Shown piece by piece: positions 1 through 64,000 of a DNA stretch of 64,000 nt (position 1 is its first letter; each line of letters opens with the position of its first letter). The DNA comes from an uncultured Prevotellaceae bacterium (lineage in GTDB: Bacteria > Bacteroidota > Bacteroidia > Bacteroidales > Muribaculaceae). The DNA lies in NCBI GenBank assembly GCA_947167995.1, contig CAMVKS010000001.1, forward strand, positions 1 to 64,000, in the 5' to 3' direction. The position numbers were made by a program, and so were the translations under genes. The notes beneath the pieces were generated by a model. The model saw only the letters and a list, made by a program, of their open reading frames with translations, was not told the origin of the DNA and ran no database searches.

Positions 1-1535
1 GTGGCGTGTGGGCCTATCCTGGTACCCCATCGACCGAGATTACCGAGTTTATTCAGAAGAGTGAGATTGCTCGCACTGGTAATGTTCACTGCCTGTGGAG
101 TGCTAACGAAAAGACCGCCATGGAAGAGGCGCTTGGCATGAGCTATGCCGGCAAGCGTGCCATGGTGTGCATGAAACACGTGGGTATGAACGTGTGTGCC
201 GATGCCTTCGTTAACAGCGCTGTGACCGGAGCCAATGGCGGACTGGTTATCGTGGCTTGCGACGACCCATCGATGCACTCATCGCAGAACGAGCAGGATT
301 CTCGTTTCTACGCCGACTTTGCTATGATGCCTTGCTTTGAGCCAGCATCACAGCAGGAGGCCTATGACATGGTTCGTTGCGCCTTTGAATACAGCGAGAA
401 GAACCGTATCCCAGTGTTGATGCGTCTTACCACACGCATGGCTCACTCTCGTGCTATCGTTGAGACCAGCGAGCAGATGCCACAGAACGAGGTTCACTTC
501 CCCGAGAATCCTCGCCAGTGGGTGACTCTTCCAGTCAATGCACGCATGCGCAACGATCAGCTTGTGAAAGACATTCTCGCCTTTGAAGAGGATGCCTGCA
601 CTATGGGGCAGAACAAGTATATCGATGGCGCCGACCACTCGATGGGTATCATCACTTGCGGTATCGCCTATAATTACCTGATGGAGAACTATCCTGACGG
701 ATGCCCATTCCCCGTGCTCAAACTCACTCAATATCCATTGCCCAAGAAGTTGGTGCGCAAGATGGCTGCCGAGTGCAAGAGCATTATGGTTGTTGAAGAA
801 GGTCAGCCCCTCGTTGAGAAACTCATGCGCGGTGTTCTCGAGCAACCTATCGAAATCAAGGGACGACTCGATGGCACTTTGCCACGCACTGGTGAGTTGA
901 ACCCCGACTGCCTGCGTGCAGCTCTTGGAATTGAGCCAATGGAGGCCCATCCAGCAGCTCAAAACACCGTGCCTCGTCCACCAGCTTTGTGCCAGGGATG
1001 CGGTCACCGCGATTTCTATACCGCTCTTAACAATGTGCTCAAGAATTATGAGACAGCTCGAGTGTTTGCCGACATTGGCTGCTACACCTTGGGTTGGCTC
1101 GCACCTTTCCACGCTTTCCAGACTTGCGTTGAGATGGGTGCTTCACTCACCATGGCAATCGGTGCAAGCAAATCGGGGGTTCATCCCTCGGTGGCTGTGA
1201 TTGGTGACTCTACTTTCACCCACAGTGGTATGACAGGTTTGCTCGATGCCGTCAACAAGAATGCCAACATGACTCTGTGCATCAGCGACAACTTGACAAC
1301 TGGTATGACTGGTGGTCAAGACTCGGCAGGTACAGGACGTCTCGAGCAGATTTGCTACGGATTGGGCGTCGACCCAGCTCACGTGCGCGTTATCGTTCCT
1401 CTGCCAAAAAACTACCCCGACATGGAGAAAGTCATTGACGAGGAAATCAACTACAAGGGCGTCTCTGTCATTATCGCGCGTCGCGAGTGCATCCAGACTG
1501 CCAAACGCCACGCTAAAGCCAAGGCCAAGAAATAA
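1..1535 (+). CDS. iorA: Indolepyruvate ferredoxin oxidoreductase, alpha subunit (5' partial)
   Basis: Catalytic TPP-binding subunit that oxidatively decarboxylates arylpyruvates (indolepyruvate, phenylpyruvate, hydroxyphenylpyruvate) to arylacetyl-CoA with reduction of ferredoxin. The frame is open to the window edge, and the first visible residues match the family N-terminal motif YPGTPSTEI, so only about 20-30 residues are missing. The pyrimidine-binding half is N-terminal. The TPP half carries CQGCGHRDF, the GDSTFTHSG motif and a following NKNAN stretch. Unlike the well-known archaeal IorA, the protein ends in a short Lys/Ala-rich tail (KRHAKAKAKK) with no CxxCxxC ferredoxin domain, so it must pass electrons to a separate ferredoxin or partner. 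First visible gene of an operon with iorB, an aminotransferase and a CoA-transferase. Confidence 0.93.
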   Translation, partial: GVWAYPGTPSTEITEFIQKSEIARTGNVHCLWSANEKTAMEEALGMSYAGKRAMVCMKHVGMNVCADAFVNSAVTGANGGLVIVACDDPSMHSSQNEQDSRFYADFAMMPCFEPASQQEAYDMVRCAFEYSEKNRIPVLMRLTTRMAHSRAIVETSEQMPQNEVHFPENPRQWVTLPVNARMRNDQLVKDILAFEEDACTMGQNKYIDGADHSMGIITCGIAYNYLMENYPDGCPFPVLKLTQYPLPKKLVRKMAAECKSIMVVEEGQPLVEKLMRGVLEQPIEIKGRLDGTLPRTGELNPDCLRAALGIEPMEAHPAAQNTVPRPPALCQGCGHRDFYTALNNVLKNYETARVFADIGCYTLGWLAPFHAFQTCVEMGASLTMAIGASKSGVHPSVAVIGDSTFTHSGMTGLLDAVNKNANMTLCISDNLTTGMTGGQDSAGTGRLEQICYGLGVDPAHVRVIVPLPKNYPDMEKVIDEEINYKGVSVIIARRECIQTAKRHAKAKAKK

Positions 1536-1565
1536 TCATTAGAAAACTAAAACAACAACCAAATC

Positions 1566-2150
1566 ATGAAACAAGATATAATACTTTGCGGTGTGGGCGG
1601 ACAAGGTATCCTCTCCATTGCTACTATCATAGGTTGGGCTGCACTCAAAGAGGGTATTCACCTCAAGCAAGCCGAGGTGCATGGCATGAGCCAGCGTGGA
1701 GGAGACGTTCAGAGCAATCTGAGACTCTCCGATCAACCCATCGCCAGCGACCTCATCGCTCACGGAGCTTGCGACCTCATTATCTCCCTCGAGCCAATGG
1801 AGGCTTTGCGTTATGTGCAGTATCTTAACCCTAAAGGATGGGTTATCACCAACACCACTCCTTTTGTCAATATCCCCAACTATCCCGAGATGGACGATGT
1901 GAACAACGAGCTCAAGAAGCTGGGCAACGTGATTATGATCGACGTTGACACTATTGCCAAGGAGGTGAAATCGCCACGCAGCGCCAACATGGTGCTCCTC
2001 GGCGCTGCCGCCTCGGTGCTCGAAATGCTTAAACCCGAACAGCTCCTCGAGGGTATCACCAACGTCTTTGCCAGCAAGGGCGAAGCTATTGTAGAGACCA
2101 ACATCGCAGCCTTCAAGGCTGGTTATGAGTTTGCACAGAAAAACAAATAA
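1566..2150 (+). CDS. iorB: Indolepyruvate ferredoxin oxidoreductase, beta subunit
   Basis: Gamma/beta-type 2-oxoacid oxidoreductase subunit of 194 residues that pairs with IorA. The N-terminus shows the family glycine motif GVGGQGILS, followed by an EVHGMSQRGG segment typical of the CoA-binding catalytic subunit. Length is normal for IorB. It lies 30 nt after iorA in the same direction, the usual arrangement, so the two are almost certainly co-transcribed and form the heterodimer or heterotetramer. The start is the only good ATG before the glycine motif. Confidence 0.95.
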   Translation: MKQDIILCGVGGQGILSIATIIGWAALKEGIHLKQAEVHGMSQRGGDVQSNLRLSDQPIASDLIAHGACDLIISLEPMEALRYVQYLNPKGWVITNTTPFVNIPNYPEMDDVNNELKKLGNVIMIDVDTIAKEVKSPRSANMVLLGAAASVLEMLKPEQLLEGITNVFASKGEAIVETNIAAFKAGYEFAQKNK

Positions 2151-2217
2151 CGAGAAGACATGAGGATATCTCTCCACTCTTTCCTCTCACTCTCACCCAT
2201 TAAACTATAAAACAACT

Positions 2218-3537
2218 ATGAGTTTTCCTATTAAACAACAAGTTCTAAACGATATTCTTGCAAAACGTGATCTTACCGACGTGTCGAGGACAACAATACG
2301 TCAATGCGCAGCCATAGCAGCCGAGATGGAGAAGGCTGCCGGCGAAAAGTTCTTGCGCCTTGAGGTGGGTGTGCCTGGTCTTGCTCCTGGTCAAGTGGGC
2401 GTCGAGGCTCAAAAGGCCGCCCTCGATCATGGCATTGCCAGCATCTATCCCGCTATCAGCGGTCTTCCTGAACTCAAGGAAAATGCTTCAAAGTTCATCA
2501 AGGCGTTTATCGACGTTGACATTAATCCAGAATGCATCGTGCCTACTGTTGGTTCTATGCAGGCTGGTATGAACCTGATGCTTGAGTGCTCACAGCTCGA
2601 CCCCAAGAAAGATACAATCCTCTATGTCAACCCAGGTTTTGCCCCTCATGTGATGCAGGCTCAGGTTCAAGGCATCAAGCACAAGCAGTTCGACATCTAT
2701 GAATTCCGCGGTGCTAAACTTCGTGCTAAACTCGAGGAGTATTGCTCTCAAGGTAATATTGTGGCTATCGTTTACTCCAACCCCAACAACCCATCGTGGG
2801 TTTGCTTGACCGAAGAGGAGCTGCAGATTATCGGTGAGATGGCCAATAAATACGACATGATTGTACTTGAAGACCACGCCTATATGTGCATGGACTTCCG
2901 TACCGACAAGTCGGTGCCTTTCGAACCTCCATTCCAGCCCACTGTTGCCCGTTATACCGACAATTATGTCTTCATGCTTTCAGGCTCGAAGATTTTCAGC
3001 TATGCCGGTGAGCGAATCGCTGTTGTGGCGTTCAGCAACAAGCTGTTCAACCGTGAGTACCCTGCTCTGCGTGAGAGATACAACATCGGCCGAATGGGTG
3101 ATAACTTCATCTTCACCTATCTTTATGTGGCTTCTTCAGGTACTTCTCATTCGGCACAATATGCACTCTCGGCAATGATGAAAGCCGCAGTTGATGGTAC
3201 CTACAAGTTCGTTGATGAGGTGCGCGAGTATGGACGTCGTGCCAAGATTACCAAAGAAATCTTCCTCAAGCATGGCTTCAATATTATCTATGATAAGGAT
3301 GGCGATCAAGACCTTGCCGACGGCTTCTACTACACAATTGGTTATGAGGGAATGAGCGACTCTGAGCTTCTCAACGACTTGATGCTCTGTGGTATCTCGG
3401 CAATCACCCTCAACACCACTGGTAGCAAACAGCCTGGTATTCGTGCTTGCGTATCGCAGCTCAACAGCGAGTGGCACATTCAGGCTCTTGACGAGCGTTT
3501 GGCAATGTTTGTAGAACTTCAAAAATCCAAGAAATAA
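2218..3537 (+). CDS. PLP-dependent aminotransferase class I/II, probably aromatic amino acid
   Basis: Fold-type I aminotransferase of 439 residues. Visible hallmarks are the NPNNPS motif of the substrate/PLP pocket, an acidic LEDHAY segment (the PLP-pyridine Asp), and the Schiff-base lysine in SGSKIFSYAGER (about Lys258). Its place directly between iorAB and a CoA-transferase implies that it makes the 2-oxo acid used by IorAB, most likely from Trp, Phe or Tyr. Substrate identity is inference; branched-chain or methionine substrates are not excluded. It starts 67 nt after iorB and ends in a TAATG overlap with the next gene, so translation is probably coupled. Confidence 0.85.
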   Translation: MSFPIKQQVLNDILAKRDLTDVSRTTIRQCAAIAAEMEKAAGEKFLRLEVGVPGLAPGQVGVEAQKAALDHGIASIYPAISGLPELKENASKFIKAFIDVDINPECIVPTVGSMQAGMNLMLECSQLDPKKDTILYVNPGFAPHVMQAQVQGIKHKQFDIYEFRGAKLRAKLEEYCSQGNIVAIVYSNPNNPSWVCLTEEELQIIGEMANKYDMIVLEDHAYMCMDFRTDKSVPFEPPFQPTVARYTDNYVFMLSGSKIFSYAGERIAVVAFSNKLFNREYPALRERYNIGRMGDNFIFTYLYVASSGTSHSAQYALSAMMKAAVDGTYKFVDEVREYGRRAKITKEIFLKHGFNIIYDKDGDQDLADGFYYTIGYEGMSDSELLNDLMLCGISAITLNTTGSKQPGIRACVSQLNSEWHIQALDERLAMFVELQKSKK

Positions 3538-4829
3538 TGAATTATATGAGTGCCGACGAGGCGGTTCGCCTTGTCAAGAGCGGTGACCACATCTATTGCA
3601 TGGGCAGCACGGCAATTCCCGTGGTGTTGCAGAGCGCATTGGCGCGACGTGCCAGCGAGCTTCGCGACGTGGTGGTCTATTCGGCTTTCAACGTGCCCTA
3701 TGGCGAATGTCCGTTGTGCAATCCCGAGTATAAGGACTCGTTCATCACAAAGAGCCTCTTCTTGAGCGGTGACCAGCGCAAGTGGGTAGCTCAAGGCTAC
3801 GGTGAGGTCATCCCTGCTTTCTTGGGCGAGATTCCTTTCTTGTTCCGCAGCAAGCAGCTGCCTCTCGACGTCACATTCCTGAACTGCTCGCCTCCCGACA
3901 AGGACGGCTATTGCAGCTATGGTATGAGCGCCGACTTGGCTTTCAGCGCTGTAGAAATGTCGAAGACTATCATCGCGCAAATCAACGACAGCATGCCCTA
4001 TCTGTGTGGTGCCGCAAAGATTCACGAGAGCCAGATTGCTGCTGCAGTGCGATGCGACGAGCCACCGTTGGCAATGGAATTTGGCGAGTCTACTCCCATT
4101 GAGAGTGCTATTGGCGGCTTTATCGCTGCCGAGATTCCCGATGGTGCAACGCTGCAAATTGGTGTGGGAGGTATCCCCAACGCAGTGCTTGCCGGCATCA
4201 CAAACCACAAGCACCTGGGACTACACACCGAGGCGATGACCGACGGCGTGGTACGTCTCATGGAAGAAGGCGTTATCGACAATAGCCTCAAGAAGATTCG
4301 TCCGGGCAAGAGTGTCGCAAGTCTTGCTCTTGGCTCAAAACGCATGTACGAATTCCTTCATTATAACGAGGACGTGGAGTTCTATGATGTGGCTTGGACC
4401 AACGACCCAGCAGTGATTCGACAGAATCCAAAGCCCATTGCCATCAACAGTGCAATTGAGGTGGACTTGACTGGACAGGTGTGTGCCGATAGTATTGGAA
4501 CAATGATTTTCTCGAGTGTGGGTGGTCAGCACGACTTTATGTATGGTGCTGCTCTCAACCCCGAGGGCAAGACTTTCATTGCGCTGCCGTCACGCACTGG
4601 CAAGGGAAAGAGCAAGATCGTGCCAACCCTCACTCCTGGTGCTGGCGTGGTGACCACTCGATTCCAAACGCAGTATGTCGTCACCGAGCATGGCATCGTC
4701 TACCTGCGCAACAAGAGCATGGCTGAGCGTGCAAGAGCTCTTATCTCGATTGCTCACCCCGACGACCGAGAGGCACTGGAGCGTGCGGCCTATGAGCGCT
4801 TCGGATACAGCTTCTTGCGCTACAAGTAA
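3537..4829 (+). CDS. Acetyl-CoA hydrolase / 4-hydroxybutyrate CoA-transferase family protein
   Basis: Family I CoA-transferase/hydrolase of 430 residues (two-domain AcCoA_hydrolase type). The glycine-rich stretch IGVGGIPNAV is followed by LGLHTEAMTDG, where the Glu (about residue 232) matches the catalytic glutamate that forms the glutamyl-CoA thioester. The C-terminal domain contains FSSVGGQHDFMYGA. The start codon overlaps the stop of the upstream aminotransferase by one base. In context it would release aryl or acyl acid from the CoA ester made by IorAB, by transferring CoA to acetate or another acid. Hydrolase versus transferase activity cannot be decided from sequence. Last gene of the operon. 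Confidence 0.85.
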   Translation: MNYMSADEAVRLVKSGDHIYCMGSTAIPVVLQSALARRASELRDVVVYSAFNVPYGECPLCNPEYKDSFITKSLFLSGDQRKWVAQGYGEVIPAFLGEIPFLFRSKQLPLDVTFLNCSPPDKDGYCSYGMSADLAFSAVEMSKTIIAQINDSMPYLCGAAKIHESQIAAAVRCDEPPLAMEFGESTPIESAIGGFIAAEIPDGATLQIGVGGIPNAVLAGITNHKHLGLHTEAMTDGVVRLMEEGVIDNSLKKIRPGKSVASLALGSKRMYEFLHYNEDVEFYDVAWTNDPAVIRQNPKPIAINSAIEVDLTGQVCADSIGTMIFSSVGGQHDFMYGAALNPEGKTFIALPSRTGKGKSKIVPTLTPGAGVVTTRFQTQYVVTEHGIVYLRNKSMAERARALISIAHPDDREALERAAYERFGYSFLRYK

Positions 4830-4845
4830 TGTCACAAACATATTA

Positions 4846-4890
4846 ATACAATGAAAGCGTCAAATTTTTTGACGCTTTCATTGTATTATA
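4846..4890. terminator. Perfect 19-bp hairpin between converging operons
   Basis: ATACAATGAAAGCGTCAAA is followed, after a 3-nt loop, by its exact reverse complement. The hairpin sits between the end of the CoA-transferase gene (+) and the end of buk (-), with A/T-rich flanks on both sides, so it can serve as a bidirectional terminator. Confidence 0.85.
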
Positions 4891-4930
4891 GGCGAACCTA
4901 ATTATGCATTGTCGTTATCAATTATGCATT

Positions 4931-5992
4931 TTACTTATACTCTTTGGCTTCACGCTTGCCTTTAAGAACAGCTGCGGCATTGCCTGCCAGAGCACCCATC
5001 TCGTCTTCGCCAGGGAAGCAGTAGGTGGGAGCAAGGAAGTCGATGCGCTTGCGCAGCTCGCCAGTGAGGTAATCACTATGTGCCATTCCACCAGTGAGGA
5101 GGATAGCGTCGATCTTACCGCACAGTACAGCACTCTCGGCAGCAATCTGTTTAGCCACATGATAAATCATGGCGTCAAGGACAGTCTTGGCATGTTGGTC
5201 GCCATTGTTGATGCGCTCCTCGATTTCCAGCAGGTCGGTAGTGCCCAGGTGAGCGTTCAATCCACCCTTGCCAGTGATCATCTTGAGGATTTCTTCCTTA
5301 GTGTACTTGCCACTGAAGCACAAGCGCACGAGGTCGGCAGCAGGTACTGTTCCGGCACGCTCGGGAGTGAATGGGCCTTCACCATCGAGTGCATTAGGAG
5401 CATCAACAGCAACACCCTTCTCGTGCGCGGCTACCGAGATACCTCCACCCAAGTGGCAGATGATAAGGTTCATTTCCTCATATTTCTTGCCAATCTCACG
5501 GGCGAAGCGGCGTGCAATAGCCTTTTGGTTAAGTGGATGCCAGATGCTCACGCGCTTAATCTCGGGAATACCGCAGATGCGGGCATAGTCATTCAACTCG
5601 TCAACAACAACGGGGTCGGCGATGAAGCTGCGGCAACCAGGAATTTGCTGAGCAATCTTGTGTGCAATGAGACAGCCCAGGTTGCAGGCATGCTCGCGAG
5701 GAGAATTGCGAGTGTCCTCAAGCATTTTCTCGTTAATCTCATATACGCCACCGGGAACGGCTTTGCCAAGACCTCCGCGGCCAATAACGGCCTTAAAGTT
5801 GAAGTCTACATTGGTGACCTTGATCTCGTTCATTACAAGGTTGTAACGGAAATCAAACTGGTCCAAAATCGACTTGTAGGGAGCCAGCTCCTCGGGTTTG
5901 TGACGAATAGAGCGAAGCAGCAATGGGGTCTCGCCTTCGTAAACGGCAAACTTAGTAGAAGTAGAACCTGGGTTGATAACAAGTATACGCAT
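4931..5992 (-). CDS. buk: Butyrate kinase (acyl kinase)
   Basis: ASKHA-fold acid kinase of 353 residues that converts an acyl phosphate plus ADP to the acid plus ATP. The N-terminal phosphate-binding motif is INPGSTSTKFAVYEG. A GRGGLG motif, the HLGGGISVAAH motif and the LTGGMAHSDYL segment follow in the family order, at normal length for butyrate kinase and shorter than acetate kinase. It is encoded 54 nt downstream of ptb on the same strand, the usual ptb-buk pair. Natural substrates in this family include butyryl, isobutyryl, isovaleryl and sometimes arylacetyl phosphates, which fits the neighbouring ior operon. Confidence 0.95.
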   Translation of the reverse strand: MRILVINPGSTSTKFAVYEGETPLLLRSIRHKPEELAPYKSILDQFDFRYNLVMNEIKVTNVDFNFKAVIGRGGLGKAVPGGVYEINEKMLEDTRNSPREHACNLGCLIAHKIAQQIPGCRSFIADPVVVDELNDYARICGIPEIKRVSIWHPLNQKAIARRFAREIGKKYEEMNLIICHLGGGISVAAHEKGVAVDAPNALDGEGPFTPERAGTVPAADLVRLCFSGKYTKEEILKMITGKGGLNAHLGTTDLLEIEERINNGDQHAKTVLDAMIYHVAKQIAAESAVLCGKIDAILLTGGMAHSDYLTGELRKRIDFLAPTYCFPGEDEMGALAGNAAAVLKGKREAKEYK

Positions 5993-6046
5993 AGTTGTTT
6001 GTTGTTATATATTAAATTAATGTGTAATTAAGATTGTTTTGATTAA

Positions 6047-6952
6047 TTAAATAGCCGATGCCACTGCAAGGCTATAGAACTTCGACTCGATGCTGTCGCC
6101 GCGAGATGGAAGCACAACAGGTACTTTTGCGCCCTGAAGCAAGCCTGCGGTCTGTGCGTGGCACAACAATGTGATGGTCTTGTAGAACACGTTGCCGCTC
6201 TCAATCTCGGGGAAGAGAACTGCATCGGCCTCGCCGTTGATGGGTGATTCAATGCCCTTGTGGTGCATGCTCTCATAGCACAGTGAGCACTTCAGGTCCA
6301 GAGGACCGTCAACGATGCAATTGCCAAACTCGCCCTGTGCAGCCTTCTCCTTGATGATTACATAGTCGGCAGTGCAGGGGAAGTGACGCTCGTCAACTTT
6401 CTCCGAGCAGTGGATGAGGGAAATCTTTGGCTCTTCAATGTGAAGGGCGTGAGCGATTTTAGCCACATATTTCACCTGCTCGATGCGTTGGTCAACAGTG
6501 GGGCAGGGGATTACTGCTGCATCGGTGAAGAGAAGCAGGCGCTTGAGCTCTGGAATGTCGGCCACGGTAACATGGGTGAGCACGTTGCCCTTGGGAAGAA
6601 TACCGGTTTCCTTGTTAAGGACTGCACGAAGCAGGTTGTCGGTGTTCAGCAGACCCTTCATGAGCACATTGGCACGGTCTTCTCTTACTTCGGTAACAGC
6701 CTTGGCAGCTGCGTCATCACGGTCGGTGGCATCGATAATCGAGAACTCGCTCTTGTACTGAGCAAAACGCTCGTCGGCCTCAATTTCCTGGCGGCAGCCA
6801 ACAAATGTCACGGTGATAATACCAGCCTCGAGAGCTTTGAGCACGGCACTGCGAGTAACATCGTCCTCGGCCCACACTACAGCCACACGGCTTTTTGTTC
6901 CCTTACTTGCAAGATGAGCAGTCAGCTCATCAAAATTCTTGATACTTGGCAT
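6047..6952 (-). CDS. ptb: Phosphate butyryltransferase (phosphotransacylase)
   Basis: Phosphotransacylase of 301 residues that converts acyl-CoA plus phosphate to acyl phosphate plus CoA. The N-terminal strand motif AVVWAEDDVTRSA and the central GILPKGNVLTHVTV segment are typical of Ptb rather than Pta. It is the first gene of the ptb-buk operon. A -7-like element, TACCTTTG on the minus strand (complement of 7013-7020), lies about 60 nt upstream, but no clear -33 box accompanies it. With buk it gives substrate-level ATP from acyl-CoA esters. Confidence 0.93.
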   Translation of the reverse strand: MPSIKNFDELTAHLASKGTKSRVAVVWAEDDVTRSAVLKALEAGIITVTFVGCRQEIEADERFAQYKSEFSIIDATDRDDAAAKAVTEVREDRANVLMKGLLNTDNLLRAVLNKETGILPKGNVLTHVTVADIPELKRLLLFTDAAVIPCPTVDQRIEQVKYVAKIAHALHIEEPKISLIHCSEKVDERHFPCTADYVIIKEKAAQGEFGNCIVDGPLDLKCSLCYESMHHKGIESPINGEADAVLFPEIESGNVFYKTITLLCHAQTAGLLQGAKVPVVLPSRGDSIESKFYSLAVASAI

Positions 6953-7231
6953 GTTTTTTTAAGAAAATTATTGTTTTAATGTTATGTTTATTGTCAATAG
7001 TTTTTCCTCGTGCAAAGGTAGACATTTTTTTTATAATAATAAATAGTTTTAGTCCCATATTTTTAAAAAGTCTAATGGTTGCTGGTTCTTGCCATTTTGG
7101 ACCATTACTTTTCAAGACTCTCTTGCTGGCAAGTTGTTGATTTTGTTTATCTTTTGCCGTGTAAATAATGTTAATACTGTTAATAAATTTTAAAAGAGAC
7201 CGTTTCGCTGGTCTTTTGGCATGGTGGGGCT

Positions 7232-7262
7232 ATTGTTGTTTATATAATAATGCGTACCTTTG
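7232..7262 (+). promoter_or_regulatory. Promoter of rplM-rpsI
   Basis: ATTG-N19-TACCTTTG matches the Bacteroidota housekeeping promoter (-33 TTTG, -7 TAnnTTTG) with one change in the -33 box. It lies about 110 nt upstream of rplM. Confidence 0.75.
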
Positions 7263-7264
7263 CA

Positions 7265-7374
7265 CGCCGATTATTTCCAAGATAATTTCGACAGGGTGCC
7301 AGAGAGTGACATTTGGCCGTGTCATTGTGTGCGCTGTTGAAGAGTTAATTAATTTTTAATCAGGATTTTAAAAA
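7265..7374 (+). promoter_or_regulatory. 5' leader of the rplM operon, possible autoregulatory RNA
   Basis: The transcript starting near 7269 would have a roughly 105-nt untranslated leader with two small hairpins: ATTAT/ATAAT around 7270-7287 and TGACA/TGTCA around 7307-7325. Autoregulatory leaders are known for L13-S9 operons in other bacteria. A match here is only inferred. Confidence 0.3.
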
Positions 7375-7854
7375 GTGAACACTTTAAGTTACAAGACCGT
7401 GTCTATCCGCAAGGAAGACGTCCAGAAAGAATGGGTAGTAGTAGATGCTACCGATCAGGTACTGGGCCGCTTGTGCGCAAAAGTAGCTAAAATATTGCGC
7501 GGCAAGTATAAACCCAGTTTCACACCACACGTTGACTGTGGTGATAACGTAATCATCATCAACGCCGATAAGGTTAAGCTCACTGGTAACAAGTGGGACG
7601 ACCGCACCTATGTTAGCTATACTGGCTATCCCGGTGGTCAGCGTTATGCGACCCCTGCTATACTTCAAAAGAAGTCGGAGGACAAGCACCTTAAGGCTGG
7701 CAAGCACCCCTTGTTCCTTCACGTGATTAAGGGTATGCTCCCAAAGAACAAGCTCGGAGCTAAGATTTTGAACAACGTATATATCTACAATGGTCCAAAT
7801 CATCCTCACGAGGCTCAGCAACCAAAGGCAATAGATATCAACAAACTTAAATAA
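7375..7854 (+). CDS. rplM: 50S ribosomal protein uL13
   Basis: Large-subunit protein of 159 residues that binds 23S rRNA early in assembly. The sequence is typical of Bacteroidales L13: VDATDQVLGRLCAKVAKILRGKYKP near the N-terminus and the GYPGGQR segment in the middle. Translation begins with GTG; the family N-terminus (MxTLSYKT) supports this start over any later ATG. It is followed 12 nt later by rpsI, the conserved L13-S9 pair. Confidence 0.97.
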   Translation: MNTLSYKTVSIRKEDVQKEWVVVDATDQVLGRLCAKVAKILRGKYKPSFTPHVDCGDNVIIINADKVKLTGNKWDDRTYVSYTGYPGGQRYATPAILQKKSEDKHLKAGKHPLFLHVIKGMLPKNKLGAKILNNVYIYNGPNHPHEAQQPKAIDINKLK

Positions 7855-7866
7855 TAGATTGGAAGT

Positions 7867-8253
7867 ATGGAACAAATTAATGCAGTAGGTCGTCGTAAAG
7901 CAGCTATCGCACGCGTATACTTTAGCGAAGGAAATGGCGAAATCACTATCAACAAGCGCACACTTGAAGAATATTTTCCATCTCCAATTCTTCAATTCAT
8001 TGTTAAACAACCATTGAACTCTCTTGAGGTTGCCGAGAAATACAACATCAAGGTGAACCTCATTGGTGGTGGTTACAAAGGACAAGCCGAGGCTCTCCGC
8101 CTTGCTATCGCACGTGCTTTGGTGAAAATCAATCCCGAAGACAAGAGCGCACTCCGCAAGGAAGGATTCATGACTCGCGACCCACGTGCCGTAGAGCGCA
8201 AGAAACCAGGTCAGCCCAAGGCACGCAAGCGTTTCCAGTTCAGCAAGCGTTAA
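7867..8253 (+). CDS. rpsI: 30S ribosomal protein uS9
   Basis: Small-subunit head protein of 128 residues whose basic C-terminal tail reaches the P-site tRNA. Visible features are the N-terminal GRRKAAIARV motif and the highly basic end GQPKARKRFQFSKR, both diagnostic for S9. It is translated just after rplM (12-nt gap). A weak CTCTG/CAGAG stem follows at about 8279-8299, in the 173-nt gap before rpsB. Confidence 0.98.
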   Translation: MEQINAVGRRKAAIARVYFSEGNGEITINKRTLEEYFPSPILQFIVKQPLNSLEVAEKYNIKVNLIGGGYKGQAEALRLAIARALVKINPEDKSALRKEGFMTRDPRAVERKKPGQPKARKRFQFSKR

Positions 8254-8426
8254 TATTTTCAGTATATTCAACTCCTTGCTCTGGAACAATAAAACAGAGT
8301 TTAGTATCCAAATTGCATAGACTCACTTGCCAGGCAGCATGATACACATTAATATATATTGGAAGTGCTAAGGCATGGCTACTATGCGATTGATTTAAGT
8401 TGAAAGTAAACAAAAAAATTATTAAA

Positions 8427-9311
8427 ATGCAAACACCTAATTTTGACCAATTGCTCGACGCTACTTGTCACTTTGGTCACCTCAAACGTAAATGGAATCC
8501 TGCTATGGCTCCTTATATCTTCATGGAGCGTAATGGCATTCACATCATTGACCTTTACAAAACTCAGGCTAAGCTTGAAGAAGCTGCCGTTGCTCTCAAA
8601 AACATTGCTAAGGAAGGCAAGAAGGTTCTCTTCGTTGCTACCAAGAAGCAAGCAAAACAAGTGGTATGTGACCGCGCTACTTCGGTTGGTATGCCCTACG
8701 TTATTGAGCGCTGGCCAGGCGGTATGCTCACCAACTTCCCAACAATTCGCAAGGCTGTGAAGAAGATGGCTGCTATCGACAAGATGGCAACCGACGGCAC
8801 TTTCGACAACATGTCGAAACGCGAGAAACTTCAAATCACTCGCCAGCGTGCCAAGCTTGAGAAGAACCTTGGCTCTATCGCCGACTTGAACCGTCTTCCT
8901 TCGGCTCTGTTCGTTGTTGACGTGCTCAAAGAGCACATCGCCGTTGCCGAGGCTAATCGTCTGGGTATCCCAGTGTTTGGTATCGTTGATACCAACAGCA
9001 ATCCCGACAATGTGGACTTCGTGATTCCTGCCAATGATGATGCTTCCAAGTCGATTGACATTATCTTGAACACCGTTTGTGAGGCTATCAAAGAAGGTCT
9101 CGAGGAGCGCAAGATTGAGAAGATTGACAATAAGGATGAGGCTCCCGAGGGTGAGGCCGAGGCTAAGCCACGTCGTGCTCGCGTGCGTCGCAGCCGCGTA
9201 GCCGAGGAGAGCAAGGAAGAAGCTGCTCCCGCCGAGGAGAAAGCCGAGGAGCCCAAAGCCGAGGAGCCCAAAGCCGAGGAGCCCAAAGCTGAGGAGCCCA
9301 AGGCTGAGTAA
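8427..9311 (+). CDS. rpsB: 30S ribosomal protein uS2 with acidic/basic repeat tail
   Basis: S2 of 294 residues. The conserved core (CHFGHLKRKWNPAM, FVATKKQAK, RWPGGMLTNF, PVFGIVDTNSNPD) covers roughly residues 1-230. The ORF track begins at an upstream TTG, but the family N-terminus (about ten residues before CHFGH) fits the ATG at 8427. The last 60 or so residues are an extension: a basic patch (KPRRARVRRSR) followed by a repeated AEEPK unit (four near-identical copies, also repeated at DNA level). Such low-complexity tails occur in Bacteroidetes S2; the function is unknown. It is followed 57 nt later by tsf, the universal S2-EF-Ts pair. Confidence 0.97.
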   Translation: MQTPNFDQLLDATCHFGHLKRKWNPAMAPYIFMERNGIHIIDLYKTQAKLEEAAVALKNIAKEGKKVLFVATKKQAKQVVCDRATSVGMPYVIERWPGGMLTNFPTIRKAVKKMAAIDKMATDGTFDNMSKREKLQITRQRAKLEKNLGSIADLNRLPSALFVVDVLKEHIAVAEANRLGIPVFGIVDTNSNPDNVDFVIPANDDASKSIDIILNTVCEAIKEGLEERKIEKIDNKDEAPEGEAEAKPRRARVRRSRVAEESKEEAAPAEEKAEEPKAEEPKAEEPKAEEPKAE

Positions 9312-9368
9312 TAGCTAAGAGAGTAAAGAAATATATCAATAATTTAAAATCACTTATAGAAATCTATT

Positions 9369-10364
9369 ATGGCTGTTTCTATTAATGACATAAAGAAATT
9401 GCGCGAGATCACCAACGCTGGTATGGTTGATTGCAAGAAGGCTCTCATCGAGGCCGAGAATGATATGGACAAGGCTGTGGAAATCATCCGCAAGCGTGGT
9501 CAGGCTATCGCTGCAAAGCGTGGTGACCGCACTGCTGCCGAGGGTATTGCCAAGTGCAAGGTTGAGGGTAACTTTGGTGCTATCGTAGCACTCAAGTGCG
9601 AGACCGAGCCTGTTGCTGGTACCGAGAAGTTTGTAACTCTCGCCAATCGCATTCTCGACGAGGCTGTTGCAGCTAAGGTTCAAAACATTGACGAACTCAA
9701 AAACTACACCTTCGATGGTGCTACTGTTGCTGAGCACATCACTGCTCTGAGCGGTATCACCGGTGAGAAGATGGAGCTTGGCGCTTATGAGTGCCTTGAG
9801 GCTGCAGGCATCGCTGGTTACAACCACTTCAACAAGAAGCTCTCTACTCTCGTGGCTTTCAATGAGCCTGTCAGCGAGGAGATTGGTAAGGCTGTTGCTA
9901 TGCAGGTTGCTGCTATGCGTCCAGCTGCCGCCAACCGCAATCAGATTCCTCAGAGCGTGATCGACGAGGAAACAAGCATCGCTATCGAGAAGACTAAGAG
10001 CGAGCAAGTGCAGAAGGCTGTTGAGAACGCCTTGAAGAAGGCTGGTTTCAACCCCTACTATTGCGCTACCGAGGAGCACCAGGACGAAGCCGTCCGCAAG
10101 GGTTACATGACTACCGAGCAGGTGGAGCAGGCTAAGAAGCTCATGGCCGACACTGCCGACGCCAAGCTCAAGAGCATGCCTGAGCAGATGATTCAGAACA
10201 TCGTTAAGGGCCGCATGGAGAAGTTCTACAAAGAGAACATCCTCATGGAGCAGGAGTACGAGGCAAGCGAGGAGAAGGGCATGACTATCGCCATGTACCT
10301 TGAAAAAGCTCAGAAGGGTCTCGTTGCTACCGATCTCAAGCGTGTGAATCTCAATGCCGATTAA
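9369..10364 (+). CDS. tsf: Elongation factor Ts
   Basis: Guanine nucleotide exchange factor for EF-Tu, 331 residues, the usual Bacteroidales length. The N-terminal UBA-like domain reads LREITNAGMVDCKKAL, the EF-Tu-binding signature. The core contains the family segment VALKCETEPVAGTEKF and two exchange-domain repeats. It follows rpsB and ends in a strong terminator, so it closes the ribosomal block. Confidence 0.97.
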   Translation: MAVSINDIKKLREITNAGMVDCKKALIEAENDMDKAVEIIRKRGQAIAAKRGDRTAAEGIAKCKVEGNFGAIVALKCETEPVAGTEKFVTLANRILDEAVAAKVQNIDELKNYTFDGATVAEHITALSGITGEKMELGAYECLEAAGIAGYNHFNKKLSTLVAFNEPVSEEIGKAVAMQVAAMRPAAANRNQIPQSVIDEETSIAIEKTKSEQVQKAVENALKKAGFNPYYCATEEHQDEAVRKGYMTTEQVEQAKKLMADTADAKLKSMPEQMIQNIVKGRMEKFYKENILMEQEYEASEEKGMTIAMYLEKAQKGLVATDLKRVNLNAD

Positions 10365-10389
10365 AATAAGGTTAGTAGATATATTTTTT

Positions 10390-10430
10390 GAGAAGTCTCA
10401 TCATTTCAAGATGAGGCTTCTCTTTTTTTT
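10390..10430 (+). terminator. Rho-independent terminator of tsf
   Basis: GAGAAGTCTCATC pairs with GATGAGGCTTCTC and is followed by eight T residues. The single non-Watson-Crick position is a G-U pair only in plus-strand RNA, which supports plus-strand use. Confidence 0.92.
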
Positions 10431-10476
10431 GCTCTAAATACACAAAGCTGCCTGTGAAAGGAGGATTTGTTGCCTG

Positions 10477-11064
10477 TTAGAGGAATTTGGAAATAGCCTC
10501 AACAACCTGTGGCAGTAGGGGAGTGGTATTGTCATTTACAATGGAGACAACTCTTTTCCCGTTGCAATCACCCAACTCTTGCTGATTGTTTATGCGTTCT
10601 ATTACTTTGTCACGGGAAATATTGTTTCGCTTGATGACCCGCTCAATGCGAGTTTCGATAGGTGCTGTTACATTCCACACCTCGTGGACCATTGTGTCGA
10701 GTCCTCCCTCTTTGAGAATTGCTGTCTCAATGAATGCAGGCACAATGGATTGTTGCGACGCCCATTTCATGATGTCGTCGCGCACCACAGGATGAACGAT
10801 GCTGTTGACCAAATGGAGCGATTCTTTATCGTTGAAGATGATATCGCTCAACATCGGTCGGTTAAGAGTGCCATTGCGGTAAATCTCACTTGAAAAAGAA
10901 CCGGTTAGTGCCTCCTTGATATGATGGTCGCTGTTCATGAGCATTTTAGCCCTCTGGTCGCAGTCATAGACGCCATAGCCAGCAACCTTGAGTATTGTGG
11001 AAACAACGCTTTTTCCTGAGCCTATGCCTCCAGTGATGGCTATGAGAACGGGATGGTGCATCAT
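10477..11064 (-). CDS. coaE: Dephospho-CoA kinase
   Basis: Last enzyme of CoA synthesis: phosphorylates the 3'-hydroxyl of dephospho-CoA. The P-loop ITGGIGSGKS is at the N-terminus, followed by the DCDQRAK segment of the substrate pocket and a LID region with RIERVIKRN. I chose the ATG at 11064 because the P-loop then begins about eight residues in, as in the family, and the gene starts 4 nt after the upstream ybbR-like stop. The ORF track start at 11097 would overlap it by 29 nt. Last gene of the nusB-yajC-ybbR-coaE cluster. Confidence 0.93.
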   Translation of the reverse strand: MMHHPVLIAITGGIGSGKSVVSTILKVAGYGVYDCDQRAKMLMNSDHHIKEALTGSFSSEIYRNGTLNRPMLSDIIFNDKESLHLVNSIVHPVVRDDIMKWASQQSIVPAFIETAILKEGGLDTMVHEVWNVTAPIETRIERVIKRNNISRDKVIERINNQQELGDCNGKRVVSIVNDNTTPLLPQVVEAISKFL

Positions 11065-11068
11065 GATG

Positions 11069-12052
11069 TTAGTATCGCTCGATGACATAATTAACACTGT
11101 CGACGCTCAAAACAACATCGGAATAAGCTCCTGAGACCTCTCCAACCTTGATGTTGACTTTGTTGGTCGAAGGGTCGATGTCGTCATAGTCCACAACAAC
11201 TGTGAGGTTGATGGGTTCTTTATATTTGCTCTGTGGAAGCAGATACGATACGTGTACCGATGGTGGGAAAGTGAGTATGTTCACTCCTGATGGTTGATTG
11301 CGAACCGAGATAGGTACATCCTGCTCTTTCCTGATGAGAGGCTCGACGGGTACTGTGAGAGTGATGTGGTCGGGAATGATGCGTACGTCCTTGATGGGTT
11401 TCAGCTTTATGGTTCTTGTATAGGTCTTGGTGAGGTTGTCGACTTCTACAGTGATGATGTCGACCTCGTTGATGTCGTGTAGAGTGCTGCGGTCCATAGC
11501 ATATACCATTACCGAGTCGGGGCTGGTTGTCACCATGTCGGGATTGACAACAAATTGCTTGTCGGGGACAAAATTGGTTATGTTGTCTTCCCAGTTGATA
11601 GGTACTTTCTTTCCTGGAATTGTGGTGTATTGTACTTTGATGGTCTCAGGGTGGATTTTTATGATACTTGTTTCGCGGCTAATCGCCTTTCTCACCTCAC
11701 TCATCAGTTGTGAAGAAGATACCTCAAGCGTGTTGTTCTTCTCGTCGGAGTATCTCTCGAAGTTTATCTCTATAGAAGGGGTGGACCTAAAAAATGATTT
11801 CAGGAAGAAAAGACCTCGGTCTTTTATTGTTACGGTAATAGTTGCGGGTGGTTCTTGTATAAATGTTACATTTGTGGGCTTTTGTGTCTTCACATTTACG
11901 ATAATATCGTGAGTCATGTTGTTGTTGAATGCCAACAACAACCAGAACCCAGAGGCCATGCACACAAAGAAGAGGAACAAGGCTGTTTCCTTGCTCGAAA
12001 GCTTTCTTATCATGCGCAAAGCTTTCATGCCTGTGTCCTTGAACCATCCCAT
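11069..12052 (-). CDS. YbbR-like domain protein (CdaR-type)
   Basis: Membrane-anchored protein with a short cytoplasmic N-terminus, one transmembrane helix (ALFLFFVCMASGFWLLLAF) and an extracytoplasmic part made of repeated YbbR-like beta domains (for example around IIVNVKTQKPTNV and the VPISVRNQPSGV segment). In Firmicutes such proteins bind the diadenylate cyclase CdaA; in Bacteroidales the family lies in this same nusB-yajC-coaE cluster and its partner is not established. The start at 12052 (MGWFKD) is preferred over the upstream one at 12100 because it gives a normal short N-terminus; this is not certain. Confidence 0.85.
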   Translation of the reverse strand: MGWFKDTGMKALRMIRKLSSKETALFLFFVCMASGFWLLLAFNNNMTHDIIVNVKTQKPTNVTFIQEPPATITVTIKDRGLFFLKSFFRSTPSIEINFERYSDEKNNTLEVSSSQLMSEVRKAISRETSIIKIHPETIKVQYTTIPGKKVPINWEDNITNFVPDKQFVVNPDMVTTSPDSVMVYAMDRSTLHDINEVDIITVEVDNLTKTYTRTIKLKPIKDVRIIPDHITLTVPVEPLIRKEQDVPISVRNQPSGVNILTFPPSVHVSYLLPQSKYKEPINLTVVVDYDDIDPSTNKVNIKVGEVSGAYSDVVLSVDSVNYVIERY

Positions 12053-12142
12053 TGATACTCGTTTTTTAAAAGAAAAAAGAGTGGAGCAGAAGATTCTCAC
12101 AAGGTGCTATCAACTGCTCTCACATAGATCGTTTTTGAATTA

Positions 12143-12490
12143 TCAGTTTGGGTTGTTCTTGATGTCGGCGCCAGTTTGCAAAGCATCGCCTGCCGAGGGG
12201 TAGACCATTGCCTTGTCGACAGTGATTTTCACATTGTCGTCGATTTGGAGCACGATAACATCATCTTTGATTTCTTTAATCTTCCCGTGGATGCCACCGG
12301 CTGTTGTAACCTTGTCGCCTTTCTGCATAGCTTCGCGGAATTTCTTAATCTCTTTTTGTTTCTTGCTTTGCGGACGAATCATGAAGAAATAGAAAATAGC
12401 AATCAGGGCCACAATCATCAGTATTGACATCATGCCGCCGCCCTGGTCGGCAGCACCGCCAGCTGCTTGTAATAAAATTGAGTTTAACAT
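12143..12490 (-). CDS. yajC: Preprotein translocase accessory subunit YajC
   Basis: Single-pass inner membrane protein of 115 residues that associates with SecDF and the Sec translocon. It has one N-terminal helix (MMSILMIVALIAIFYFFMI) followed directly by the family motif RPQSKKQKE and the GDKVTTAGGIHGKI segment. The C-terminus is a short polar tail. It lies 24 nt downstream of nusB. Confidence 0.96.
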   Translation of the reverse strand: MLNSILLQAAGGAADQGGGMMSILMIVALIAIFYFFMIRPQSKKQKEIKKFREAMQKGDKVTTAGGIHGKIKEIKDDVIVLQIDDNVKITVDKAMVYPSAGDALQTGADIKNNPN

Positions 12491-12514
12491 AGTTTTGTGT
12501 GTATTATTAAAAGA

Positions 12515-13447
12515 TTATTGTTTTGTGATTATCCCGTTGTTGCGCATGCTCATTATTGCTGAATGCAACACTCCATTAACAAAGGCTGCGCTATTGGGAG
12601 AGCTGAACGACTTGGCAATCTCAATATATTCGTTCAGGGTCACCGTTGTGGGTATGTTTTCAAAATTGCGAACCTCGGCAAGAGCCACAAGAAGTATTGC
12701 CCTGTCGATGAGGGCGATTCGGTCGCTGTCCCAATGCCTTGAGTCGATAAACTTGTCGATGGTTGACATGTTGAGTTCTTCTTGTTTTGCCGAAGCGGTA
12801 AACAACAAGTCTCCGAACTCACTGTCTTCTTGGTCCTTGAACTGGGGCATGATGGGATTTTCATCGCCGTCGGCAACTCGCTTGATTGTCTTGATGACAA
12901 ATTGTCCCATGAATTCCAAGTCTTCGCAAGACCAATAGATCGACTGGTTCTCAAGCTCCTCGAGCATGTCTTCATCATCGATGATGATTCGGCGCATGAT
13001 CTGACGCCACACATTGCAATCGCTCTCGAGATTGCTTATGCCACTTTCCATGTATTCATGATAGAAGTCGCTATTTTGTATCTTGTTGAGCAAGAGCTTG
13101 AGAAATATCTCATTGTCGCGCCACGTGAGCTTGTGGCTATCGATGTATTCAGCAAGCTGAACGTTGTTGCGCAGTATTTCAACCAGTTCATTGTCAATAA
13201 ACTTGGGGTTAGGGTTCAAGTCCTCATGAGATGGCATGAACTTGTGTTTGGCATCATCGATGTATCGCTCTTGCAGGTCAGTCAGGTCAATGATCAGCTT
13301 GAGCAGGTAGTTGTAAAGTTCATAGGACTTGTCGAAGCTCTGTTCCAATTCTTTGCGTGCATTTTCTATTGATTTGATGCCCTGCGTGAGCATGTAGTTA
13401 TAGAACATCTGCACAACCTTTATTCTTATTAAAACGCGATTTATCAT
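12515..13447 (-). CDS. nusB: Transcription antitermination protein NusB
   Basis: RNA-binding antitermination factor that acts with NusE/S10 on rRNA operon transcripts. At 310 residues it is about twice the E. coli length. The N-terminal half is the Bacteroidetes-type extension with RVLIRIKVVQMFYNY, and the recognisable NusB helical domain occupies roughly residues 170-305 (DRAILLVALAEVRNFENIPTTVTLNEYIEIAKSF, then the NGVL end motif). First gene of a four-gene minus-strand cluster with yajC, ybbR-like and coaE. Confidence 0.93.
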   Translation of the reverse strand: MINRVLIRIKVVQMFYNYMLTQGIKSIENARKELEQSFDKSYELYNYLLKLIIDLTDLQERYIDDAKHKFMPSHEDLNPNPKFIDNELVEILRNNVQLAEYIDSHKLTWRDNEIFLKLLLNKIQNSDFYHEYMESGISNLESDCNVWRQIMRRIIIDDEDMLEELENQSIYWSCEDLEFMGQFVIKTIKRVADGDENPIMPQFKDQEDSEFGDLLFTASAKQEELNMSTIDKFIDSRHWDSDRIALIDRAILLVALAEVRNFENIPTTVTLNEYIEIAKSFSSPNSAAFVNGVLHSAIMSMRNNGIITKQ

Positions 13448-13603
13448 TGTCTTTTAGCTTTTTATTGGTCATCTCACTGAACAAAGAACAAAAATGACCT
13501 TTGAATACAACTACAAAATTACACAGAATTTTTCAATTTAGATGAATTGTGGCTATAAAAATCAACACAACCACATTTATTTTATGAAAAATATGGTCAA
13601 AAG

Positions 13604-13645
13604 CTCTTCAATTCACTGCTGACCAGTGAATGAAGAGTTGTCTTT
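13604..13645 (-). terminator. Terminator after the CotH gene
   Basis: On the minus strand CTCTTCATTCACTG pairs with CAGTGAATTGAAGAG (one bulge) and is followed by CTTTTG. It lies between the stop of the CotH lipoprotein gene and the nusB start region, so it separates the two transcription units. Confidence 0.7.
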
Positions 13646-13677
13646 TGGGGGGCACTTGTTTGTGTTGAGGATTTCAG

Positions 13678-16137
13678 TTAAAAGCCTAAGTCGGCAAAGT
13701 ATTTTGCATTCTCCTCATCGGTGATTTTCAGCACCTCGCGCAGGTCGTTGAGCATGTCTTTATCTCTATCTTGGAATTTCTCTCTGAATTCCTCCACATT
13801 GGATTCCCACTTGGAATATGACATCAAGTTGGACCAGCGCTCACAGTTCCTGACCATTTCGGGCTTGATGGTGTTGATAAGGTTGTCAAACACAGTTGTG
13901 GCGTTTTTTGCCGAGAATGTCTTGTGCATGTGCAACGATAACCTTTCCAAGAATAATGCCCTGAACTCGTTGTTCTTTAGTAGCTTGGAAATCAATAAAT
14001 TGACCGCACGTTCAACGCTGGTGCCTCCAGGAAGGAGATGATAGGCAGCCGATTTGTTCACTACCCAGGTGGCATCAAGGTCATAGAACACAACATACCA
14101 TTTCTTGTCACTGTTCTTGTCAAGAGATTGCAGGTATCTAACGTTACCAACATCGGTATTGCCTGAATAGATTTCTCCAAGTTTGTAGTCGATAAGCGAC
14201 GTTAGGTCGAAATGTTCTTTCACATAGTTGTAATGCTCAGCATCTTCAAGGTCGTGGCTCTTGACATAGGATATGAATTCCTTATAGGATTTCAGGTTTC
14301 CTTCCTCACAATATAGAGCCGACATCATGATGTTGATAGAGTCGTTGGATGTGTTCAGGCGCTGGGCTGCGAAGTTCTTGTCAATCTTTTCGCGAATGTA
14401 ATACAGCCCGAAATATTCTCCATTGATGTAAAGAGCGACAGGGCGGTAATTCTGTATTATCAAAGTTGGGCTCTGAGGCTTCATCAAGCTTGTGAAGAAT
14501 TCGTCACGAACCATCACTCCGGTGATGTCTTGGGAACCCGAACGCAGTACAAAGTTTTTGTATTCCTGAGGCTTGCCGGTGTTGAACAGGTCGTAGGTGA
14601 TGTGCGACGGACCGTCGGTGTTTTTGAATCTTATCTTGAAAGATTTCTTGGCTAAGGCTCTTGAGAATCCACCAAATATCGCCAACTCGCAGTCCTGGGA
14701 GAAGCCTTTTTCTTTATCAAAGAACTCGATGTGGGCTTTCTTCCACCAGTGCTTCCAGTAGTTGGCACCCTTGTGTGGAAATTCTCCTCCGCCGCCAGGG
14801 CCATCGGCATAGATTCCTGACCTGTGGTCATAGAGGTCGGCTTTGTCAACTGTGATGTTGAAGACGGGAATTGTGTGCTGCTCGGCATAGATGAACGATC
14901 CTGTGCTGGTTTTGCTTCGCATTGTTATGGAATCTCCCTCGCAATAAGCACGTATTATTGCAGTAGTGTCAACAACGATGGAGTCTTCATATACAGGTGA
15001 CTCAGATGTTGGCAATGAGCCGTCGGTAGTGTAGTGGGTTGTCAAGCCATGGGTGTCGAGCTTGACAAGCATCTTTTTCTTGTCGGAGTACACTCCTGGC
15101 TTGGATATGAATGTTGGCGGGGGCGCCATGAAGCGGTAGTGTTCGGTCGCGTTCTCGGCATCTTTTGTTGGGGTGGGGAAGTAGAAGAATCCGTCTTTCC
15201 CTTCAGCACGACCAACGGTCACACCATAAGGAGCATCGTTGGCGTTGATGCCGTCGACAAATTTCCCATCTTTGGTGAGCATTACCGACTTTGTCGGGCT
15301 TATTTTAAATTCATCTCTCTTGATTTTGAGAACCATCACAGTGCCTGGCTTTAACTGTTTCTCAGGCAATTGCCATTCACTCATGTTTTTCTTGTGGGTC
15401 GACAGGTAATAATCGTGCAAGTTGATGGCCGAGTCCGACACATTTTTAACCTCTATCCAAGCTGCTCCGTCTTTTTGACCTTTGGAGTGCATTTCCCACA
15501 ATTTGAGAGGGCTTGGACGTTGCTTTTCTATCAAGGTGTTGTATTGCTCAAAGCCCTCTGGAGTGTTGTCAAATCCAGGTGTCGCTTGATAGCTCACTTC
15601 ATAGGTGGTGTCGCTCATGAGGCGGCAGCACTGGTCATTCTCAAGTTGACCGTATGTCATCTGTGAAACAACATCTTCGCCTTTCATTAGCTTGATGGTT
15701 CCACCCAAATCCGACAGCTTGAAGTTGGCATGGAGTTCGCCGTTATCAACTTCGCTGGTGTCTTTTTTTGATGCGAAAATTATAATACACTCGCCAGGCT
15801 TGACTTGCCTGTCGGGCAACTCCCACGATTTTTTCTTTACTTTTTTGCCTTTTTCTTTTTTCTTCTGGGCATCATCTTCAACAACTAATGTGTATCCTGC
15901 CAGTGATACTGGGTCGTTAGAAGTATTCTTGATTTCAAGCCAGTCATAAAGAGTGCTGTCGCTTGCCATGAGGCCGCAGTGATTAGACGCCATGACCTCG
16001 TTGATGACTAATTGTGGCTCTTTTTCTTTATTCTCGCATGAATTTATCAATGACACAGATAATGCGGCAAGAATACAGCATCCAACGACATTGCAAAGTT
16101 GAAGCTTACTAATACGCCTGAAGTAATATTTGCCCAT
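13678..16137 (-). CDS. Lipoprotein with two lamin-tail domains, chitobiase-like domain and CotH kinase domain
   Basis: Exported lipoprotein of 819 residues. After the signal segment the lipobox SLINSC places the acylated Cys near residue 34. Order of domains: lamin-tail domain 1 (INEVMASNHCG, YDWLEIKNTS), lamin-tail domain 2 (about residues 210-320), a chitobiase/Fn3-like strand repeat (HYTTDGSLPTSESPVY), and a CotH domain (about 400-780) with GGFSRALAKKSFKIRFK and YLQSLDKNSDKKWYVVFYDLD. CotH proteins are atypical protein kinases in Bacillus spores; whether this one is active is not shown. Lamin-tail domains in bacteria are often linked to surface or nuclease proteins. A -7-like element, TAATTTTG on the minus strand, lies just upstream of its start. 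Substrate unknown. Confidence 0.85.
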   Translation of the reverse strand: MGKYYFRRISKLQLCNVVGCCILAALSVSLINSCENKEKEPQLVINEVMASNHCGLMASDSTLYDWLEIKNTSNDPVSLAGYTLVVEDDAQKKKEKGKKVKKKSWELPDRQVKPGECIIIFASKKDTSEVDNGELHANFKLSDLGGTIKLMKGEDVVSQMTYGQLENDQCCRLMSDTTYEVSYQATPGFDNTPEGFEQYNTLIEKQRPSPLKLWEMHSKGQKDGAAWIEVKNVSDSAINLHDYYLSTHKKNMSEWQLPEKQLKPGTVMVLKIKRDEFKISPTKSVMLTKDGKFVDGINANDAPYGVTVGRAEGKDGFFYFPTPTKDAENATEHYRFMAPPPTFISKPGVYSDKKKMLVKLDTHGLTTHYTTDGSLPTSESPVYEDSIVVDTTAIIRAYCEGDSITMRSKTSTGSFIYAEQHTIPVFNITVDKADLYDHRSGIYADGPGGGGEFPHKGANYWKHWWKKAHIEFFDKEKGFSQDCELAIFGGFSRALAKKSFKIRFKNTDGPSHITYDLFNTGKPQEYKNFVLRSGSQDITGVMVRDEFFTSLMKPQSPTLIIQNYRPVALYINGEYFGLYYIREKIDKNFAAQRLNTSNDSINIMMSALYCEEGNLKSYKEFISYVKSHDLEDAEHYNYVKEHFDLTSLIDYKLGEIYSGNTDVGNVRYLQSLDKNSDKKWYVVFYDLDATWVVNKSAAYHLLPGGTSVERAVNLLISKLLKNNEFRALFLERLSLHMHKTFSAKNATTVFDNLINTIKPEMVRNCERWSNLMSYSKWESNVEEFREKFQDRDKDMLNDLREVLKITDEENAKYFADLGF

Positions 16138-16220
16138 AGTATATGTTTAAAAGACATTAAAAGCGTGCAAAATTAAACATATTTTTTTAATCGGGGCTAT
16201 TAGAATGACGAAAAAGTAGA

Positions 16221-17324
16221 CTATTGGGGCAAAGAAGCTGCCGAACGAATACATTTAGTGGTGTTTTCGGCGCCTCGGGTGGGTTCGGTAAAATAGAATA
16301 TACCGTCTTTGCCGTCTACTCTGCCTGCCGAGATTCCGAGTGGGGCAGCAGCGGCACACATGCCATCCATGAATTTCTCATCTTTGGTGATGGTTACCGA
16401 CTTCTTGCCGCCAACTTTGAATCCAACCTCCAGGCAGTCCACTACATAAAACTCACCAGGTTTAAGTTCTACTTGGGGGAAACGCCACTGGCTCAGCTCT
16501 TTCTTGCTGTTGGTGAGGCAATAGTCTTGAAGGTTGATGCTTTCTTGTGAAACATTTTTCACTTCAATCCAGGCCTTACCCTCATTATACCCCTTGGTGT
16601 GTAATTCCCACAGTCTCAGTGGGCTTTTGCGTTGTTTCTCAAGAAGTGTGCAATAGCTCTCGAAGCCTTCAGCATTGTTGTCAAAGCCAGGTGTTGCTTC
16701 ATAGCTTACTTCATATTTCTTGTCACCAAGTCGACGATAGCATTGGTCGTCTTTGAGCTCGCCATATTTTATCTCAGAAATCACCTTGTCACCATGCATC
16801 AGCTTGAGTGTTCCCCCCAAGTCCGACAGCTTGAAACTTGCGTGCAATTTTCCCTTAGGGTCGTCCTTGTCTTTTTTCGACGCAAAGATAACAAGGCATT
16901 CACCTGGCTTCAATGTTACGTCGGGGATGTCCCATGATTTCATCTTGGGGGCTTTGTCATTGTCAACATCATTGCTCGGGGCATTGTCATTATTGTTATC
17001 TTCCTCGTTGTTCAAACTGTCTTTCTTCTCTTTTTTCTTTTGAACAGCCTCTTGATCTTTCTCAAATGTCAAGGTATAACCACTCAAATTGGCGGTCTCG
17101 CTATCCGAGAGATTTTTTATCTCAATCCAGTCGTAGAGTTCTCCATCATCGTCAAGGAGCCCAGTGTGGTTGGAGGCCATTATCTCATTAATTGCCAACT
17201 GTGAATCCTGCTTGTCGTTTTGACAGGAGGTCATTGATAGCAAAAGAAGAGCAGATACAAAACACACACCATAGAACAACTTGTGGCTATGGTTTAAATC
17301 GTTAAAAAAAAATTTTTTACACAT
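16221..17324 (-). CDS. Lipoprotein with two lamin-tail domains, half-length paralogue of the CotH protein
   Basis: Exported protein of 367 residues with a lipobox-like LLSMTSC and the same opening as its downstream neighbour (LAINEIMASNHTGL versus LVINEVMASNHCGL). It contains both lamin-tail domains, separated from a Lys/Asn/Asp-rich insertion (around residues 95-130) that is longer than in the neighbour. It stops shortly after the point where the neighbour continues into its chitobiase-like and CotH domains (FTEPTRGAENTT versus FPTPTKDAENAT). It therefore looks like a tandem duplicate that lost the enzymatic half. No CotH remnant is seen in the 83-nt gap. Function unknown. Confidence 0.8.
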   Translation of the reverse strand: MCKKFFFNDLNHSHKLFYGVCFVSALLLLSMTSCQNDKQDSQLAINEIMASNHTGLLDDDGELYDWIEIKNLSDSETANLSGYTLTFEKDQEAVQKKKEKKDSLNNEEDNNNDNAPSNDVDNDKAPKMKSWDIPDVTLKPGECLVIFASKKDKDDPKGKLHASFKLSDLGGTLKLMHGDKVISEIKYGELKDDQCYRRLGDKKYEVSYEATPGFDNNAEGFESYCTLLEKQRKSPLRLWELHTKGYNEGKAWIEVKNVSQESINLQDYCLTNSKKELSQWRFPQVELKPGEFYVVDCLEVGFKVGGKKSVTITKDEKFMDGMCAAAAPLGISAGRVDGKDGIFYFTEPTRGAENTTKCIRSAASLPQ

Positions 17325-17411
17325 TCAATAAAAGTCAAAAAAGTAACACTTAATATTTTTTAATAAAATCACTTCAAATATTGACAACAACGATTGCCAT
17401 TGTCGTTGTCA

Positions 17412-18551
17412 TTACTGCTGTTGTGGCGCTGGTTTGCCTTCGTGAACTCTCTTGATGTCATCCAATGTGATGCCGAGCATTTCGGTGATGAAATAGTTGA
17501 GTTCACCTTTGTTCATCCCAATGCTGAGCCAGTAGTTGTAGAAGCACAGCGCTAAGTTGTCGGCTGGACCAAAGCTTCTGATATATCCTATCATGCCCTT
17601 CATGATGCCTCTTGTTCGTTTGTTGTTCTTTCCAAGACTCAGTGTCGATAACTCATAGTCACGGCACAGGTCGAGTTCGTTCATTCCCAGCAAACCTTCG
17701 ATTAGGAAGCTCAGCGTGCCGCATCGGTCGCAGCCAATGGCACAATGCCAGTCCACATTCTTATCTTCATACAACCTGTCAACAATCCAGTTCAGGTCTT
17801 GGACGTAGACCTTTGTATAATTCTGTATACCTTTCATGCCGGCTTCGTGTTTCAGCCTGAGGTAGTCCTTGTCCGCACCCAGGGCCGAAGTGGTTCTTTT
17901 GGTCTCATGCCTGAGGTCAAGTTCTGCGACAACATGCATGTTGTCAACAAAGTCGTGCTTACCTTCGGCGGTGATTCTGTCGAGACTTGCGCTGCGGAAT
18001 AGACGTCCATACTTGATGGGCACTCCATACTGTGTGGACCATCCCCCCAGGTCGCGGATGTTGCTGCAGTTGCGCACTTGAATCATCCTTACCTGACCTA
18101 TTGTGCGGAACACACCACTTGCCATCAAGTTTACTGTGCCGTTGTAAAGGTATTCTTCTACCTTATAATAATAAAGGCGATTGGGGAGCATGTTCCTGAT
18201 AACATAGGTCGAGGCACTCTTCTCATCGGGGTGGAATGTGATGGAATCGGTGTATGATTCGTTTTCGCTCAGGGTTATGCGCAACTCACTTATATTGGCT
18301 GCGTCGGTTGTAGGGGTCCAAGAAACTTCTTTCCCTTGTGGCCAATATAGCTTGGTGCCATAAACGCTTGAGTTGTTGTATTTTGTGATTACACTCACTC
18401 TGTAATCTGTATTACTTGTGTAGGTACTCAGAGCATCGGCCATATAATCCTGGACTGCCAGGTTTTCAATGTTGATGACCTCAATATTGTCTTGTGACCA
18501 CATCCCCAAGGCCACACACAACGCAACTAATATGATGCTTATTTTTTTCAT
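17412..18551 (-). CDS. Secreted tyrosine-protein phosphatase-like protein
   Basis: Protein of 379 residues with a signal peptide (MKKISIILVALCVALGMWS). The first 150 residues look like a fibronectin-like beta domain (KVEEYLYNG). The C-terminal 230 residues match the bacterial tyrosine phosphatase family Y_phosphatase3: NCSNIRDLGGW near its start and the P-loop HCAIGCDRCGT. The Cys-X5-Arg core (C-AIGCD-R) is intact, but the usual HCxAGKDRTG has Cys in place of Lys and Cys in place of Thr. It could act on phosphotyrosine or other phosphoesters outside the cytoplasm; activity is not certain. Transcribed toward the lamin-tail genes. Confidence 0.8.
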   Translation of the reverse strand: MKKISIILVALCVALGMWSQDNIEVINIENLAVQDYMADALSTYTSNTDYRVSVITKYNNSSVYGTKLYWPQGKEVSWTPTTDAANISELRITLSENESYTDSITFHPDEKSASTYVIRNMLPNRLYYYKVEEYLYNGTVNLMASGVFRTIGQVRMIQVRNCSNIRDLGGWSTQYGVPIKYGRLFRSASLDRITAEGKHDFVDNMHVVAELDLRHETKRTTSALGADKDYLRLKHEAGMKGIQNYTKVYVQDLNWIVDRLYEDKNVDWHCAIGCDRCGTLSFLIEGLLGMNELDLCRDYELSTLSLGKNNKRTRGIMKGMIGYIRSFGPADNLALCFYNYWLSIGMNKGELNYFITEMLGITLDDIKRVHEGKPAPQQQ

Positions 18552-18769
18552 TAATATTACTCGTTTCTGTTTTCGAGCTGCAAAGTTAGCAATACATTTT
18601 TAATTAAATGATTGTTTTCATGGAATTCTTAAGAAAATTGAGTTATTTTATGAGATTTTATGAAGAACTAATAATAAATCGGGCATGCTATCTGGTTGGG
18701 GCCCTGTAAAGCCGTGCTTTTATCAACATTTGTGAAACAATAAATCTTGCTGTGTCACGTTTTTAAGTT

Positions 18770-20185
18770 ATGAAAAACAAGTTAGATACTTTACTGCTGT
18801 TGATAGCTGCTTTTGTCGTAGTGTCGCTCACGGGTTGTATTGATGACGAGATCTCTAATAGTCCGAGCGATATCTTGACCTTTTCGACCGATACTGTCAA
18901 GTTTGATACTGTAATAACAAGCCAAGGAACTCCAACCAAGCAGTTCCTTGTCTACAATAAGGGAAAGAAGGCTCTGAATATTTCATCCATAAAAGTTGTA
19001 GGTGAGAGCAAGGGCCATTTCTTCCTTAATGTTGACGGCGTTAAGGGCAATGAGTTCCACGATATTGAAGTGCGGGGCAATGACAGCATTTTTGTCTTTG
19101 TAGAGAGCCGTCTTGACCCAACCAATCAGGATGAGCCCGAATACTTGGAAGATAATATCGAGTTTGTCACCAATGGTGTGACTCAAAAAGTCGCTGTCAC
19201 AGCGTGGGGGCAGGATGTGATAATACTTAACGACACAACGCTCTCCGAGGCTACACATCTCTCTTCGAGAAAACCCTACTTGATTTATGGAACCCTCACT
19301 GTCGACTCTTTGGTAGACGTGACAATCGACCCCGGTGCTACATTGCTCTTCCATGACAAGGCTTCTCTTCTTGTCAGAGGCAAGCTCACGGCTAAAGGCA
19401 CTCACGATGAGCCCATCACTCTTCGTGGCGACCGCCTCGACCATGTTGTGGGTGAGATTGGCTATGACATCATGAGTGGTCAGTGGGATGGCGTGTATTT
19501 CGACTATGGAAGCTACGACAACGAGTTGAGCCATGTGATCATGCGTGGCAATACTCGTGGCATGCAGGTCTATTCCAAGGATATGACTCATCGCTCGTTG
19601 CATCTGTTAAATTGTGTGCTTCATAATGCCACTTTTCTAACTTTGCTCGGGGAGAATGCCTGGATTGATGCCGAGGGCACCGAGTTCAGCGATGCTGGAA
19701 TCTACGTTGCCTATTTCATTGGTGGTAAATTGGGATTTGTGAACTGTACTTTTGCCAACTATTATCTCTTTGCGGCTATCGAGGGACCATTGGTGAATCT
19801 TGTGACGCTTAATGAAGATGGGACATTGGCAATGTTTGATGGCCACTTCGACAACTGCATTTTCTATGGCAATACCAGTGAACTTAACGTTGATGCCCTT
19901 GACGGCATGAATGTGATAATGCGCAACTGCTTGTTGAAAAGCACAGGTGAAGACGATGCCTGCTTTATCAATTGCGTGTGGGATGCCGATCCCAAGTTCT
20001 ATACCGAGCGCGAAGAATACATCTTTGATTACCGATTGCGCAACGAAAGCGATGCGATAGCACGGGGCGACCGTTCTTACTGTCCCGAGTGGGCACGATA
20101 TGACCGATATGGTGTTGACCGATTTGCCAGTGAGGGACACGACATAGGCGCCTATGTATGGGTGCCGGCTCCTGTTGAAGAGTAA
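18770..20185 (+). CDS. Right-handed beta-helix lipoprotein
   Basis: Lipoprotein of 471 residues. The signal peptide ends in the lipobox SLTGC (Cys near residue 23). An N-terminal beta-sandwich-like part (about 30-150, with FDTVITSQGTPTKQFLVYNKG) resembles the ASPM/Hydin-type immunoglobulin fold of choice-of-anchor proteins. The rest is a parallel beta helix rich in short strands and turns (DVTIDPGATLLFHDKASLLVRGKLTAKGT, then HVIMRGNTRGMQVYSKD). Such Bacteroidales lipoproteins are common and their ligand is unknown. The start is the ATG directly before the signal peptide. Confidence 0.78.
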   Translation: MKNKLDTLLLLIAAFVVVSLTGCIDDEISNSPSDILTFSTDTVKFDTVITSQGTPTKQFLVYNKGKKALNISSIKVVGESKGHFFLNVDGVKGNEFHDIEVRGNDSIFVFVESRLDPTNQDEPEYLEDNIEFVTNGVTQKVAVTAWGQDVIILNDTTLSEATHLSSRKPYLIYGTLTVDSLVDVTIDPGATLLFHDKASLLVRGKLTAKGTHDEPITLRGDRLDHVVGEIGYDIMSGQWDGVYFDYGSYDNELSHVIMRGNTRGMQVYSKDMTHRSLHLLNCVLHNATFLTLLGENAWIDAEGTEFSDAGIYVAYFIGGKLGFVNCTFANYYLFAAIEGPLVNLVTLNEDGTLAMFDGHFDNCIFYGNTSELNVDALDGMNVIMRNCLLKSTGEDDACFINCVWDADPKFYTEREEYIFDYRLRNESDAIARGDRSYCPEWARYDRYGVDRFASEGHDIGAYVWVPAPVEE

Positions 20186-20203
20186 TACTTTTTTCTATAA
20201 AAA

Positions 20204-20246
20204 GATAGCCCGATGATTTCATGTAAGTCATCGGGCTATTTTTATT
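20204..20246. terminator. Terminator between converging genes
   Basis: TAGCCCGATGA and TCATCGGGCTA form an 11-bp stem followed by TTTTTATTTT on the plus strand. It lies between the beta-helix gene and the AI-2E-type permease gene. Confidence 0.9.
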
Positions 20247-20253
20247 TTGTGTG

Positions 20254-21411
20254 TCAGGCTTGTTGGGTTTGTTGCTGGGGCTTTTCTTCTCTCTTCTTCT
20301 TGTCTTTTTTCTTGGCATATAGCGGATTGGGCTTGTGGAGAACATACTCGCTATAGTAGCTGATGATAAGGGTGGTGAGGGGTAGGGCGATGATTAGACC
20401 CACAAAGCCCAGCACATATCCCCATATCGATAGCGACAGGAATACGATGGCGGGATTTAGGCCCATCTGCTGCTTCATGATGCTGGGGATGAGGATGAGG
20501 TCCTGAATGACCTGGCAGATGCAATAGGCAGCGAATGTCCAGCCAAAGAGATACCAGAAACCCTGACCTGTGTCGACCGAAGCCACAAGGCACAGGAAGG
20601 CGGCTATAGGGAATGATATGAGCTGAAGGTAGGGTACCATGTTCAGCAACCCTATAAAGAGACCAAAGACGATTGCCATGGGCAACCCTATTATTGAGAA
20701 CTCTATGGCAAAGATGATTCCCACTAAAAGCGACACCATAGCTTGCCCACGGAAGTATCGGCTCATCGTCTGCTCCACGTCGCGCATAACCTTGAAGCTG
20801 ATGCGGCGGTAGCGAGGCGGGATTGCTGCCTTGAATCCTCTTGTGATTTTGTCGTAGTCAAGCAGGATGAAGAACATATACATGAGAACAAGCAACACTG
20901 TGACGATGCCAAGCAACATGCTTAATGTGCCGCCGAGCACGCTCCAGGTGCCGTTGGCAACACTGTTGATGACATTCATCCATTCTTCCTTCGTTAGCAG
21001 TTTCTGCCATTGAGAGAGATCGACGTTTTGCCTGAAGAATTCCTGAACAGCAGCAGGAATGTGGTGGATTTTGACAGTTGCTTTCGCATAGTTTGTCAGC
21101 ATCTTTGTCATGTCGCTCACCTCATTGCCTATGTAGGGAATCAGCCACCACAGCACAATCGTGATAACTGCGATAGCAATTATGATGGCTAAAATAGAGG
21201 CTAAAGCTCGTCCTTTCAGGTGAAGAACCTTCATGAGCCATTCCACAAGAGGGTTGAGCATGTAAGCCAAAAGACCACCCACCAAGAATGGTAGCAGTAT
21301 GCTACTCAGGTAGTTGATGACATATATAACAGCGACAATACTGATAATCGCTATTATCAACCGAGTGATTCGGTCTAAATCATAACGCTTGCGAGTCTCG
21401 GTATTTTCCAT
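20254..21411 (-). CDS. AI-2E family transporter (PerM/YdiK-type permease)
   Basis: Polytopic membrane protein of 385 residues of the AI-2E exporter superfamily. Seven to eight hydrophobic segments are visible, including the N-terminal pair (LIIAIISIVAVIYVINYL, LLPFLVGGLLAYML) with the family motif YMLNPLVEWL, and the C-terminal core with GLFIGLLNMVPY and GLIIALPLTTL. The family name comes from E. coli TqsA; most members have no known substrate and some are Na+/H+ antiporters, so autoinducer export should not be assumed. The C-terminus is a charged KKKDKKKREE tail. Confidence 0.88.
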   Translation of the reverse strand: MENTETRKRYDLDRITRLIIAIISIVAVIYVINYLSSILLPFLVGGLLAYMLNPLVEWLMKVLHLKGRALASILAIIIAIAVITIVLWWLIPYIGNEVSDMTKMLTNYAKATVKIHHIPAAVQEFFRQNVDLSQWQKLLTKEEWMNVINSVANGTWSVLGGTLSMLLGIVTVLLVLMYMFFILLDYDKITRGFKAAIPPRYRRISFKVMRDVEQTMSRYFRGQAMVSLLVGIIFAIEFSIIGLPMAIVFGLFIGLLNMVPYLQLISFPIAAFLCLVASVDTGQGFWYLFGWTFAAYCICQVIQDLILIPSIMKQQMGLNPAIVFLSLSIWGYVLGFVGLIIALPLTTLIISYYSEYVLHKPNPLYAKKKDKKKREEKPQQQTQQA

Positions 21412-21427
21412 TTCATTCTTTTTTTTG

Positions 21428-21459
21428 CAAAGTTAGAGGATTCTTGACTAAAAAGCAAA
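21428..21459 (-). promoter_or_regulatory. Promoter of the AI-2E-type permease
   Basis: On the minus strand TTTG-N20-TAACTTTG, an exact match to the Bacteroidota consensus, just upstream of the start codon at 21411. Confidence 0.8.
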
Positions 21460-21552
21460 TTTCTTTGTCGCCACATAGTCGTTTTTCAGTACAATTAATT
21501 GCTCCAAAACACACTCGTTGTCTTAATAAAGATTAATTAAGCTATAAAGCTC

Positions 21553-21583
21553 TTTGATTTGTGTTGAATTTTGTATAAATTTG
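21553..21583 (+). promoter_or_regulatory. Promoter of tnaA
   Basis: TTTG-N19-TAAATTTG is a perfect match to the Bacteroidota promoter. It predicts a start near 21590 and an unusually long 5' leader of about 275 nt before tnaA. Confidence 0.85.
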
Positions 21584-21589
21584 CACAAA

Positions 21590-21866
21590 ATTAAGATTCA
21601 ATGGTAGTTTACAAACCTTTTACTTCTGCCTATCAGTCTCATAGGTTTCTGAATATTAAAGAGATAGACCATTTTAGTCGCTGATTTCTGTTTGGCGACA
21701 CCATTGCTGTGGTTAATGTCCTGGCCTCAGCTTTTATATACACCGAGAAAATTAATCTATATAATAAACAGCAACGAATTGGTGTGCGCTATTATGAATG
21801 ATGTGTCATAGCGCGTGTCGATTCTTGCATGGGAGTTCTCCCACAAATAATATCACATAAAGAATT
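21590..21866 (+). promoter_or_regulatory. Long structured 5' leader of tnaA
   Basis: The leader holds a possible 27-codon reading frame (21601-21684, no Trp codons), a GCGCTAT/ATAGCGC stem (21786-21814) and a perfect palindrome TGGGAGTTCTCCCA (21830-21843) 23 nt before the tnaA start. E. coli tnaA is controlled by a leader peptide; this leader lacks the matching Trp codon, so any control would be different. Function inferred from position only. Confidence 0.45.
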
Positions 21867-23243
21867 ATGGAATTACCTTTTGCAGAATCTTGGAAGATTA
21901 AAATGATTGAGCCCTTGAAAAAAAGTACTCGCGAGCAACGCGAGCAATGGCTCAAAGAAGCTCACAACAACGTGTTTATGCTCAAAGCAGAGCAAGTTTA
22001 CATTGATTGCCTTACCGACTCCGGCACAGGTGCCATGAGCGACCAGCAGTGGTCGGCTATGATGCTTGGTGACGAGAGTTATGCCGGTGCAACTTCTTTC
22101 TACAAGTTCCAGGAAGTTGTTCAACGCATCTTTGGTTTCAAGTATGTAATTCCCACTCATCAGGGACGTGCTGCCGAGAACGTGCTCTTCTCTTATCTTG
22201 TTAAAGAAGGCAATGTTGTTCCTGGCAATGCTCATTTCGACACCACAAAGGGTCACATCGAAGCTCGCAAGGCAAAAGCTATCGATGTTACAATCGATGA
22301 GGCTAAGGACACTCAACTTGAGATTCCTTTCAAGGGCAATGTTTCGCTCGAGAAGCTCGAAAAGGTGCTCGTTGAGAACAAGGGCAACGTGCCTTTCATG
22401 GTGCTCACTGTTACCAATAACACCGTTGGCGGTCAGCCTGTTTCAATGAAGAACATCAAGGAAACTTGCGAGCTGTGCCACAAGTATGGTGTTCCCGTGG
22501 TTATGGACAGCGCACGCTTTGCCGAGAACTCTTATTTCATTAAGACTCGCGAGGAGGGCTATGCCGACAAGACCATCAAGGAAATTGCACGAGAAATGTA
22601 TAGCTATGTTGACGCTATGACAATGAGTGCCAAGAAAGACGGACTCGTTAACATGGGTGGATTTATTGCAACTAACAACGAGGAGTGGTACGAGGGCGCC
22701 AAATTGTTCTGCATTCCTTTCGAGGGATTCATCACCTATGGTGGTTTGAACGGCCGCGACCTCAACGCTCTGGCAGTAGGTCTTGACGAGAACACCGAGT
22801 TCGAGATGCTCGAGACTCGCATCCATCAGGTGCAGTATCTCGCCAGCAAGCTCGACGAGTATGGTATTCCTTACCAGCGTCCAGTGGGTGGTCACGCACT
22901 CTTTATCGATGCCGACAAGGTGCTCTGTAACGTTCCTAAAGAAGAGTTCCCTGCTCAGACACTCACTTGCGAGCTTTATCTCGAGGCAGGTATCCGTGGT
23001 TGCGAGATTGGCTACATCCTCGCCGACCGCGACCCAGTGACTCGCGAGAATCGCTTCGGTGGCCTCGACCTGTTGCGTCTGTGTATCGCTCGACGCGTTT
23101 ACACCGACAATCACATGAATGTCATCGCAGCAGCCCTCAAGAACGTTTATGACCGTCGCAACGAGATTACACGCGGTGTAGCTATCGAATGGGAAGCGCC
23201 ATTGATGCGCCACTTCACCGTTAAGCTCCGTCGCCTCGGTTAA
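21867..23243 (+). CDS. tnaA: Tryptophanase
   Basis: PLP beta-eliminating lyase of 458 residues: L-tryptophan to indole, pyruvate and ammonia. The family motifs are present: LTDSGTGAMSDQQW, THQGRAAENVLF and the Schiff-base lysine in MSAKKDGLVNMGG. Tryptophanase can be told from tyrosine phenol-lyase by two sites. Where C. freundii TPL has Arg381 (MERG), this protein has CEIG as in E. coli TnaA (AEIG). Where TPL has Phe448, it has His in MRHFTVKL, matching TnaA His463. The segment MDSARFAENSYFIK is also the tryptophanase form. It is monocistronic, with its own promoter and terminator. No tnaB-type permease lies next to it. Confidence 0.93.
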   Translation: MELPFAESWKIKMIEPLKKSTREQREQWLKEAHNNVFMLKAEQVYIDCLTDSGTGAMSDQQWSAMMLGDESYAGATSFYKFQEVVQRIFGFKYVIPTHQGRAAENVLFSYLVKEGNVVPGNAHFDTTKGHIEARKAKAIDVTIDEAKDTQLEIPFKGNVSLEKLEKVLVENKGNVPFMVLTVTNNTVGGQPVSMKNIKETCELCHKYGVPVVMDSARFAENSYFIKTREEGYADKTIKEIAREMYSYVDAMTMSAKKDGLVNMGGFIATNNEEWYEGAKLFCIPFEGFITYGGLNGRDLNALAVGLDENTEFEMLETRIHQVQYLASKLDEYGIPYQRPVGGHALFIDADKVLCNVPKEEFPAQTLTCELYLEAGIRGCEIGYILADRDPVTRENRFGGLDLLRLCIARRVYTDNHMNVIAAALKNVYDRRNEITRGVAIEWEAPLMRHFTVKLRRLG

Positions 23244-23262
23244 TCTACCAAGCCTGACAAAG

Positions 23263-23305
23263 TAGCCCAATCAGCAACTCGCCGATTGGGCTATTGTTAT
23301 CTTGT
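23263..23305 (+). terminator. Terminator of tnaA
   Basis: TAGCCCAATC and GATTGGGCTA form a 10-bp stem followed by a T-rich run (TTGTTATCTTGTT) 20 nt after the tnaA stop. Confidence 0.85.
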
Positions 23306-23457
23306 TGATGAAGAGGGGAGAGTGGAGAGGTGAGAGTGGAGAGCACACTATAGTTAGTATTGACACCACAGGAACCATTGCCACTTTTGCACGAAGAGTG
23401 CATGAAGCCTTAGTCGCACGAAGTGCGGTGTGACTCCTCTACTTTGAAAAAGCCCTA
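23306..23457. other. Intergenic segment with small purine-rich and palindromic repeats
   Basis: No gene is seen. The stretch has a directly repeated GAGAGTGGAGAG unit (about 23317-23342) and two short hairpins of the form GCACGAAGAGTGC and CGCACGAAGTGCG (about 23388-23430). Confidence 0.5.
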
Positions 23458-23497
23458 AAGACAATAGCCACCTGCGGGTGTTTCCCACAAGTGGCTA
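23458..23497 (-). terminator. Terminator of nhaD
   Basis: In minus-strand RNA TAGCCACTTGTGGG pairs with CCCGCAGGTGGCTA over 14 bp. Two positions pair only as G-U in the minus-strand transcript, which shows that it serves the minus-strand gene. Confidence 0.8.
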
Positions 23498-23560
23498 AAA
23501 ACATAAATCATTCTGTATATGTCTCCTCTGAGGTTAGTCTCCTAACATCATGATTTGGGC

Positions 23561-24871
23561 TTAAAGGATAAAGTTCTCGAGCCAGATAAACAGGATTCCG
23601 GCAAGATATCCTAAGAAAGCAATAAATGTTATTTTCTTGAAGTACCAGAAGAATGGAATCTTCTCAATTCCCATAGCCACTACACCGGCTGCCGAGCCAA
23701 TGATGAGCAGGCTACCGCCAACTCCGGCTGTGAAAGTGAGCAGATGCCAGAACAGGCCATCTTCTTCAAAGTACATAAGATACTGCACATCGCCACCAGT
23801 CATGTCGGTGAACATCTTGATACAAGCTGCCACCAATGGCACGTTGTCGACAATCGAGGAAAGCATACCTATCAAGCCGGCTATGGTTACTGGCTCGTGG
23901 ATAGAGTCGTTCAGTCCACCGGCTACCATGTGCAAGATTCCTGCCTGCTGCAGGGCCGATACACTCATAAGAATGCCTAAGAAAAACAGAATTGACGACA
24001 TGTCGATGTGGCGCATAGCCTGCGATACGCGACCACCCAATTTCGGGTCTATCTTATAGCGGGTAATCAAAATCTCGGTAACAAGCCAAATGACACCTAA
24101 CGACATCATCATGCCCATGTAGGGGGGGAGGTGGGTCACAGTCTTGAAGATCGGGACAAAGAGCAAGCCTGCGACACCCAGAATGAGGATTGCCTTGCTG
24201 ATGTGGGGATGTTCTTCCGACATCTGGATTGCTTCCTCCCTGCGAGCCATGGGTTTGGGCATGGGCTCTTTTTTTATCCATCGTGTTGCTATCGCAACAG
24301 GAACGACAACCGAAATAATAGAAGGTATCAGCAAGTTTTCTATCAAACTGCCGGCAGTGACTTTGTCGGCCATCCAGAGCATGATAGTTGTTACGTCACC
24401 AATTGGAGACCACGCACCGCCGCTGTTGGCGGCCAGCACAAGAACGCCAGCAAAAAGCCATCTCTCTTTCTGGTCGGGAAGCAAGCGACGAAGCATCATG
24501 ATCATAATGATGGTCGTTGTCATGTTGTCAAGTACTGCCGACATGAAGAAGGTTGTTATCGACAGAATCCACAACATGCGACGCTTGCTCTTGGCGTGTA
24601 TGTGCTCGGTGATAAAGCTGAATCCACCATAGCGGTCGATGTGTTCCACAATTGTCATTGCGGCAATCAAGAACATCAATATCTCGCATGTCTCGCCCAG
24701 GAACTTGAGAAGTTCGTCTTCCATCGAGGCGTCGTGGGTGCATAATGAATATATCGACCACAGTATTCCACACATGATAAGAGCAAACGTTGATTTGTTG
24801 ACTTTCAACGTGTGCTCAAGTGCAATAAGCAAATAACCTATCACAAATATTGTGATTAATGCAGCTATCAT
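23561..24871 (-). CDS. nhaD: Na+/H+ antiporter NhaD family
   Basis: Polytopic inner membrane protein of 436 residues of the ion transporter superfamily (NhaD/ArsB-like). About ten to twelve hydrophobic segments are visible. The family motifs include the AVLDNMTTTIIMIMML helix and NSGGAWSPIGDVTTIMLW, the discontinuous-helix region that carries the transport residues, and a second SSIVDNVPLVAACIKM repeat. It would expel Na+ in exchange for protons, a common need in gut Bacteroidales that use a sodium gradient. It lies 40 nt downstream of the DUF4293 gene and is probably co-transcribed with it. Confidence 0.92.
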   Translation of the reverse strand: MIAALITIFVIGYLLIALEHTLKVNKSTFALIMCGILWSIYSLCTHDASMEDELLKFLGETCEILMFLIAAMTIVEHIDRYGGFSFITEHIHAKSKRRMLWILSITTFFMSAVLDNMTTTIIMIMMLRRLLPDQKERWLFAGVLVLAANSGGAWSPIGDVTTIMLWMADKVTAGSLIENLLIPSIISVVVPVAIATRWIKKEPMPKPMARREEAIQMSEEHPHISKAILILGVAGLLFVPIFKTVTHLPPYMGMMMSLGVIWLVTEILITRYKIDPKLGGRVSQAMRHIDMSSILFFLGILMSVSALQQAGILHMVAGGLNDSIHEPVTIAGLIGMLSSIVDNVPLVAACIKMFTDMTGGDVQYLMYFEEDGLFWHLLTFTAGVGGSLLIIGSAAGVVAMGIEKIPFFWYFKKITFIAFLGYLAGILFIWLENFIL

Positions 24872-24911
24872 TGCTCAAAAATAGATTTTTAAAGTATCGG
24901 TAAAAAGAATG

Positions 24912-25337
24912 TTATCTTATTCTGCCACTATCGTTTAATAGCTTTTGGTCGTGAGTTATGCCTTTGTGAGCAAGGAGCAGAAATATAATGGCAATAATGG
25001 GCATAATATTAAAATAAGTCAAGCTGCCAAGCAAGTCACAGTCCTTCTGCAAGAACGAAATCAAGCACATGGTCACAAGCGATGAGATGATGAGAAGGAT
25101 GTTGACCACACACAGCGATTTCTGGAAACGCATACTCTTAAACTTGAAGATTGTAACAAACGACAACAATGCCACGAGGCAGTTGAGGCAGAAGGTGATT
25201 GCGTTCACGCCGCTCAAGCACATGCCTCCAAGAATCACTCTCCCGTTAGCATCGATGAGCGATGGCATGAATGCATAGACTCCCATTAAGATGGCTGCAA
25301 TCAGCAGGAACAAAGATTGTTTTCGTTGTATTACCAT
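24912..25337 (-). CDS. DUF4293 family four-helix membrane protein
   Basis: Membrane protein of 141 residues with four predicted helices (LFLLIAAILMGVYAFMP; ITFCLNCLVALLSFVTIF; VVNILLIISSLVTMCLISFL; IMPIIAIIFLLLAHKGI). The opening IQRKQSLFLLIAAILM and the end ending in an arginine-rich tail are typical of the Bacteroidetes-specific DUF4293 family, which has no known function. First gene of a short operon with nhaD; its promoter matches consensus exactly. Confidence 0.8.
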   Translation of the reverse strand: MVIQRKQSLFLLIAAILMGVYAFMPSLIDANGRVILGGMCLSGVNAITFCLNCLVALLSFVTIFKFKSMRFQKSLCVVNILLIISSLVTMCLISFLQKDCDLLGSLTYFNIMPIIAIIFLLLAHKGITHDQKLLNDSGRIR

Positions 25338-25391
25338 TTAATCAAAAGTTGAACTGTTAATATTTGTTTTAATGTGTTTTATTATTTAGTG

Positions 25392-25422
25392 CAAAATTAA
25401 TGTAAACTATGAAAACAGCAAA
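25392..25422 (-). promoter_or_regulatory. Promoter of DUF4293-nhaD
   Basis: Minus-strand TTTG-N19-TAATTTTG, an exact consensus match about 55 nt upstream of the DUF4293 start. Confidence 0.82.
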
Positions 25423-25502
25423 ATAAAAACAATAGTTTTTAAGTTTATTCTTAATTTTTTTGTGATTAATGATAGAAAATTTCACATGTTGGCAGCATGA
25501 TG

Positions 25503-25535
25503 TTTGGCAGTTTTCAACTAAAATCATTATTTTTG
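25503..25535 (+). promoter_or_regulatory. Promoter of the TPR protein gene
   Basis: TTTG-N21-TATTTTTG, about 50 nt upstream of the start at 25586, divergent from the DUF4293 promoter. Confidence 0.75.
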
Positions 25536-25585
25536 CACAAGATTTGCAATATATAACTGTTGCTTTTTTGTCATGAGATAGAAAC

Positions 25586-27775
25586 ATGGATAAATCAGAA
25601 ATTTCAAAACTCAAAAACGAGATATTTGCGCATCTTGACAATCGAGAGCTTGCTCTGGCTTTCAGGCTGTTGAAGGTGATGGTCGACAACGCGCCGCAAT
25701 GGGAACTCAAGGAGGAATTCAACCGCCTTAACACTTCCTACAAATATATGCTGCAGTACCTCTCGCAAGGGGTCTTGGATCCTCAGCGAGATAACATTTT
25801 GTCACATATAATATCAGAGAGCTACTTATTAACTGACAAAACTGTCATTGCCCTTGCTGTGTCACAATCCACCCACATCTTTTATAGGCGCCATCAAGAA
25901 TACCGTGGCAGGGACCTTCGTGACATGCTCGAGGAATATCTCATCGAACGCAACAAGATAGATCTTATCGCCAGTGCACACGATGAGAACAATGGCAATG
26001 TCGATGCGTTAAATTCTATCTTGCTACAGTGCGAGACTCATGAGAGCGACATTTTCAATAAGGTGTGGAGCTCTTTTCCATTGTCTAATGCCGATGTGGA
26101 GAACATTGCAAGTTTGCTCAGCAATAGCAAGGTGCCATTGCACATGAAGAGCCTGGTGCTCTCGGCTTTGATGCTTGGAGCAACCAAATTCTTCGACCCA
26201 TCGAAACTCAAGATTCTGTTAGATGGTTATGGCTCTCTCGACGACAGCGAGCTTCAGCTGCGTGCGCTCATCAATGCGGTGATTGTCATTTTCCTGTATC
26301 GCAATCGCTTGAAGTATTATGGTGAGATTCTCACGGCATTGTCATCACTCGAAAGTAGCCCATCTTTCGCAAGCGACCTCAGGCTGGTATTCACAAGGCT
26401 TATTCATAGCCGCAACACCGATAACATTTCTCGCAAGATCAGGAAAATCAGCCCCGACATTTTCAACAAAATAAAAGACCAGTCGCTTGGGACAATCGAT
26501 ATCAATGAGATTGAAGAGAACCCTCAATGGCAGCAGTGGCTCGACGATAGTGGCATCACACGCAAACTCGAAGAAATCAATGAGATACAGCTCGAGGGTG
26601 GCGACGTGTTTATCTCGGCATTCTCAAAACTGAAGACTTATCCCTTCTTCAATACACTGTCCAACTGGTTCTTGCCTTACCACGAGAACTGCACAGCAGT
26701 GTTGGAGGCTTTTGGCAGGAAAAAACATCCTCTCACATCTCTTATCAAGATGATGCCTCTCTTGTGCGACAGCGACAAGTATTCAATGATATTGTCGATA
26801 GCTTCGGCTCCCGAATCGCAGCGCAATATGATGCTCTCCCAGTTTGAGGCACAACGCGAGCAGTTTCAGGAACTTAAATCAGATGAATCACAGTCCATCA
26901 TCAAGATGCGTGATATGATTGTCAACCGTTATATACAGGACCTGTATCGTTTCTTCAAGCTTTATTCACGTCGTCGAGAATTCAAATCGATATTTGACAC
27001 CGACCTCAACCTTACCGATGCAGAGTGCCTGAATGTGTATATTAGCGACACTCCCACACTTTCTTTGATTGCCGAGTTCTATTTCAAGAATGGTTTCTAT
27101 CAAGATGCCATAAAGTTCTACCGCATCATGGTTGCCAATCACGATGCCGACCCTCATGTGTATCAAAAGATAGCTTATTCTTTCCAGGCCCTTGGCCGTT
27201 ATCAAAATGCTCTTAGGAATTACTCGCGCTATGAAATTGTCGACAACACCGATGTGTGGAACATCAAGCAGATGGCACAATGCTACCGAAGCCTGCGTGA
27301 CCATGACAAGGCAATAGAATATTATTCTAAGGCTCTTGAACTGTCGCCTGGCAGTGTGAATGTGTGTCTTAGTTTGGGACATTGCTATCTCGACATGGAC
27401 GACTACGACAATGCCCTTCAGCAATATTACAAGGCCGATTTCATGCCCAAGTGCAAGCATCGAGCATGGCGACCCATAGCCTGGTGCTCGCTGCTCACGG
27501 GTAGGCATGAACAGGGAATCAACTACTATGAGAAAATCATCAATGAGGATACTCCCACATCGCAAGACTATCTCAACTATGGACATCTCTTGCAGTCTAT
27601 GGGCCGAATTGCCGATGCCATAGGCATCTACCGCAAGTCCTTGGCTCTGGAGAACAACGATGTCGAGGCCTTTGCGCGACTATATCTCGATGACCGCAAG
27701 TACCTCGTGGGCAAGTTGAATGTTCCCGATATCGACTACACGACCATCCTTGACGCAGTTATTTATAATTCTTAA
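25586..27775 (+). CDS. Large tetratricopeptide-repeat protein
   Basis: Cytoplasmic protein of 729 residues without signal peptide or membrane segment. The N-terminal 480 residues are helical with no recognised domain. The C-terminal part (about 490-705) is a run of TPR units, for example AEFYFKNGFYQDAIKFYRIM, DHDKAIEYYSKALELSPGSVNVCLSLGHCYLDM and LLQSMGRIADAIGIYRKSLAL. Such proteins act as scaffolds; no partner can be named. It is followed after 10 nt by an exported M3 peptidase, so the two are probably co-transcribed. Confidence 0.85.
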   Translation: MDKSEISKLKNEIFAHLDNRELALAFRLLKVMVDNAPQWELKEEFNRLNTSYKYMLQYLSQGVLDPQRDNILSHIISESYLLTDKTVIALAVSQSTHIFYRRHQEYRGRDLRDMLEEYLIERNKIDLIASAHDENNGNVDALNSILLQCETHESDIFNKVWSSFPLSNADVENIASLLSNSKVPLHMKSLVLSALMLGATKFFDPSKLKILLDGYGSLDDSELQLRALINAVIVIFLYRNRLKYYGEILTALSSLESSPSFASDLRLVFTRLIHSRNTDNISRKIRKISPDIFNKIKDQSLGTIDINEIEENPQWQQWLDDSGITRKLEEINEIQLEGGDVFISAFSKLKTYPFFNTLSNWFLPYHENCTAVLEAFGRKKHPLTSLIKMMPLLCDSDKYSMILSIASAPESQRNMMLSQFEAQREQFQELKSDESQSIIKMRDMIVNRYIQDLYRFFKLYSRRREFKSIFDTDLNLTDAECLNVYISDTPTLSLIAEFYFKNGFYQDAIKFYRIMVANHDADPHVYQKIAYSFQALGRYQNALRNYSRYEIVDNTDVWNIKQMAQCYRSLRDHDKAIEYYSKALELSPGSVNVCLSLGHCYLDMDDYDNALQQYYKADFMPKCKHRAWRPIAWCSLLTGRHEQGINYYEKIINEDTPTSQDYLNYGHLLQSMGRIADAIGIYRKSLALENNDVEAFARLYLDDRKYLVGKLNVPDIDYTTILDAVIYNS

Positions 27776-27785
27776 TCATATTTTC

Positions 27786-29879
27786 ATGAAGAAGTTTTTT
27801 CTTTCTATTACATTATTCTTAACTATTGCTATTATGATTAGTGCCGACAATGTTTTCTTCCAGCCGTTTAAGACTACCAACGGCGCTATACCCTTCGACC
27901 GCATTACCACTGCCGACTACGAGCCGGCTATCATCGAGGCGATGAAGCGTCACAGTGCCGAAATCGATTCTATCGCCAATCAGGAAGCATCACCAACCTT
28001 TGAGAACACTATCGTGGCCTTGGAGCGCTCGGGACAGATGCTTAATCGTGTGTTGGGGGTGTTCTATCCAATGCTTTCGGCTAATGCCGACGACTCACTC
28101 ATGGCTGTGTCGGAGCGCATGACTCCGTTGATTACCGAGCATGGCAACAGCATCACTCTCAACGAGAAGCTGTGGCAACGCATCGACTATGTGTATAACC
28201 ATTTCGACAAGTCACAATATGACAATGAGGACTGGATGCTCCTGCACAATACTCATGAGTCGTTTGTGAGAAGTGGTGCGGCTCTGCAAGGTGCCGACAG
28301 GGGAAAGTACCGTGAGCTCAGTACTCGATTGTCTCAGCTCACTCTGAAGTTTGACCAGAATGCGCTCAAAGAGACAGCGAGATATGAAATGTGGCTTAAG
28401 GAAAGCGATCTTGAAGGGCTCCCTGAGAGTGCGGTAGAGGCTGCAGCGGCAGCTGCCAAAGCTAAGGACCGTGAAGGTGAATATCTCATCACACTCAATG
28501 CTCCAAGCTACATGGCCTTCATGAAATACAGCTCACGCCGAGACCTGCGCGAGAAGCTTTACAAGATGTACAACTCGCAGTGCACAAGCGGGGAGTATAA
28601 CAACATCGAAATCATGCAGCAAATTGCTAATACCCGCCTCGAACTCGCCAACTTGCTCGGGTATAAGACTTTTGCCGACTATCAGCTCGCTAACAAGATG
28701 GCCGAGAACCCGACCAACGTCTACAACATGCTCAACCAGCTCAAGGATGCTTACACTGGGGCTCAGAAGCGTGACATGGAAGCTCTCAACAAGTATGCAA
28801 GCCAGCTCGAAGGCAAGAAAATGACAATCATGCCTTGGGACTATTCTTACTACTCCAATAAGCTCAAGGAGGAGAAATATTCTATAAATGACGAACTCCT
28901 GAGGCCCTATTTCAAACTTGAGAATGTCATTGATGGCGTCTTCGGGCTCGCGACACGGCTCTACGGACTGCATTTCACCGAGAATCATGACGCACAGGTC
29001 TTCCATCCCGAGGTGAAAGTCTACAATGTCACCGACGATGATGGAAACTTTGTGGCTCTGCTCTACACCGACTTCTTCCCCCGTGATACCAAGCAGAGTG
29101 GTGCCTGGATGACAAACTTCCGCGAGCAATATCGTGATGCCGATGGAAATGACGTGCGACCCATCGTCACTCTCACCATGAACTTCACCCGTCCCACCGA
29201 CACCAAACCTTCATTGCTCACCTACTACGAGGTTGAGACTTTCATGCACGAGTTTGGCCACGGCCTGCACGGCATGCTCTCGAAATGCAAATACACCTCC
29301 ACTTCGGGAACCAACGTGTATCGTGACTTCGTGGAGCTGCCATCGCAGTTCAACGAGAACTTCCTGAGTGAGCGTGAGTATCTCGACAGCTTTGCAAAGC
29401 ACTATCTCACAGGCGAGAACATTCCGCAAGAGCTGGTCGAGAAAATCAAAGCTTCGGAGCAATATGGTGCTGCCTACGCCTGCTTGCGTCAGCTCAGCTT
29501 CGGCTTCCTCGACATGGCTTACCACACTATCACAAAGCCCGTCGCAGGCGATGCCTTCAAATTTGAATATGAGGCAATGAAGCCAGTGGAAGTGTTCAAA
29601 CCCGTTGAGGGCTGCATGATGTCGCCACAGTTCACTCACATCTTCTCGGGCGGCTATGCCGCTGGCTACTACGGCTACAAGTGGGCTGAGATTCTCGACG
29701 CCGACGCCTTCAGCAAGTTCCAGGAAGACGGCATCTTCAATCCCGAAACAGCTCGCTCGTTCAAAGAGAATATCCTCGAGCGAGGTGGCACCGAGCCACC
29801 CATGACACTCTACAAGCGATTCCGCGGCCGTGAACCCCGCATCGACGCCCTGCTAAAGCGCGATGGAATCAAGAAATAA
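27786..29879 (+). CDS. dcp: M3 family zinc metallopeptidase (peptidyl-dipeptidase Dcp-like)
   Basis: Exported oligopeptidase of 697 residues. I chose the ATG at 27786 because it begins a clear signal peptide (KKFFLSITLFLTIAIMISA); the ORF track start 66 nt upstream lies inside the preceding gene. The zinc motif HEFGH is at about residues 488-492, and the downstream family Glu lies in the RDFVELPSQFNENF segment. The C-terminal motif FSGGYAAGYYGYKWAE is typical of the Dcp/oligopeptidase A branch. It would remove dipeptides from peptide C-termini in the periplasm and so feed the amino-acid degradation genes elsewhere in the window. Confidence 0.93.
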   Translation: MKKFFLSITLFLTIAIMISADNVFFQPFKTTNGAIPFDRITTADYEPAIIEAMKRHSAEIDSIANQEASPTFENTIVALERSGQMLNRVLGVFYPMLSANADDSLMAVSERMTPLITEHGNSITLNEKLWQRIDYVYNHFDKSQYDNEDWMLLHNTHESFVRSGAALQGADRGKYRELSTRLSQLTLKFDQNALKETARYEMWLKESDLEGLPESAVEAAAAAAKAKDREGEYLITLNAPSYMAFMKYSSRRDLREKLYKMYNSQCTSGEYNNIEIMQQIANTRLELANLLGYKTFADYQLANKMAENPTNVYNMLNQLKDAYTGAQKRDMEALNKYASQLEGKKMTIMPWDYSYYSNKLKEEKYSINDELLRPYFKLENVIDGVFGLATRLYGLHFTENHDAQVFHPEVKVYNVTDDDGNFVALLYTDFFPRDTKQSGAWMTNFREQYRDADGNDVRPIVTLTMNFTRPTDTKPSLLTYYEVETFMHEFGHGLHGMLSKCKYTSTSGTNVYRDFVELPSQFNENFLSEREYLDSFAKHYLTGENIPQELVEKIKASEQYGAAYACLRQLSFGFLDMAYHTITKPVAGDAFKFEYEAMKPVEVFKPVEGCMMSPQFTHIFSGGYAAGYYGYKWAEILDADAFSKFQEDGIFNPETARSFKENILERGGTEPPMTLYKRFRGREPRIDALLKRDGIKK

Positions 29880-29883
29880 TCGC

Positions 29884-29920
29884 AAAAAAATGGGAGAAAC
29901 AATATCTTTCTCCCTTTTTT
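29884..29920 (+). terminator. Terminator of the M3 peptidase gene
   Basis: GGGAGAAA pairs with TTTCTCCC and is followed by six T residues; the A-run before the stem extends the pairing. Starts 4 nt after the stop. Confidence 0.9.
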
Positions 29921-29929
29921 GTAATTATT

Positions 29930-29962
29930 TTTGCAGTATTTTAAAAATAACGCCTAAATTTG
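29930..29962 (+). promoter_or_regulatory. Promoter of the two small exported proteins
   Basis: TTTG-N21-TAAATTTG; predicted start near 29969, about 20 nt before the 48-residue reading frame. Confidence 0.75.
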
Positions 29963-29988
29963 CAATATTTCAAAATCGCACAGCACAA

Positions 29989-30135
29989 ATGAAAAAAATA
30001 TTTATCTTATTTATATTGCTCCTTAACGTTACTTTGTGTCATGCTACTTGCGAAATAATCAAAACTGCAGGCACAGTCATGTCATGGGTAGCTGACAGTG
30101 AGCCTGCAATTGGTGCACGGGATGGTGTTATTTGA
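29989..30135 (+). CDS. Small exported protein, 48 residues, unknown
   Basis: Very short reading frame that begins with an ideal signal peptide (MKKIFILFILLLNVTLCHA) followed by only about 29 residues. The ORF track shows it fused to an upstream out-of-gene extension (29863), but the promoter at 29930-29962 and the lysine-initiated signal peptide support the ATG at 29989. Just over 30 nt separate it from a second small lipoprotein gene. It could also be the decayed 5' end of a longer gene, since the mature part has no recognisable domain. Confidence 0.55.
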   Translation: MKKIFILFILLLNVTLCHATCEIIKTAGTVMSWVADSEPAIGARDGVI

Positions 30136-30168
30136 ATTGGCTTACTGATAATTTATACCTTAAGAACA

Positions 30169-30573
30169 ATGAAGCAACTTATTATTTTACCTCTGTGTCT
30201 CATACTGTTAGGATGCAGCTCCAATCATTTGAACAATGTAGAGGAGATGCTGAATTCACCCATTAAAGACAAAATGGAGTATACTGGAGTTGTTGAAGAG
30301 CAATGGGACGATTTTCACGGTGATGGATACAGAATTGAGGCTTATAAAATTCTCGATGTTGATTTCATTAATAATTTAGCTAAAAACAGTCATCTCAAGA
30401 AGTTTGATCGCAGCAGTGACAATGACGTGGTCAATAACACACATTTTGCGAAACACATCATTAATGGAGCTGGATATTATATAAGTACTGAAAACGCACA
30501 ACATAATGAAGAAAGAATAATTGTCATAGATACAGTTAACAATCAGCTATTTTACAGCTATAATTATTTTTGA
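30169..30573 (+). CDS. Small lipoprotein, 134 residues, unknown
   Basis: Lipoprotein with a clear lipobox (LILLGCSSN, Cys near residue 16) and a polar mature part rich in Asn, Asp and His. No family is recognised. It follows the 48-residue exported peptide on the same strand and shares its promoter. Codon use is more A/T-rich than in the flanking peptidase and oxidoreductase genes, which may point to recent acquisition or weak selection. No terminator is evident after it. Confidence 0.65.
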   Translation: MKQLIILPLCLILLGCSSNHLNNVEEMLNSPIKDKMEYTGVVEEQWDDFHGDGYRIEAYKILDVDFINNLAKNSHLKKFDRSSDNDVVNNTHFAKHIINGAGYYISTENAQHNEERIIVIDTVNNQLFYSYNYF

Positions 30574-31027
30574 TATTATTAATGCGAGTTGCGCAGCCAG
30601 CGCAAGTGGCTATAACGTTCTAAACACTTATTGTTAGAGAAGTCTGTTCCAAGAAAAACAGGTAGGGTGAAATAATAAAAAAACAATAGCATTGCATGCC
30701 TAAACACAGGACGCAGTATCATCCCGACTTTAGTCGAGTGAATACCAACTCTCAAAAATCACAAGAATAATCTTGATAATATCATTTTTATTGCCAATCC
30801 TGGCTATATATTCATTAGCTTTATTAACCGCAAAATTGAACTGGTTGTCCTCAAAAGAACCGTCCATTTGAGGACATCCCTTTGAGGACATGGGAACAGC
30901 AAGCCCTCACGCTCTTGTAATTCTTGTTAATCATGTCTTTTTAAAGACACGCTCGCCCTCGCTCGCCGCCCGCCCTCATTTTCCTTTCCTTGTGAATAAC
31001 TTATACTGATATTTTTACCTTATTTCC
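30574..31027. other. 450-nt gene-free stretch with short repeats
   Basis: No convincing gene, tRNA or structured RNA is seen on either strand. It contains an inverted and direct repeat of TTTGAGGACA (30846-30890) and a CGCTCGCC-rich run near 30950-30970. It may be remnant DNA. Confidence 0.4.
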
Positions 31028-31058
31028 TTTGGATTGTGGCACTTTATGCGTACCTTTG
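31028..31058 (+). promoter_or_regulatory. Promoter of pyruvate:ferredoxin oxidoreductase
   Basis: TTTG-N19-TACCTTTG, a perfect consensus match, giving a roughly 95-nt leader before the start at 31163. Confidence 0.87.
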
Positions 31059-31162
31059 CACCGTTTTTTAAGAAGACCTTTATTAAAAAAACTATTACAA
31101 TAAAGAAACTAATTCACATTTTCATAAATTTTTCTAAAAGTACTTTTTGAATAACTAAAATT

Positions 31163-34100
31163 ATGGCTAAAGAAAAGAAATTCATGACCTGTGATGGTAA
31201 CCAAGCTGCAGCTCACATCAGCTACATGTTTACTGAAGTTGCTGCTATTTACCCCATCACTCCGTCATCCACTATGGCAGAGCACGTTGACGAATGGGCA
31301 GCTGCCGGTCGTAAAAACATCTTTGGCGAGACTGTTCTCGTGCAAGAAATGCAGAGTGAGGCAGGTGCTGCTGGTGCCGTTCACGGTTCGCTCCAGGCTG
31401 GTGCTTTGACCACCACCTACACCGCTTCGCAAGGTCTCTTGCTCATGATTCCTAACATGTACAAGATTGCCGGAGAGTTGCTTCCTGGCGTTTTCCATGT
31501 TTCGGCTCGTACACTCGCTTCTCACACCCTGTGCATCTTTGGTGACCACCAGGATGTGATGGCAACCCGCCAGACGGGCTTCGCCATGCTGTGCGAAGGC
31601 TCGGTACAGGAGGTTATGGACCTCGCTGCCGTTGCTCACTTGAGCGCTATCAAGGGACGCGTGCCATTCGTTAACTTCTTCGACGGTTTCCGCACTTCAC
31701 ACGAGATTCAGAAGGTAGAGGCTCTCGACCAAGAAGACCTCAAGCCACTCGTCGACATGGATGCTCTCGCAGGCTTCCGCAAACGTGCCATGAACCCCGA
31801 CAAGCCCGTCACTCGTGGTACTGCCGAGAACCCTGATGTGTTCTTCCAGCATCGTGAGTCGTGCAACGACTACTACACCGCAGTCCCTGCCATCGTAGAG
31901 GACTACATGAATAAGATTAGCGACCTCACTGGCCGCAAATATGGTCTTTTCGACTACTACGGAGCTAAGGATGCCGACCGCGTGATCATCGCTATGGGTT
32001 CGGTTACCGAGGCTATCCGTGAGACCATCGACCACCTCACCGAGCAAGGCGAGAAGGTGGGCCTCGTGGCAGTACACCTGTATCGTCCATTCTCGGCCAA
32101 GCACTTCCTCGCTGCCGTCCCCAGCACTGCCAAGCGCATCGCTGTGCTCGACCGCACTAAAGAGCCTGGCGCAGTGGGTGAGCCTCTCTATCTCGACGTT
32201 AAGGACTGCTTCTACGGTGCCGAGAATGCTCCTCTCATCGTTGGTGGCCGTTACGGTCTGGGTTCTAAGGACACTACTCCAGCTCAGATTCTCGCAGTTT
32301 ATGAGAACCTCTCATTGCCAATGCCAAAGAACCAGTTCACTATTGGTATCGAGGACGATGTAACATTCGCTTCTCTGCCTCAAAAAGAGGAAATCGCTCT
32401 TGGCGGCGAGGGTCTCTTCCAGGCCAAGTTCTACGGCCTCGGTGCCGACGGTACCGTGGGTGCCAACAAGAACTCGGTTAAGATTATTGGTGACAACACC
32501 GACAAGCATTGCCAAGCCTACTTCTCTTACGACTCTAAGAAGTCGGGCGGCTTCACTTGCTCTCACCTGCGCTTTGGTGATCAGCCCATCCGCTCTACTT
32601 ATCTCGTGACCACTCCTAATTTCGTCGCTTGCCATGTACAGGCCTATCTGCACATGTATGACGTGACTCGTGGTCTCCAGAAGAACGGCACATTCCTGCT
32701 CAACACAGTTTGGGATGGTGAGGATCTTGCAAAGAACCTCCCCAACAAGGTTAAGAAATACTTTGCCGACAACAATATCACTGTTTACTACATCAACGCC
32801 ACCAAGATTGCACAGGAGATTGGCTTGGGCAACCGCACCAACACCATCCTTCAGAGTGCATTCTTCCGCATCACTGGCGTTATCCCCGTTGAGCTCGCTG
32901 TAGAGCAGATGAAGAAATTCATCGTTAAGTCTTACGGCCGCAAGGGTGAGGACGTTGTGAACAAGAACTATCAAGCCGTTGACCGTGGCAGCGAATACAA
33001 GCAACTCACTGTTGAGCCAGAGTGGAGCAACCTGCCAGTTGACAACGATATCGACGACAATGCTCCTGCATTCATCAACGATGTGGTTCGTCCTATCAAC
33101 GCTCAGAACGGTGACCTCCTGCCAGTTTCGGCATTCCGTGGCCGTGAGGATGGTACTTGGGACGCAGGTACCGCCGCCTATGAGAAACGTGGTGTTGCCA
33201 CCTTCGTTCCCGTTTGGAACGCTCAGAACTGTATCCAGTGTAACAAGTGCGCACTCGTTTGTCCACACGCTGCTATCCGTCCATTCCTCATGAACGAGGA
33301 AGAGGCTGCCGCTTCGCCATTTGACGAGGCCGACAAGCTGCCTGCAATCGGCAAGACTCTCACCGGCTTGAAGTTCGTTCAGGCTGTTGACGTGATGGAC
33401 TGCCTCGGTTGCGGCAACTGTGCCGACGTTTGTCCTGGCAAGAAGGGCGAGAAGGCTCTCACTATGGTTCCTCTCGAGCAGCAGGTTGAGAACCAGAAAC
33501 TCTGGGACTACTGCGTTGCCAACGTTGCTTCTAAGCAAGACCTCGTTGACATCAAGTCTAACATCAAGAACTCGCAGTTCGCTACTCCACTCTTTGAGTT
33601 CAGTGGCGCATGCTCGGGTTGCGGTGAGACTCCTTACGTTAAGTTGATTTCTCAACTCTTTGGTGACCGTGAGATGGTAGCCAACGCTACTGGATGTAGC
33701 TCAATCTACTCGGCTTCGGTTCCTTCTTCACCTTACACTACCAACGAGAAGGGACATGGTCCTGCTTGGGCTAACTCTCTGTTTGAGGACTTCTGCGAGT
33801 TTGGTCTTGGTATGACTATCGCCGACGAGAAGATGCGCAACCGCGTTACCGGTTTCGTTAAGGACGCTATCGCTTGTGACAATGTTAGTGCGGATGTTAA
33901 AGCTCTCTATCAAGAGTGGCTCGACAACAAGGAAGATGGCGCTCGCAGCCGTGAGCTCAGCGACAAGATTCTCGCTGCTATCGAGAACAGCGATGCCGAG
34001 TGCGACAAGAAGGTTAAGAGTCTTGGCCAGTACCTCGTTAATCGTTCGCAGTGGATCATTGGTGGTGACGGCGCAAGCTACGACATCGGCTTTGGCGGTC

Positions 34101-34717
34101 TCGACCACGTGATTGCCAGTGGCAAGAACGTCAACATTCTCGTTATCGATACCGAGGTTTACTCTAACACTGGTGGACAGGCTTCGAAGGCTACTCCAAT
34201 AGGTGCTATCGCTAAGTTTGCCGCTGCCGGCAAGCGCATCCGCAAGAAAGACCTTGGTCTGATTGCTTCTACCTATGGCTACGTTTACGTTGCTCAAGTG
34301 GCAATGGGCGCAAGCGACGCACAGTGCCTCAAGGCATTCCGCGAGGCCGAGGCTTATGACGGACCTTCTATCATCATTGCTTATGCTCCATGTATCAACC
34401 ATGGTCTCAAGGTGGGTATGGGCAAGTCGCAAGCCGAGGAGGCTAAGGCCGTTGAGTGCGGTTACTGGCACCTGTGGCGCTATAACCCCGAGCTCGAGAA
34501 AGAAGGCAAGAACCCATTCACTCTCGACAGCAAGGAGCCTAAGTGGGATGAGTTTGAGAACTTCCTCAAGGGTGAGGTTCGTTACGCATCAGTAATGAAG
34601 CAGTATCCCGAGGAGGCCGAGCAACTCTTCGCCGCTGCCAAGGAGAACGCTCAGTGGCGTTACAACAACTACCGCCGTCTGGCTCGCCAGCAGTGGGGTG
34701 TTGAGCCCGAAGAGTAA
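31163..34717 (+). CDS. nifJ: Pyruvate:ferredoxin (flavodoxin) oxidoreductase
   Basis: Single-chain PFOR of 1184 residues that converts pyruvate and CoA to acetyl-CoA, CO2 and reduced ferredoxin, central to anaerobic energy metabolism. Domains in order: pyrimidine-binding domain I (YPITPSSTMAEH), transketolase C-like domain II, gamma-type domain III (FRFGDQPIRS region), a two-cluster ferredoxin domain with CIQCNKCALVCP and CLGCGNCADVCPG, and the TPP domain with GCGETPYVK and GGDGASYDIG. The additional proximal-cluster Cys are in CSGCGE and in ACINHGLK. Expressed alone from a consensus promoter and ended by a hairpin; G+C-rich preferred codons suggest high expression. Confidence 0.97.
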   Translation: MAKEKKFMTCDGNQAAAHISYMFTEVAAIYPITPSSTMAEHVDEWAAAGRKNIFGETVLVQEMQSEAGAAGAVHGSLQAGALTTTYTASQGLLLMIPNMYKIAGELLPGVFHVSARTLASHTLCIFGDHQDVMATRQTGFAMLCEGSVQEVMDLAAVAHLSAIKGRVPFVNFFDGFRTSHEIQKVEALDQEDLKPLVDMDALAGFRKRAMNPDKPVTRGTAENPDVFFQHRESCNDYYTAVPAIVEDYMNKISDLTGRKYGLFDYYGAKDADRVIIAMGSVTEAIRETIDHLTEQGEKVGLVAVHLYRPFSAKHFLAAVPSTAKRIAVLDRTKEPGAVGEPLYLDVKDCFYGAENAPLIVGGRYGLGSKDTTPAQILAVYENLSLPMPKNQFTIGIEDDVTFASLPQKEEIALGGEGLFQAKFYGLGADGTVGANKNSVKIIGDNTDKHCQAYFSYDSKKSGGFTCSHLRFGDQPIRSTYLVTTPNFVACHVQAYLHMYDVTRGLQKNGTFLLNTVWDGEDLAKNLPNKVKKYFADNNITVYYINATKIAQEIGLGNRTNTILQSAFFRITGVIPVELAVEQMKKFIVKSYGRKGEDVVNKNYQAVDRGSEYKQLTVEPEWSNLPVDNDIDDNAPAFINDVVRPINAQNGDLLPVSAFRGREDGTWDAGTAAYEKRGVATFVPVWNAQNCIQCNKCALVCPHAAIRPFLMNEEEAAASPFDEADKLPAIGKTLTGLKFVQAVDVMDCLGCGNCADVCPGKKGEKALTMVPLEQQVENQKLWDYCVANVASKQDLVDIKSNIKNSQFATPLFEFSGACSGCGETPYVKLISQLFGDREMVANATGCSSIYSASVPSSPYTTNEKGHGPAWANSLFEDFCEFGLGMTIADEKMRNRVTGFVKDAIACDNVSADVKALYQEWLDNKEDGARSRELSDKILAAIENSDAECDKKVKSLGQYLVNRSQWIIGGDGASYDIGFGGLDHVIASGKNVNILVIDTEVYSNTGGQASKATPIGAIAKFAAAGKRIRKKDLGLIASTYGYVYVAQVAMGASDAQCLKAFREAEAYDGPSIIIAYAPCINHGLKVGMGKSQAEEAKAVECGYWHLWRYNPELEKEGKNPFTLDSKEPKWDEFENFLKGEVRYASVMKQYPEEAEQLFAAAKENAQWRYNNYRRLARQQWGVEPEE

Positions 34718-34749
34718 TTAGCGATAATCGTTAATTGAACTACTATATC

Positions 34750-34785
34750 AGAATAGCGTCACTTGTTGTGGCGCTATTCTTTTTA
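34750..34785 (+). terminator. Terminator of nifJ
   Basis: AGAATAGCG and CGCTATTCT form a 9-bp stem with additional inner pairing, followed by TTTTT. Confidence 0.88.
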
Positions 34786-34824
34786 CACTTGTGTGGACTG
34801 TGTTTGCCCTGTTGAATAGAGAGA

Positions 34825-37614
34825 TTATTTGAGCTCTTTTTTCAGGTATTTTGCTGTGTGGCTGGTAGGGTGCTGTGCCACTTGTTCGGGAGTGCCGCAC
34901 ACCACAACGTTTCCTCCGCCAGCTCCTCCTTCGGGGCCTAAATCGATAATGTGGTCGGCACACTTGATGACATCAAGGTTGTGTTCAATGATGATAATAG
35001 AGTGCCCACGGTCGATGAGCTGGTTGAACGACTTCAACAGGGTGTTGATGTCATGGAAATGAAGGCCTGTGGTGGGTTCGTCAAATATAAACAAGGTGTG
35101 ATTCTTCTTCTCCCCGCTCAAGAAACTGGCAAGTTTCACACGTTGGTTCTCGCCACCCGAGAGGGTAGAAGAGGATTGACCTAACTTGATGTAACCCAAT
35201 CCCACATCTTGTAGCGGCTTCAGGCGTGAAACTATCTTCTTCTCGTTAAAAGTGACTTCTTCCGAGAAGAATTCAATGGCCTGGTTGACAGTCATCTCGA
35301 GTATGTCATAGATTGACTTGTCACGATACAGCACTTCGAGAGCATTGTTGCTGAAACGTCGTCCATGGCATGTGTCGCAGGTGAGTGTGATGTTTGCCAT
35401 GAACTGCATCTCGATTGTGATTTTGCCATCGCCCTTACATTCTTCGCAGCGCCCTCCAGGTGAGTTGAACGAGAAGAAACCAGCATTGTAACCCATCTGC
35501 TTTGAGAGTTGCTGATGGGCAAAGAGTTGGCGTATCTCGTCAAAGGCCTTCAAGTATATGGCAGGATTGCTGCGCGACGACTTCCCTATAGGGTCCTGGT
35601 CGACAAACTCTATCGCCTTGATTATGTCAATATCGCCACCAAGCGACGAGTAGGTACCCGGCGCATCGGCGCTGTCGCCCAACTGTCGTGCTAATGCCCG
35701 ATATAAGATGTCATTGACAAGCGTCGACTTGCCCGAGCCGCTCACACCTGTCACCACAGTCATCACACCGAGCGGGAATTTCACGTCAATGCCTTTGAGA
35801 TTGTTTTGAGCAGCTCCTTTCACCTCGATGTAATTGTTCCAGTGACGGCGGTGTTGAGGGAGGGAGATTTTCATCTCGCCTGTCAGGTATTTTAGAGTGT
35901 AACTGTTGTCTATTTTTTTGAGATTGTTGATAGTACCTTGATACACCACTTTGCCGCCCAAGCGCCCCGCTTCGGGACCCATGTCGATTATATAATCGGC
36001 GGCGCGCATGATTTCCTCGTCGTGCTCGACCACAACAACAGTGTTGCCAAGGGCTTGCAGCATCTTGAGCACATTGATAAGGCGGTCGTTGTCGCGAGGA
36101 TGGAGACCGATGCTTGGCTCGTCGAGAATGTAGATAGAACCCACCAGCGTGCTGCCAAGCGATGTAGCAAGGTTTATGCGCTGGCTCTCACCACCCGACA
36201 GTGTCCCCGACAAGCGGTCGAGGGTTAGGTAGGGGAGACCCACCTCAATGAGGAACGACAGGCGGTTGTTGATCTCGGTGAGTAAGCGTTTGGCGATTAG
36301 TGTGTCTTCTTTGTCTAACTTCAAATCCTTGAACCACCGAGCCAGTGCGTCGATGGGCATGTGGGTAAGATCACCGATGCTCATGCCGTTTATTTTTACA
36401 TAGGTGGCATCGGCTTTCAGCCTTGAGCCATTGCAGGTGGGACAGATGGTCTTGCCTCGATAACGTGCGAGCAACACACGATATTGAATAGAGTAGGACT
36501 TGCTCTTGATAAACTCAAAGAAACCGTCGATGCCGGGAAATTCGGGGCAGCCGTGCCACAGCAGGTCAAGCTGTTCCTGCGTGAGCTGGTAATATGGACG
36601 GTGAATGGGGAAGTCATATTTTGCTGCGATGCCTATGAGAGCGTTTTTCCATTCGCTCATCACCTGGCCTCGCCAGCACAGTATAGCATCGTCATAGATT
36701 GACAGCGTCTTGTTGGGGACAACTAAATTCTCATCAATTCCTATCACATTGCCAAAGCCCTCGCAAGTCTCACATGCGCCAATGGGGTTGTTGAAATTGA
36801 ACATCAGGTCGGTTGGCTCCCTGAAGGTAATGCCGTCGGCTTCAAAGCGTTTTGAGAATGACTGCTCACACATTGTGCCATCGCTGTTGAAAATCAGCAG
36901 TATGCACTCATCATGCCCTTCATAGAAAGCCGTGGCAACCGAGTCTAAGAGGCGGAGCTCATCATCATTGCTGATGGGGGCAGACATACGGTCGATCAGC
37001 AACCTGATTTTGCTGGAGAGTTGGTTTTGTTCAGCGATTTGTGTGATGGGGTAGAACTGGCCGTCTTGCTCAACACGCGAGTAGCCACCTTTGAGCAATA
37101 TGTCAAGTTGTTGTCGCAAGTCGCGGCCTTCGGGCAGGATGATGGGAGAGAGAAGTGCAAACCGAGTCCCGTCGGAGAGCTGCTTGATGGCGTTGATGAC
37201 ATCGGCGGTGGTGTGCTTCTTCACCTGTTGACCACTCACTGGCGAGAAAGTTTTGCCAATGCGCGCAAAGAGAAGACGCAGATAGTCGTAGATTTCGGTC
37301 GAGGTGCCCACTGTGCTGCGGGAGTTGCGGTTGTTGACCTTCTGCTCTATGGCAATGGCAGGAGGTAGCCCTTTGATGAAGTCGCACTCGGGTTTGGACA
37401 TGCGCCCCAAGAACTGGCGTGCGTAGGACGAAAGGCTCTCTACATAACGGCGCTGACCTTCGGCATAGAGAGTGTCGAACGCCAACGACGACTTTCCCGA
37501 CCCCGACAGGCCAGTGATTACTACAAACTTGTTTCTCGGGATAGTTACATCGATGTTCTTGAGGTTGTTAACACGCGCTCCCTTAACTATGATGTCATTG
37601 CTTTTCATTGCCAT
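34825..37614 (-). CDS. uvrA: Excinuclease ABC subunit A
   Basis: DNA damage recognition ATPase of nucleotide excision repair, 929 residues. Two ABC modules are visible: first Walker [16 protein letters not shown] and signature [17 protein letters not shown]; second [14 protein letters not shown] and [15 protein letters not shown]. Between them lie the UvrB-binding insert and zinc sites (CPTCNGSR and [16 protein letters not shown]). Full length for UvrA1 rather than the shorter UvrA2 drug-resistance type. It is transcribed alone, divergent from the small YtxH genes. Confidence 0.96.
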
Positions 37615-37629
37615 TTATATAATAAGGTG

Positions 37630-37661
37630 CAAAGTTAGTTAAAATAAATATTTCAGGCAAT
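37630..37661 (-). promoter_or_regulatory. Promoter of uvrA
   Basis: Minus-strand ATTG-N20-TAACTTTG; only the first base of the -33 box differs from consensus. Confidence 0.7.
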
Positions 37662-37782
37662 TAAGGAAAGTGCTTTTTCGCTCATTTACTCAACTATTGA
37701 TGACAATTCTATCTAATGCTGTGGTAGTGATAGCTAATTGTACCGCATGTGTCAAAGGGAGCATGAAGTAGTAGTAACGTTG

Positions 37783-37853
37783 GTAACTATTCAGCGAAAT
37801 CGGAGGTCAGCATCCAGCTGATTTATCACAATTTTTATTCGCTGAATAGTTAC
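37783..37853. repeat. 16-bp perfect inverted repeat (REP- or MITE-like)
   Basis: GTAACTATTCAGCGAA at 37783-37798 recurs as its exact reverse complement at 37838-37853, with a 39-nt centre that holds a smaller TCAGC/GCTGA stem. It lies between uvrA and the YtxH operon. The form is that of a short palindromic repeat or terminal repeats of a miniature element; no transposase is near. Confidence 0.6.
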
Positions 37854-37970
37854 TTGCGTTGTGCAATTTGCAAAAAAATGCTAAAAAACGAACATCTTTT
37901 AATTTAAAGTAGTATATTTGTAATCGAGAAAAAAGAAATCTTTTTATTAACCCTCAAAATATATTGTAAA

Positions 37971-38171
37971 ATGAAACCAGTTCACATTATTTTAGCAGTA
38001 TTGAGTGGTGCACTCGCTGGTGCCGCAGTAGGTTTACTTTTTGCTCCCGCCAAGGGTGCCGATACTCGCAGCAAGATAGCCGATATCTTGAAAAAGAAAG
38101 GTATCACGCTTAAAGATCAGGAGATGGACGAGCTCATCGACGATATTACCAAAGAGATTAAAGAGGAGTAA
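37971..38171 (+). CDS. YtxH-like small membrane protein
   Basis: Protein of 66 residues with one N-terminal glycine/alanine-rich helix (IILAVLSGALAGAAVGLLFAPAKG) followed by a charged helical tail. This is the YtxH/gas-vesicle-like pattern (hydrophobic segment ending in LFAPxxG, then basic residues). YtxH proteins are often stress-linked; the role here is unknown. First of a four-gene set with a second YtxH, a holin-like protein and a small basic protein. TATATTTG at 37913-37920 is a possible -7 box. Confidence 0.8.
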   Translation: MKPVHIILAVLSGALAGAAVGLLFAPAKGADTRSKIADILKKKGITLKDQEMDELIDDITKEIKEE

Positions 38172-38243
38172 TTATTGTTTTGAGTTCTCCCGATAAGAGT
38201 TAATAACACATTTTTCGCAATAGAACAAAAATCAAGAAGAATT

Positions 38244-38450
38244 ATGAGAGACATGAAATCACTTAGTCTGCTTTATGCTTTCATCGGTGGTGCTATCTTG
38301 GGTGGAGCTCTTGCTTTGCTTTATGCTCCAGAGCCTGGTAAGGACTTGCGCCAGCGCATCAAGGAATTGCTCAAGAAGAAAGGTATCGACTTCAGCGATG
38401 ACGAGGTTGAACAGCTTGTAAATCAGATAAGCGCTCAAATCGAGCAATAA
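38244..38450 (+). CDS. Second YtxH-like small membrane protein
   Basis: Protein of 68 residues, a paralogue of the preceding gene: both have a glycine-rich helix (AFIGGAILGGALALLYAPEPG) followed by a tail containing LKKKGI. It lies 72 nt after the first copy. A long hairpin without a T-run follows (38466-38517), so transcription probably continues into the next gene. Confidence 0.8.
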   Translation: MRDMKSLSLLYAFIGGAILGGALALLYAPEPGKDLRQRIKELLKKKGIDFSDDEVEQLVNQISAQIEQ

Positions 38451-38465
38451 TACTTACTTTTTTTG

Positions 38466-38517
38466 AAACACATCAAGCTGCACACATCATTGCTGAGATG
38501 AGTGTGCGGCTTGGTGG
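38466..38517 (+). other. Intercistronic hairpin
   Basis: AAGCTGCACAC pairs with GTGTGCGGCTT (one G-U), with further pairing outside (CATC/GGTG side) and inside. There is no T-run, so a processing or stability element is more likely than a terminator. Confidence 0.5.
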
Positions 38518-38537
38518 TTGATTAATTTATATAAGTG

Positions 38538-38888
38538 ATGGAAGAAGACTTGAAATTCAAAGAGCTTGTCGAGAGTGTGAAGCAAACTGCCAGGCAGGAG
38601 TTGGAATATTCTAAGCTCACGCTGGCCGAGAAAATGTCGATTTTGCTTTACCGCGCTATCGTTGTGATAATACTGGTAGTGTTTGGCGCATGCTTGCTGT
38701 CGCTCCTGTTGTGGGGGCTCAACACTTTGCTGGTGAGTGTCACTCACAGCTGGTGGATTGGCGTGCTGCTGTCGATAGGTGTTCTTCTTCTGTTGCTTCT
38801 TGTTCTTTATGCTTGCCGCAAGCCCTTGCTTATCGATCCTGTGACAAGGTTTGTAACTAAATTGTTGTTGAACCCCGACGAGAAATAA
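38538..38888 (+). CDS. Phage-holin superfamily III-like membrane protein (DUF1469 type)
   Basis: Protein of 116 residues with an amphipathic N-terminal helix and two transmembrane helices (IVVIILVVFGACLLSLLLWGL and WWIGVLLSIGVLLLLLLVLYA). This architecture, with the preceding charged segment ending in KLTLAEK, fits the YqjE/holin superfamily III family, which in Bacteroidales follows YtxH genes. No lysis role is implied. I prefer the ATG at 38538 to the GTG directly before it. Confidence 0.75.
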   Translation: MEEDLKFKELVESVKQTARQELEYSKLTLAEKMSILLYRAIVVIILVVFGACLLSLLLWGLNTLLVSVTHSWWIGVLLSIGVLLLLLLVLYACRKPLLIDPVTRFVTKLLLNPDEK

Positions 38889-38890
38889 TC

Positions 38891-39199
38891 ATGAGCACTT
38901 CAGGTCAAAATACTAATAAATTGCCATCGGCATATGATGAGCCAAATAAAGAGTGGAAAGGACTAACTATGGACGAGCTCAGGATGCGACGCGCCAAGTC
39001 GTTGGTGTTCAGAGATGTCTATAGGGCGAGCTTGATGGATAAAATAAGTAATACCCGGGAGAAAGTGTCTCAGAATGGAATGAGAGGGCTGCTTTTCAGC
39101 AACAAGACTATAACAGGTCTGAAAAAAGCCGATTATGCTTTCTTAGGCTACAAGGTATTGAACTTGTTGATAAAACTATATTTGCGCCGAAAACGATAA
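38891..39199 (+). CDS. Small basic protein, unknown, last gene of the YtxH operon
   Basis: Protein of 102 residues, starting 2 nt after the holin-like gene. It is basic, has no signal peptide, and ends in a weakly hydrophobic stretch (YKVLNLLIKLYLRRKR) that could associate with the membrane. The conserved-looking central motif is MDELRMRRAKSLVFRD. No family is recognised. The spacing suggests translational coupling and a shared role with the YtxH/holin-like proteins in envelope stress. Confidence 0.65.
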   Translation: MSTSGQNTNKLPSAYDEPNKEWKGLTMDELRMRRAKSLVFRDVYRASLMDKISNTREKVSQNGMRGLLFSNKTITGLKKADYAFLGYKVLNLLIKLYLRRKR

Positions 39200-39260
39200 T
39201 TGACGAGTTTGCCCGATAACGTGCGCCAAAGTCAAAAATTGCATTTTTTTGAAAAAAAAT

Positions 39261-39291
39261 TTTGTCAAATACATAAAAATATATAATTTTG
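39261..39291 (+). promoter_or_regulatory. Promoter of the sigma factor gene
   Basis: TTTG-N19-TAATTTTG, a perfect consensus match about 110 nt upstream of the start. Confidence 0.83.
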
Positions 39292-39402
39292 CCCTGTTTT
39301 CATCCAATAAGATGAAAGATAGAGATGAGATTTTATATTAATTGCTAAAACTAAACGCCTATTGATTACACCATTACTTTATTAACCAACACATAAGAAG
39401 TA

Positions 39403-39993
39403 ATGATAAAATTAGCAGACTTGAGCGATGATCGTCTCATCGCAAAGTATGTCGAAGGTAAAAACGAGGCTTTTGATGCGCTCATTGAGCGACACAAAAA
39501 CCGAATCTTCAATTATATCTTCCATTCGGTGAAAGATGAAGATTTGGCCAACGATATTTTCCAAGAGACTTTTGTCAAGGCAATAATGACAATCAAGCAA
39601 GGACGATATGTTGAAAACGGACATTTCGCCGCTTGGATTACACGCATAGCCCACAATCTTATAATTGACTTTTACCGACAAGAGAAATCCGAAAATGTTC
39701 AGTCGAGCGATTCGTGTGAGGTTGACATTCTTAATCGAAAGGAACTCAGTGAAGCTACTGTCGAAGACAACCTAATCATTGACCAGATCCACAGCGATAT
39801 AAGGCGACTGGTAACTGCCTTGCCTGCCAACCAGCGAGAAGTGCTACTCATGCGTTATTACAAGAACATGAGCTTCAAGGAAATTGCCGACCAAACCAAC
39901 GTGAGCATCAACACTGCTTTAGGACGCATGCGATATGCTATCCTCAATATGCGTCGACTGGCAGTCGAGAATAACATTGTTCTCACAGTATAA
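39403..39993 (+). CDS. RNA polymerase sigma factor, ECF/sigma-70 family
   Basis: Sigma factor of 196 residues. Region 2 is FDALIERHKNRIFNYIFHSVKDEDLANDIFQETFVKA with the conserved aromatic/DLAND helix; region 4 is LPANQREVLLMRYYKNMSFKEIADQTNVSINTALGRMRYA, a helix-turn-helix for the -35/-33 element. No anti-sigma gene or membrane sensor follows, and the gene has its own housekeeping-type promoter, so control is probably not by a classical adjacent anti-sigma factor. Target genes unknown. Confidence 0.92.
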   Translation: MIKLADLSDDRLIAKYVEGKNEAFDALIERHKNRIFNYIFHSVKDEDLANDIFQETFVKAIMTIKQGRYVENGHFAAWITRIAHNLIIDFYRQEKSENVQSSDSCEVDILNRKELSEATVEDNLIIDQIHSDIRRLVTALPANQREVLLMRYYKNMSFKEIADQTNVSINTALGRMRYAILNMRRLAVENNIVLTV

Positions 39994-40023
39994 GCCGTTG
40001 TTGAGGCATATATATAGCACAAT

Positions 40024-40062
40024 AATAAGGTTGCCCTCGTTGGAGAGTGGCAACCTTATTAG
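40024..40062 (+). terminator. Hairpin downstream of the sigma factor gene
   Basis: AATAAGGTTGCC and GGCAACCTTATT form a perfect 12-bp stem 30 nt after the stop. No plus-strand T-run follows, so termination strength is uncertain. Confidence 0.6.
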
Positions 40063-40115
40063 GTAATAGGTGATTACCACGATTCTTGACTGGTAGAGAT
40101 GTTTAAGTTATGAAA

Positions 40116-40149
40116 CAAAAAAGCACCTCATTAATGAGGTGCTTTTTTG
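40116..40149 (-). terminator. Terminator of tRNA-Cys
   Basis: AAAAAAGCACCTCATTAATG is the first half of a nearly perfect palindrome ending in TTTTTT. On the minus strand it follows the tRNA 3' end within 4 nt. Confidence 0.88.
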
Positions 40150-40152
40150 TTG

Positions 40153-40224
40153 AGGTCGCTAGCGGACTCGAACCGCTGTGCCCGGTTTTGCAGACCGGTG
40201 ACTAAACCACTCATCCAAGCGACC
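40153..40224 (-). tRNA. tRNA-Cys (anticodon GCA)
   Basis: Minus-strand cloverleaf of 72 nt. The acceptor stem GGTCGCT pairs with AGCGACC over 7 bp, the anticodon arm is CCGGT-CTGCAAA-ACCGG with anticodon GCA, and the T arm contains GGTTCGAGTCC. The 3' CCA is not encoded, as is common in Bacteroidales. It has its own promoter and terminator. Confidence 0.96.
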
Positions 40225-40243
40225 ATTACGGATTTTGCGACTG

Positions 40244-40275
40244 CAAAGTTAAGTCTATTTTATTAACTGTGCAAG
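40244..40275 (-). promoter_or_regulatory. Promoter of tRNA-Cys
   Basis: Minus-strand CTTG-N20-TAACTTTG, about 20 nt upstream of the tRNA 5' end. Confidence 0.68.
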
Positions 40276-40480
40276 ATATTGGGCTGTTTTTTTTGAAAAA
40301 TATCACCGAATGGACTTTTTTTCAGACGCTTTAATGCATCATTCAGTAAAATAGTCAAAGAAATAAGTAAAAAAGATAATAATGGAACAGAAAAAACTTT
40401 ATATATTTGCACTCAAAGTGTAATCATTCAGAAAAAGACTTATTTAAGGTTTTTCGTTTAAATCAATAAATTCAAGTAAA

Positions 40481-41059
40481 ATGAAAAGATTAACATCAAT
40501 TTTTGCGCTTTCTCTGGCTGTTATTCTTTGCGCCTGTGCTGGCAACAAGGGCGGGCAGGGTAGTGCGCAGCAAAGTAATTCAGAGAACATGGAAAAGAAA
40601 ACGACTTTGGTAGCCTATTTCTCGGCTACAGGAACAACCAAGGCTGCCGCCGAAAAGCTGGCGCAAGTGGTAAATGCCGATTTGCACGAAATTCAGCCAG
40701 AACAGCCTTACACCGATGCCGACCTTGACTGGCACAACCAGCAAAGCCGCAGCTCGGTGGAGATGAAGGACAAGAGCAGCCGTCCAGCCATCAAGAACAA
40801 GGTTGAGAACATGGACCAGTACACCACAGTCTATATTGGCTATCCCATCTGGTGGTATATTGCACCAACTATCATCAACACGTTTGTTGAGCAATACAAC
40901 CTTGAGGGAAAAACCGTTATTCCGTTCTTTACATCTGGTGGCAGCGAAGCAGGTGAGACAATGAAATACCTCACTCCTTCGGCTCCAAAAGCCAACTGGA
41001 AAGACCCCATCAACCTCACTGGCAAAAGCAAAGCAGATATTGAGAAATTAGTGAAATAA
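40481..41059 (+). CDS. Exported flavodoxin-domain lipoprotein
   Basis: Protein of 192 residues with a lipoprotein-type signal (ALSLAVILCAC, then a GGQGS linker) followed by a flavodoxin fold. The FMN phosphate loop is SATGTTKAAA (T/S-x-T-G-x-T form), and the aromatic loop GYPIWWYIAPTIINTF stacks on the isoalloxazine ring. Most flavodoxins are cytoplasmic, so an envelope-anchored one suggests periplasmic redox work or NAD(P)H-dependent quinone-type reduction. TATATTTG at 40402-40409 may be its -7 box, without a good -33. Confidence 0.85.
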   Translation: MKRLTSIFALSLAVILCACAGNKGGQGSAQQSNSENMEKKTTLVAYFSATGTTKAAAEKLAQVVNADLHEIQPEQPYTDADLDWHNQQSRSSVEMKDKSSRPAIKNKVENMDQYTTVYIGYPIWWYIAPTIINTFVEQYNLEGKTVIPFFTSGGSEAGETMKYLTPSAPKANWKDPINLTGKSKADIEKLVK

Positions 41060-41072
41060 TTTTTAGAAAAAA

Positions 41073-41117
41073 TGAAGGGCAATTCACCGATTGAGTGGTT
41101 GCCCTTCAGCTTTTTTG
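41073..41117 (+). terminator. Terminator of the flavodoxin gene
   Basis: TGAAGGGCAA pairs with TTGCCCTTCA over 10 bp, followed by GCTTTTTTG. It overlaps the region just before the thioredoxin-like gene. Confidence 0.87.
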
Positions 41118-41121
41118 CAAT

Positions 41122-41448
41122 ATGGATTTAATAAACAACATCAATAAGCTTAAAACAATCGTTGCCGCTGGCAAGTTGTGTTTGCTCTACATTCAGGCTC
41201 CTGATTGTGGGTTGTGCTCAATCATGCTCGACAAGATAGAGGCAGTGGCACAACGTTTTGACAAAGTGCGCTCGGCGCGAGTGGAGCTTCATGTTGTTCC
41301 CAAGGTGGCAGGTGAGTTCCTTGTCGCTACAGCACCCACTGTGCTGGTGTTTGCCCATGGCAGGGAGGTCTATCGCGCCGGCACATTTATCGACACGATG
41401 GAACTCGAGCGTGTACTCTCAAAATGGCAAGAAACCACTATTGATTAG
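41122..41448 (+). CDS. Thioredoxin-like protein
   Basis: Cytoplasmic protein of 108 residues with a thioredoxin fold. The active site is CGLC in APDCGLCSIM, in the place of the usual CGPC, and the cis-proline strand TAPTVLVF follows. The start at 41122 (MDLINN) is used because the ORF track start lies within the upstream terminator hairpin. Such short CxxC proteins act as disulfide reductants or bacilliredoxin-like partners. Its last 11 nt overlap the end of the convergent GH89 gene. Confidence 0.8.
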   Translation: MDLINNINKLKTIVAAGKLCLLYIQAPDCGLCSIMLDKIEAVAQRFDKVRSARVELHVVPKVAGEFLVATAPTVLVFAHGREVYRAGTFIDTMELERVLSKWQETTID

Positions 41449-43633
41449 TCTTCTTGATTTTCTTGAACTCCTCTCTGAACATCTCGTTGATGTACCTGCA
41501 GGTGGTAATCAAGCTATTTCCTTTAGTGAAAGGTACTGCAGTCGCACCCTGTTTTAGTGGCCAAGCATCTTGTGTCAACGAGATTTCTCGTTGCAGAACT
41601 GAGTGATCATAGGGCTCATGTTGCTCGATGGTGGCTGTCAGGTAGTTAAAATAAGTGAGCCATCGATTCATGTAGTAGCCGCCCAGTAGTCCTGCCCAGT
41701 TGCGGCATGAGTAGTCATTGAGGTCACCACCCCATGTTGTCACAAGTCGCCGAGCATTCATCTCGTAATAATCCTTGACATCAGGAGCGATACCTAAGTC
41801 GCGTGCTTGTTCTATCCACTTGTCCATTGTGCAGAAAGGGTGCTCTGAGTTTAGACCATCCATGAAGAAGATGATATAGGCCATTATTTCAAATTGCTCT
41901 TTCATCTTATTGATGTTGCCATCGTGGTAGGCTTTGTCGAGCTCATTTTTCTCGGTTAGGAATAGGTCTCCCAGCAGCTGCCGTCCTGTCCAAATCAGGT
42001 CGATTGTCATGGCGTCGGTGGTAACGGTGTCTTGTTCAAGCAGTTTGTCCCAAACATATAGTAATTGCTCGGGGTTGTATCGCACAGCGCAGCGGCCATG
42101 CGTCTTGTCGAGCTCGGGATACTGGCAGGGTAGTGGTCCGCAAAAGGTGGTGGGGCGTATGTTGAGCACGCTGTCATAAAGCATCTTCCATGCCTTGCGC
42201 ACAGGCTGTGATTCTCGTCCGGCATGGCGGTCGGCAAGTTCGTTAATCACTTGCTCATCGGTTTTATTGAAATCCCAAGCTTTCTCAAAGATGAATTCGT
42301 AAGGGAACTGTTGCACCTCAAGTCCTTCAAGGGTGGAACCAATCCCCACAAGGTTCTTTCCTCCTTCTCTGAGAGTGGTCTCAAGTTTTTGACCAGCCTC
42401 TTTCACATTACCCTGAATGTTGCTGTTGCCCCCGAAGTTGCCCAAGTAGCACCAGATGTAGGGTTGACCAAAGAATCCATCGAGGTCACGCCACATCTCT
42501 TTGTACTCGCAATAATAGTCAAGCATAGTCATTTTACCTTGAGGCACACCTGTGAGCATGGCTTTGGCTCTTTCAGGCGTGTAATCCTTCCTCTGGTAGT
42601 AGAGGAACCATCCCATTTGCAGCCATTCGGCTTGAGGGTCAACATCGGTGAGACTCTCATAAATGTGCTTTGACACATTGTGCAAATACTCTGGCTCAAA
42701 ACTTGGTGGATCCATCTCGTTGAAGGGGTCAATGCCATAGATGTGGTCGGTGCCAAACATGCGAGTCTGCTCCTCAAGGAACATTTTCTGGATTTTGGCA
42801 TATAATGGGTCTTCGCTGTTGAGGAAGAAGGTGCGATAAGGTTCTTCAAACTCATCCCATGTGCTCATAGCCTTGATGTCGGCATTAGGGTACATATCCT
42901 TGAGCTTGCGTGGCACGTGACCAGCAAAGGCTGGCAGCACAGGACGCATATTAAGGTCACGTTCTCTCGCGACTATCTTTTTCTGCAATTCGGCCTGTCC
43001 GTCGAGCCACTCTTTGGGTAGAGGTCCACACCAGGCGTCAATGTTTGCCATGCGGTGCCAGGGCAGATAGACAGGACCAGTGAAATAGCCTCGCACTTCC
43101 TCGTCGCTCATGCCCATCTTGGTCCACACGTTATACCACACCGCCTCTTGTCCAGTGATGGCGAGTGGCATGTTGATGCCGTTGAGCGCCATCCAGTCGA
43201 TGAATCGCTCCCAGTCGGCCCAGTCCCAAAATGGCATTGTGTAGCCAAAGGTGCAGTAGTTCAGAAAGAAACGTTGTGGCACGCGCGCCTCAATGGTCTC
43301 TTTCTCGGGTACATCGGGTAAAGTGGAAGGCAGAGCGATGGCGATGTCGGCATACCACGACACGGTGGTTTTGCAATAGCGGTTCAGGTATCGATTCAGT
43401 CCCACAGCCATCGAGTTGGCGTTGTTGCCGCCAATCACTACTTTGTCTCCCCGGCTCTCGAGCGTGAAAATGTCGGCACCATTGTGGGTTGCGGTAATTA
43501 TTTCAAATGTCACTTTTTGCACCAGTTGTGGCGAGAGCCGTGACGCGAGTGCATGCGCTTGCTCTATATCGCCGGCTAAAGCATTGGCTATGAAGCTTAG
43601 TGTGATTGCTATTAATAAAATAGTTTTTTTCAT
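41438..43633 (-). CDS. Alpha-N-acetylglucosaminidase (GH89)
   Basis: Exported glycoside hydrolase of 731 residues with signal peptide MKKTILLIAITLSFIANALA. Three family domains can be followed: an N-terminal NAGLU domain, the (beta/alpha) catalytic core, and a C-terminal helical domain. The catalytic pair is visible by comparison with human NAGLU: Glu in GIDPFNEMDPP (human Glu316) and Glu in GIGSTLEGLEV (human Glu446). It removes terminal alpha-GlcNAc from heparan sulfate or from alpha-1,4-GlcNAc-capped mucin O-glycans. It stands alone, without SusC/SusD or other glycan genes, so it may be a housekeeping periplasmic exo-enzyme. Confidence 0.93.
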   Translation of the reverse strand: MKKTILLIAITLSFIANALAGDIEQAHALASRLSPQLVQKVTFEIITATHNGADIFTLESRGDKVVIGGNNANSMAVGLNRYLNRYCKTTVSWYADIAIALPSTLPDVPEKETIEARVPQRFFLNYCTFGYTMPFWDWADWERFIDWMALNGINMPLAITGQEAVWYNVWTKMGMSDEEVRGYFTGPVYLPWHRMANIDAWCGPLPKEWLDGQAELQKKIVARERDLNMRPVLPAFAGHVPRKLKDMYPNADIKAMSTWDEFEEPYRTFFLNSEDPLYAKIQKMFLEEQTRMFGTDHIYGIDPFNEMDPPSFEPEYLHNVSKHIYESLTDVDPQAEWLQMGWFLYYQRKDYTPERAKAMLTGVPQGKMTMLDYYCEYKEMWRDLDGFFGQPYIWCYLGNFGGNSNIQGNVKEAGQKLETTLREGGKNLVGIGSTLEGLEVQQFPYEFIFEKAWDFNKTDEQVINELADRHAGRESQPVRKAWKMLYDSVLNIRPTTFCGPLPCQYPELDKTHGRCAVRYNPEQLLYVWDKLLEQDTVTTDAMTIDLIWTGRQLLGDLFLTEKNELDKAYHDGNINKMKEQFEIMAYIIFFMDGLNSEHPFCTMDKWIEQARDLGIAPDVKDYYEMNARRLVTTWGGDLNDYSCRNWAGLLGGYYMNRWLTYFNYLTATIEQHEPYDHSVLQREISLTQDAWPLKQGATAVPFTKGNSLITTCRYINEMFREEFKKIKKTNQ

Positions 43634-43656
43634 GATTTTGGATTTTATCTTTCTGC

Positions 43657-43687
43657 AAAATTAACAATATTATCTATACCAATCAAT
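43657..43687 (-). promoter_or_regulatory. Promoter of the GH89 gene
   Basis: Minus-strand ATTG-N19-TAATTTTG, 24 nt upstream of the start codon. Confidence 0.72.
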
Positions 43688-43768
43688 ATTGAATAATAAA
43701 AAACTGAAAAAGTTTTCCTGAAGTGGATAATTATGTGTAACTTTACACCCACGAAAACACTATTCAAA

Positions 43769-44194
43769 ATGAATCGATTGAAAGAAATGCTCAATAGCGA
43801 CATCGTTAGGGGAGTGGTGCGCACTGCTACCGGCGAAGTCATCGAGTTTCACAGCCCTGGGGTGAAGGACCTTTTCACTCTTGTGGTTTCAAGGCCTAAT
43901 GCGCTTGTTGGAGCAACTGTCGCCGACCGTGTGATAGGGCGTGGAGCAGCGTTGTTGTTGGTCTTAGGCAAGGTGGAACGTGTCTATGCCTCGCTCATTA
44001 GCAGCCAGGCAGTTGAAGTGTTTCAAGAGGCTGGTATCAGGGTTGACTATGACAAAATGGTCCCCAACATCATCAACCGCGATGGCTCCGACATCTGCCC
44101 CGTCGAGAAATTGACAATGAGCATCACCAATCCCGAAGTGGCCCGTGAGAAAATTAAAGAATTTTTAATCAGCAAAAACATAATTGAATCATGA
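43769..44194 (+). CDS. DUF1893 domain protein
   Basis: Protein of 141 residues that matches the DUF1893 family (cytidine-deaminase-like fold), for example VADRVIGRGAALLLVLGKVERVYASLISSQAVEVF, the region equivalent to the zinc-site helices. The usual deaminase HxE/CxxC zinc ligands are not obvious, so enzymatic function is doubtful. The ATG at 43769 is chosen over the upstream one, which falls on a promoter-like TAACTTTA at about 43737. It overlaps the next gene by 4 nt (ATGA). Confidence 0.75.
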   Translation: MNRLKEMLNSDIVRGVVRTATGEVIEFHSPGVKDLFTLVVSRPNALVGATVADRVIGRGAALLLVLGKVERVYASLISSQAVEVFQEAGIRVDYDKMVPNIINRDGSDICPVEKLTMSITNPEVAREKIKEFLISKNIIES

Positions 44195-44709
44195 AATCTA
44201 CAACATCATCGGTAGCTCTTTATCAACTAAGCTACAATCAGTTGAAAACTTATCTTGTTGCAGCATTGTTTATTGTGGGCAACATTGCATTGCCACAGCT
44301 GTGCCATCTCATGCCACAGGGTGGACTCATCTTCCTGCCCATTTATTTCTTCACGCTGGTAGCAGCCTATAAATATGGCTTTACAGTGGGATTGACAACA
44401 GCAGTGCTCTCGCCACTGGTAAATAGCGCATTGTTTGGCATGCCTCCTGCAGCAGCATTGCCCATCATCTTCATCAAGAGCGTGACTCTTGCTGTAGTTG
44501 CTGCGTTGATAGCCAAGAAGACCAATAAGGTGACATTGCTCACCGTGGCTCTTGCTGTGATTGCCTATCAGTTAATAGGTTCACTCGCTGAGTGGGCTAT
44601 GACAGGATCAATCGACAAGGCTTCTCAAGACATCATTCTGGGCTGGCCAGGCTGCCTGATTCAGATTGTGGGAGGATATGCGATTTTGCGTTATTTGCTC
44701 AAGAAGTGA
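44191..44709 (+). CDS. ECF transporter substrate-binding (S component-like) membrane protein
   Basis: Integral membrane protein of 172 residues with about six helices (LVAALFIVGNIALPQLC, LIFLPIYFFTLVAAYKYG, VGLTTAVLSPLVNSALFG, AALPIIFIKSVTLAVVAALI, VTLLTVALAVIAYQLIG, LIQIVGGYAILRYLLKK). The pattern resembles ECF S components for vitamins or metals, and its APFG-like positions hold Ser/Pro-rich loops. The required EcfT and EcfA components are not in the window. It overlaps DUF1893 by 4 nt and is 1 nt before the aldo/keto reductase gene, which indicates one translationally coupled operon. Substrate unknown. Confidence 0.7.
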   Translation: MKSTTSSVALYQLSYNQLKTYLVAALFIVGNIALPQLCHLMPQGGLIFLPIYFFTLVAAYKYGFTVGLTTAVLSPLVNSALFGMPPAAALPIIFIKSVTLAVVAALIAKKTNKVTLLTVALAVIAYQLIGSLAEWAMTGSIDKASQDIILGWPGCLIQIVGGYAILRYLLKK

Positions 44710-44710
44710 G

Positions 44711-45808
44711 ATGGAGTATAAAACATTCAAAGATATAACCATTTCTCGCCTGGGATTTGGCAACATGCGTCTGCCCGAAAAGGACGGACGCATCGACCGT
44801 GAGAAGGCCAGTGCGATGATTGACCGTGCCATGAAGGGTGGTGTTACCTATTATGATACTGCTTGGATGTATCATCATGAGGACAGTGAGACTTTCCTTG
44901 GTGAAGTTCTGCCTAACTATCCCCGCGAGAGTTTCTATCTTGCCACGAAGTTCAACATCGGTTTCAATCCCGATTATCGCCATGTGTTTGAAACTCAGCT
45001 CAAGAAGCTTAAGACCGACTATCTTGATTTCTACCTCATTCATGCCATTGGCGACAACACAATTCATCCCTATGTCGACGATGGCAGTGTGGCCTATCTC
45101 ATTGAGCAGAAGGAGAAAGGACGCATCCGCAATCTTGGTTTCTCGTGCCATGCGAGCAATGAGTCACTCCGGTGGTTTGTTGAGCAATATGATTGGGGCT
45201 TTGCCCAAATCCAGCTCAATTGCTTCGACTGGCTCTTTTCTCACACACAAGAGGAGTATCGCATTCTTGAGGAGCGCAACATTCCCATTGTAGTTATGGA
45301 GCCTGTGCGAGGTGGGCGATTGTCGCGTCTCGTACCTGAGGCCGAGGCGATGCTTCATGAGGCTCATCCTGAGTGGTCGCTTGCTTCGTGGATGTTCCGT
45401 TTTGTACGCTCATTGCCACAGGTCCAGGTGATATTGAGTGGTATGAGCACGATGGAGCAAGTGGAGGACAACTTGCGAACATTTGACGACGACAACAACT
45501 TCACCGACGCTGACCGAGACCTCCTGTTCCGCGCTATGGAAATGTTCAAAGAGCAGATGCAAGTGCCATGCACTGCTTGTCGTTACTGTACCGATGATTG
45601 CCCTATGGGCATCAATATACCAGAATTTCTCCGTCTTTATAATAAATATAAGGCATACGGTGACTTTGGACTGAAAGCATTGCTTGAGAAGGTGGAATCA
45701 ACAAGTCCACCGAGTGATTGCCTAAACTGCGGCTCCTGTGCCCGCCACTGTCCACAGTCAATAGATATTCCGTCTATTATGACCGAGATGGGCGAAAAGT
45801 TCTATTAA
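44711..45808 (+). CDS. Aldo/keto reductase with C-terminal 2x[4Fe-4S] ferredoxin domain
   Basis: Protein of 365 residues. The N-terminal 280 residues form the aldo/keto reductase barrel (RLGFGNMRLP start, YYDTAWMYHHED with the catalytic Asp/Tyr, then LIHAIGDN). The C-terminal part has two ferredoxin cluster motifs, CTACRYCTDDCP and CLNCGSCARHCP. This type is common in anaerobes and can pass electrons from ferredoxin to carbonyl substrates. The start at 44711 follows the S-component stop directly. Because of the operon, the transported compound may be its substrate or a cofactor precursor. Confidence 0.88.
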   Translation: MEYKTFKDITISRLGFGNMRLPEKDGRIDREKASAMIDRAMKGGVTYYDTAWMYHHEDSETFLGEVLPNYPRESFYLATKFNIGFNPDYRHVFETQLKKLKTDYLDFYLIHAIGDNTIHPYVDDGSVAYLIEQKEKGRIRNLGFSCHASNESLRWFVEQYDWGFAQIQLNCFDWLFSHTQEEYRILEERNIPIVVMEPVRGGRLSRLVPEAEAMLHEAHPEWSLASWMFRFVRSLPQVQVILSGMSTMEQVEDNLRTFDDDNNFTDADRDLLFRAMEMFKEQMQVPCTACRYCTDDCPMGINIPEFLRLYNKYKAYGDFGLKALLEKVESTSPPSDCLNCGSCARHCPQSIDIPSIMTEMGEKFY

Positions 45809-45857
45809 GGCTTGGTGCGATAAGTTGAATCAATCTGGACGAAACTTATCAACAATC

Positions 45858-45889
45858 GTTGTGATATTTCCAAGAAATGTGTACCTTTG
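45858..45889 (+). promoter_or_regulatory. Promoter of the HU/SPOR protein gene
   Basis: GTTG-N20-TACCTTTG. The predicted transcription start (about 45895) coincides with the ATG at 45894, so the mRNA may be leaderless or use a slightly later start. Confidence 0.65.
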
Positions 45890-45893
45890 CACG

Positions 45894-46829
45894 ATGATTT
45901 CACTTATACAACACATAGAATACTTGATGATGTATCATGACTGCGTGGTGGTTCCTGGTTGGGGAGCACTCATAGCCAATAATATATCGTCGGTGTCAAA
46001 AGGCTGCCATATAGGCTGTCCAAGTCGTGTGATAGGGTTTAATTCAAGTATCACCCACAACGATGGCATGCTGGCCACTTCGTTGTCGCGCAGGCATGAC
46101 ATGACCTATGAACAGTCGTGCAAGTTCATTGAAGACACTATCACCGCATTTCGCCAGCAGTTGAATGCCGGTGTTGAAGTTGCCTTTGGCCACCTTGGCG
46201 TGTTCAGCCTCAACAACTCCGGTAAAATGGAGTTCATGCCCTTGTCGGGTGTTGAAATGGCAAATGAGTATTATGGCCTTTGCGACCTGGAATTCAATCT
46301 CCTCTCACAACAGCGTCTCGAGAGTGAGCCTGCTCAAATTGTGCCAGTGTTAAACTGGAGGGAGCGCTTGAAGGTGGTGTCGTCGGCGGCAGCAATTCTG
46401 GCACTTGGAATTCTGTTCTCGACGCCTGCCATTGTTGACAACACCTCACAGACTGCAAGCATGGGGGGTGTTGAAATAAAGACTACTCCCGCTCAGAATA
46501 TTACTGTGAAGAAGGTGTCACAAGCTACTCGGCAAGACATGAGTTTTGAACTCATCGATGACAATAAAACAGATTCTCAAGTAGAGAGCGATTTCAATGA
46601 AGGCATGCCCTGCAAAGGGGAATATCTGCTTGTAATCAACACTTGCAACAAGAGCCGACAAGCCAAGAAAATAATTGAGCATTATGCGAAGCGTGGAATT
46701 AAAGCTGTAGAAGTGGAACGCGGCAAGTATCACCACATCGTTGTAGCTAAAAGCAATGATGAGAAAGAGTTGCTCAAGGCTAAAGAGCTTCTTCCTGAAA
46801 AATACCGAAAGGCTTGGGTATGTAAATAG
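45894..46829 (+). CDS. HU-CCDC81-like and SPOR domain protein
   Basis: Protein of 311 residues. The N-terminal 130 or so residues fit the bacterial HU-CCDC81 domain family (ISLIQHIEYLMMYHDCVVVPGWGAL, then SITHNDGMLATSLS and a helix-strand unit around FGHLGVFSLNNSGK). A single transmembrane helix follows (VVSSAAAILALGILFSTPAIV, about residues 160-180), and the C-terminus is a SPOR domain (GEYLLVINTCNKSRQAKKIIEH ... KYHHIVVAKSNDEKELLKA) that binds denuded peptidoglycan. This suggests a link of DNA or membrane to the cell wall, perhaps in division. The start ATG at 45894 matches the family N-terminus. Confidence 0.82.
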   Translation: MISLIQHIEYLMMYHDCVVVPGWGALIANNISSVSKGCHIGCPSRVIGFNSSITHNDGMLATSLSRRHDMTYEQSCKFIEDTITAFRQQLNAGVEVAFGHLGVFSLNNSGKMEFMPLSGVEMANEYYGLCDLEFNLLSQQRLESEPAQIVPVLNWRERLKVVSSAAAILALGILFSTPAIVDNTSQTASMGGVEIKTTPAQNITVKKVSQATRQDMSFELIDDNKTDSQVESDFNEGMPCKGEYLLVINTCNKSRQAKKIIEHYAKRGIKAVEVERGKYHHIVVAKSNDEKELLKAKELLPEKYRKAWVCK

Positions 46830-46849
46830 CTTGACGCAAACTTGACACA

Positions 46850-46896
46850 AAAAAGCAACAAGTGGCACAATGAGTATTCGACTCTTGTGCCACTTG
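46850..46896 (-). terminator. Terminator of the His-rich lipoprotein gene
   Basis: CAAGTGGCACAA and TTGTGCCACTTG form a 12-bp stem with inner GAGT/ACTC pairing. On the minus strand it is followed by GCTTTTTTG, which assigns it to the minus-strand gene. Confidence 0.9.
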
Positions 46897-46904
46897 CGCT
46901 ATCA

Positions 46905-47126
46905 TTAATGGTGTCCGCCTGGATGGTGTCCACCAGGATGATGCCCGCCTGGGTGGTGTCCGCCTGGGTGGTGTGGCGGCGGTGGTGGTGGCGGTCCAGG
47001 ACGGCCATAATAAGGATAGTCGTAATAATAACCATCATCATACCAGTATGTGCTGCACGAAGTCATTGCCATCGAAGCCATTATCGAAAGCAGTACAGCA
47101 ACAATTAATGTCTTTCTCTTTTTCAT
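46905..47126 (-). CDS. Small lipoprotein with His-Pro-Gly repeats
   Basis: Lipoprotein of 73 residues. The ATG at 47126 (MKKRKTLIVAVLL) gives a proper signal peptide ending in the lipobox MTSC; the ORF track start lies 54 nt upstream. The mature part is a Tyr/Asp run (STYWYDDGYYYDYPYYG), seven Pro, and HHPGG repeated four times. The DNA repeats nearly every 15 bp. Such His/Pro/Gly repeats can bind Zn, Ni or Cu, but here that is inference from composition only. It ends in a strong terminator. Confidence 0.75.
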   Translation of the reverse strand: MKKRKTLIVAVLLSIMASMAMTSCSTYWYDDGYYYDYPYYGRPGPPPPPPPHHPGGHHPGGHHPGGHHPGGHH

Positions 47127-47265
47127 ATTTCTATCTTTTTGCTTAATAAGTAAATTAGTGTTCTTTGTCTTTTTTGACAATAATAGAACACAAAAGTTTA
47201 TAAATACTGCATCAAAAGATAGGAATAATAGACTAATTAGACCTTTTTATCGATAAACAGGCAGC

Positions 47266-47700
47266 TTAGCGGTTTATTCGGTGCCTTAATTCTATCACGA
47301 ACTTGCGCAACTCGTCTTCATTAGGGAAGGATGTGAGTGGAATGGCTAAGAAAGTGTAGCTGTTTTTTTTGAAACGAAGAATCAGACAATTGTTGAAGGC
47401 TGTAGTAGAGTCAATGTCGCTCCATGCAATAACGTGTGTCGACATCTTGTCGCTGCTGAAATCCAGTTTCAAGCCCTCTTCGGTTATGGTGGCGGTTTTC
47501 TCAAGTATCGACCATCGAGACTCGGGTGTCAAAGCATAATAATATAGAATAGGCATTGATATCATCACCATCGCCATCGCCACGATGAGGGCGACATAGG
47601 CAAAGCGTGTGTCAACGACAATCAGTGCTAAGCACACAACAACGGGTAGCAGCAACAACCACCACCGTCGAGCGAAGAACAACCTATAGAGTATTGACAT
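47266..47700 (-). CDS. Small two-helix membrane protein, YcxB-like C-terminal domain
   Basis: Protein of 144 residues with two N-terminal membrane helices (WWLLLLPVVVCLALIVV, YVALIVAMAMVMISMPILYYYAL) and a cytosolic beta-rich C-terminal domain (SRWSILEKTATITEEGLKLDF ... HVIAWSDIDSTTAFNNCLILRFKKNSYTFLAIPLTSF), which resembles the YcxB-like PH-type domain. Function unknown. I used the ATG at 47700; the ORF track GTG at 47739 would overlap the upstream gene by 7 nt, and may be the true start if the two genes are coupled. Confidence 0.6.
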   Translation of the reverse strand: MSILYRLFFARRWWLLLLPVVVCLALIVVDTRFAYVALIVAMAMVMISMPILYYYALTPESRWSILEKTATITEEGLKLDFSSDKMSTHVIAWSDIDSTTAFNNCLILRFKKNSYTFLAIPLTSFPNEDELRKFVIELRHRINR

Positions 47701-47732
47701 ATAGGTGCCCGAGGATATTGAACATCTCTTGA

Positions 47733-48878
47733 CTACCACACTCTGTTTTCAAGTATTAACGCCATCTTTTTGGATTCACGCAATTCATTTTCACGCTTAT
47801 ACATTTCCATGTTCTTGGGCACGAGTTGCTGGCAATAGCCGGTGCCCTCTTTGTTATACAGCTTGCTCAGGTTAAGGTAATGCTGGCCATTGCCGCGCTC
47901 GATGCTGAATACTTCGGCCTGACGGGCACGCACTTTGTCGCACTGCGGGCTGTGATTATTGGCGCCTGTGCCTTTAAGTTCCTCAGGCACGCCACCAGCC
48001 TCCCCAACGTGGACAGCAAAAGTCTCGGCACAAGGTGGGTAGCCCAGTGCTATCCACATCGTTGTAAGTGCTGCGGGCTCATGCTCTTCAGGCGAGACGC
48101 CTTCGATTACTATTGAGGCTGTGGATATGCGGCGAGGGATGAAATCCTGGTCAACTATCCACTCAGCATCACTGTGAGTGAAGTCCTTGCCAAGCAAGCT
48201 ATGATAGAATGAGCGCGAAATCTGCTCGGTGAAGATCCATGGGGCGAAGTCGCCAACAGCGATGTGAGGAGCGAGCAGGTACTTCGCATTTTCATGACGC
48301 ACATAGCCCATACCCTCGTCGGGGCGACCGCTATAGGAATAGTTGGTGCGTGTGAGCACACCGTCGGGGGCGTCGGCGAGGTCATATCTTTTATAGGTGT
48401 AATTACCCGTTTCGAAATAAGCGCCATTGCCTTGAGCATCGATAACACCAAAATTGGCTTCCACACCCAGTGGCTTGGGCAACCGTTGCAGCAATCGCTC
48501 AAAATCATCAACCGTGACACAGTGCTCCAAGGCGAGTTTCATCACCACACCTTCCTTGTCCATTTCACTCTCGGGGACATTGTCGTTGTTGAGATTATAG
48601 GATGCCGTGTTCATGATTGCGAATCCCATTTCGTTGAAACCTGTCCATGCTGCGGTGTCGGCAGGATCGGTAGCGTCGAAAATAGCAACAAACTCGTAGC
48701 AGTCGCCATGTGCCTTTATAAGTTCCACACGGTTATCGGGGCAACCGGTGTCGCGGTGTTTCCACAGTAGAGGTCTCCCTGATGCTGTTTTGCTGCCAGA
48801 GATTATAGCCGAAGTGCACGGCCATGCAACAAGTGCCACCGCCGCCATCACCAATGAGATTAATACCTGTTTTTTCAT
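47733..48878 (-). CDS. Exported C45-like Ntn hydrolase (amidase/acyltransferase)
   Basis: Protein of 381 residues of the N-terminal nucleophile hydrolase superfamily (C45/C69/linear amide hydrolase group). The signal sequence (KKQVLISLVMAAVALVAWP) ends directly before CTSAIISGSK, so cleavage there would expose the Cys nucleophile at the new N-terminus, as in choloylglycine hydrolases. The motif LLWKHRDTGCPDN carries the conserved Arg/Asp. It would hydrolyse an amide in the periplasm, perhaps a dipeptide, an acyl-amino acid or a bile-salt-like conjugate. Substrate undetermined. Its promoter faces the rho promoter. Confidence 0.82.
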   Translation of the reverse strand: MKKQVLISLVMAAVALVAWPCTSAIISGSKTASGRPLLWKHRDTGCPDNRVELIKAHGDCYEFVAIFDATDPADTAAWTGFNEMGFAIMNTASYNLNNDNVPESEMDKEGVVMKLALEHCVTVDDFERLLQRLPKPLGVEANFGVIDAQGNGAYFETGNYTYKRYDLADAPDGVLTRTNYSYSGRPDEGMGYVRHENAKYLLAPHIAVGDFAPWIFTEQISRSFYHSLLGKDFTHSDAEWIVDQDFIPRRISTASIVIEGVSPEEHEPAALTTMWIALGYPPCAETFAVHVGEAGGVPEELKGTGANNHSPQCDKVRARQAEVFSIERGNGQHYLNLSKLYNKEGTGYCQQLVPKNMEMYKRENELRESKKMALILENRVW

Positions 48879-48900
48879 GATTTAGCTGAATTTCTTGCCC

Positions 48901-48932
48901 CAAAGGTAATACAAAAATACTTTGTTGGCAAA
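48901..48932 (-). promoter_or_regulatory. Promoter of the Ntn hydrolase gene
   Basis: Minus-strand TTTG-N20-TACCTTTG, about 22 nt before the start codon, close to and divergent from the rho promoter. Confidence 0.8.
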
Positions 48933-48936
48933 AAAA

Positions 48937-48967
48937 TTTGCAGAATAAAATTAAATTACTACCTTTG
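48937..48967 (+). promoter_or_regulatory. Promoter of rho
   Basis: TTTG-N19-TACCTTTG, an exact consensus match. It gives a leader of about 210 nt before the rho start. Confidence 0.85.
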
Positions 48968-49183
48968 CACATAATTTAAGCACTTGTAGCATTCCTGATC
49001 AAGTTTTAATGCTATTTTTACACAGTGCATATTCCACTTTTATAACAATTATTTCTAATTTATCTCGATAATCTTTTTCACCGACTGTTGTAGCTATTGT
49101 TGCGTGCTTTTGTGCATGCATTTGATAGAGTAAATGATAACTGCTGCAACGCGATGAGATTTTCATGATTATTTTTCAAAATT

Positions 49184-51421
49184 ATGTATAATATTAATGA
49201 ACTCAGCTCTATGAGCGAGGCCGAATTGAAAGATTTGGCTAAATCAATGGGTATAAAGAAAGTTGCTTCTATGCCTAAGGACGATCTTGTATATCAGATT
49301 ATTGACCAGCAGGCTATCGATGCATCAATGAATGCCCCCGAACCTCCCAAGCGCCGTCGCACACGTGCCAAGAAAGAGACACCTGCTGCTGGCGATAGCG
49401 CAAAAGAGAAAAAAGAAGAGAAGAAAAACACAAAGAAAAGCGACGAAACCAAGTCAAGCAAGAAAGCAAAAGAAGAAAAGAAAACTTCTAAAAAAAACAA
49501 TAATGTTGAGCCTAAAGATGAGGTTGTCGAAGAGACTGCCGAAGCTTCTCAGCCCAAGCGCAAGCGTGGCCGTCCCCGCAAGAGCGAAGCAAAGGCATCT
49601 CAACAGGAACAGCTACCCGGCCTTGTAGAACCTGAAGCTGTGCCCGACGACAACACCCAGAGTGCCGAAGCTGTTGAAACTCAGGTTGAGCCAGCTCCAG
49701 CCAAGCGTGCTCGTCGCGAAAGGATAGAGCGTAATGTCATGCCCGAGATTCCTGATGTTGTTGAACCAGTAGTCGGCGATGATATGAACCTCGATGGCAT
49801 GCCGGAAGAAATGCCTGTGGTTGACACAATGGAGGCTGTGCCTGTTGAGGGACAAGAGCTGCCAGTGGGTGATTATCCTCAAGACGAGATTAATCAAGGG
49901 GAGATGCAAAATGAAGAAGACATGATGGAGCCTGAGCCTTCGCGCTTCGACCCCAACAATGATGACTTCATGAGCTTGTTCAACACCAATCCCAATGCAA
50001 CAATAGGGAAGAAGGCGAAACGCAGCAATGTCGAAAATCAGCCCGATGGTGGCAAATTCTTTGGCAGTGGCACCATGACTTTCAAGCCTCGCACTCCTCA
50101 GGAGCGTGAAGAGGCTGCTCGTCGTGCCGAGGAGCAGCGTCGCATTGCCGCCGAGGAAGCTGCTAAGGCTCCAATTATCATTCAAGAGCCCAAGGTCGAG
50201 AAAGAGCCCTCAAGCAACAAGCAGTCGAAGAAGAAAAAAGGCAAGGGCCAGCAGTCGCAACAGCAAGAATCGTCTTTGCCCTATGCCGACATGACCTACA
50301 ACTTCGATGGCATTCTCAACGGAATAGGAGTGCTTGAAGTCATGCCCGATGGCTATGGCTTCTTGCGCTCAAGCGACTACAACTACCTCACATCGCCCGA
50401 CGACATCTATGTGCCACAGGCGCAAATCAAGAACTATGGTCTCAAGACCGGCGATGTTGTGGAATGCACCATTCGTCCTCCCAAGGAAGGTGAGAAATAC
50501 TTCCCACTGGTTGATGTGCGTCTTATCAATGGCCGCACGCCCGAGTTTGTGCGTGACCGCATCCCCTTCGAGCATCTTGTACCGTTGTTCCCCAACGAGA
50601 AATTTGACCTCGTCAACCACACTCATCCCAACATCTCTACACGCATTGTAGATATGTTCTCGCCTATCGGTAAGGGGCAGCGTGGTCTTATTGTGGCTCC
50701 TCCCAAGACTGGTAAGACAGTTCTCCTTAAAGATATTGCCAACTCTATCTCCGAGAACCATCCCGATACCTACATGATTATCTTGCTCATCGACGAGCGT
50801 CCCGAGGAGGTTACCGACATGGCCCGCAGCGTGAACGCCGAGGTGATAGCTTCAACATTCGACGAGCCTGCCGACCGCCACGTGAAAATTGCCGACCTGG
50901 TGCTTCAGAAGGCGAAACGCATGGTTGAGTGTGGACACGATGTGGTGATTTTGCTCGACTCAATCACTCGTCTGGCTCGTGCCTACAACACCATCGCTCC
51001 TGCCAGTGGCAAAATCCTGAGTGGTGGTGTCGATGCCAATGCATTGCAGCGCCCCAAGCGTTTCTTTGGTGCTGCCCGCAACATCGAGAATGGTGGCAGT
51101 CTCACCATCATCGCTACAGCTCTCATCGAGACCGGTAGCAAGATGGACGAGGTGATTTTTGAGGAGTTCAAGGGAACAGGCAACATGGAGTTGCAGCTCG
51201 ACCGCAAGTTGAGCAATAAGCGAATCTTCCCAGCCGTTGACATCATGGCTTCAAGTACTCGTCGCGACGACTTGTTGCTTCGTCAAGACACTCTCAACCG
51301 CATGTGGATTTTGCGCAGATTCTTGAGTGACCGAACATCTATCGAAGCTATGGAATTCATCAAGGAACGCATGGAACGCACTCGCGATAACGACGAACTC
51401 CTACGCACGATGAACGATTAA
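49184..51421 (+). CDS. rho: Transcription termination factor Rho with long disordered insertion
   Basis: Hexameric RNA helicase that ends transcription, 745 residues against 419 in E. coli. Residues 1-45 are the Rho N-terminal SAP-like domain. Residues about 50-360 are a low-complexity insertion rich in Lys/Glu/Pro, with an AT-hook-like motif ([11 protein letters not shown]) and basic stretches. The core from about 361 has the cold-shock RNA-binding fold ([13 protein letters not shown]), Walker A APPKTGKT (about 505), Walker B region [11 protein letters not shown] and the Q/R loops near [15 protein letters not shown]. Bacteroidetes Rho proteins are known for such insertions, and in B. thetaiotaomicron the insertion has been reported to drive condensate formation. 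A long leader suggests autoregulation. Confidence 0.97.
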
Positions 51422-51445
51422 ACTGAAGCGATATTAATAATAGAT

Positions 51446-51485
51446 AAAAAGCGTGGTCTTAAAATGAGGCCACGCTTTTTATTAT
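51446..51485 (+). terminator. Terminator of rho
   Basis: AAAAAGCGTGG and CCACGCTTTTT pair with a short inner loop, ending in a T-run. Confidence 0.88.
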
Positions 51486-51660
51486 AGGTGTTTTAAGTTT
51501 GATTACTTAACAACCTTGGTAGTTGTAGTAGTGCCCTTCTCTAAAAAAAAGTTTGTTTCTTTTAATCATTGATTTATAGCGCCCTAACAAATCAATTAAG
51601 GGAACTTTGTCCTTAATGATTGAGAGAAAAAGTTATAGTCCTTAATTGTCTTCTGAGAGG

Positions 51661-52002
51661 CTACTTCTTGTCGCGGTCGTAGTGTGGCATCTCGTTGGGG
51701 ATGACCATCGAGATTTCTACCATGCCGGCAACTTTGCCGTCCACTCGCCAGGGAGATTGGTAAATCATCTTGCGCTGGCCATTCTTGGTGATGGTGTAGG
51801 CGTTGATGGTGTCGCTTTCCATCATGTGGCGAATCATCGCCTGCGACCGCTCGTTGTGGCAGGGGAACAGATTTTGTCCCACCATCGATTTTCCACCCTT
51901 GTTGAAAGTCTCGCGTGATTTCTCGTTCATGTAAATCACTTTACCTTCGGTGTCGCACACCGTCACTGCGCAATGCAGTCCTTCGGCCCAATCTAAATTC
52001 AT
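51661..52002 (-). CDS. Stand-alone PAS domain protein
   Basis: Protein of 113 residues that is essentially one PAS domain: an early strand with AVTVCDTEGKVIYMNEKSRETF, a helix at MVGQNLFPCHNERSQAMI, then strands with INAYTITKNGQRKMIYQSPWRVDGKVAGMVEISM. No kinase, cyclase or DNA-binding module is attached. PAS domains of this type sense ligands, redox or heme; the Cys-His pair (PCHNE) is notable but not proof of heme binding. It must act on a partner coded elsewhere. It lies 40 nt downstream of the amidotransferase gene and may be co-transcribed. Confidence 0.8.
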   Translation of the reverse strand: MNLDWAEGLHCAVTVCDTEGKVIYMNEKSRETFNKGGKSMVGQNLFPCHNERSQAMIRHMMESDTINAYTITKNGQRKMIYQSPWRVDGKVAGMVEISMVIPNEMPHYDRDKK

Positions 52003-52042
52003 AGTTTTTTCTTTGTTTTAAGTTTATATAAATCTTTTAATA

Positions 52043-53032
52043 TTAAATCTCTTGTTTGCACGATTTAATTAGCATCGCAAAGAAGTTCACGGCATGGTAT
52101 AACTGCATGAACTGGGATGCTGTGGGAGTGCCGTCAAGATGCTGGCGTACAGCCTCCTCGGGGTGGAACTGCACGCCAAGGGCAAAGGTCTTGTCCTTGC
52201 GCTCAATGGCTTCAATCAAGTCATAGCCCTGGGTGAAAGTGATGCCTGTGACTCTCAACTCGGTGCCATCTACGCTGCCCACCACTTGATGGTGCCATGA
52301 AGGCACATTCTCGATGACATCGTCATTAACGATGCTGTAGAGCAGCGACGAGTGGTCGGTGACCAGCACGTCGTGAGGTGTGTAATGGCGATTGCCGTTC
52401 TCGTCGCGTTCCGAGCGGTGCAGATTGTTGTATTCCACACCTTGCGAGGCATAGAAGGTGCCAAGGTCTTGTATCATCGATGCACCCGAGACGACGGCAA
52501 GCATCTGCATGCCTCGGCACAACCCGAGCACAGGGATGTCATGGTCAAGGCAGTAGGCCATCGTGAGATATTCCGACACGTCGCGCGTGGCGTTGCACAC
52601 ATCGCCCTCGATGCCATGCCATGGCTCTGGCACACGGAATAGGGTAGAGCTGATGTCCTGCCCTCCTAAGAACACCACCGCATCGATGTCTTGCATGATG
52701 GAGTCGATGTCGGTGCCATGATAGGTGAGGCGTTTCACCTTGTTGGCATTCTCCTGAAGCAGCACGCCGTCGCTGTCTAAATATTTGGAAGATAGTTTGT
52801 TGTCATTGTATTCAAAGTCGGCAAAGCGCACTTGGGCCAGGATCACTGCCTCACCTCCCGCAAGCTCTATCGACCTAACGACACGGTCGTAGGCCTTGTC
52901 GTTAGGCTGCCACGCAAGCCCCACGCGCACCTTCTCTTGAGCACTCGTTACAAAATTGAGACTCAGTGAAAAGAAAAGAAACAGAGTTACATGAAATAAA
53001 ATATTTCTTTTTGCCACGTTGATACTTTTCAT
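52043..53032 (-). CDS. Exported class I glutamine amidotransferase-like hydrolase (peptidase C26 family)
   Basis: Protein of 329 residues with an N-terminal hydrophobic signal (ILFHVTLFLFFSLSLNFVTSA). The class I amidotransferase triad is visible: Cys in LGLCRGMQMLAV and His/Glu in GVQFHPEE. The family includes gamma-glutamyl-GABA hydrolase (PuuD) and other gamma-glutamyl hydrolases. An exported version points to cleavage of extracellular gamma-glutamyl compounds (glutathione-like, folate polyglutamate or gamma-glutamyl peptides). Substrate not determined. Likely first gene of a pair with the PAS protein. Confidence 0.85.
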   Translation of the reverse strand: MKSINVAKRNILFHVTLFLFFSLSLNFVTSAQEKVRVGLAWQPNDKAYDRVVRSIELAGGEAVILAQVRFADFEYNDNKLSSKYLDSDGVLLQENANKVKRLTYHGTDIDSIMQDIDAVVFLGGQDISSTLFRVPEPWHGIEGDVCNATRDVSEYLTMAYCLDHDIPVLGLCRGMQMLAVVSGASMIQDLGTFYASQGVEYNNLHRSERDENGNRHYTPHDVLVTDHSSLLYSIVNDDVIENVPSWHHQVVGSVDGTELRVTGITFTQGYDLIEAIERKDKTFALGVQFHPEEAVRQHLDGTPTASQFMQLYHAVNFFAMLIKSCKQEI

Positions 53033-53215
53033 TTTGCAAACTTACAAAAAAACAATGAGTTTGGGAGGTTTTTTGTTAAAAAAATCCCAAATTTGATACA
53101 CCATTAGGAGGGGTTTAATAATGCAGAATTCAGAATGCAGAATTCAGAGTTCTCAATGCATAATGAATGCCGCTTGCCGGGAGACAGCTCCCCCCCCCTT
53201 GTAGGGACAATGCGT
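53033..53215. other. Intergenic stretch with a 14-nt tandem duplicate
   Basis: No gene is seen. It holds a tandem duplicate of ATGCAGAATTCAGA (53121-53148) and a short poly-C run near 53190. Confidence 0.45.
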
Positions 53216-53278
53216 GATTCCTATAATTCCTATAATTCCTATAAATCCTATAATTCCTATGATTCCTATAATTCCTAT
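53216..53278. repeat. 9-bp tandem repeat, seven copies
   Basis: Seven consecutive copies of AATTCCTAT with single-base variants. The array ends 23 bp before a TAACTTTG -7 box (53302-53309) and therefore abuts the -33 region of the downstream gene. Confidence 0.9.
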
Positions 53279-53357
53279 ACTAAAATCTGAAAAATTATTT
53301 GTAACTTTGTGCTCAACATGTTTTGAAAGACTATTAACACAATAAAAACACCAAAAT

Positions 53358-55253
53358 ATGAACGTTAATTTGAACCTGAAGGCATTGTTCACAGTTGTTA
53401 TGCTGCTTGTGGTTGTGGCTGCGAGCGCGCAGACGGTTGAGCAGTTTCAGTATATGCAACAGTTTGATCGCGATGCTAAAGTGTTATATGACAGAGCCAA
53501 GCAGTATTACGACACCGAGGTCGCTCCTGTGGTGAAGCAACTCAATGCCATTCCTGCCGAACGCAGCGAGGCCGAGATTGCGCAGATGCGGCATGACCTG
53601 CAGGTGGCTTGGAACGAGTATGAAAGGCTGCAGTATGAGGAGTATGCCTATAGTCTTCGCGTTCCGCTTGAGAAATTGAAGACCCAGCTCCATCTCAATG
53701 GCTGGAAAAAGCTTGAAAGGGGCTCTGAGGCGTTGAAACAATTTGACCAGGAATGGAGCAACAGCACCTATATTCAGCATCTCACTTCTTCGAGCGAAGA
53801 CGGCATCGAAGCCCTCAATGAATGTGTAGCCAAGATTACTGACTTGAGGCTGCGCAGCTTCGACAACTGCCAGCAGGAACTGGAGCAGGTGTTGAGAGCA
53901 TTGGCTCCTGCCGGCGACCCCTCGGCTTTCAATATCGCTAATGTTCGCCGGCAGATGGAGGAGAAAGCCGAAATAATCAATACACTCACATCTACACTCG
54001 AAGGCATCAGCAATACCAACGAGCAGTATAATGAACTCGGCAATCAGCAATATCAGTTGATTGAGAATTGGTATGACATCCGTGAGGACTTAGACAAGAA
54101 AATACTTGAGGCCTGCCGTTACGCCTTGTCATCGCCCTGTGACGAGAGAGGGGCCTTCACCTGGATGCGAAACCAGGTGGAGCCAAAGCTCGACAGCGTG
54201 TTCCACAAGTCTTACCGTGAGCGCCGCGACCGATACCGGTTGCTGATGGCGAATTATGACCAGCACACCGCCGAGATTGAAGATTTCCTCAATTTAGTTT
54301 TTGTCTATGTGAAATCAGGTCTGATGACCGAAGCACGTAAGGACGAGATAGCGTCATCATTGCAGTCGCTTGACTACTGCAGGTATTACTATGCTCACCG
54401 CAATGAAGAGAGAGCCGTGTCGAGTCCATACCTCGACGGCATCATCAGCGACTTCGAGGCAATGTTAGGCAATAACTTTGTGGAAGGAGCTGGGAAATAT
54501 TCCGAGCTTATCGAGCGACTGAGAGGCGACCAACAATACCTTGCAAAGTTTGATGAGGGGCTGTACTTAGAGGTGAATGGAGTATCTTTTATTATGGTGA
54601 AAGTTCAGGGTGGTAAATTCACTATGGGCGCCACTTCCGAGCAAGGAGATGATGCCTTTAATGACGAGAAACCCGCTCATCAGGTCACTCTCGGTACATA
54701 CTATATAGGTCAGACCGAGGTGACTCAGGAGCTGTGGGAGGCTGTGATGGGCAGCAATCCGAGTGAATTTAATGGAACAAAGCTGCCTGTGGATCGTGTC
54801 TCATGGAACAAATGTCAGGAGTTTATCACAAAGCTGAACGCGTTGACTGGCTTGAACTTCCGCCTGCCCACCGAGGCAGAGTGGGAGTATGCCGCCCGCG
54901 GCGGCAATAAGAGCCAGGGCTACAAGTACAGCGGCAGCAACAATCTTGGCGATGTGGCGTGGTACGGTGGCAACAGCGGAGATAAGACTCACGACGTCGC
55001 CACCAAGCAGCCCAATGAGTTGGGCATCTTTGACATGAGCGGCAACGTCTACGAGTGGTGCCAGAACTGGTATGGAGAGAATTATTACAGCAGTTCTCCA
55101 TCTTCCAACCCCACCGGACCAGCATCAGGCTCTCTCCGCGTGTACCGTGGTGGCGGCTGGGACAGCCGCGCCGGGAACTGCCGTGTAGCGTTTCGCGGCG
55201 GGGACAGCGCTGACTACCGCGGCGACTACCTCGGCTTTCGCCTTGCTCTATAG
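53358..55253 (+). CDS. Exported coiled-coil plus formylglycine-enzyme/lectin-fold protein
   Basis: Protein of 631 residues with a signal peptide (FTVVMLLVVVAASAQ). Residues about 25-400 are helical and coiled-coil-like with no known domain. The C-terminal 225 residues are an FGE-sulfatase (SUMF1) domain, starting MVKVQGGKFTMGATSEQGDD, with RLPTEAEWEYAARGG, FDMSGNVYEWCQNW and the end RVYRGGGWDSRAGNCRV...GFRLAL. Canonical FGE needs a Cys pair for catalysis; here the fold is probably a binding or structural domain. The last 100 nt are GC-rich and full of codons ending in C. This resembles variable regions of retroelement-diversified proteins, but no reverse transcriptase is in the window. Confidence 0.83.
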   Translation: MNVNLNLKALFTVVMLLVVVAASAQTVEQFQYMQQFDRDAKVLYDRAKQYYDTEVAPVVKQLNAIPAERSEAEIAQMRHDLQVAWNEYERLQYEEYAYSLRVPLEKLKTQLHLNGWKKLERGSEALKQFDQEWSNSTYIQHLTSSSEDGIEALNECVAKITDLRLRSFDNCQQELEQVLRALAPAGDPSAFNIANVRRQMEEKAEIINTLTSTLEGISNTNEQYNELGNQQYQLIENWYDIREDLDKKILEACRYALSSPCDERGAFTWMRNQVEPKLDSVFHKSYRERRDRYRLLMANYDQHTAEIEDFLNLVFVYVKSGLMTEARKDEIASSLQSLDYCRYYYAHRNEERAVSSPYLDGIISDFEAMLGNNFVEGAGKYSELIERLRGDQQYLAKFDEGLYLEVNGVSFIMVKVQGGKFTMGATSEQGDDAFNDEKPAHQVTLGTYYIGQTEVTQELWEAVMGSNPSEFNGTKLPVDRVSWNKCQEFITKLNALTGLNFRLPTEAEWEYAARGGNKSQGYKYSGSNNLGDVAWYGGNSGDKTHDVATKQPNELGIFDMSGNVYEWCQNWYGENYYSSSPSSNPTGPASGSLRVYRGGGWDSRAGNCRVAFRGGDSADYRGDYLGFRLAL

Positions 55254-55275
55254 TTCTACCTTTAAAAAATAGCGA

Positions 55276-55351
55276 GCATGACAGGATTTTTGCCAAAAAA
55301 CGTGCGAGGTGCGTCAGCCCGAGCAAGAAAAAGGCAAAAATCCTGTCATGC
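55276..55351. repeat. Perfect 19-bp inverted repeat downstream of the FGE-fold gene
   Basis: GCATGACAGGATTTTTGCC at 55276-55294 is repeated as its exact complement at 55333-55351 around a 38-nt loop. It starts 22 nt after the stop codon. It may be a strong terminator or a cruciform. Confidence 0.85.
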
Positions 55352-55473
55352 GAGCCCCGTCGCTCTCAGTCCGACAAAGTCTGACCTGGTTGTGCTGTTT
55401 TTAAGTGAAATCGTTTGACAAAAATGTTTGACAAAAATGTCTTGAATCTTTAATTTAATTTTAATTTAATAAG

Positions 55474-55504
55474 GTTGTATATTGCGAAAAAAGTTGTACC
55501 TTTG
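55474..55504 (+). promoter_or_regulatory. Promoter of the thrS operon
   Basis: GTTG-N19-TACCTTTG, about 65 nt upstream of the thrS start. Confidence 0.78.
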
Positions 55505-55568
55505 CAGCTTGATTTAGAACGTGCTTTTGTATGGCACAAGTATTAACGAAAATTTTCAACAATATTTT

Positions 55569-57503
55569 ATGATCAACATTAAATTTCCTGACGGAAGTGT
55601 AAGACAGTATGAGAGTGGGGTGACACCACTGCAGATTGCTGAGAGCATCAGCTCAGGCTTGGCACGCAATGTGCTGGCTGCCAGCATTAATAACATGGAA
55701 TGGGACATATCTCGACCAATTTGTAGCGACGGTGAGATAAAACTGTTCAAGTGGGAAGACCCCGAGGGCAAGCACGCCTTCTGGCACACCTCGGCACACT
55801 TGCTTGCCGAGGCCTTGCAAGAACTTTATCCTGGAGTTCAGTTCGGTATTGGCCCAGCAATAGAGAACGGCTTCTACTATGACATCGACCCCGGTGACAA
55901 CGAGATTACCCAGGCCGATTTCCCAAAGATTGAGAAGAAGATGGCCGAGCTGGTGGCAAAGAAAGAGGCTGTGGTGCGTGCCGACATTTCGAAGGCCGAC
56001 GCCCTAAAGTTCTTTGGCGACACCGGCCAGACCTACAAGATTGAGCTTATCAACGACTTGCAAGACGGTACCATCAGCACCTATACACAGGGTGCCTTCA
56101 CCGATCTGTGCCGTGGTCCACATATTCCCACCACAGCACCCATCAAGGCAATAAAAGTGCTGTCGCTTGCCGGTGCCTACTGGCGTGGCGACGAGACCCG
56201 CAAGCAGATGCTGCGCGTCTATGCCATCTCGTTCCCCAAGAAGTCGATGCTCGACGAGTATCTCGTTCTCCTTGAGGAAGCTAAGAAGCGTGACCACCGC
56301 AAGATAGGCAAGGAGATGGAGCTCTTCGCATTCTCACAGCGCGTGGGTCAGGGCTTGCCATTGTGGCTGCCCAAGGGTGCCGCACTGCGCAACCGCCTTC
56401 AGGATTATCTCGCCAAGATACAGAAGAAATATGGCTACGAGCAGGTTATCACGCCTCACATTGGCAACAAGAACCTGTATGTGACCAGCGGTCACTATGC
56501 AAAATATGGCAAGGACTCGTTCCAGCCCATCCACACACCCGAGGAGGGCGAGGAGTACATGCTCAAACCCATGAACTGCCCTCACCACTGCGAGATTTAC
56601 CGCACCTTGCCTCGCAGCTACCGTGATCTGCCCTTGCGATTCGCCGAGTTCGGTACCGTATACCGCTATGAGCAGAGTGGTGAGCTTCACGGCTTGACAC
56701 GCGTGCGCTCGTTCACTCAGGACGATGCCCACCTGTTCTGCACCCCCGAGCAGCTCAAGCAGGAGTTTCTGAGTGTGATGGACATCATCAACCACATCCT
56801 GGGTGTGTTTGGCTTTGAGTATGAGGCACAGATTTCGTTGCGTGACCCCAATAACAAGCAGAAGTATGTGGGCAGTGACGAGAATTGGGAGCGTGCCGAG
56901 CGTGCCATTGTCGAGGCTTGCGAGGAAAAAGGACTTCCCGCCAAGCAGGTAGAAGGCGAGGCCGCATTCTACGGTCCCAAGCTCGACTTCATGGTCAAGG
57001 ACGCATTGGGCCGCCGCTGGCAGCTGGGTACCATACAGGTTGACTACAACCTGCCCGAGCGTTTCGAGCTCGAATACACCGGCAGCGACAACGCCAAGCA
57101 CCGTCCCATCATGATTCACCGCGCGCCATTCGGCTCGCTCGAGCGTTTCGTCGCCGTGCTGCTTGAGCACACCGCCGGTAAGCTGCCACTGTGGCTGGCT
57201 CCCGAGCAGGTGGTGGTACTGCCCATCAGCGAGAAGTTCAACGACTATGCCGAGCATGTGGCAAAAGTTCTCAACGATGCCGACGTGCGCACCATCATCG
57301 ACAACCGCAACGAGAAAATTGGCAAGAAGATTCGCGACAATGAGCTCAAGCGTATACCATATTTGGTGATAGTGGGTGAAAAAGAAGCTGCAAATGAAGA
57401 AGTTTCGGTAAGAAAACAGGGTGGAATTGATAAAGGTTCGAAAAAAATTACTACCTTTGCAGCCGAAATCACACAGGAAGTGAATGAAATGATAAACTTA
57501 TAA
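55569..57503 (+). CDS. thrS: Threonyl-tRNA synthetase
   Basis: Class II synthetase of 644 residues that charges tRNA-Thr. The N-terminal TGS domain begins [17 protein letters not shown], which decides the start at 55569 rather than the upstream one at 55521. The editing domain follows ([20 protein letters not shown] with its HxxxH and the later DLCRGPHI). The catalytic core holds zinc ligands in [20 protein letters not shown] and [11 protein letters not shown], and motif 2 in [18 protein letters not shown]-like form. The anticodon-binding domain is C-terminal. Classic neighbour of infC-rpmI-rplT. Confidence 0.98.
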
Positions 57504-57512
57504 ATTTTTTGA

Positions 57513-58202
57513 ATGCAGAAAAAACCATTTTGGAGTGGCCCTAAAAAGCCAATGGGCGGTGGACCTAAAGGAAAGAAAAACCGCAATCAGCGTGGTGGCA
57601 GGCAGCAGAAGGAAGAACTCGCCATCAACGATGAAATCCGCGCTCCCGAAGTGCGACTTGTGGGTGACAATGTGGAAGAGGGCATTTACCCCATCCTCAA
57701 AGCGCTCAAGATAGCCGAGGAACTGGAATTGGACCTGATTGAGATTGCACCGATGGCTCAGCCACCCGTGTGCAAGATTATGGACTACCAGAAGTATCAG
57801 TTCCAACAGAAGAAGAAACTCAAGGAGCAGAAGGCAAAGGCCACAAAGGTTGTTGTTAAGGAAATCAGGTTTGGCCCCCAGACCGATGACCACGACTACA
57901 ACTTCAAGCTCAAGCACGCCATTGGTTTCCTCAAAGAAGGTGCCAAGGTCAAGAGCTATGTGTTCTTCAAAGGTCGCTCAATCCTTTTCAAGGAGCAAGG
58001 CGAGGTGCTGCTGCTCAGGTTTGCCAATGATCTCGAAGATTATGCCAAGGTAGACCAGATGCCAGTTCTCGAAGGCAAGCGCATGACTATCATGCTCTCG
58101 CCCAAGAAACAAAGCACGAAGAAGAAGGACGGCGAGAAGCCCAAAGACGCAGCTGAGGCCGATGCCGGCGATTCGACTCAAGAGGCTACATCACAGGATT
58201 GA
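57513..58202 (+). CDS. infC: Translation initiation factor IF-3
   Basis: Protein of 229 residues that keeps the 30S subunit free and checks initiator tRNA pairing. The N-domain begins at [16 protein letters not shown], after a basic Lys/Gly-rich N-terminal extension ([15 protein letters not shown]) that is typical for Bacteroidetes. The C-domain holds [25 protein letters not shown]. The tail after residue 190 is Lys/Asp/Ala-rich and disordered. It starts with an ATG 9 nt after thrS; the rare AUU-type start of E. coli infC is not used here. Confidence 0.96.
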
Positions 58203-58265
58203 TTATTCTGCAATCAAAGAACATGACGTGACGCAAGCACAGCGTCTATTGTAACGGAAAAAAAT

Positions 58266-58297
58266 GGGGCATTAGGCTTGGTAAGTGCCTGGTCCCC
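58266..58297 (+). promoter_or_regulatory. Hairpin in the rpmI leader, possible ribosomal-protein control element
   Basis: GGGG-c-ATTAGGC pairs with GCCTGGTCCCC around a 9-nt loop. Two of the pairs are G-U only in plus-strand RNA. It lies 38 nt before rpmI. L20 controls L35-L20 translation in other bacteria; a similar role here is inferred. Confidence 0.4.
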
Positions 58298-58334
58298 TTG
58301 ATTAATAATAATTTTTTTAAAACATTTCAAAAAA

Positions 58335-58532
58335 ATGCCAAAAGTTAAAACTAATTCCGGTGCCAAAAAAAGATTCAACTTTACCGGAACAGGAAAGATT
58401 AAAAGAAAGCATGCTTACAAGAGTCACATCTTGACCAAGAAGACCAAGAAGCAGAAGAGAAACCTCACCAAGGTGAGCATCGTTGACAAAGCTAACTTGA
58501 ACTCGATTCGCGAGTTGCTCGTTAAGAAATAA
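58335..58532 (+). CDS. rpmI: 50S ribosomal protein bL35
   Basis: Large-subunit protein of 65 residues, highly basic. The family opening [31 protein letters not shown] is intact, as is the end [11 protein letters not shown]. It lies between infC and rplT as in most bacteria. The gaps on both sides (132 and 136 nt) are longer than usual and may hold control structures. Confidence 0.98.
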
Positions 58533-58668
58533 TCAACAAGTTTATCTATTGACAAGTTTCAATTCACACTTTTAATCTAAAAGAGATTTTTATCATTTTT
58601 ATTAACCGAATGTTTAGCACAAAAGAGTATTACAGAATGCCGCTAACGTTCACAATTCATTTAAAAAA

Positions 58669-59022
58669 ATGCCAAGATCAGTAAATCACGTTGCTTCAAG
58701 AGCAAAACGTAAAAAGATTCTTAAACTTACAAGAGGTTATTTCGGTGCACGCAAGAACGTCTGGACCGTAGCCAAGAACACTTGGGAAAAAGGTTTGACC
58801 TATGCTTATCGTGACCGTAAGAACAAAAAGCGTAACTTCCGCGCATTGTGGATTCAGCGTATCAACGCTGCTGCACGCCTGGAGGACCTTTCTTACTCTA
58901 AGTTGATGGGCTTGATTCACAAGGCTGGTATCGAGATCAACCGCAAGGTTCTCGCCGACCTGGCAATGAACAACCCCGAGGCTTTCAAGGCTATCGTCGA
59001 GAAGGCTAAGAATGCTCAGTAA
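58669..59022 (+). CDS. rplT: 50S ribosomal protein bL20
   Basis: Large-subunit assembly protein of 117 residues. The basic helical N-terminal tail ([32 protein letters not shown]) and globular C-domain ([39 protein letters not shown]) are complete. It is also the known translational repressor of its operon in other bacteria. It is followed by a terminator and then, as in other Bacteroidales, by the 6S-like RNA gene. Confidence 0.98.
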
Positions 59023-59077
59023 TCAAAAGGATTATCGTAACGAGCAACAACCGCGAGTAAACTTACCTCAAAAAAAG

Positions 59078-59118
59078 ATGGACTTCCTCTCCCACACGAG
59101 ATGAAGTTCATTTTTTTT
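59078..59118 (+). terminator. Terminator of the rplT operon
   Basis: ATGGACTTC pairs with GAAGTTCAT (one G-U in plus-strand RNA) and is followed by eight T residues. Confidence 0.85.
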
Positions 59119-59138
59119 GAAAAAAAGGAGTTAATTTT

Positions 59139-59169
59139 TTTGTTTTCTGTTGTTTTCTTTGTAATTTTG
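59139..59169 (+). promoter_or_regulatory. Promoter of the 6S-like RNA
   Basis: TTTG-N19-TAATTTTG, a perfect consensus match with predicted start near 59176 and no protein gene behind it. Confidence 0.87.
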
Positions 59170-59175
59170 CAATCA

Positions 59176-59444
59176 TTGAAAGCGATCATTGAAATTATGT
59201 CCACATCAAAGCTGATTGGGATACTCTTCAAATTTTTATGAAATGCCGAGAAAAGTATTCTTGTCGATGGCGGGCCTCGACCACCCAGTGGTGTCTTCGC
59301 GACCGGAGGATTACAAAGACTTGGATACCCTCAAATCCTGTATTTATCGGAGTTTCATCACATCCCTTTGATGTGGCTTTCTATAGAGAAAGGATGCCAA
59401 TCAATGCATTCAACGCATGAGATGGCATCCTTTCTTGTTTTTTT
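59176..59444 (+). ncRNA. ssrS: 6S RNA of the Bacteroidales-1 type, with its terminator
   Basis: A stand-alone RNA gene directly downstream of rplT, where the Bacteroidales-1 motif (proposed as the Bacteroidales 6S RNA) is typically found. By hand the transcript folds into a long rod: GAAAGC (59178) with GCTTTC (59376), CCACATCAAAG (59201) with CTTTGATGTGG (59366), then ATGAAA/TTTCAT, CCGA/TCGG, GTATTC/GGATAC and an apical ACCAC/GTGGT hairpin, separated by internal loops. This is the 6S pattern, which mimics an open promoter and binds housekeeping RNA polymerase. The mature RNA is probably about 205 nt (to about 59385). A 12-bp stem (AGAAAGGATGCC/GGCATCCTTTCT) plus T-run at 59387-59444 terminates it. 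Confidence 0.83.
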
Positions 59445-59456
59445 AGAACAGTCTCG

Positions 59457-60152
59457 TTACTTTATTCTTATGTTATATCCGAGAGTAATCATTACCGACA
59501 TTGACGACGAGGCTTGGAATGGGTCGGTCTTGTGGTTGGCGAAAATGTCGTTAAGGCCGTAATAGAAACGCCCTTCAAGGTTGATGGCATGCTTTGGATT
59601 CAAGTTCAGTTCCATGCCGAGTCCAGCCGAGATGCCATAGTCAAACTTGTGCTTTACTGGGAGTGTGAATTGTTCAATCTCCCGGAAACTGTTTTGTAGT
59701 GCCTCATCGTCGTTGGCATGTTGATAGTCGAAATTGCCCGAGGCTTTGTCGCCAATCATTATCCCGATTTCGGGTCCGGCATTGAAGAAGAAACGCGCAC
59801 GGTCACTCCCGAAGTAAATGTGTGTCAGAAAAGGAATCTGGATATAAGTGAACTGCCTCTTGAAACTGTATCCTTCGAGAGGGCGGAAGTCTTCGTTCCA
59901 TCCCCGTTGCTCCAGATTGACCTCGGCAATGAGTCCAAAGTGCTTCTCCTCGATATATCGCACCGAGGCTCCAAGCACTAAACCGCCAATCATCTTCTGC
60001 GGTACCGACGACTGAAAATTCACCCTCGACAAGCTCATGCCTCCCTTGGCTCCGAAGCTCAGGTTATTCACTTCAAACCCTTTGCCTCGTGCTGTGAATG
60101 TCAACAGCAGTGCGATTGCGGCAAACGTGTATTTCAACACATTATTTATCAT
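59457..60152 (-). CDS. PorT-family outer membrane beta-barrel protein
   Basis: Protein of 231 residues with a signal peptide (VLKYTFAAIALLLTFTARG) and alternating beta strands ending in the outer-membrane-style NIRIK terminus (for example VNNLSFGAKGGMSLSRVNF, FGLIAEVNLEQRGW, AINLEGRFYYGLND). The G-K-G-G-M-S opening and barrel size match the PorT/OMP beta-barrel family of Bacteroidetes; PorT itself belongs to the type IX secretion system, but many family members do not. Its start overlaps the end of the LysM gene by 11 nt, so the two are co-translated. Confidence 0.8.
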   Translation of the reverse strand: MINNVLKYTFAAIALLLTFTARGKGFEVNNLSFGAKGGMSLSRVNFQSSVPQKMIGGLVLGASVRYIEEKHFGLIAEVNLEQRGWNEDFRPLEGYSFKRQFTYIQIPFLTHIYFGSDRARFFFNAGPEIGIMIGDKASGNFDYQHANDDEALQNSFREIEQFTLPVKHKFDYGISAGLGMELNLNPKHAINLEGRFYYGLNDIFANHKTDPFQASSSMSVMITLGYNIRIK

Positions 60153-62136
60153 TCAGGTCGGTGATTATGAGTTCTTTCTTGGGAGTGAGGTGGATGATGC
60201 GCACCGAGCGGTTGATGAATCCAGCCCAATTGTTGGCTCGCTCAAAATTGAAATTGGTCTGAATACCATTGAATTTCGACTCCTTGCTGCCAGGCTCAAC
60301 ATCGTTGATGAGGGCGTTGGCAATAAAGAGACTTGTGTCATATCCGAACACGCTCATGTTGGGAGTGCTGTTGGTGGGCTCGCTGCCAAACATGCTTGTG
60401 TAGCTCCTGTTGAAAGCGGCAACCTGGTCGTTGTCGGGGAGGTAGAAGCGCGAATAGATGTAGGTGTCGAGAGCCATGAATTCCTCTTTGTACTTCTTGA
60501 TATACATGGTGTATTCGGGGTGTCCGAGAAGCTCGAGTTCACAGTCATAACGCATGTCTTTAGCCTCTCTTAATCCAGTTGCAAAACTGTTGAAGAAGCT
60601 TTCTTTTCCATTACTGGGAATAAAGAGGTAGTTGGAACCAGGCTCCAAATATCTTGAGATTGTTTTTCCTGTGAAGTCGGCCGAGACAGTCAAGGTAATG
60701 TTTTGATGATTGGTGGCCTGGGCGTGGTTGAGAATTTCGTCATATATATCCTTGGCAGGTTCTTGAATGTCGAAGAGGAAGACGAGGACATAGTCTTTAA
60801 ACTTGGTGTCGAGCATGTCTTTGATTTCGGCATTCATGTAGGACGAAGGAATGTTGACCTGCATAGCTCTTGGATTGTTGATGTAGTCATCGCTATGAGT
60901 GGCGAAGCAGTTGAGCACGTTGATATTGTTGTCACGTCCGAACCTCATTATTTTCCTTAGCTGGTCGTCCTCGCTTGGCGCAATAATAATGTCGTTGCTG
61001 AGCAAAGCTTCGAGGTGGAGAATGCTGTCGGTCGTGGCAATGCTGTTCTTTGTGTCGTAGACGTTAATATTGAGAGGTTTATTGATTCGGTCACCTATTT
61101 CGCTAAGCCCCATGTAGAAACCGTTGTAGAACTCTATGTAGTTGTCGGCATTTCTTGAGCGGTTGCTCATCTCGAGCTGGAATGGCAGCATGATGGCGAT
61201 GTCGATGCTGTTGTCATGATTTGGCGAGTGTACAGCATCATAAACATCGTCGAGTCTGTCGCTATAGCTCTCTTCGAGCTGCTGCTCGCTGAGCAACGAT
61301 GTGTTCACGGTCTGCTGATCTTGAACTGTTTTGGGAATGTATATTATTTTTCCGTTTTTCAGGTCACGGTCGCTGATGTCGGGGTTTACCTCCTTGAGTT
61401 GATTGACATTGATTCCATGTGCTTGAGCGATGGACTGGTAGGTGTCGCCTTTTTGAACTTTGTAAGGCTCAAATTGGATTATTTCTCTTGTGATAACGAT
61501 GTCCTTGGTTGTGTTTGGTTTGACTTTAATAGCCTCACCAGCTCGGAAGTTGGTGCCCGAGATGCCTGGATTGAGCTCCATGAGCTTCTCGATAGTGGTG
61601 TTGTATTTCTTGGCTACTCCATAAAGAGTCTCTCCCTTCTCTATGGTGTGGTAGAAAATCCCTTCGGGGTTGATAGACGCCGGAGTTTGTGGAATCAATA
61701 GCTCGTCTCCAGCCTTTACTCCGTTAGAAATCGACGGATTGGCAGTCAGCAACTGGCTTTCGGTGATGCCGTAGGCTTTGGCAATGCCATAAACGCTCTC
61801 GCCGCTCTTGACGACGTGAGTTACAGTGTTGGTGATTGTAGAAGGGTTGACCCTTGACGCTTGAGGAGAAGGCTTGTCAAACTCGTTCACGGGGAAGAAC
61901 AACAATTGATTTTTAACTACACCATTTTTCGCTGTAGGGTTGTACTTGATGATATCTTCCTTGGTGACTCCAATTTTTGTGGCGATATCGGCGAGAGACT
62001 GGTTGTTTTTCTCGACCTTATAATAATAATATGATTCTTTGCCAAGGTTCTTTGATGGCAGATTAAGTTTTGCACCCAGTGGGCATGCCACGGCAACCAA
62101 CAAGATTGCGAGTGCTAATAATTTCTTTATAACCAT
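60142..62136 (-). CDS. LysM peptidoglycan-binding protein fused to a periplasmic-binding fold
   Basis: Exported protein of 664 residues. A signal peptide (KKLLALAILLVAVACPLGA) is followed by four LysM modules: YYYKVEKNNQSLADIA, THVVKSGESVYGIAKAYG, YHTIEKGETLYGVAKKYN and YKVQKGDTYQSIAQAHG. The C-terminal 340 residues resemble a type 1 periplasmic binding protein (IAIMLPFQLEM ... IEFYNGFYMGLSEIG ... NDIIIAPSEDDQLRKI). It may anchor at the cell wall and sense or hold a ligand, with the PorT-like barrel as partner. TACCTTTG on the minus strand (62216-62223) is a likely -7 box, without a good -33. Confidence 0.85.
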   Translation of the reverse strand: MVIKKLLALAILLVAVACPLGAKLNLPSKNLGKESYYYYKVEKNNQSLADIATKIGVTKEDIIKYNPTAKNGVVKNQLLFFPVNEFDKPSPQASRVNPSTITNTVTHVVKSGESVYGIAKAYGITESQLLTANPSISNGVKAGDELLIPQTPASINPEGIFYHTIEKGETLYGVAKKYNTTIEKLMELNPGISGTNFRAGEAIKVKPNTTKDIVITREIIQFEPYKVQKGDTYQSIAQAHGINVNQLKEVNPDISDRDLKNGKIIYIPKTVQDQQTVNTSLLSEQQLEESYSDRLDDVYDAVHSPNHDNSIDIAIMLPFQLEMSNRSRNADNYIEFYNGFYMGLSEIGDRINKPLNINVYDTKNSIATTDSILHLEALLSNDIIIAPSEDDQLRKIMRFGRDNNINVLNCFATHSDDYINNPRAMQVNIPSSYMNAEIKDMLDTKFKDYVLVFLFDIQEPAKDIYDEILNHAQATNHQNITLTVSADFTGKTISRYLEPGSNYLFIPSNGKESFFNSFATGLREAKDMRYDCELELLGHPEYTMYIKKYKEEFMALDTYIYSRFYLPDNDQVAAFNRSYTSMFGSEPTNSTPNMSVFGYDTSLFIANALINDVEPGSKESKFNGIQTNFNFERANNWAGFINRSVRIIHLTPKKELIITDLNDK

Positions 62137-62504
62137 TTGTATATTAAGTTGTAATGAGTATTAATAATTAGAAGTAAACAATAGTTTCCGTGGGGAAACG
62201 CTTTTTTACCAATTGCAAAGGTAAATCTTTTTTTGATAAGTAAAAAATCTTGTGTGCAAAATGTTATTAATAATGGCACTTTGATGTGCGCTTTATAGGA
62301 AAAGAATCTATGGTCATGAATGGTGCCTGGTGTGTGTTGAGTTAGTTCGGAATTCACTGGAATAATTGTTGTGTCAAAGGTTTGCATTGCAGTTTTTGTG
62401 TTATTCTAATAATAATAGTGGTGTAAATTGGAGAATTTTTCGTAATTTTGCACCTTTAAAACACGAGACACAGATTTTATTGCAATAAAGGTTTATAAAA
62501 CAAC

Positions 62505-64000
62505 ATGTTAGACCTATTTTTCGAGACAAGCTGGGAAGTTTGCAACAAGGTTGGCGGCATTTATGCTGTACTCTCAACCAAGGCAAAGACCTTGCAGGCA
62601 AGTTATAAGGACCACGTTGTGTTTATCGGTCCAGATTTAGGCGGTGAGAATCCATTTTTTGAATCGCGGGGCACGTGGCTCGATGATTGGAAAGCTCAGT
62701 CGCATTTTCCTCCCGGTATGACAGTGCGAACTGGCCGTTGGCTTGTGCCTGGCAAGCCTCTCGCTGTGCTTGTTGATTATAATTCGTTATATGTTTACCG
62801 TAACGAGCTCTATGCAATGATGTGGAGGCTCTATGGCGTGGACTCACTTCACGGCTATGGCGATTATGACGAGTCGTGTATGTTTTCCTACGGTGCCGCA
62901 CTTGTCATCGAGAGCATAGTACGGTACAAGCAAGCCGGTAGGGTGGTGGCTCATTTCGATGAGTGGACCACTGGTATGGGCTTGCTGTATGTGAAGTCGC
63001 GCCTGCCTCAAGTGGCAACAGTGTTCACCACTCATGCCACGAGCATCGGCCGCAGCATTTGTGGCAATGGTAAGCCTCTGTATGACTACATGACAGGTTA
63101 TAATGGCGACCAGATGGCTCAGGAGTTGAACATGGAGTCGAAACACTCTCTCGAGAAGAGTGCTGCTCATGAAGCCGACGTGTTCACCACCGTGAGCGAT
63201 GTGACAGCACGCGAGTGTGAGCAGCTTCTGGAACGTCGCCCAGTGGTGACTCCCAATGCCTTTGAGCAGAACTATGTGCCCAAAGGCGCGAAATACACCG
63301 CCACCCGCAAGAAGGCTCGCAAGCGCCTGCTCGATGTGGCAAGAGCCCTGACTGGGGATGAACTCGGCGACGAGACGTTGCTTGTTGTCACCAGTGGTCG
63401 CTGTGAGATGCGCAACAAGGGTATCGACTTGTATTTAGACACGATGAACGTTCTCCGACACGACCAGTCGCTCGATCGCAAGATTGTTGCCTATGTGCTG
63501 GTTCCTGGCTGGACCCATGAGGCACGCCATGACCTGCGGGATGCTGTGTCGCGCGAAAAAGCGGTGGGATTGTTCAACCCTGTCATCACTCACACCATTC
63601 ACAATGAGGACAGCGATGCCATCTATGGCAAGATGAACTTTTTGGGCTTTCGCAATCATGAAAGCGATGGTGTGAAGGTGATTTATGTTCCATCCTACCT
63701 TAATGGTGATGATGGAATCTTCGACATGAGCTACTATGACTTGCTCACAGGATTTGACTTGTCGATATTCCCGTCCTACTATGAGCCTTGGGGTTATACA
63801 CCTCTGGAGAGTGTTGCTATGGGAGTTCCCACCATCACCACCAATCTTGCCGGCTTCGGCCAGTGGGTTGAGAAAGAGATAGGGAACAACGAGCTCAAGA
63901 CTGGTGTCAAAGTGGTTCACCGTACCGACTCAAATTACGACGACGCTTTAGCGCAGATTGTAGAAAGTGTGAAGGCGATAGCCTCGATGACAAGCAAGGA
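62505..64000 (+). CDS. Glycogen/starch synthase, GT3 (eukaryotic type), 3' partial
   Basis: The frame is open from the ATG at 62505 to the window end (about 498 codons) and is missing from the ORF track because it has no stop here. It adds glucose from a nucleotide sugar to glycogen. The N-terminal donor motif FETSWEVCNKVGGIYAVLSTKA and the later FPSYYEPWGYTPLESVAMGVPTITTNLAGFG are diagnostic of GT3 glycogen synthase, as in animals and fungi and in many Bacteroidetes, rather than the GT5 GlgA of E. coli. The C-terminal end is not visible. TAATTTTG (62443-62450) is a likely -7 box about 55 nt upstream of the start. Confidence 0.93.
   Translation, partial: MLDLFFETSWEVCNKVGGIYAVLSTKAKTLQASYKDHVVFIGPDLGGENPFFESRGTWLDDWKAQSHFPPGMTVRTGRWLVPGKPLAVLVDYNSLYVYRNELYAMMWRLYGVDSLHGYGDYDESCMFSYGAALVIESIVRYKQAGRVVAHFDEWTTGMGLLYVKSRLPQVATVFTTHATSIGRSICGNGKPLYDYMTGYNGDQMAQELNMESKHSLEKSAAHEADVFTTVSDVTARECEQLLERRPVVTPNAFEQNYVPKGAKYTATRKKARKRLLDVARALTGDELGDETLLVVTSGRCEMRNKGIDLYLDTMNVLRHDQSLDRKIVAYVLVPGWTHEARHDLRDAVSREKAVGLFNPVITHTIHNEDSDAIYGKMNFLGFRNHESDGVKVIYVPSYLNGDDGIFDMSYYDLLTGFDLSIFPSYYEPWGYTPLESVAMGVPTITTNLAGFGQWVEKEIGNNELKTGVKVVHRTDSNYDDALAQIVESVKAIASMTSK

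Follow-up and report, generated by a model that had tools for sequence, protein, structure and literature searches.

A four-gene indolepyruvate oxidoreductase operon with a CoA-transferase gene, and a neighboring, probably separate ptb-buk unit, in a gut bacteroidalean

Modules that join an OFOR to an acyltransferase and a kinase have been demonstrated biochemically in Clostridium (PMC13285125), and contexts in which an OFOR, an aminotransferase, and Ptb-Buk occur together have been described in Firmicutes and demonstrated there in part (PMC13285125, PMC13290082). HpdDEFG-HpdJ-HpdK of Clostridium scatologenes (PMC13285125) resembles the locus described here in the proximity of an OFOR to genes for a phosphate acyltransferase and an acyl kinase and in a conversion of arylpyruvate to arylacetate with energy saved, which for our locus is a prediction. 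In clusters of the C. scatologenes type, the three activities are encoded in a single gene cluster and have been proven biochemically; in our locus, by contrast, ptb-buk forms a separate convergent unit that is not conserved beside the operon, the oxidoreductase is an IOR of two subunits, and the operon itself includes a CoA-transferase gene. In Bacteroides, iorAB is found with an AMP-forming arylacetate-CoA ligase (PMC13285125), in the same order of bacteria as here and matching a paaK-type operon that we found in relatives; our locus differs in carrying a CoA-transferase gene in the ligase's place and in lacking the relatives' ACT gene and upstream amidohydrolase gene. A biosynthetic role has been argued as possible from the Bacteroides ligase (PMC13285125). 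Work cited in the same paper links the IOR of B. thetaiotaomicron to the formation of phenylacetate from phenylalanine, so the presence of paaK need not mean biosynthesis.

Three acyl-CoA:acetate CoA-transferases of Porphyromonas gingivalis (PGN_0725, PGN_1888, and PGN_1341) share a superfamily with the CoA-transferase encoded here, and their deletion lowers isobutyrate and isovalerate (PMC4949257). Those enzymes were assayed on butyryl- and propionyl-CoA (PMC4949257), whereas arylacetyl-CoA is proposed for ours. A butyrate kinase homologue is reported to be missing in P. gingivalis (PMC6461089). No IOR operon with a CoA-transferase appeared in the literature we searched (most subscription journals lie outside it), and neither PMC13285125 nor PMC13290082 mentions one. 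Within that scope, the arrangement is new, and it is related to the known OFOR modules for amino acid fermentation in Firmicutes.

We analyzed a 64,000-nucleotide stretch of DNA, here called the window, whose first letter is base 1 of contig C1 in a draft genome (2.93 Mb, 121 contigs, 95.9% complete). The nearest loci come from ruminant-gut (rumen) MAGs labeled Bacteroidales, Muribaculaceae, or Prevotellaceae. The original prediction had placed six genes at the start of the window and assigned each to a family; we found six intact open reading frames there in two convergent units, and the assignments agreed with profile matches (TIGR03336, NF005324, PF00155, PF13336/PF02550, TIGR02707, and PF01515). 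On the plus strand lie iorA (3-1535), iorB (1566-2150), a class I/II PLP aminotransferase gene (2218-3537), and a CoA-transferase gene (3537-4829). The gaps between the first three genes are 30 and 67 bp, and the start of the CoA-transferase gene overlaps the stop of the aminotransferase gene by one base, a spacing that makes an operon of these four genes plausible. On the minus strand lie genes for an acyl kinase of the butyrate kinase family (buk, 4931-5992) and a phosphate acyltransferase (ptb, 6047-6952). Elsewhere in the window, a minus-strand gene for a lamin-tail-domain protein (16221-17324) adjoins one for a tyrosine-phosphatase-family protein (17412-18551; together 16221-18551), and a plus-strand gene (31163-34717) encodes a single-chain pyruvate:ferredoxin oxidoreductase with POR_N, POR, EKR, PFOR_II, and Fer4 domains.

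The alpha subunit of the oxidoreductase is, by its predicted protein, a short form without a ferredoxin domain. The contig begins inside iorA, so the gene is truncated at its 5' end: close relatives are 533 to 535 amino acids long, and the match to them starts about 23 codons in, leaving about 23 N-terminal codons missing. This truncated protein matched TIGR03336 with an E value of 6e-148 over profile positions 25 to 542 of 595 and scored 493.8 bits, below the cutoff of 650.9. It shares with the classical indolepyruvate:ferredoxin oxidoreductase (TIGR03336) the TPP domains and the IorA plus IorB architecture: POR_N and TPP_enzyme_C were the only Pfam domains in the alpha subunit, and a separate POR-type subunit, the gamma/beta subunit IorB, matched PF01558 and scored 310.8 bits against NF005324 (cutoff, 222). 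The classical alpha subunit carries a C-terminal ferredoxin domain; in contrast, Fer4 was absent here, and the motif CxxCxxCxxxC occurred in none of 106 homologues. Four cysteines are invariant across these 106 homologues, in an arrangement that fits a single [4Fe-4S] cluster, and electrons would pass directly from IorAB to soluble ferredoxin. The short form is usual in Bacteroidales, where an IorA match was found in 122 of the 149 genomes searched. A second, distant IorA paralogue with the ferredoxin motif, 606 to 642 amino acids long, occurs in other genomes; in L246, L247, L248, and L249 it is 606 to 609 amino acids long and ∼30% identical to IorA of the window.

The remaining two products of the operon were assigned by family and context. 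The sole close solved relative of the aminotransferase is 3g0t, itself a putative aminotransferase (E value, 2e-135); the gene keeps its position between iorB and either the CoA-transferase gene (coaT) or paaK, and this operon context suggests an aromatic 2-oxo acid as the substrate. The CoA-transferase belongs to the 4-hydroxybutyrate/butyryl-CoA:acetate transferase type, with the N- and C-terminal AcetylCoA_hydro domains (PF13336 and PF02550) above cutoff and solved relatives 9vag, 2oas, 3gk7, and 3eh7. Its score against the butyryl-CoA:acetate equivalog TIGR03948 was 284.4 bits, below the cutoff of 674.8. Glu232 of an HTE motif, aligned in 9vag and 2oas, is presumably the catalytic glutamate.

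On balance, we favor, with modest confidence, a reading in which the four-gene operon oxidizes phenylalanine and tyrosine catabolically in a peptide-dependent gut bacteroidalean, with ptb-buk independent of it. The aminotransferase would convert Phe or Tyr to arylpyruvate, and IorAB, an enzyme predicted to act on aryl-2-oxo acids (the arylpyruvate, or IOR, type) with TPP and one [4Fe-4S] cluster, would decarboxylate this oxidatively to arylacetyl-CoA and reduce ferredoxin. The CoA-transferase would then move CoA from arylacetyl-CoA to acetate, releasing arylacetate and keeping the energy as acetyl-CoA, which would yield ATP by the usual acetate route. It is important to note that because all steps are reversible, gene content alone does not fix the direction; the substrates, the direction, and acetate as CoA acceptor are inferred from the gene families and their context.

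That the aminotransferase, IorAB, and the CoA-transferase form a unit, as first proposed, held up across the family: iorA-iorB-aminotransferase-coaT was found in 38 of the 50 IorA-positive family genomes. One locus (L139) has a different gene order, and in one genome iorAB stands alone (L138). In 10 family genomes, mostly of relatives prototrophic for His and Phe, paaK, which encodes the AMP-forming arylacetate-CoA ligase, replaces the CoA-transferase gene, in 9 of them as iorA-iorB-aminotransferase-paaK-ACT. A gene for a carbon-nitrogen hydrolase (amidohydrolase) of the YafV type precedes all nine aminotransferase-containing paaK loci, whereas of the 35 coaT loci whose upstream sequence is long enough, none has one directly upstream; three coaT loci have a 38 to 42% homologue more than 2.5 kb away. 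The amidohydrolase of the paaK type may be an omega-amidase, and if so, it would pull glutamine-dependent transamination toward the amino acid. The paaK-type operon, which combines an ATP-consuming ligase with an ACT domain and the amidohydrolase, has the look of a pathway arranged for the reverse, biosynthetic direction. In a quick tree of IorA, the coaT and paaK types need one change, and the branch between them has 72% support. An Rfam search of six relatives found no leader RNA that might regulate the operon.

The two operon types also differ in the biosynthesis genes that accompany them. Prephenate dehydratase (PDT) was absent from 32 of 38 coaT genomes and from 1 of 10 paaK genomes, and histidinol dehydrogenase (HisD) from 36 of 38 and 1 of 10, respectively, with auxotrophy read from one marker gene each in draft assemblies. 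The association between coaT and PDT loss held when stratified by genus, a crude control for relatedness (Cochran-Mantel-Haenszel [CMH] P = 0.0013). The anticorrelation between IorA and PDT (PDT present/absent, 16/34 with IorA versus 83/16 without) became weaker on stratification by genus (P = 0.09) until the operon types were separated. PDT and TyrA were lost together. In the window's genus, PDT was missing from all nine IorA-positive genomes and present in the sole IorA-negative one; in the PDT-positive congener (L185), the genes for PDT, TyrA, an aminotransferase, and an enzyme that we read as DAHP synthase/chorismate mutase lie in one operon.

Loss of Phe and Tyr synthesis weighs against the catabolic reading to the extent that it is also expected if the operon made these amino acids from arylacetates. 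The same operon would then run in reverse: arylacetates scavenged from rumen fluid would be activated with acetyl-CoA, IorAB would carboxylate them reductively to arylpyruvates, and amination would yield Phe and Tyr in place of the lost prephenate route. The joint loss of PDT and TyrA, its tracking of the coaT operon within genera, the rumen origin of the close relatives, and the biosynthetic look of the paaK-type operons are all in keeping with this, as is Phe synthesis by reductive carboxylation of phenylacetate in rumen cultures, a result cited in PMC7356843. We nevertheless consider the reversed operon unlikely. Three components of the paaK type are missing from the coaT type (ATP-driven ligase, ACT regulator, and amidohydrolase), and genes for Lys and Trp catabolism are present. 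Moreover, His synthesis was lost in the same genomes, a loss that the oxidoreductase could not make good, which makes dependence on peptides the simpler explanation.

The wider gene content fits the part of the original prediction that placed the locus in amino acid catabolism: markers of His and Phe/Tyr synthesis are lost, and genes for a tryptophanase and for a route from lysine to butyryl-CoA are present. The tryptophanase gene tnaA (21867-23243, plus strand) shares its contig with the IOR operon and encodes an enzyme of the P. gingivalis type (NF053783, 916.9 bits; cutoff, 750; solved relative, 8sbg). Since it gives Trp another fate, the IOR is more likely to serve Phe and Tyr. The proposed use of branched-chain amino acids was weakened, as the operon enzyme is of the arylpyruvate type and a VorB-type oxidoreductase is encoded separately from the operon in the window's genome and in 141 of 149 family genomes. 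At that frequency, the VorB-type enzyme itself was uninformative as a discriminator for branched-chain use.

The original prediction had joined all six genes, including ptb and buk, into one chain of two converging operons. Two convergent units are indeed present, and the evidence argues against reading them as one cassette. The units converge on a 101-bp gap containing a near-perfect 20-bp inverted repeat (4844-4888) that folds far better than shuffled sequences (ΔG, −37.5 kcal/mol; z, −7.2). The repeat is probably a bidirectional terminator, and the four-gene operon and ptb-buk are thus probably two separate transcription units. At loci whose Ptb shares 89% identity or more, the two units face each other in the window and in nine close relatives (L010-L013, L016, L019-L021, and L026); ptb-buk lies away from the operon in 7 of the 17 informative closest relatives (L015, L017, L018, and L022-L025), a count that leaves out L014, whose sequence ends too early. 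Two genomes (G281 and G268) carry both modules on different contigs, and none of 63 more distant Ptb loci faces the full operon. In one Prevotellaceae locus (L040, 8001-12498), ptb faces aminotransferase-iorB-iorA, and buk and the CoA-transferase gene are absent. No single conserved cluster of OFOR, Ptb, and Buk was seen; judged from gene order, ptb-buk adjoins the operon only in part of the window's genus and in one partial case elsewhere.

Co-occurrence across genomes bears on the same question. Among 149 family genomes, 24 had both IorA and Ptb, 26 IorA only, and 13 Ptb only, so that Ptb was commoner in IorA-positive (24/50) than in IorA-negative (13/99) genomes. This overall excess, the adjacency in close relatives, and the analogous trios in Firmicutes (PMC13285125, PMC13290082) speak for a full six-gene cassette in which acyl-CoA from IorAB is drained by both the CoA-transferase and Ptb-Buk. 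Within genera, however, ptb and the coaT operon were not associated (CMH P = 0.86, with three informative genera only), and this, together with the terminator-like repeat, the separation of the units in 7 close and nearly all distant relatives, and the genomes with Ptb and no IorA, makes such a cassette quite improbable in our view.

As far as gene order and protein families tell, ptb-buk is an independent module leading from acyl-CoA through acyl-phosphate to ATP. Buk scored 497.8 bits against the butyrate kinase equivalog TIGR02707 (cutoff, 289.1), with solved relatives 1x9j and 1saz. This score does not fix its substrate, because some butyrate kinase homologues are known to use arylacetates or branched-chain acids (PMC13285125). 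Ptb has the PTA_PTB fold (PF01515 above cutoff; solved relative, 7vg9) and scored 247.2 bits against the butyryl equivalog TIGR02706, below the cutoff of 410.5. The module may act on branched-chain acyl-, butyryl-, or arylacetyl-CoA. Two adjacent copies of Ptb were seen in eight Bacteroidales genomes (G003, G020, G061, G089, G093, G115, G122, and G134).

The original prediction had named a separate butyryl-CoA pathway as part of what would count against it, and candidate genes for one are present: contig C115 of the same genome (G000; 4,178 bp) carries in a row, at positions 3 to 4116 (L125), genes for lysine 5,6-aminomutase beta, an oxoacid CoA-transferase subunit, crotonase, 3-hydroxybutyryl-CoA dehydrogenase, and acyl-CoA dehydrogenase. 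The acyl-CoA dehydrogenase occurred in 8 of the 10 genomes of the window's genus and in no other genome of the family sample. Ptb-Buk could accordingly be a butyrate or branched-chain terminus, fed by this cluster or by the VorB-type oxidoreductase and unrelated to the IOR operon. We give this reading, which is compatible with a catabolic four-gene operon, a nearly even chance. All eight genomes with the acyl-CoA dehydrogenase have Ptb, a VorB-type enzyme is widely available, and Buk exceeds the TIGR02707 cutoff; against this, 29 of the 37 Ptb-positive family genomes lack the dehydrogenase, the lysine cluster has its own oxoacid CoA-transferase subunit, and the near-universal VorB-type enzyme tells little. 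The narrower idea that ptb-buk is simply a butyrate terminus was rejected on the count of those 29 genomes. HisD was absent from all 37 Ptb-positive genomes (co-occurrence, 0/37), which is in line with such a butyrate or branched-chain terminus and suggests that the module goes with auxotrophy; within genera the exclusion had P = 0.095, with shared ancestry partly controlled.

A broader proposal, which we hold to be possible and somewhat doubtful, is that the last gene sets the direction of the operon: paaK with ACT and the amidohydrolase would build aromatic amino acids from arylacetates, and the form with the CoA-transferase, which would go along with recurrent loss of Phe/Tyr synthesis, would degrade them. 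In its strongest version, even the CoA-transferase form would run in reverse, and the cell would obtain Phe and Tyr from no other source. Arylacetates produced by bacteria of the gut and rumen act on the host, and phenylacetate is the precursor of phenylacetylglutamine. If coaT versus paaK is truly a marker that predicts direction, the making or use of arylacetates in Bacteroidales would become testable from genomes.
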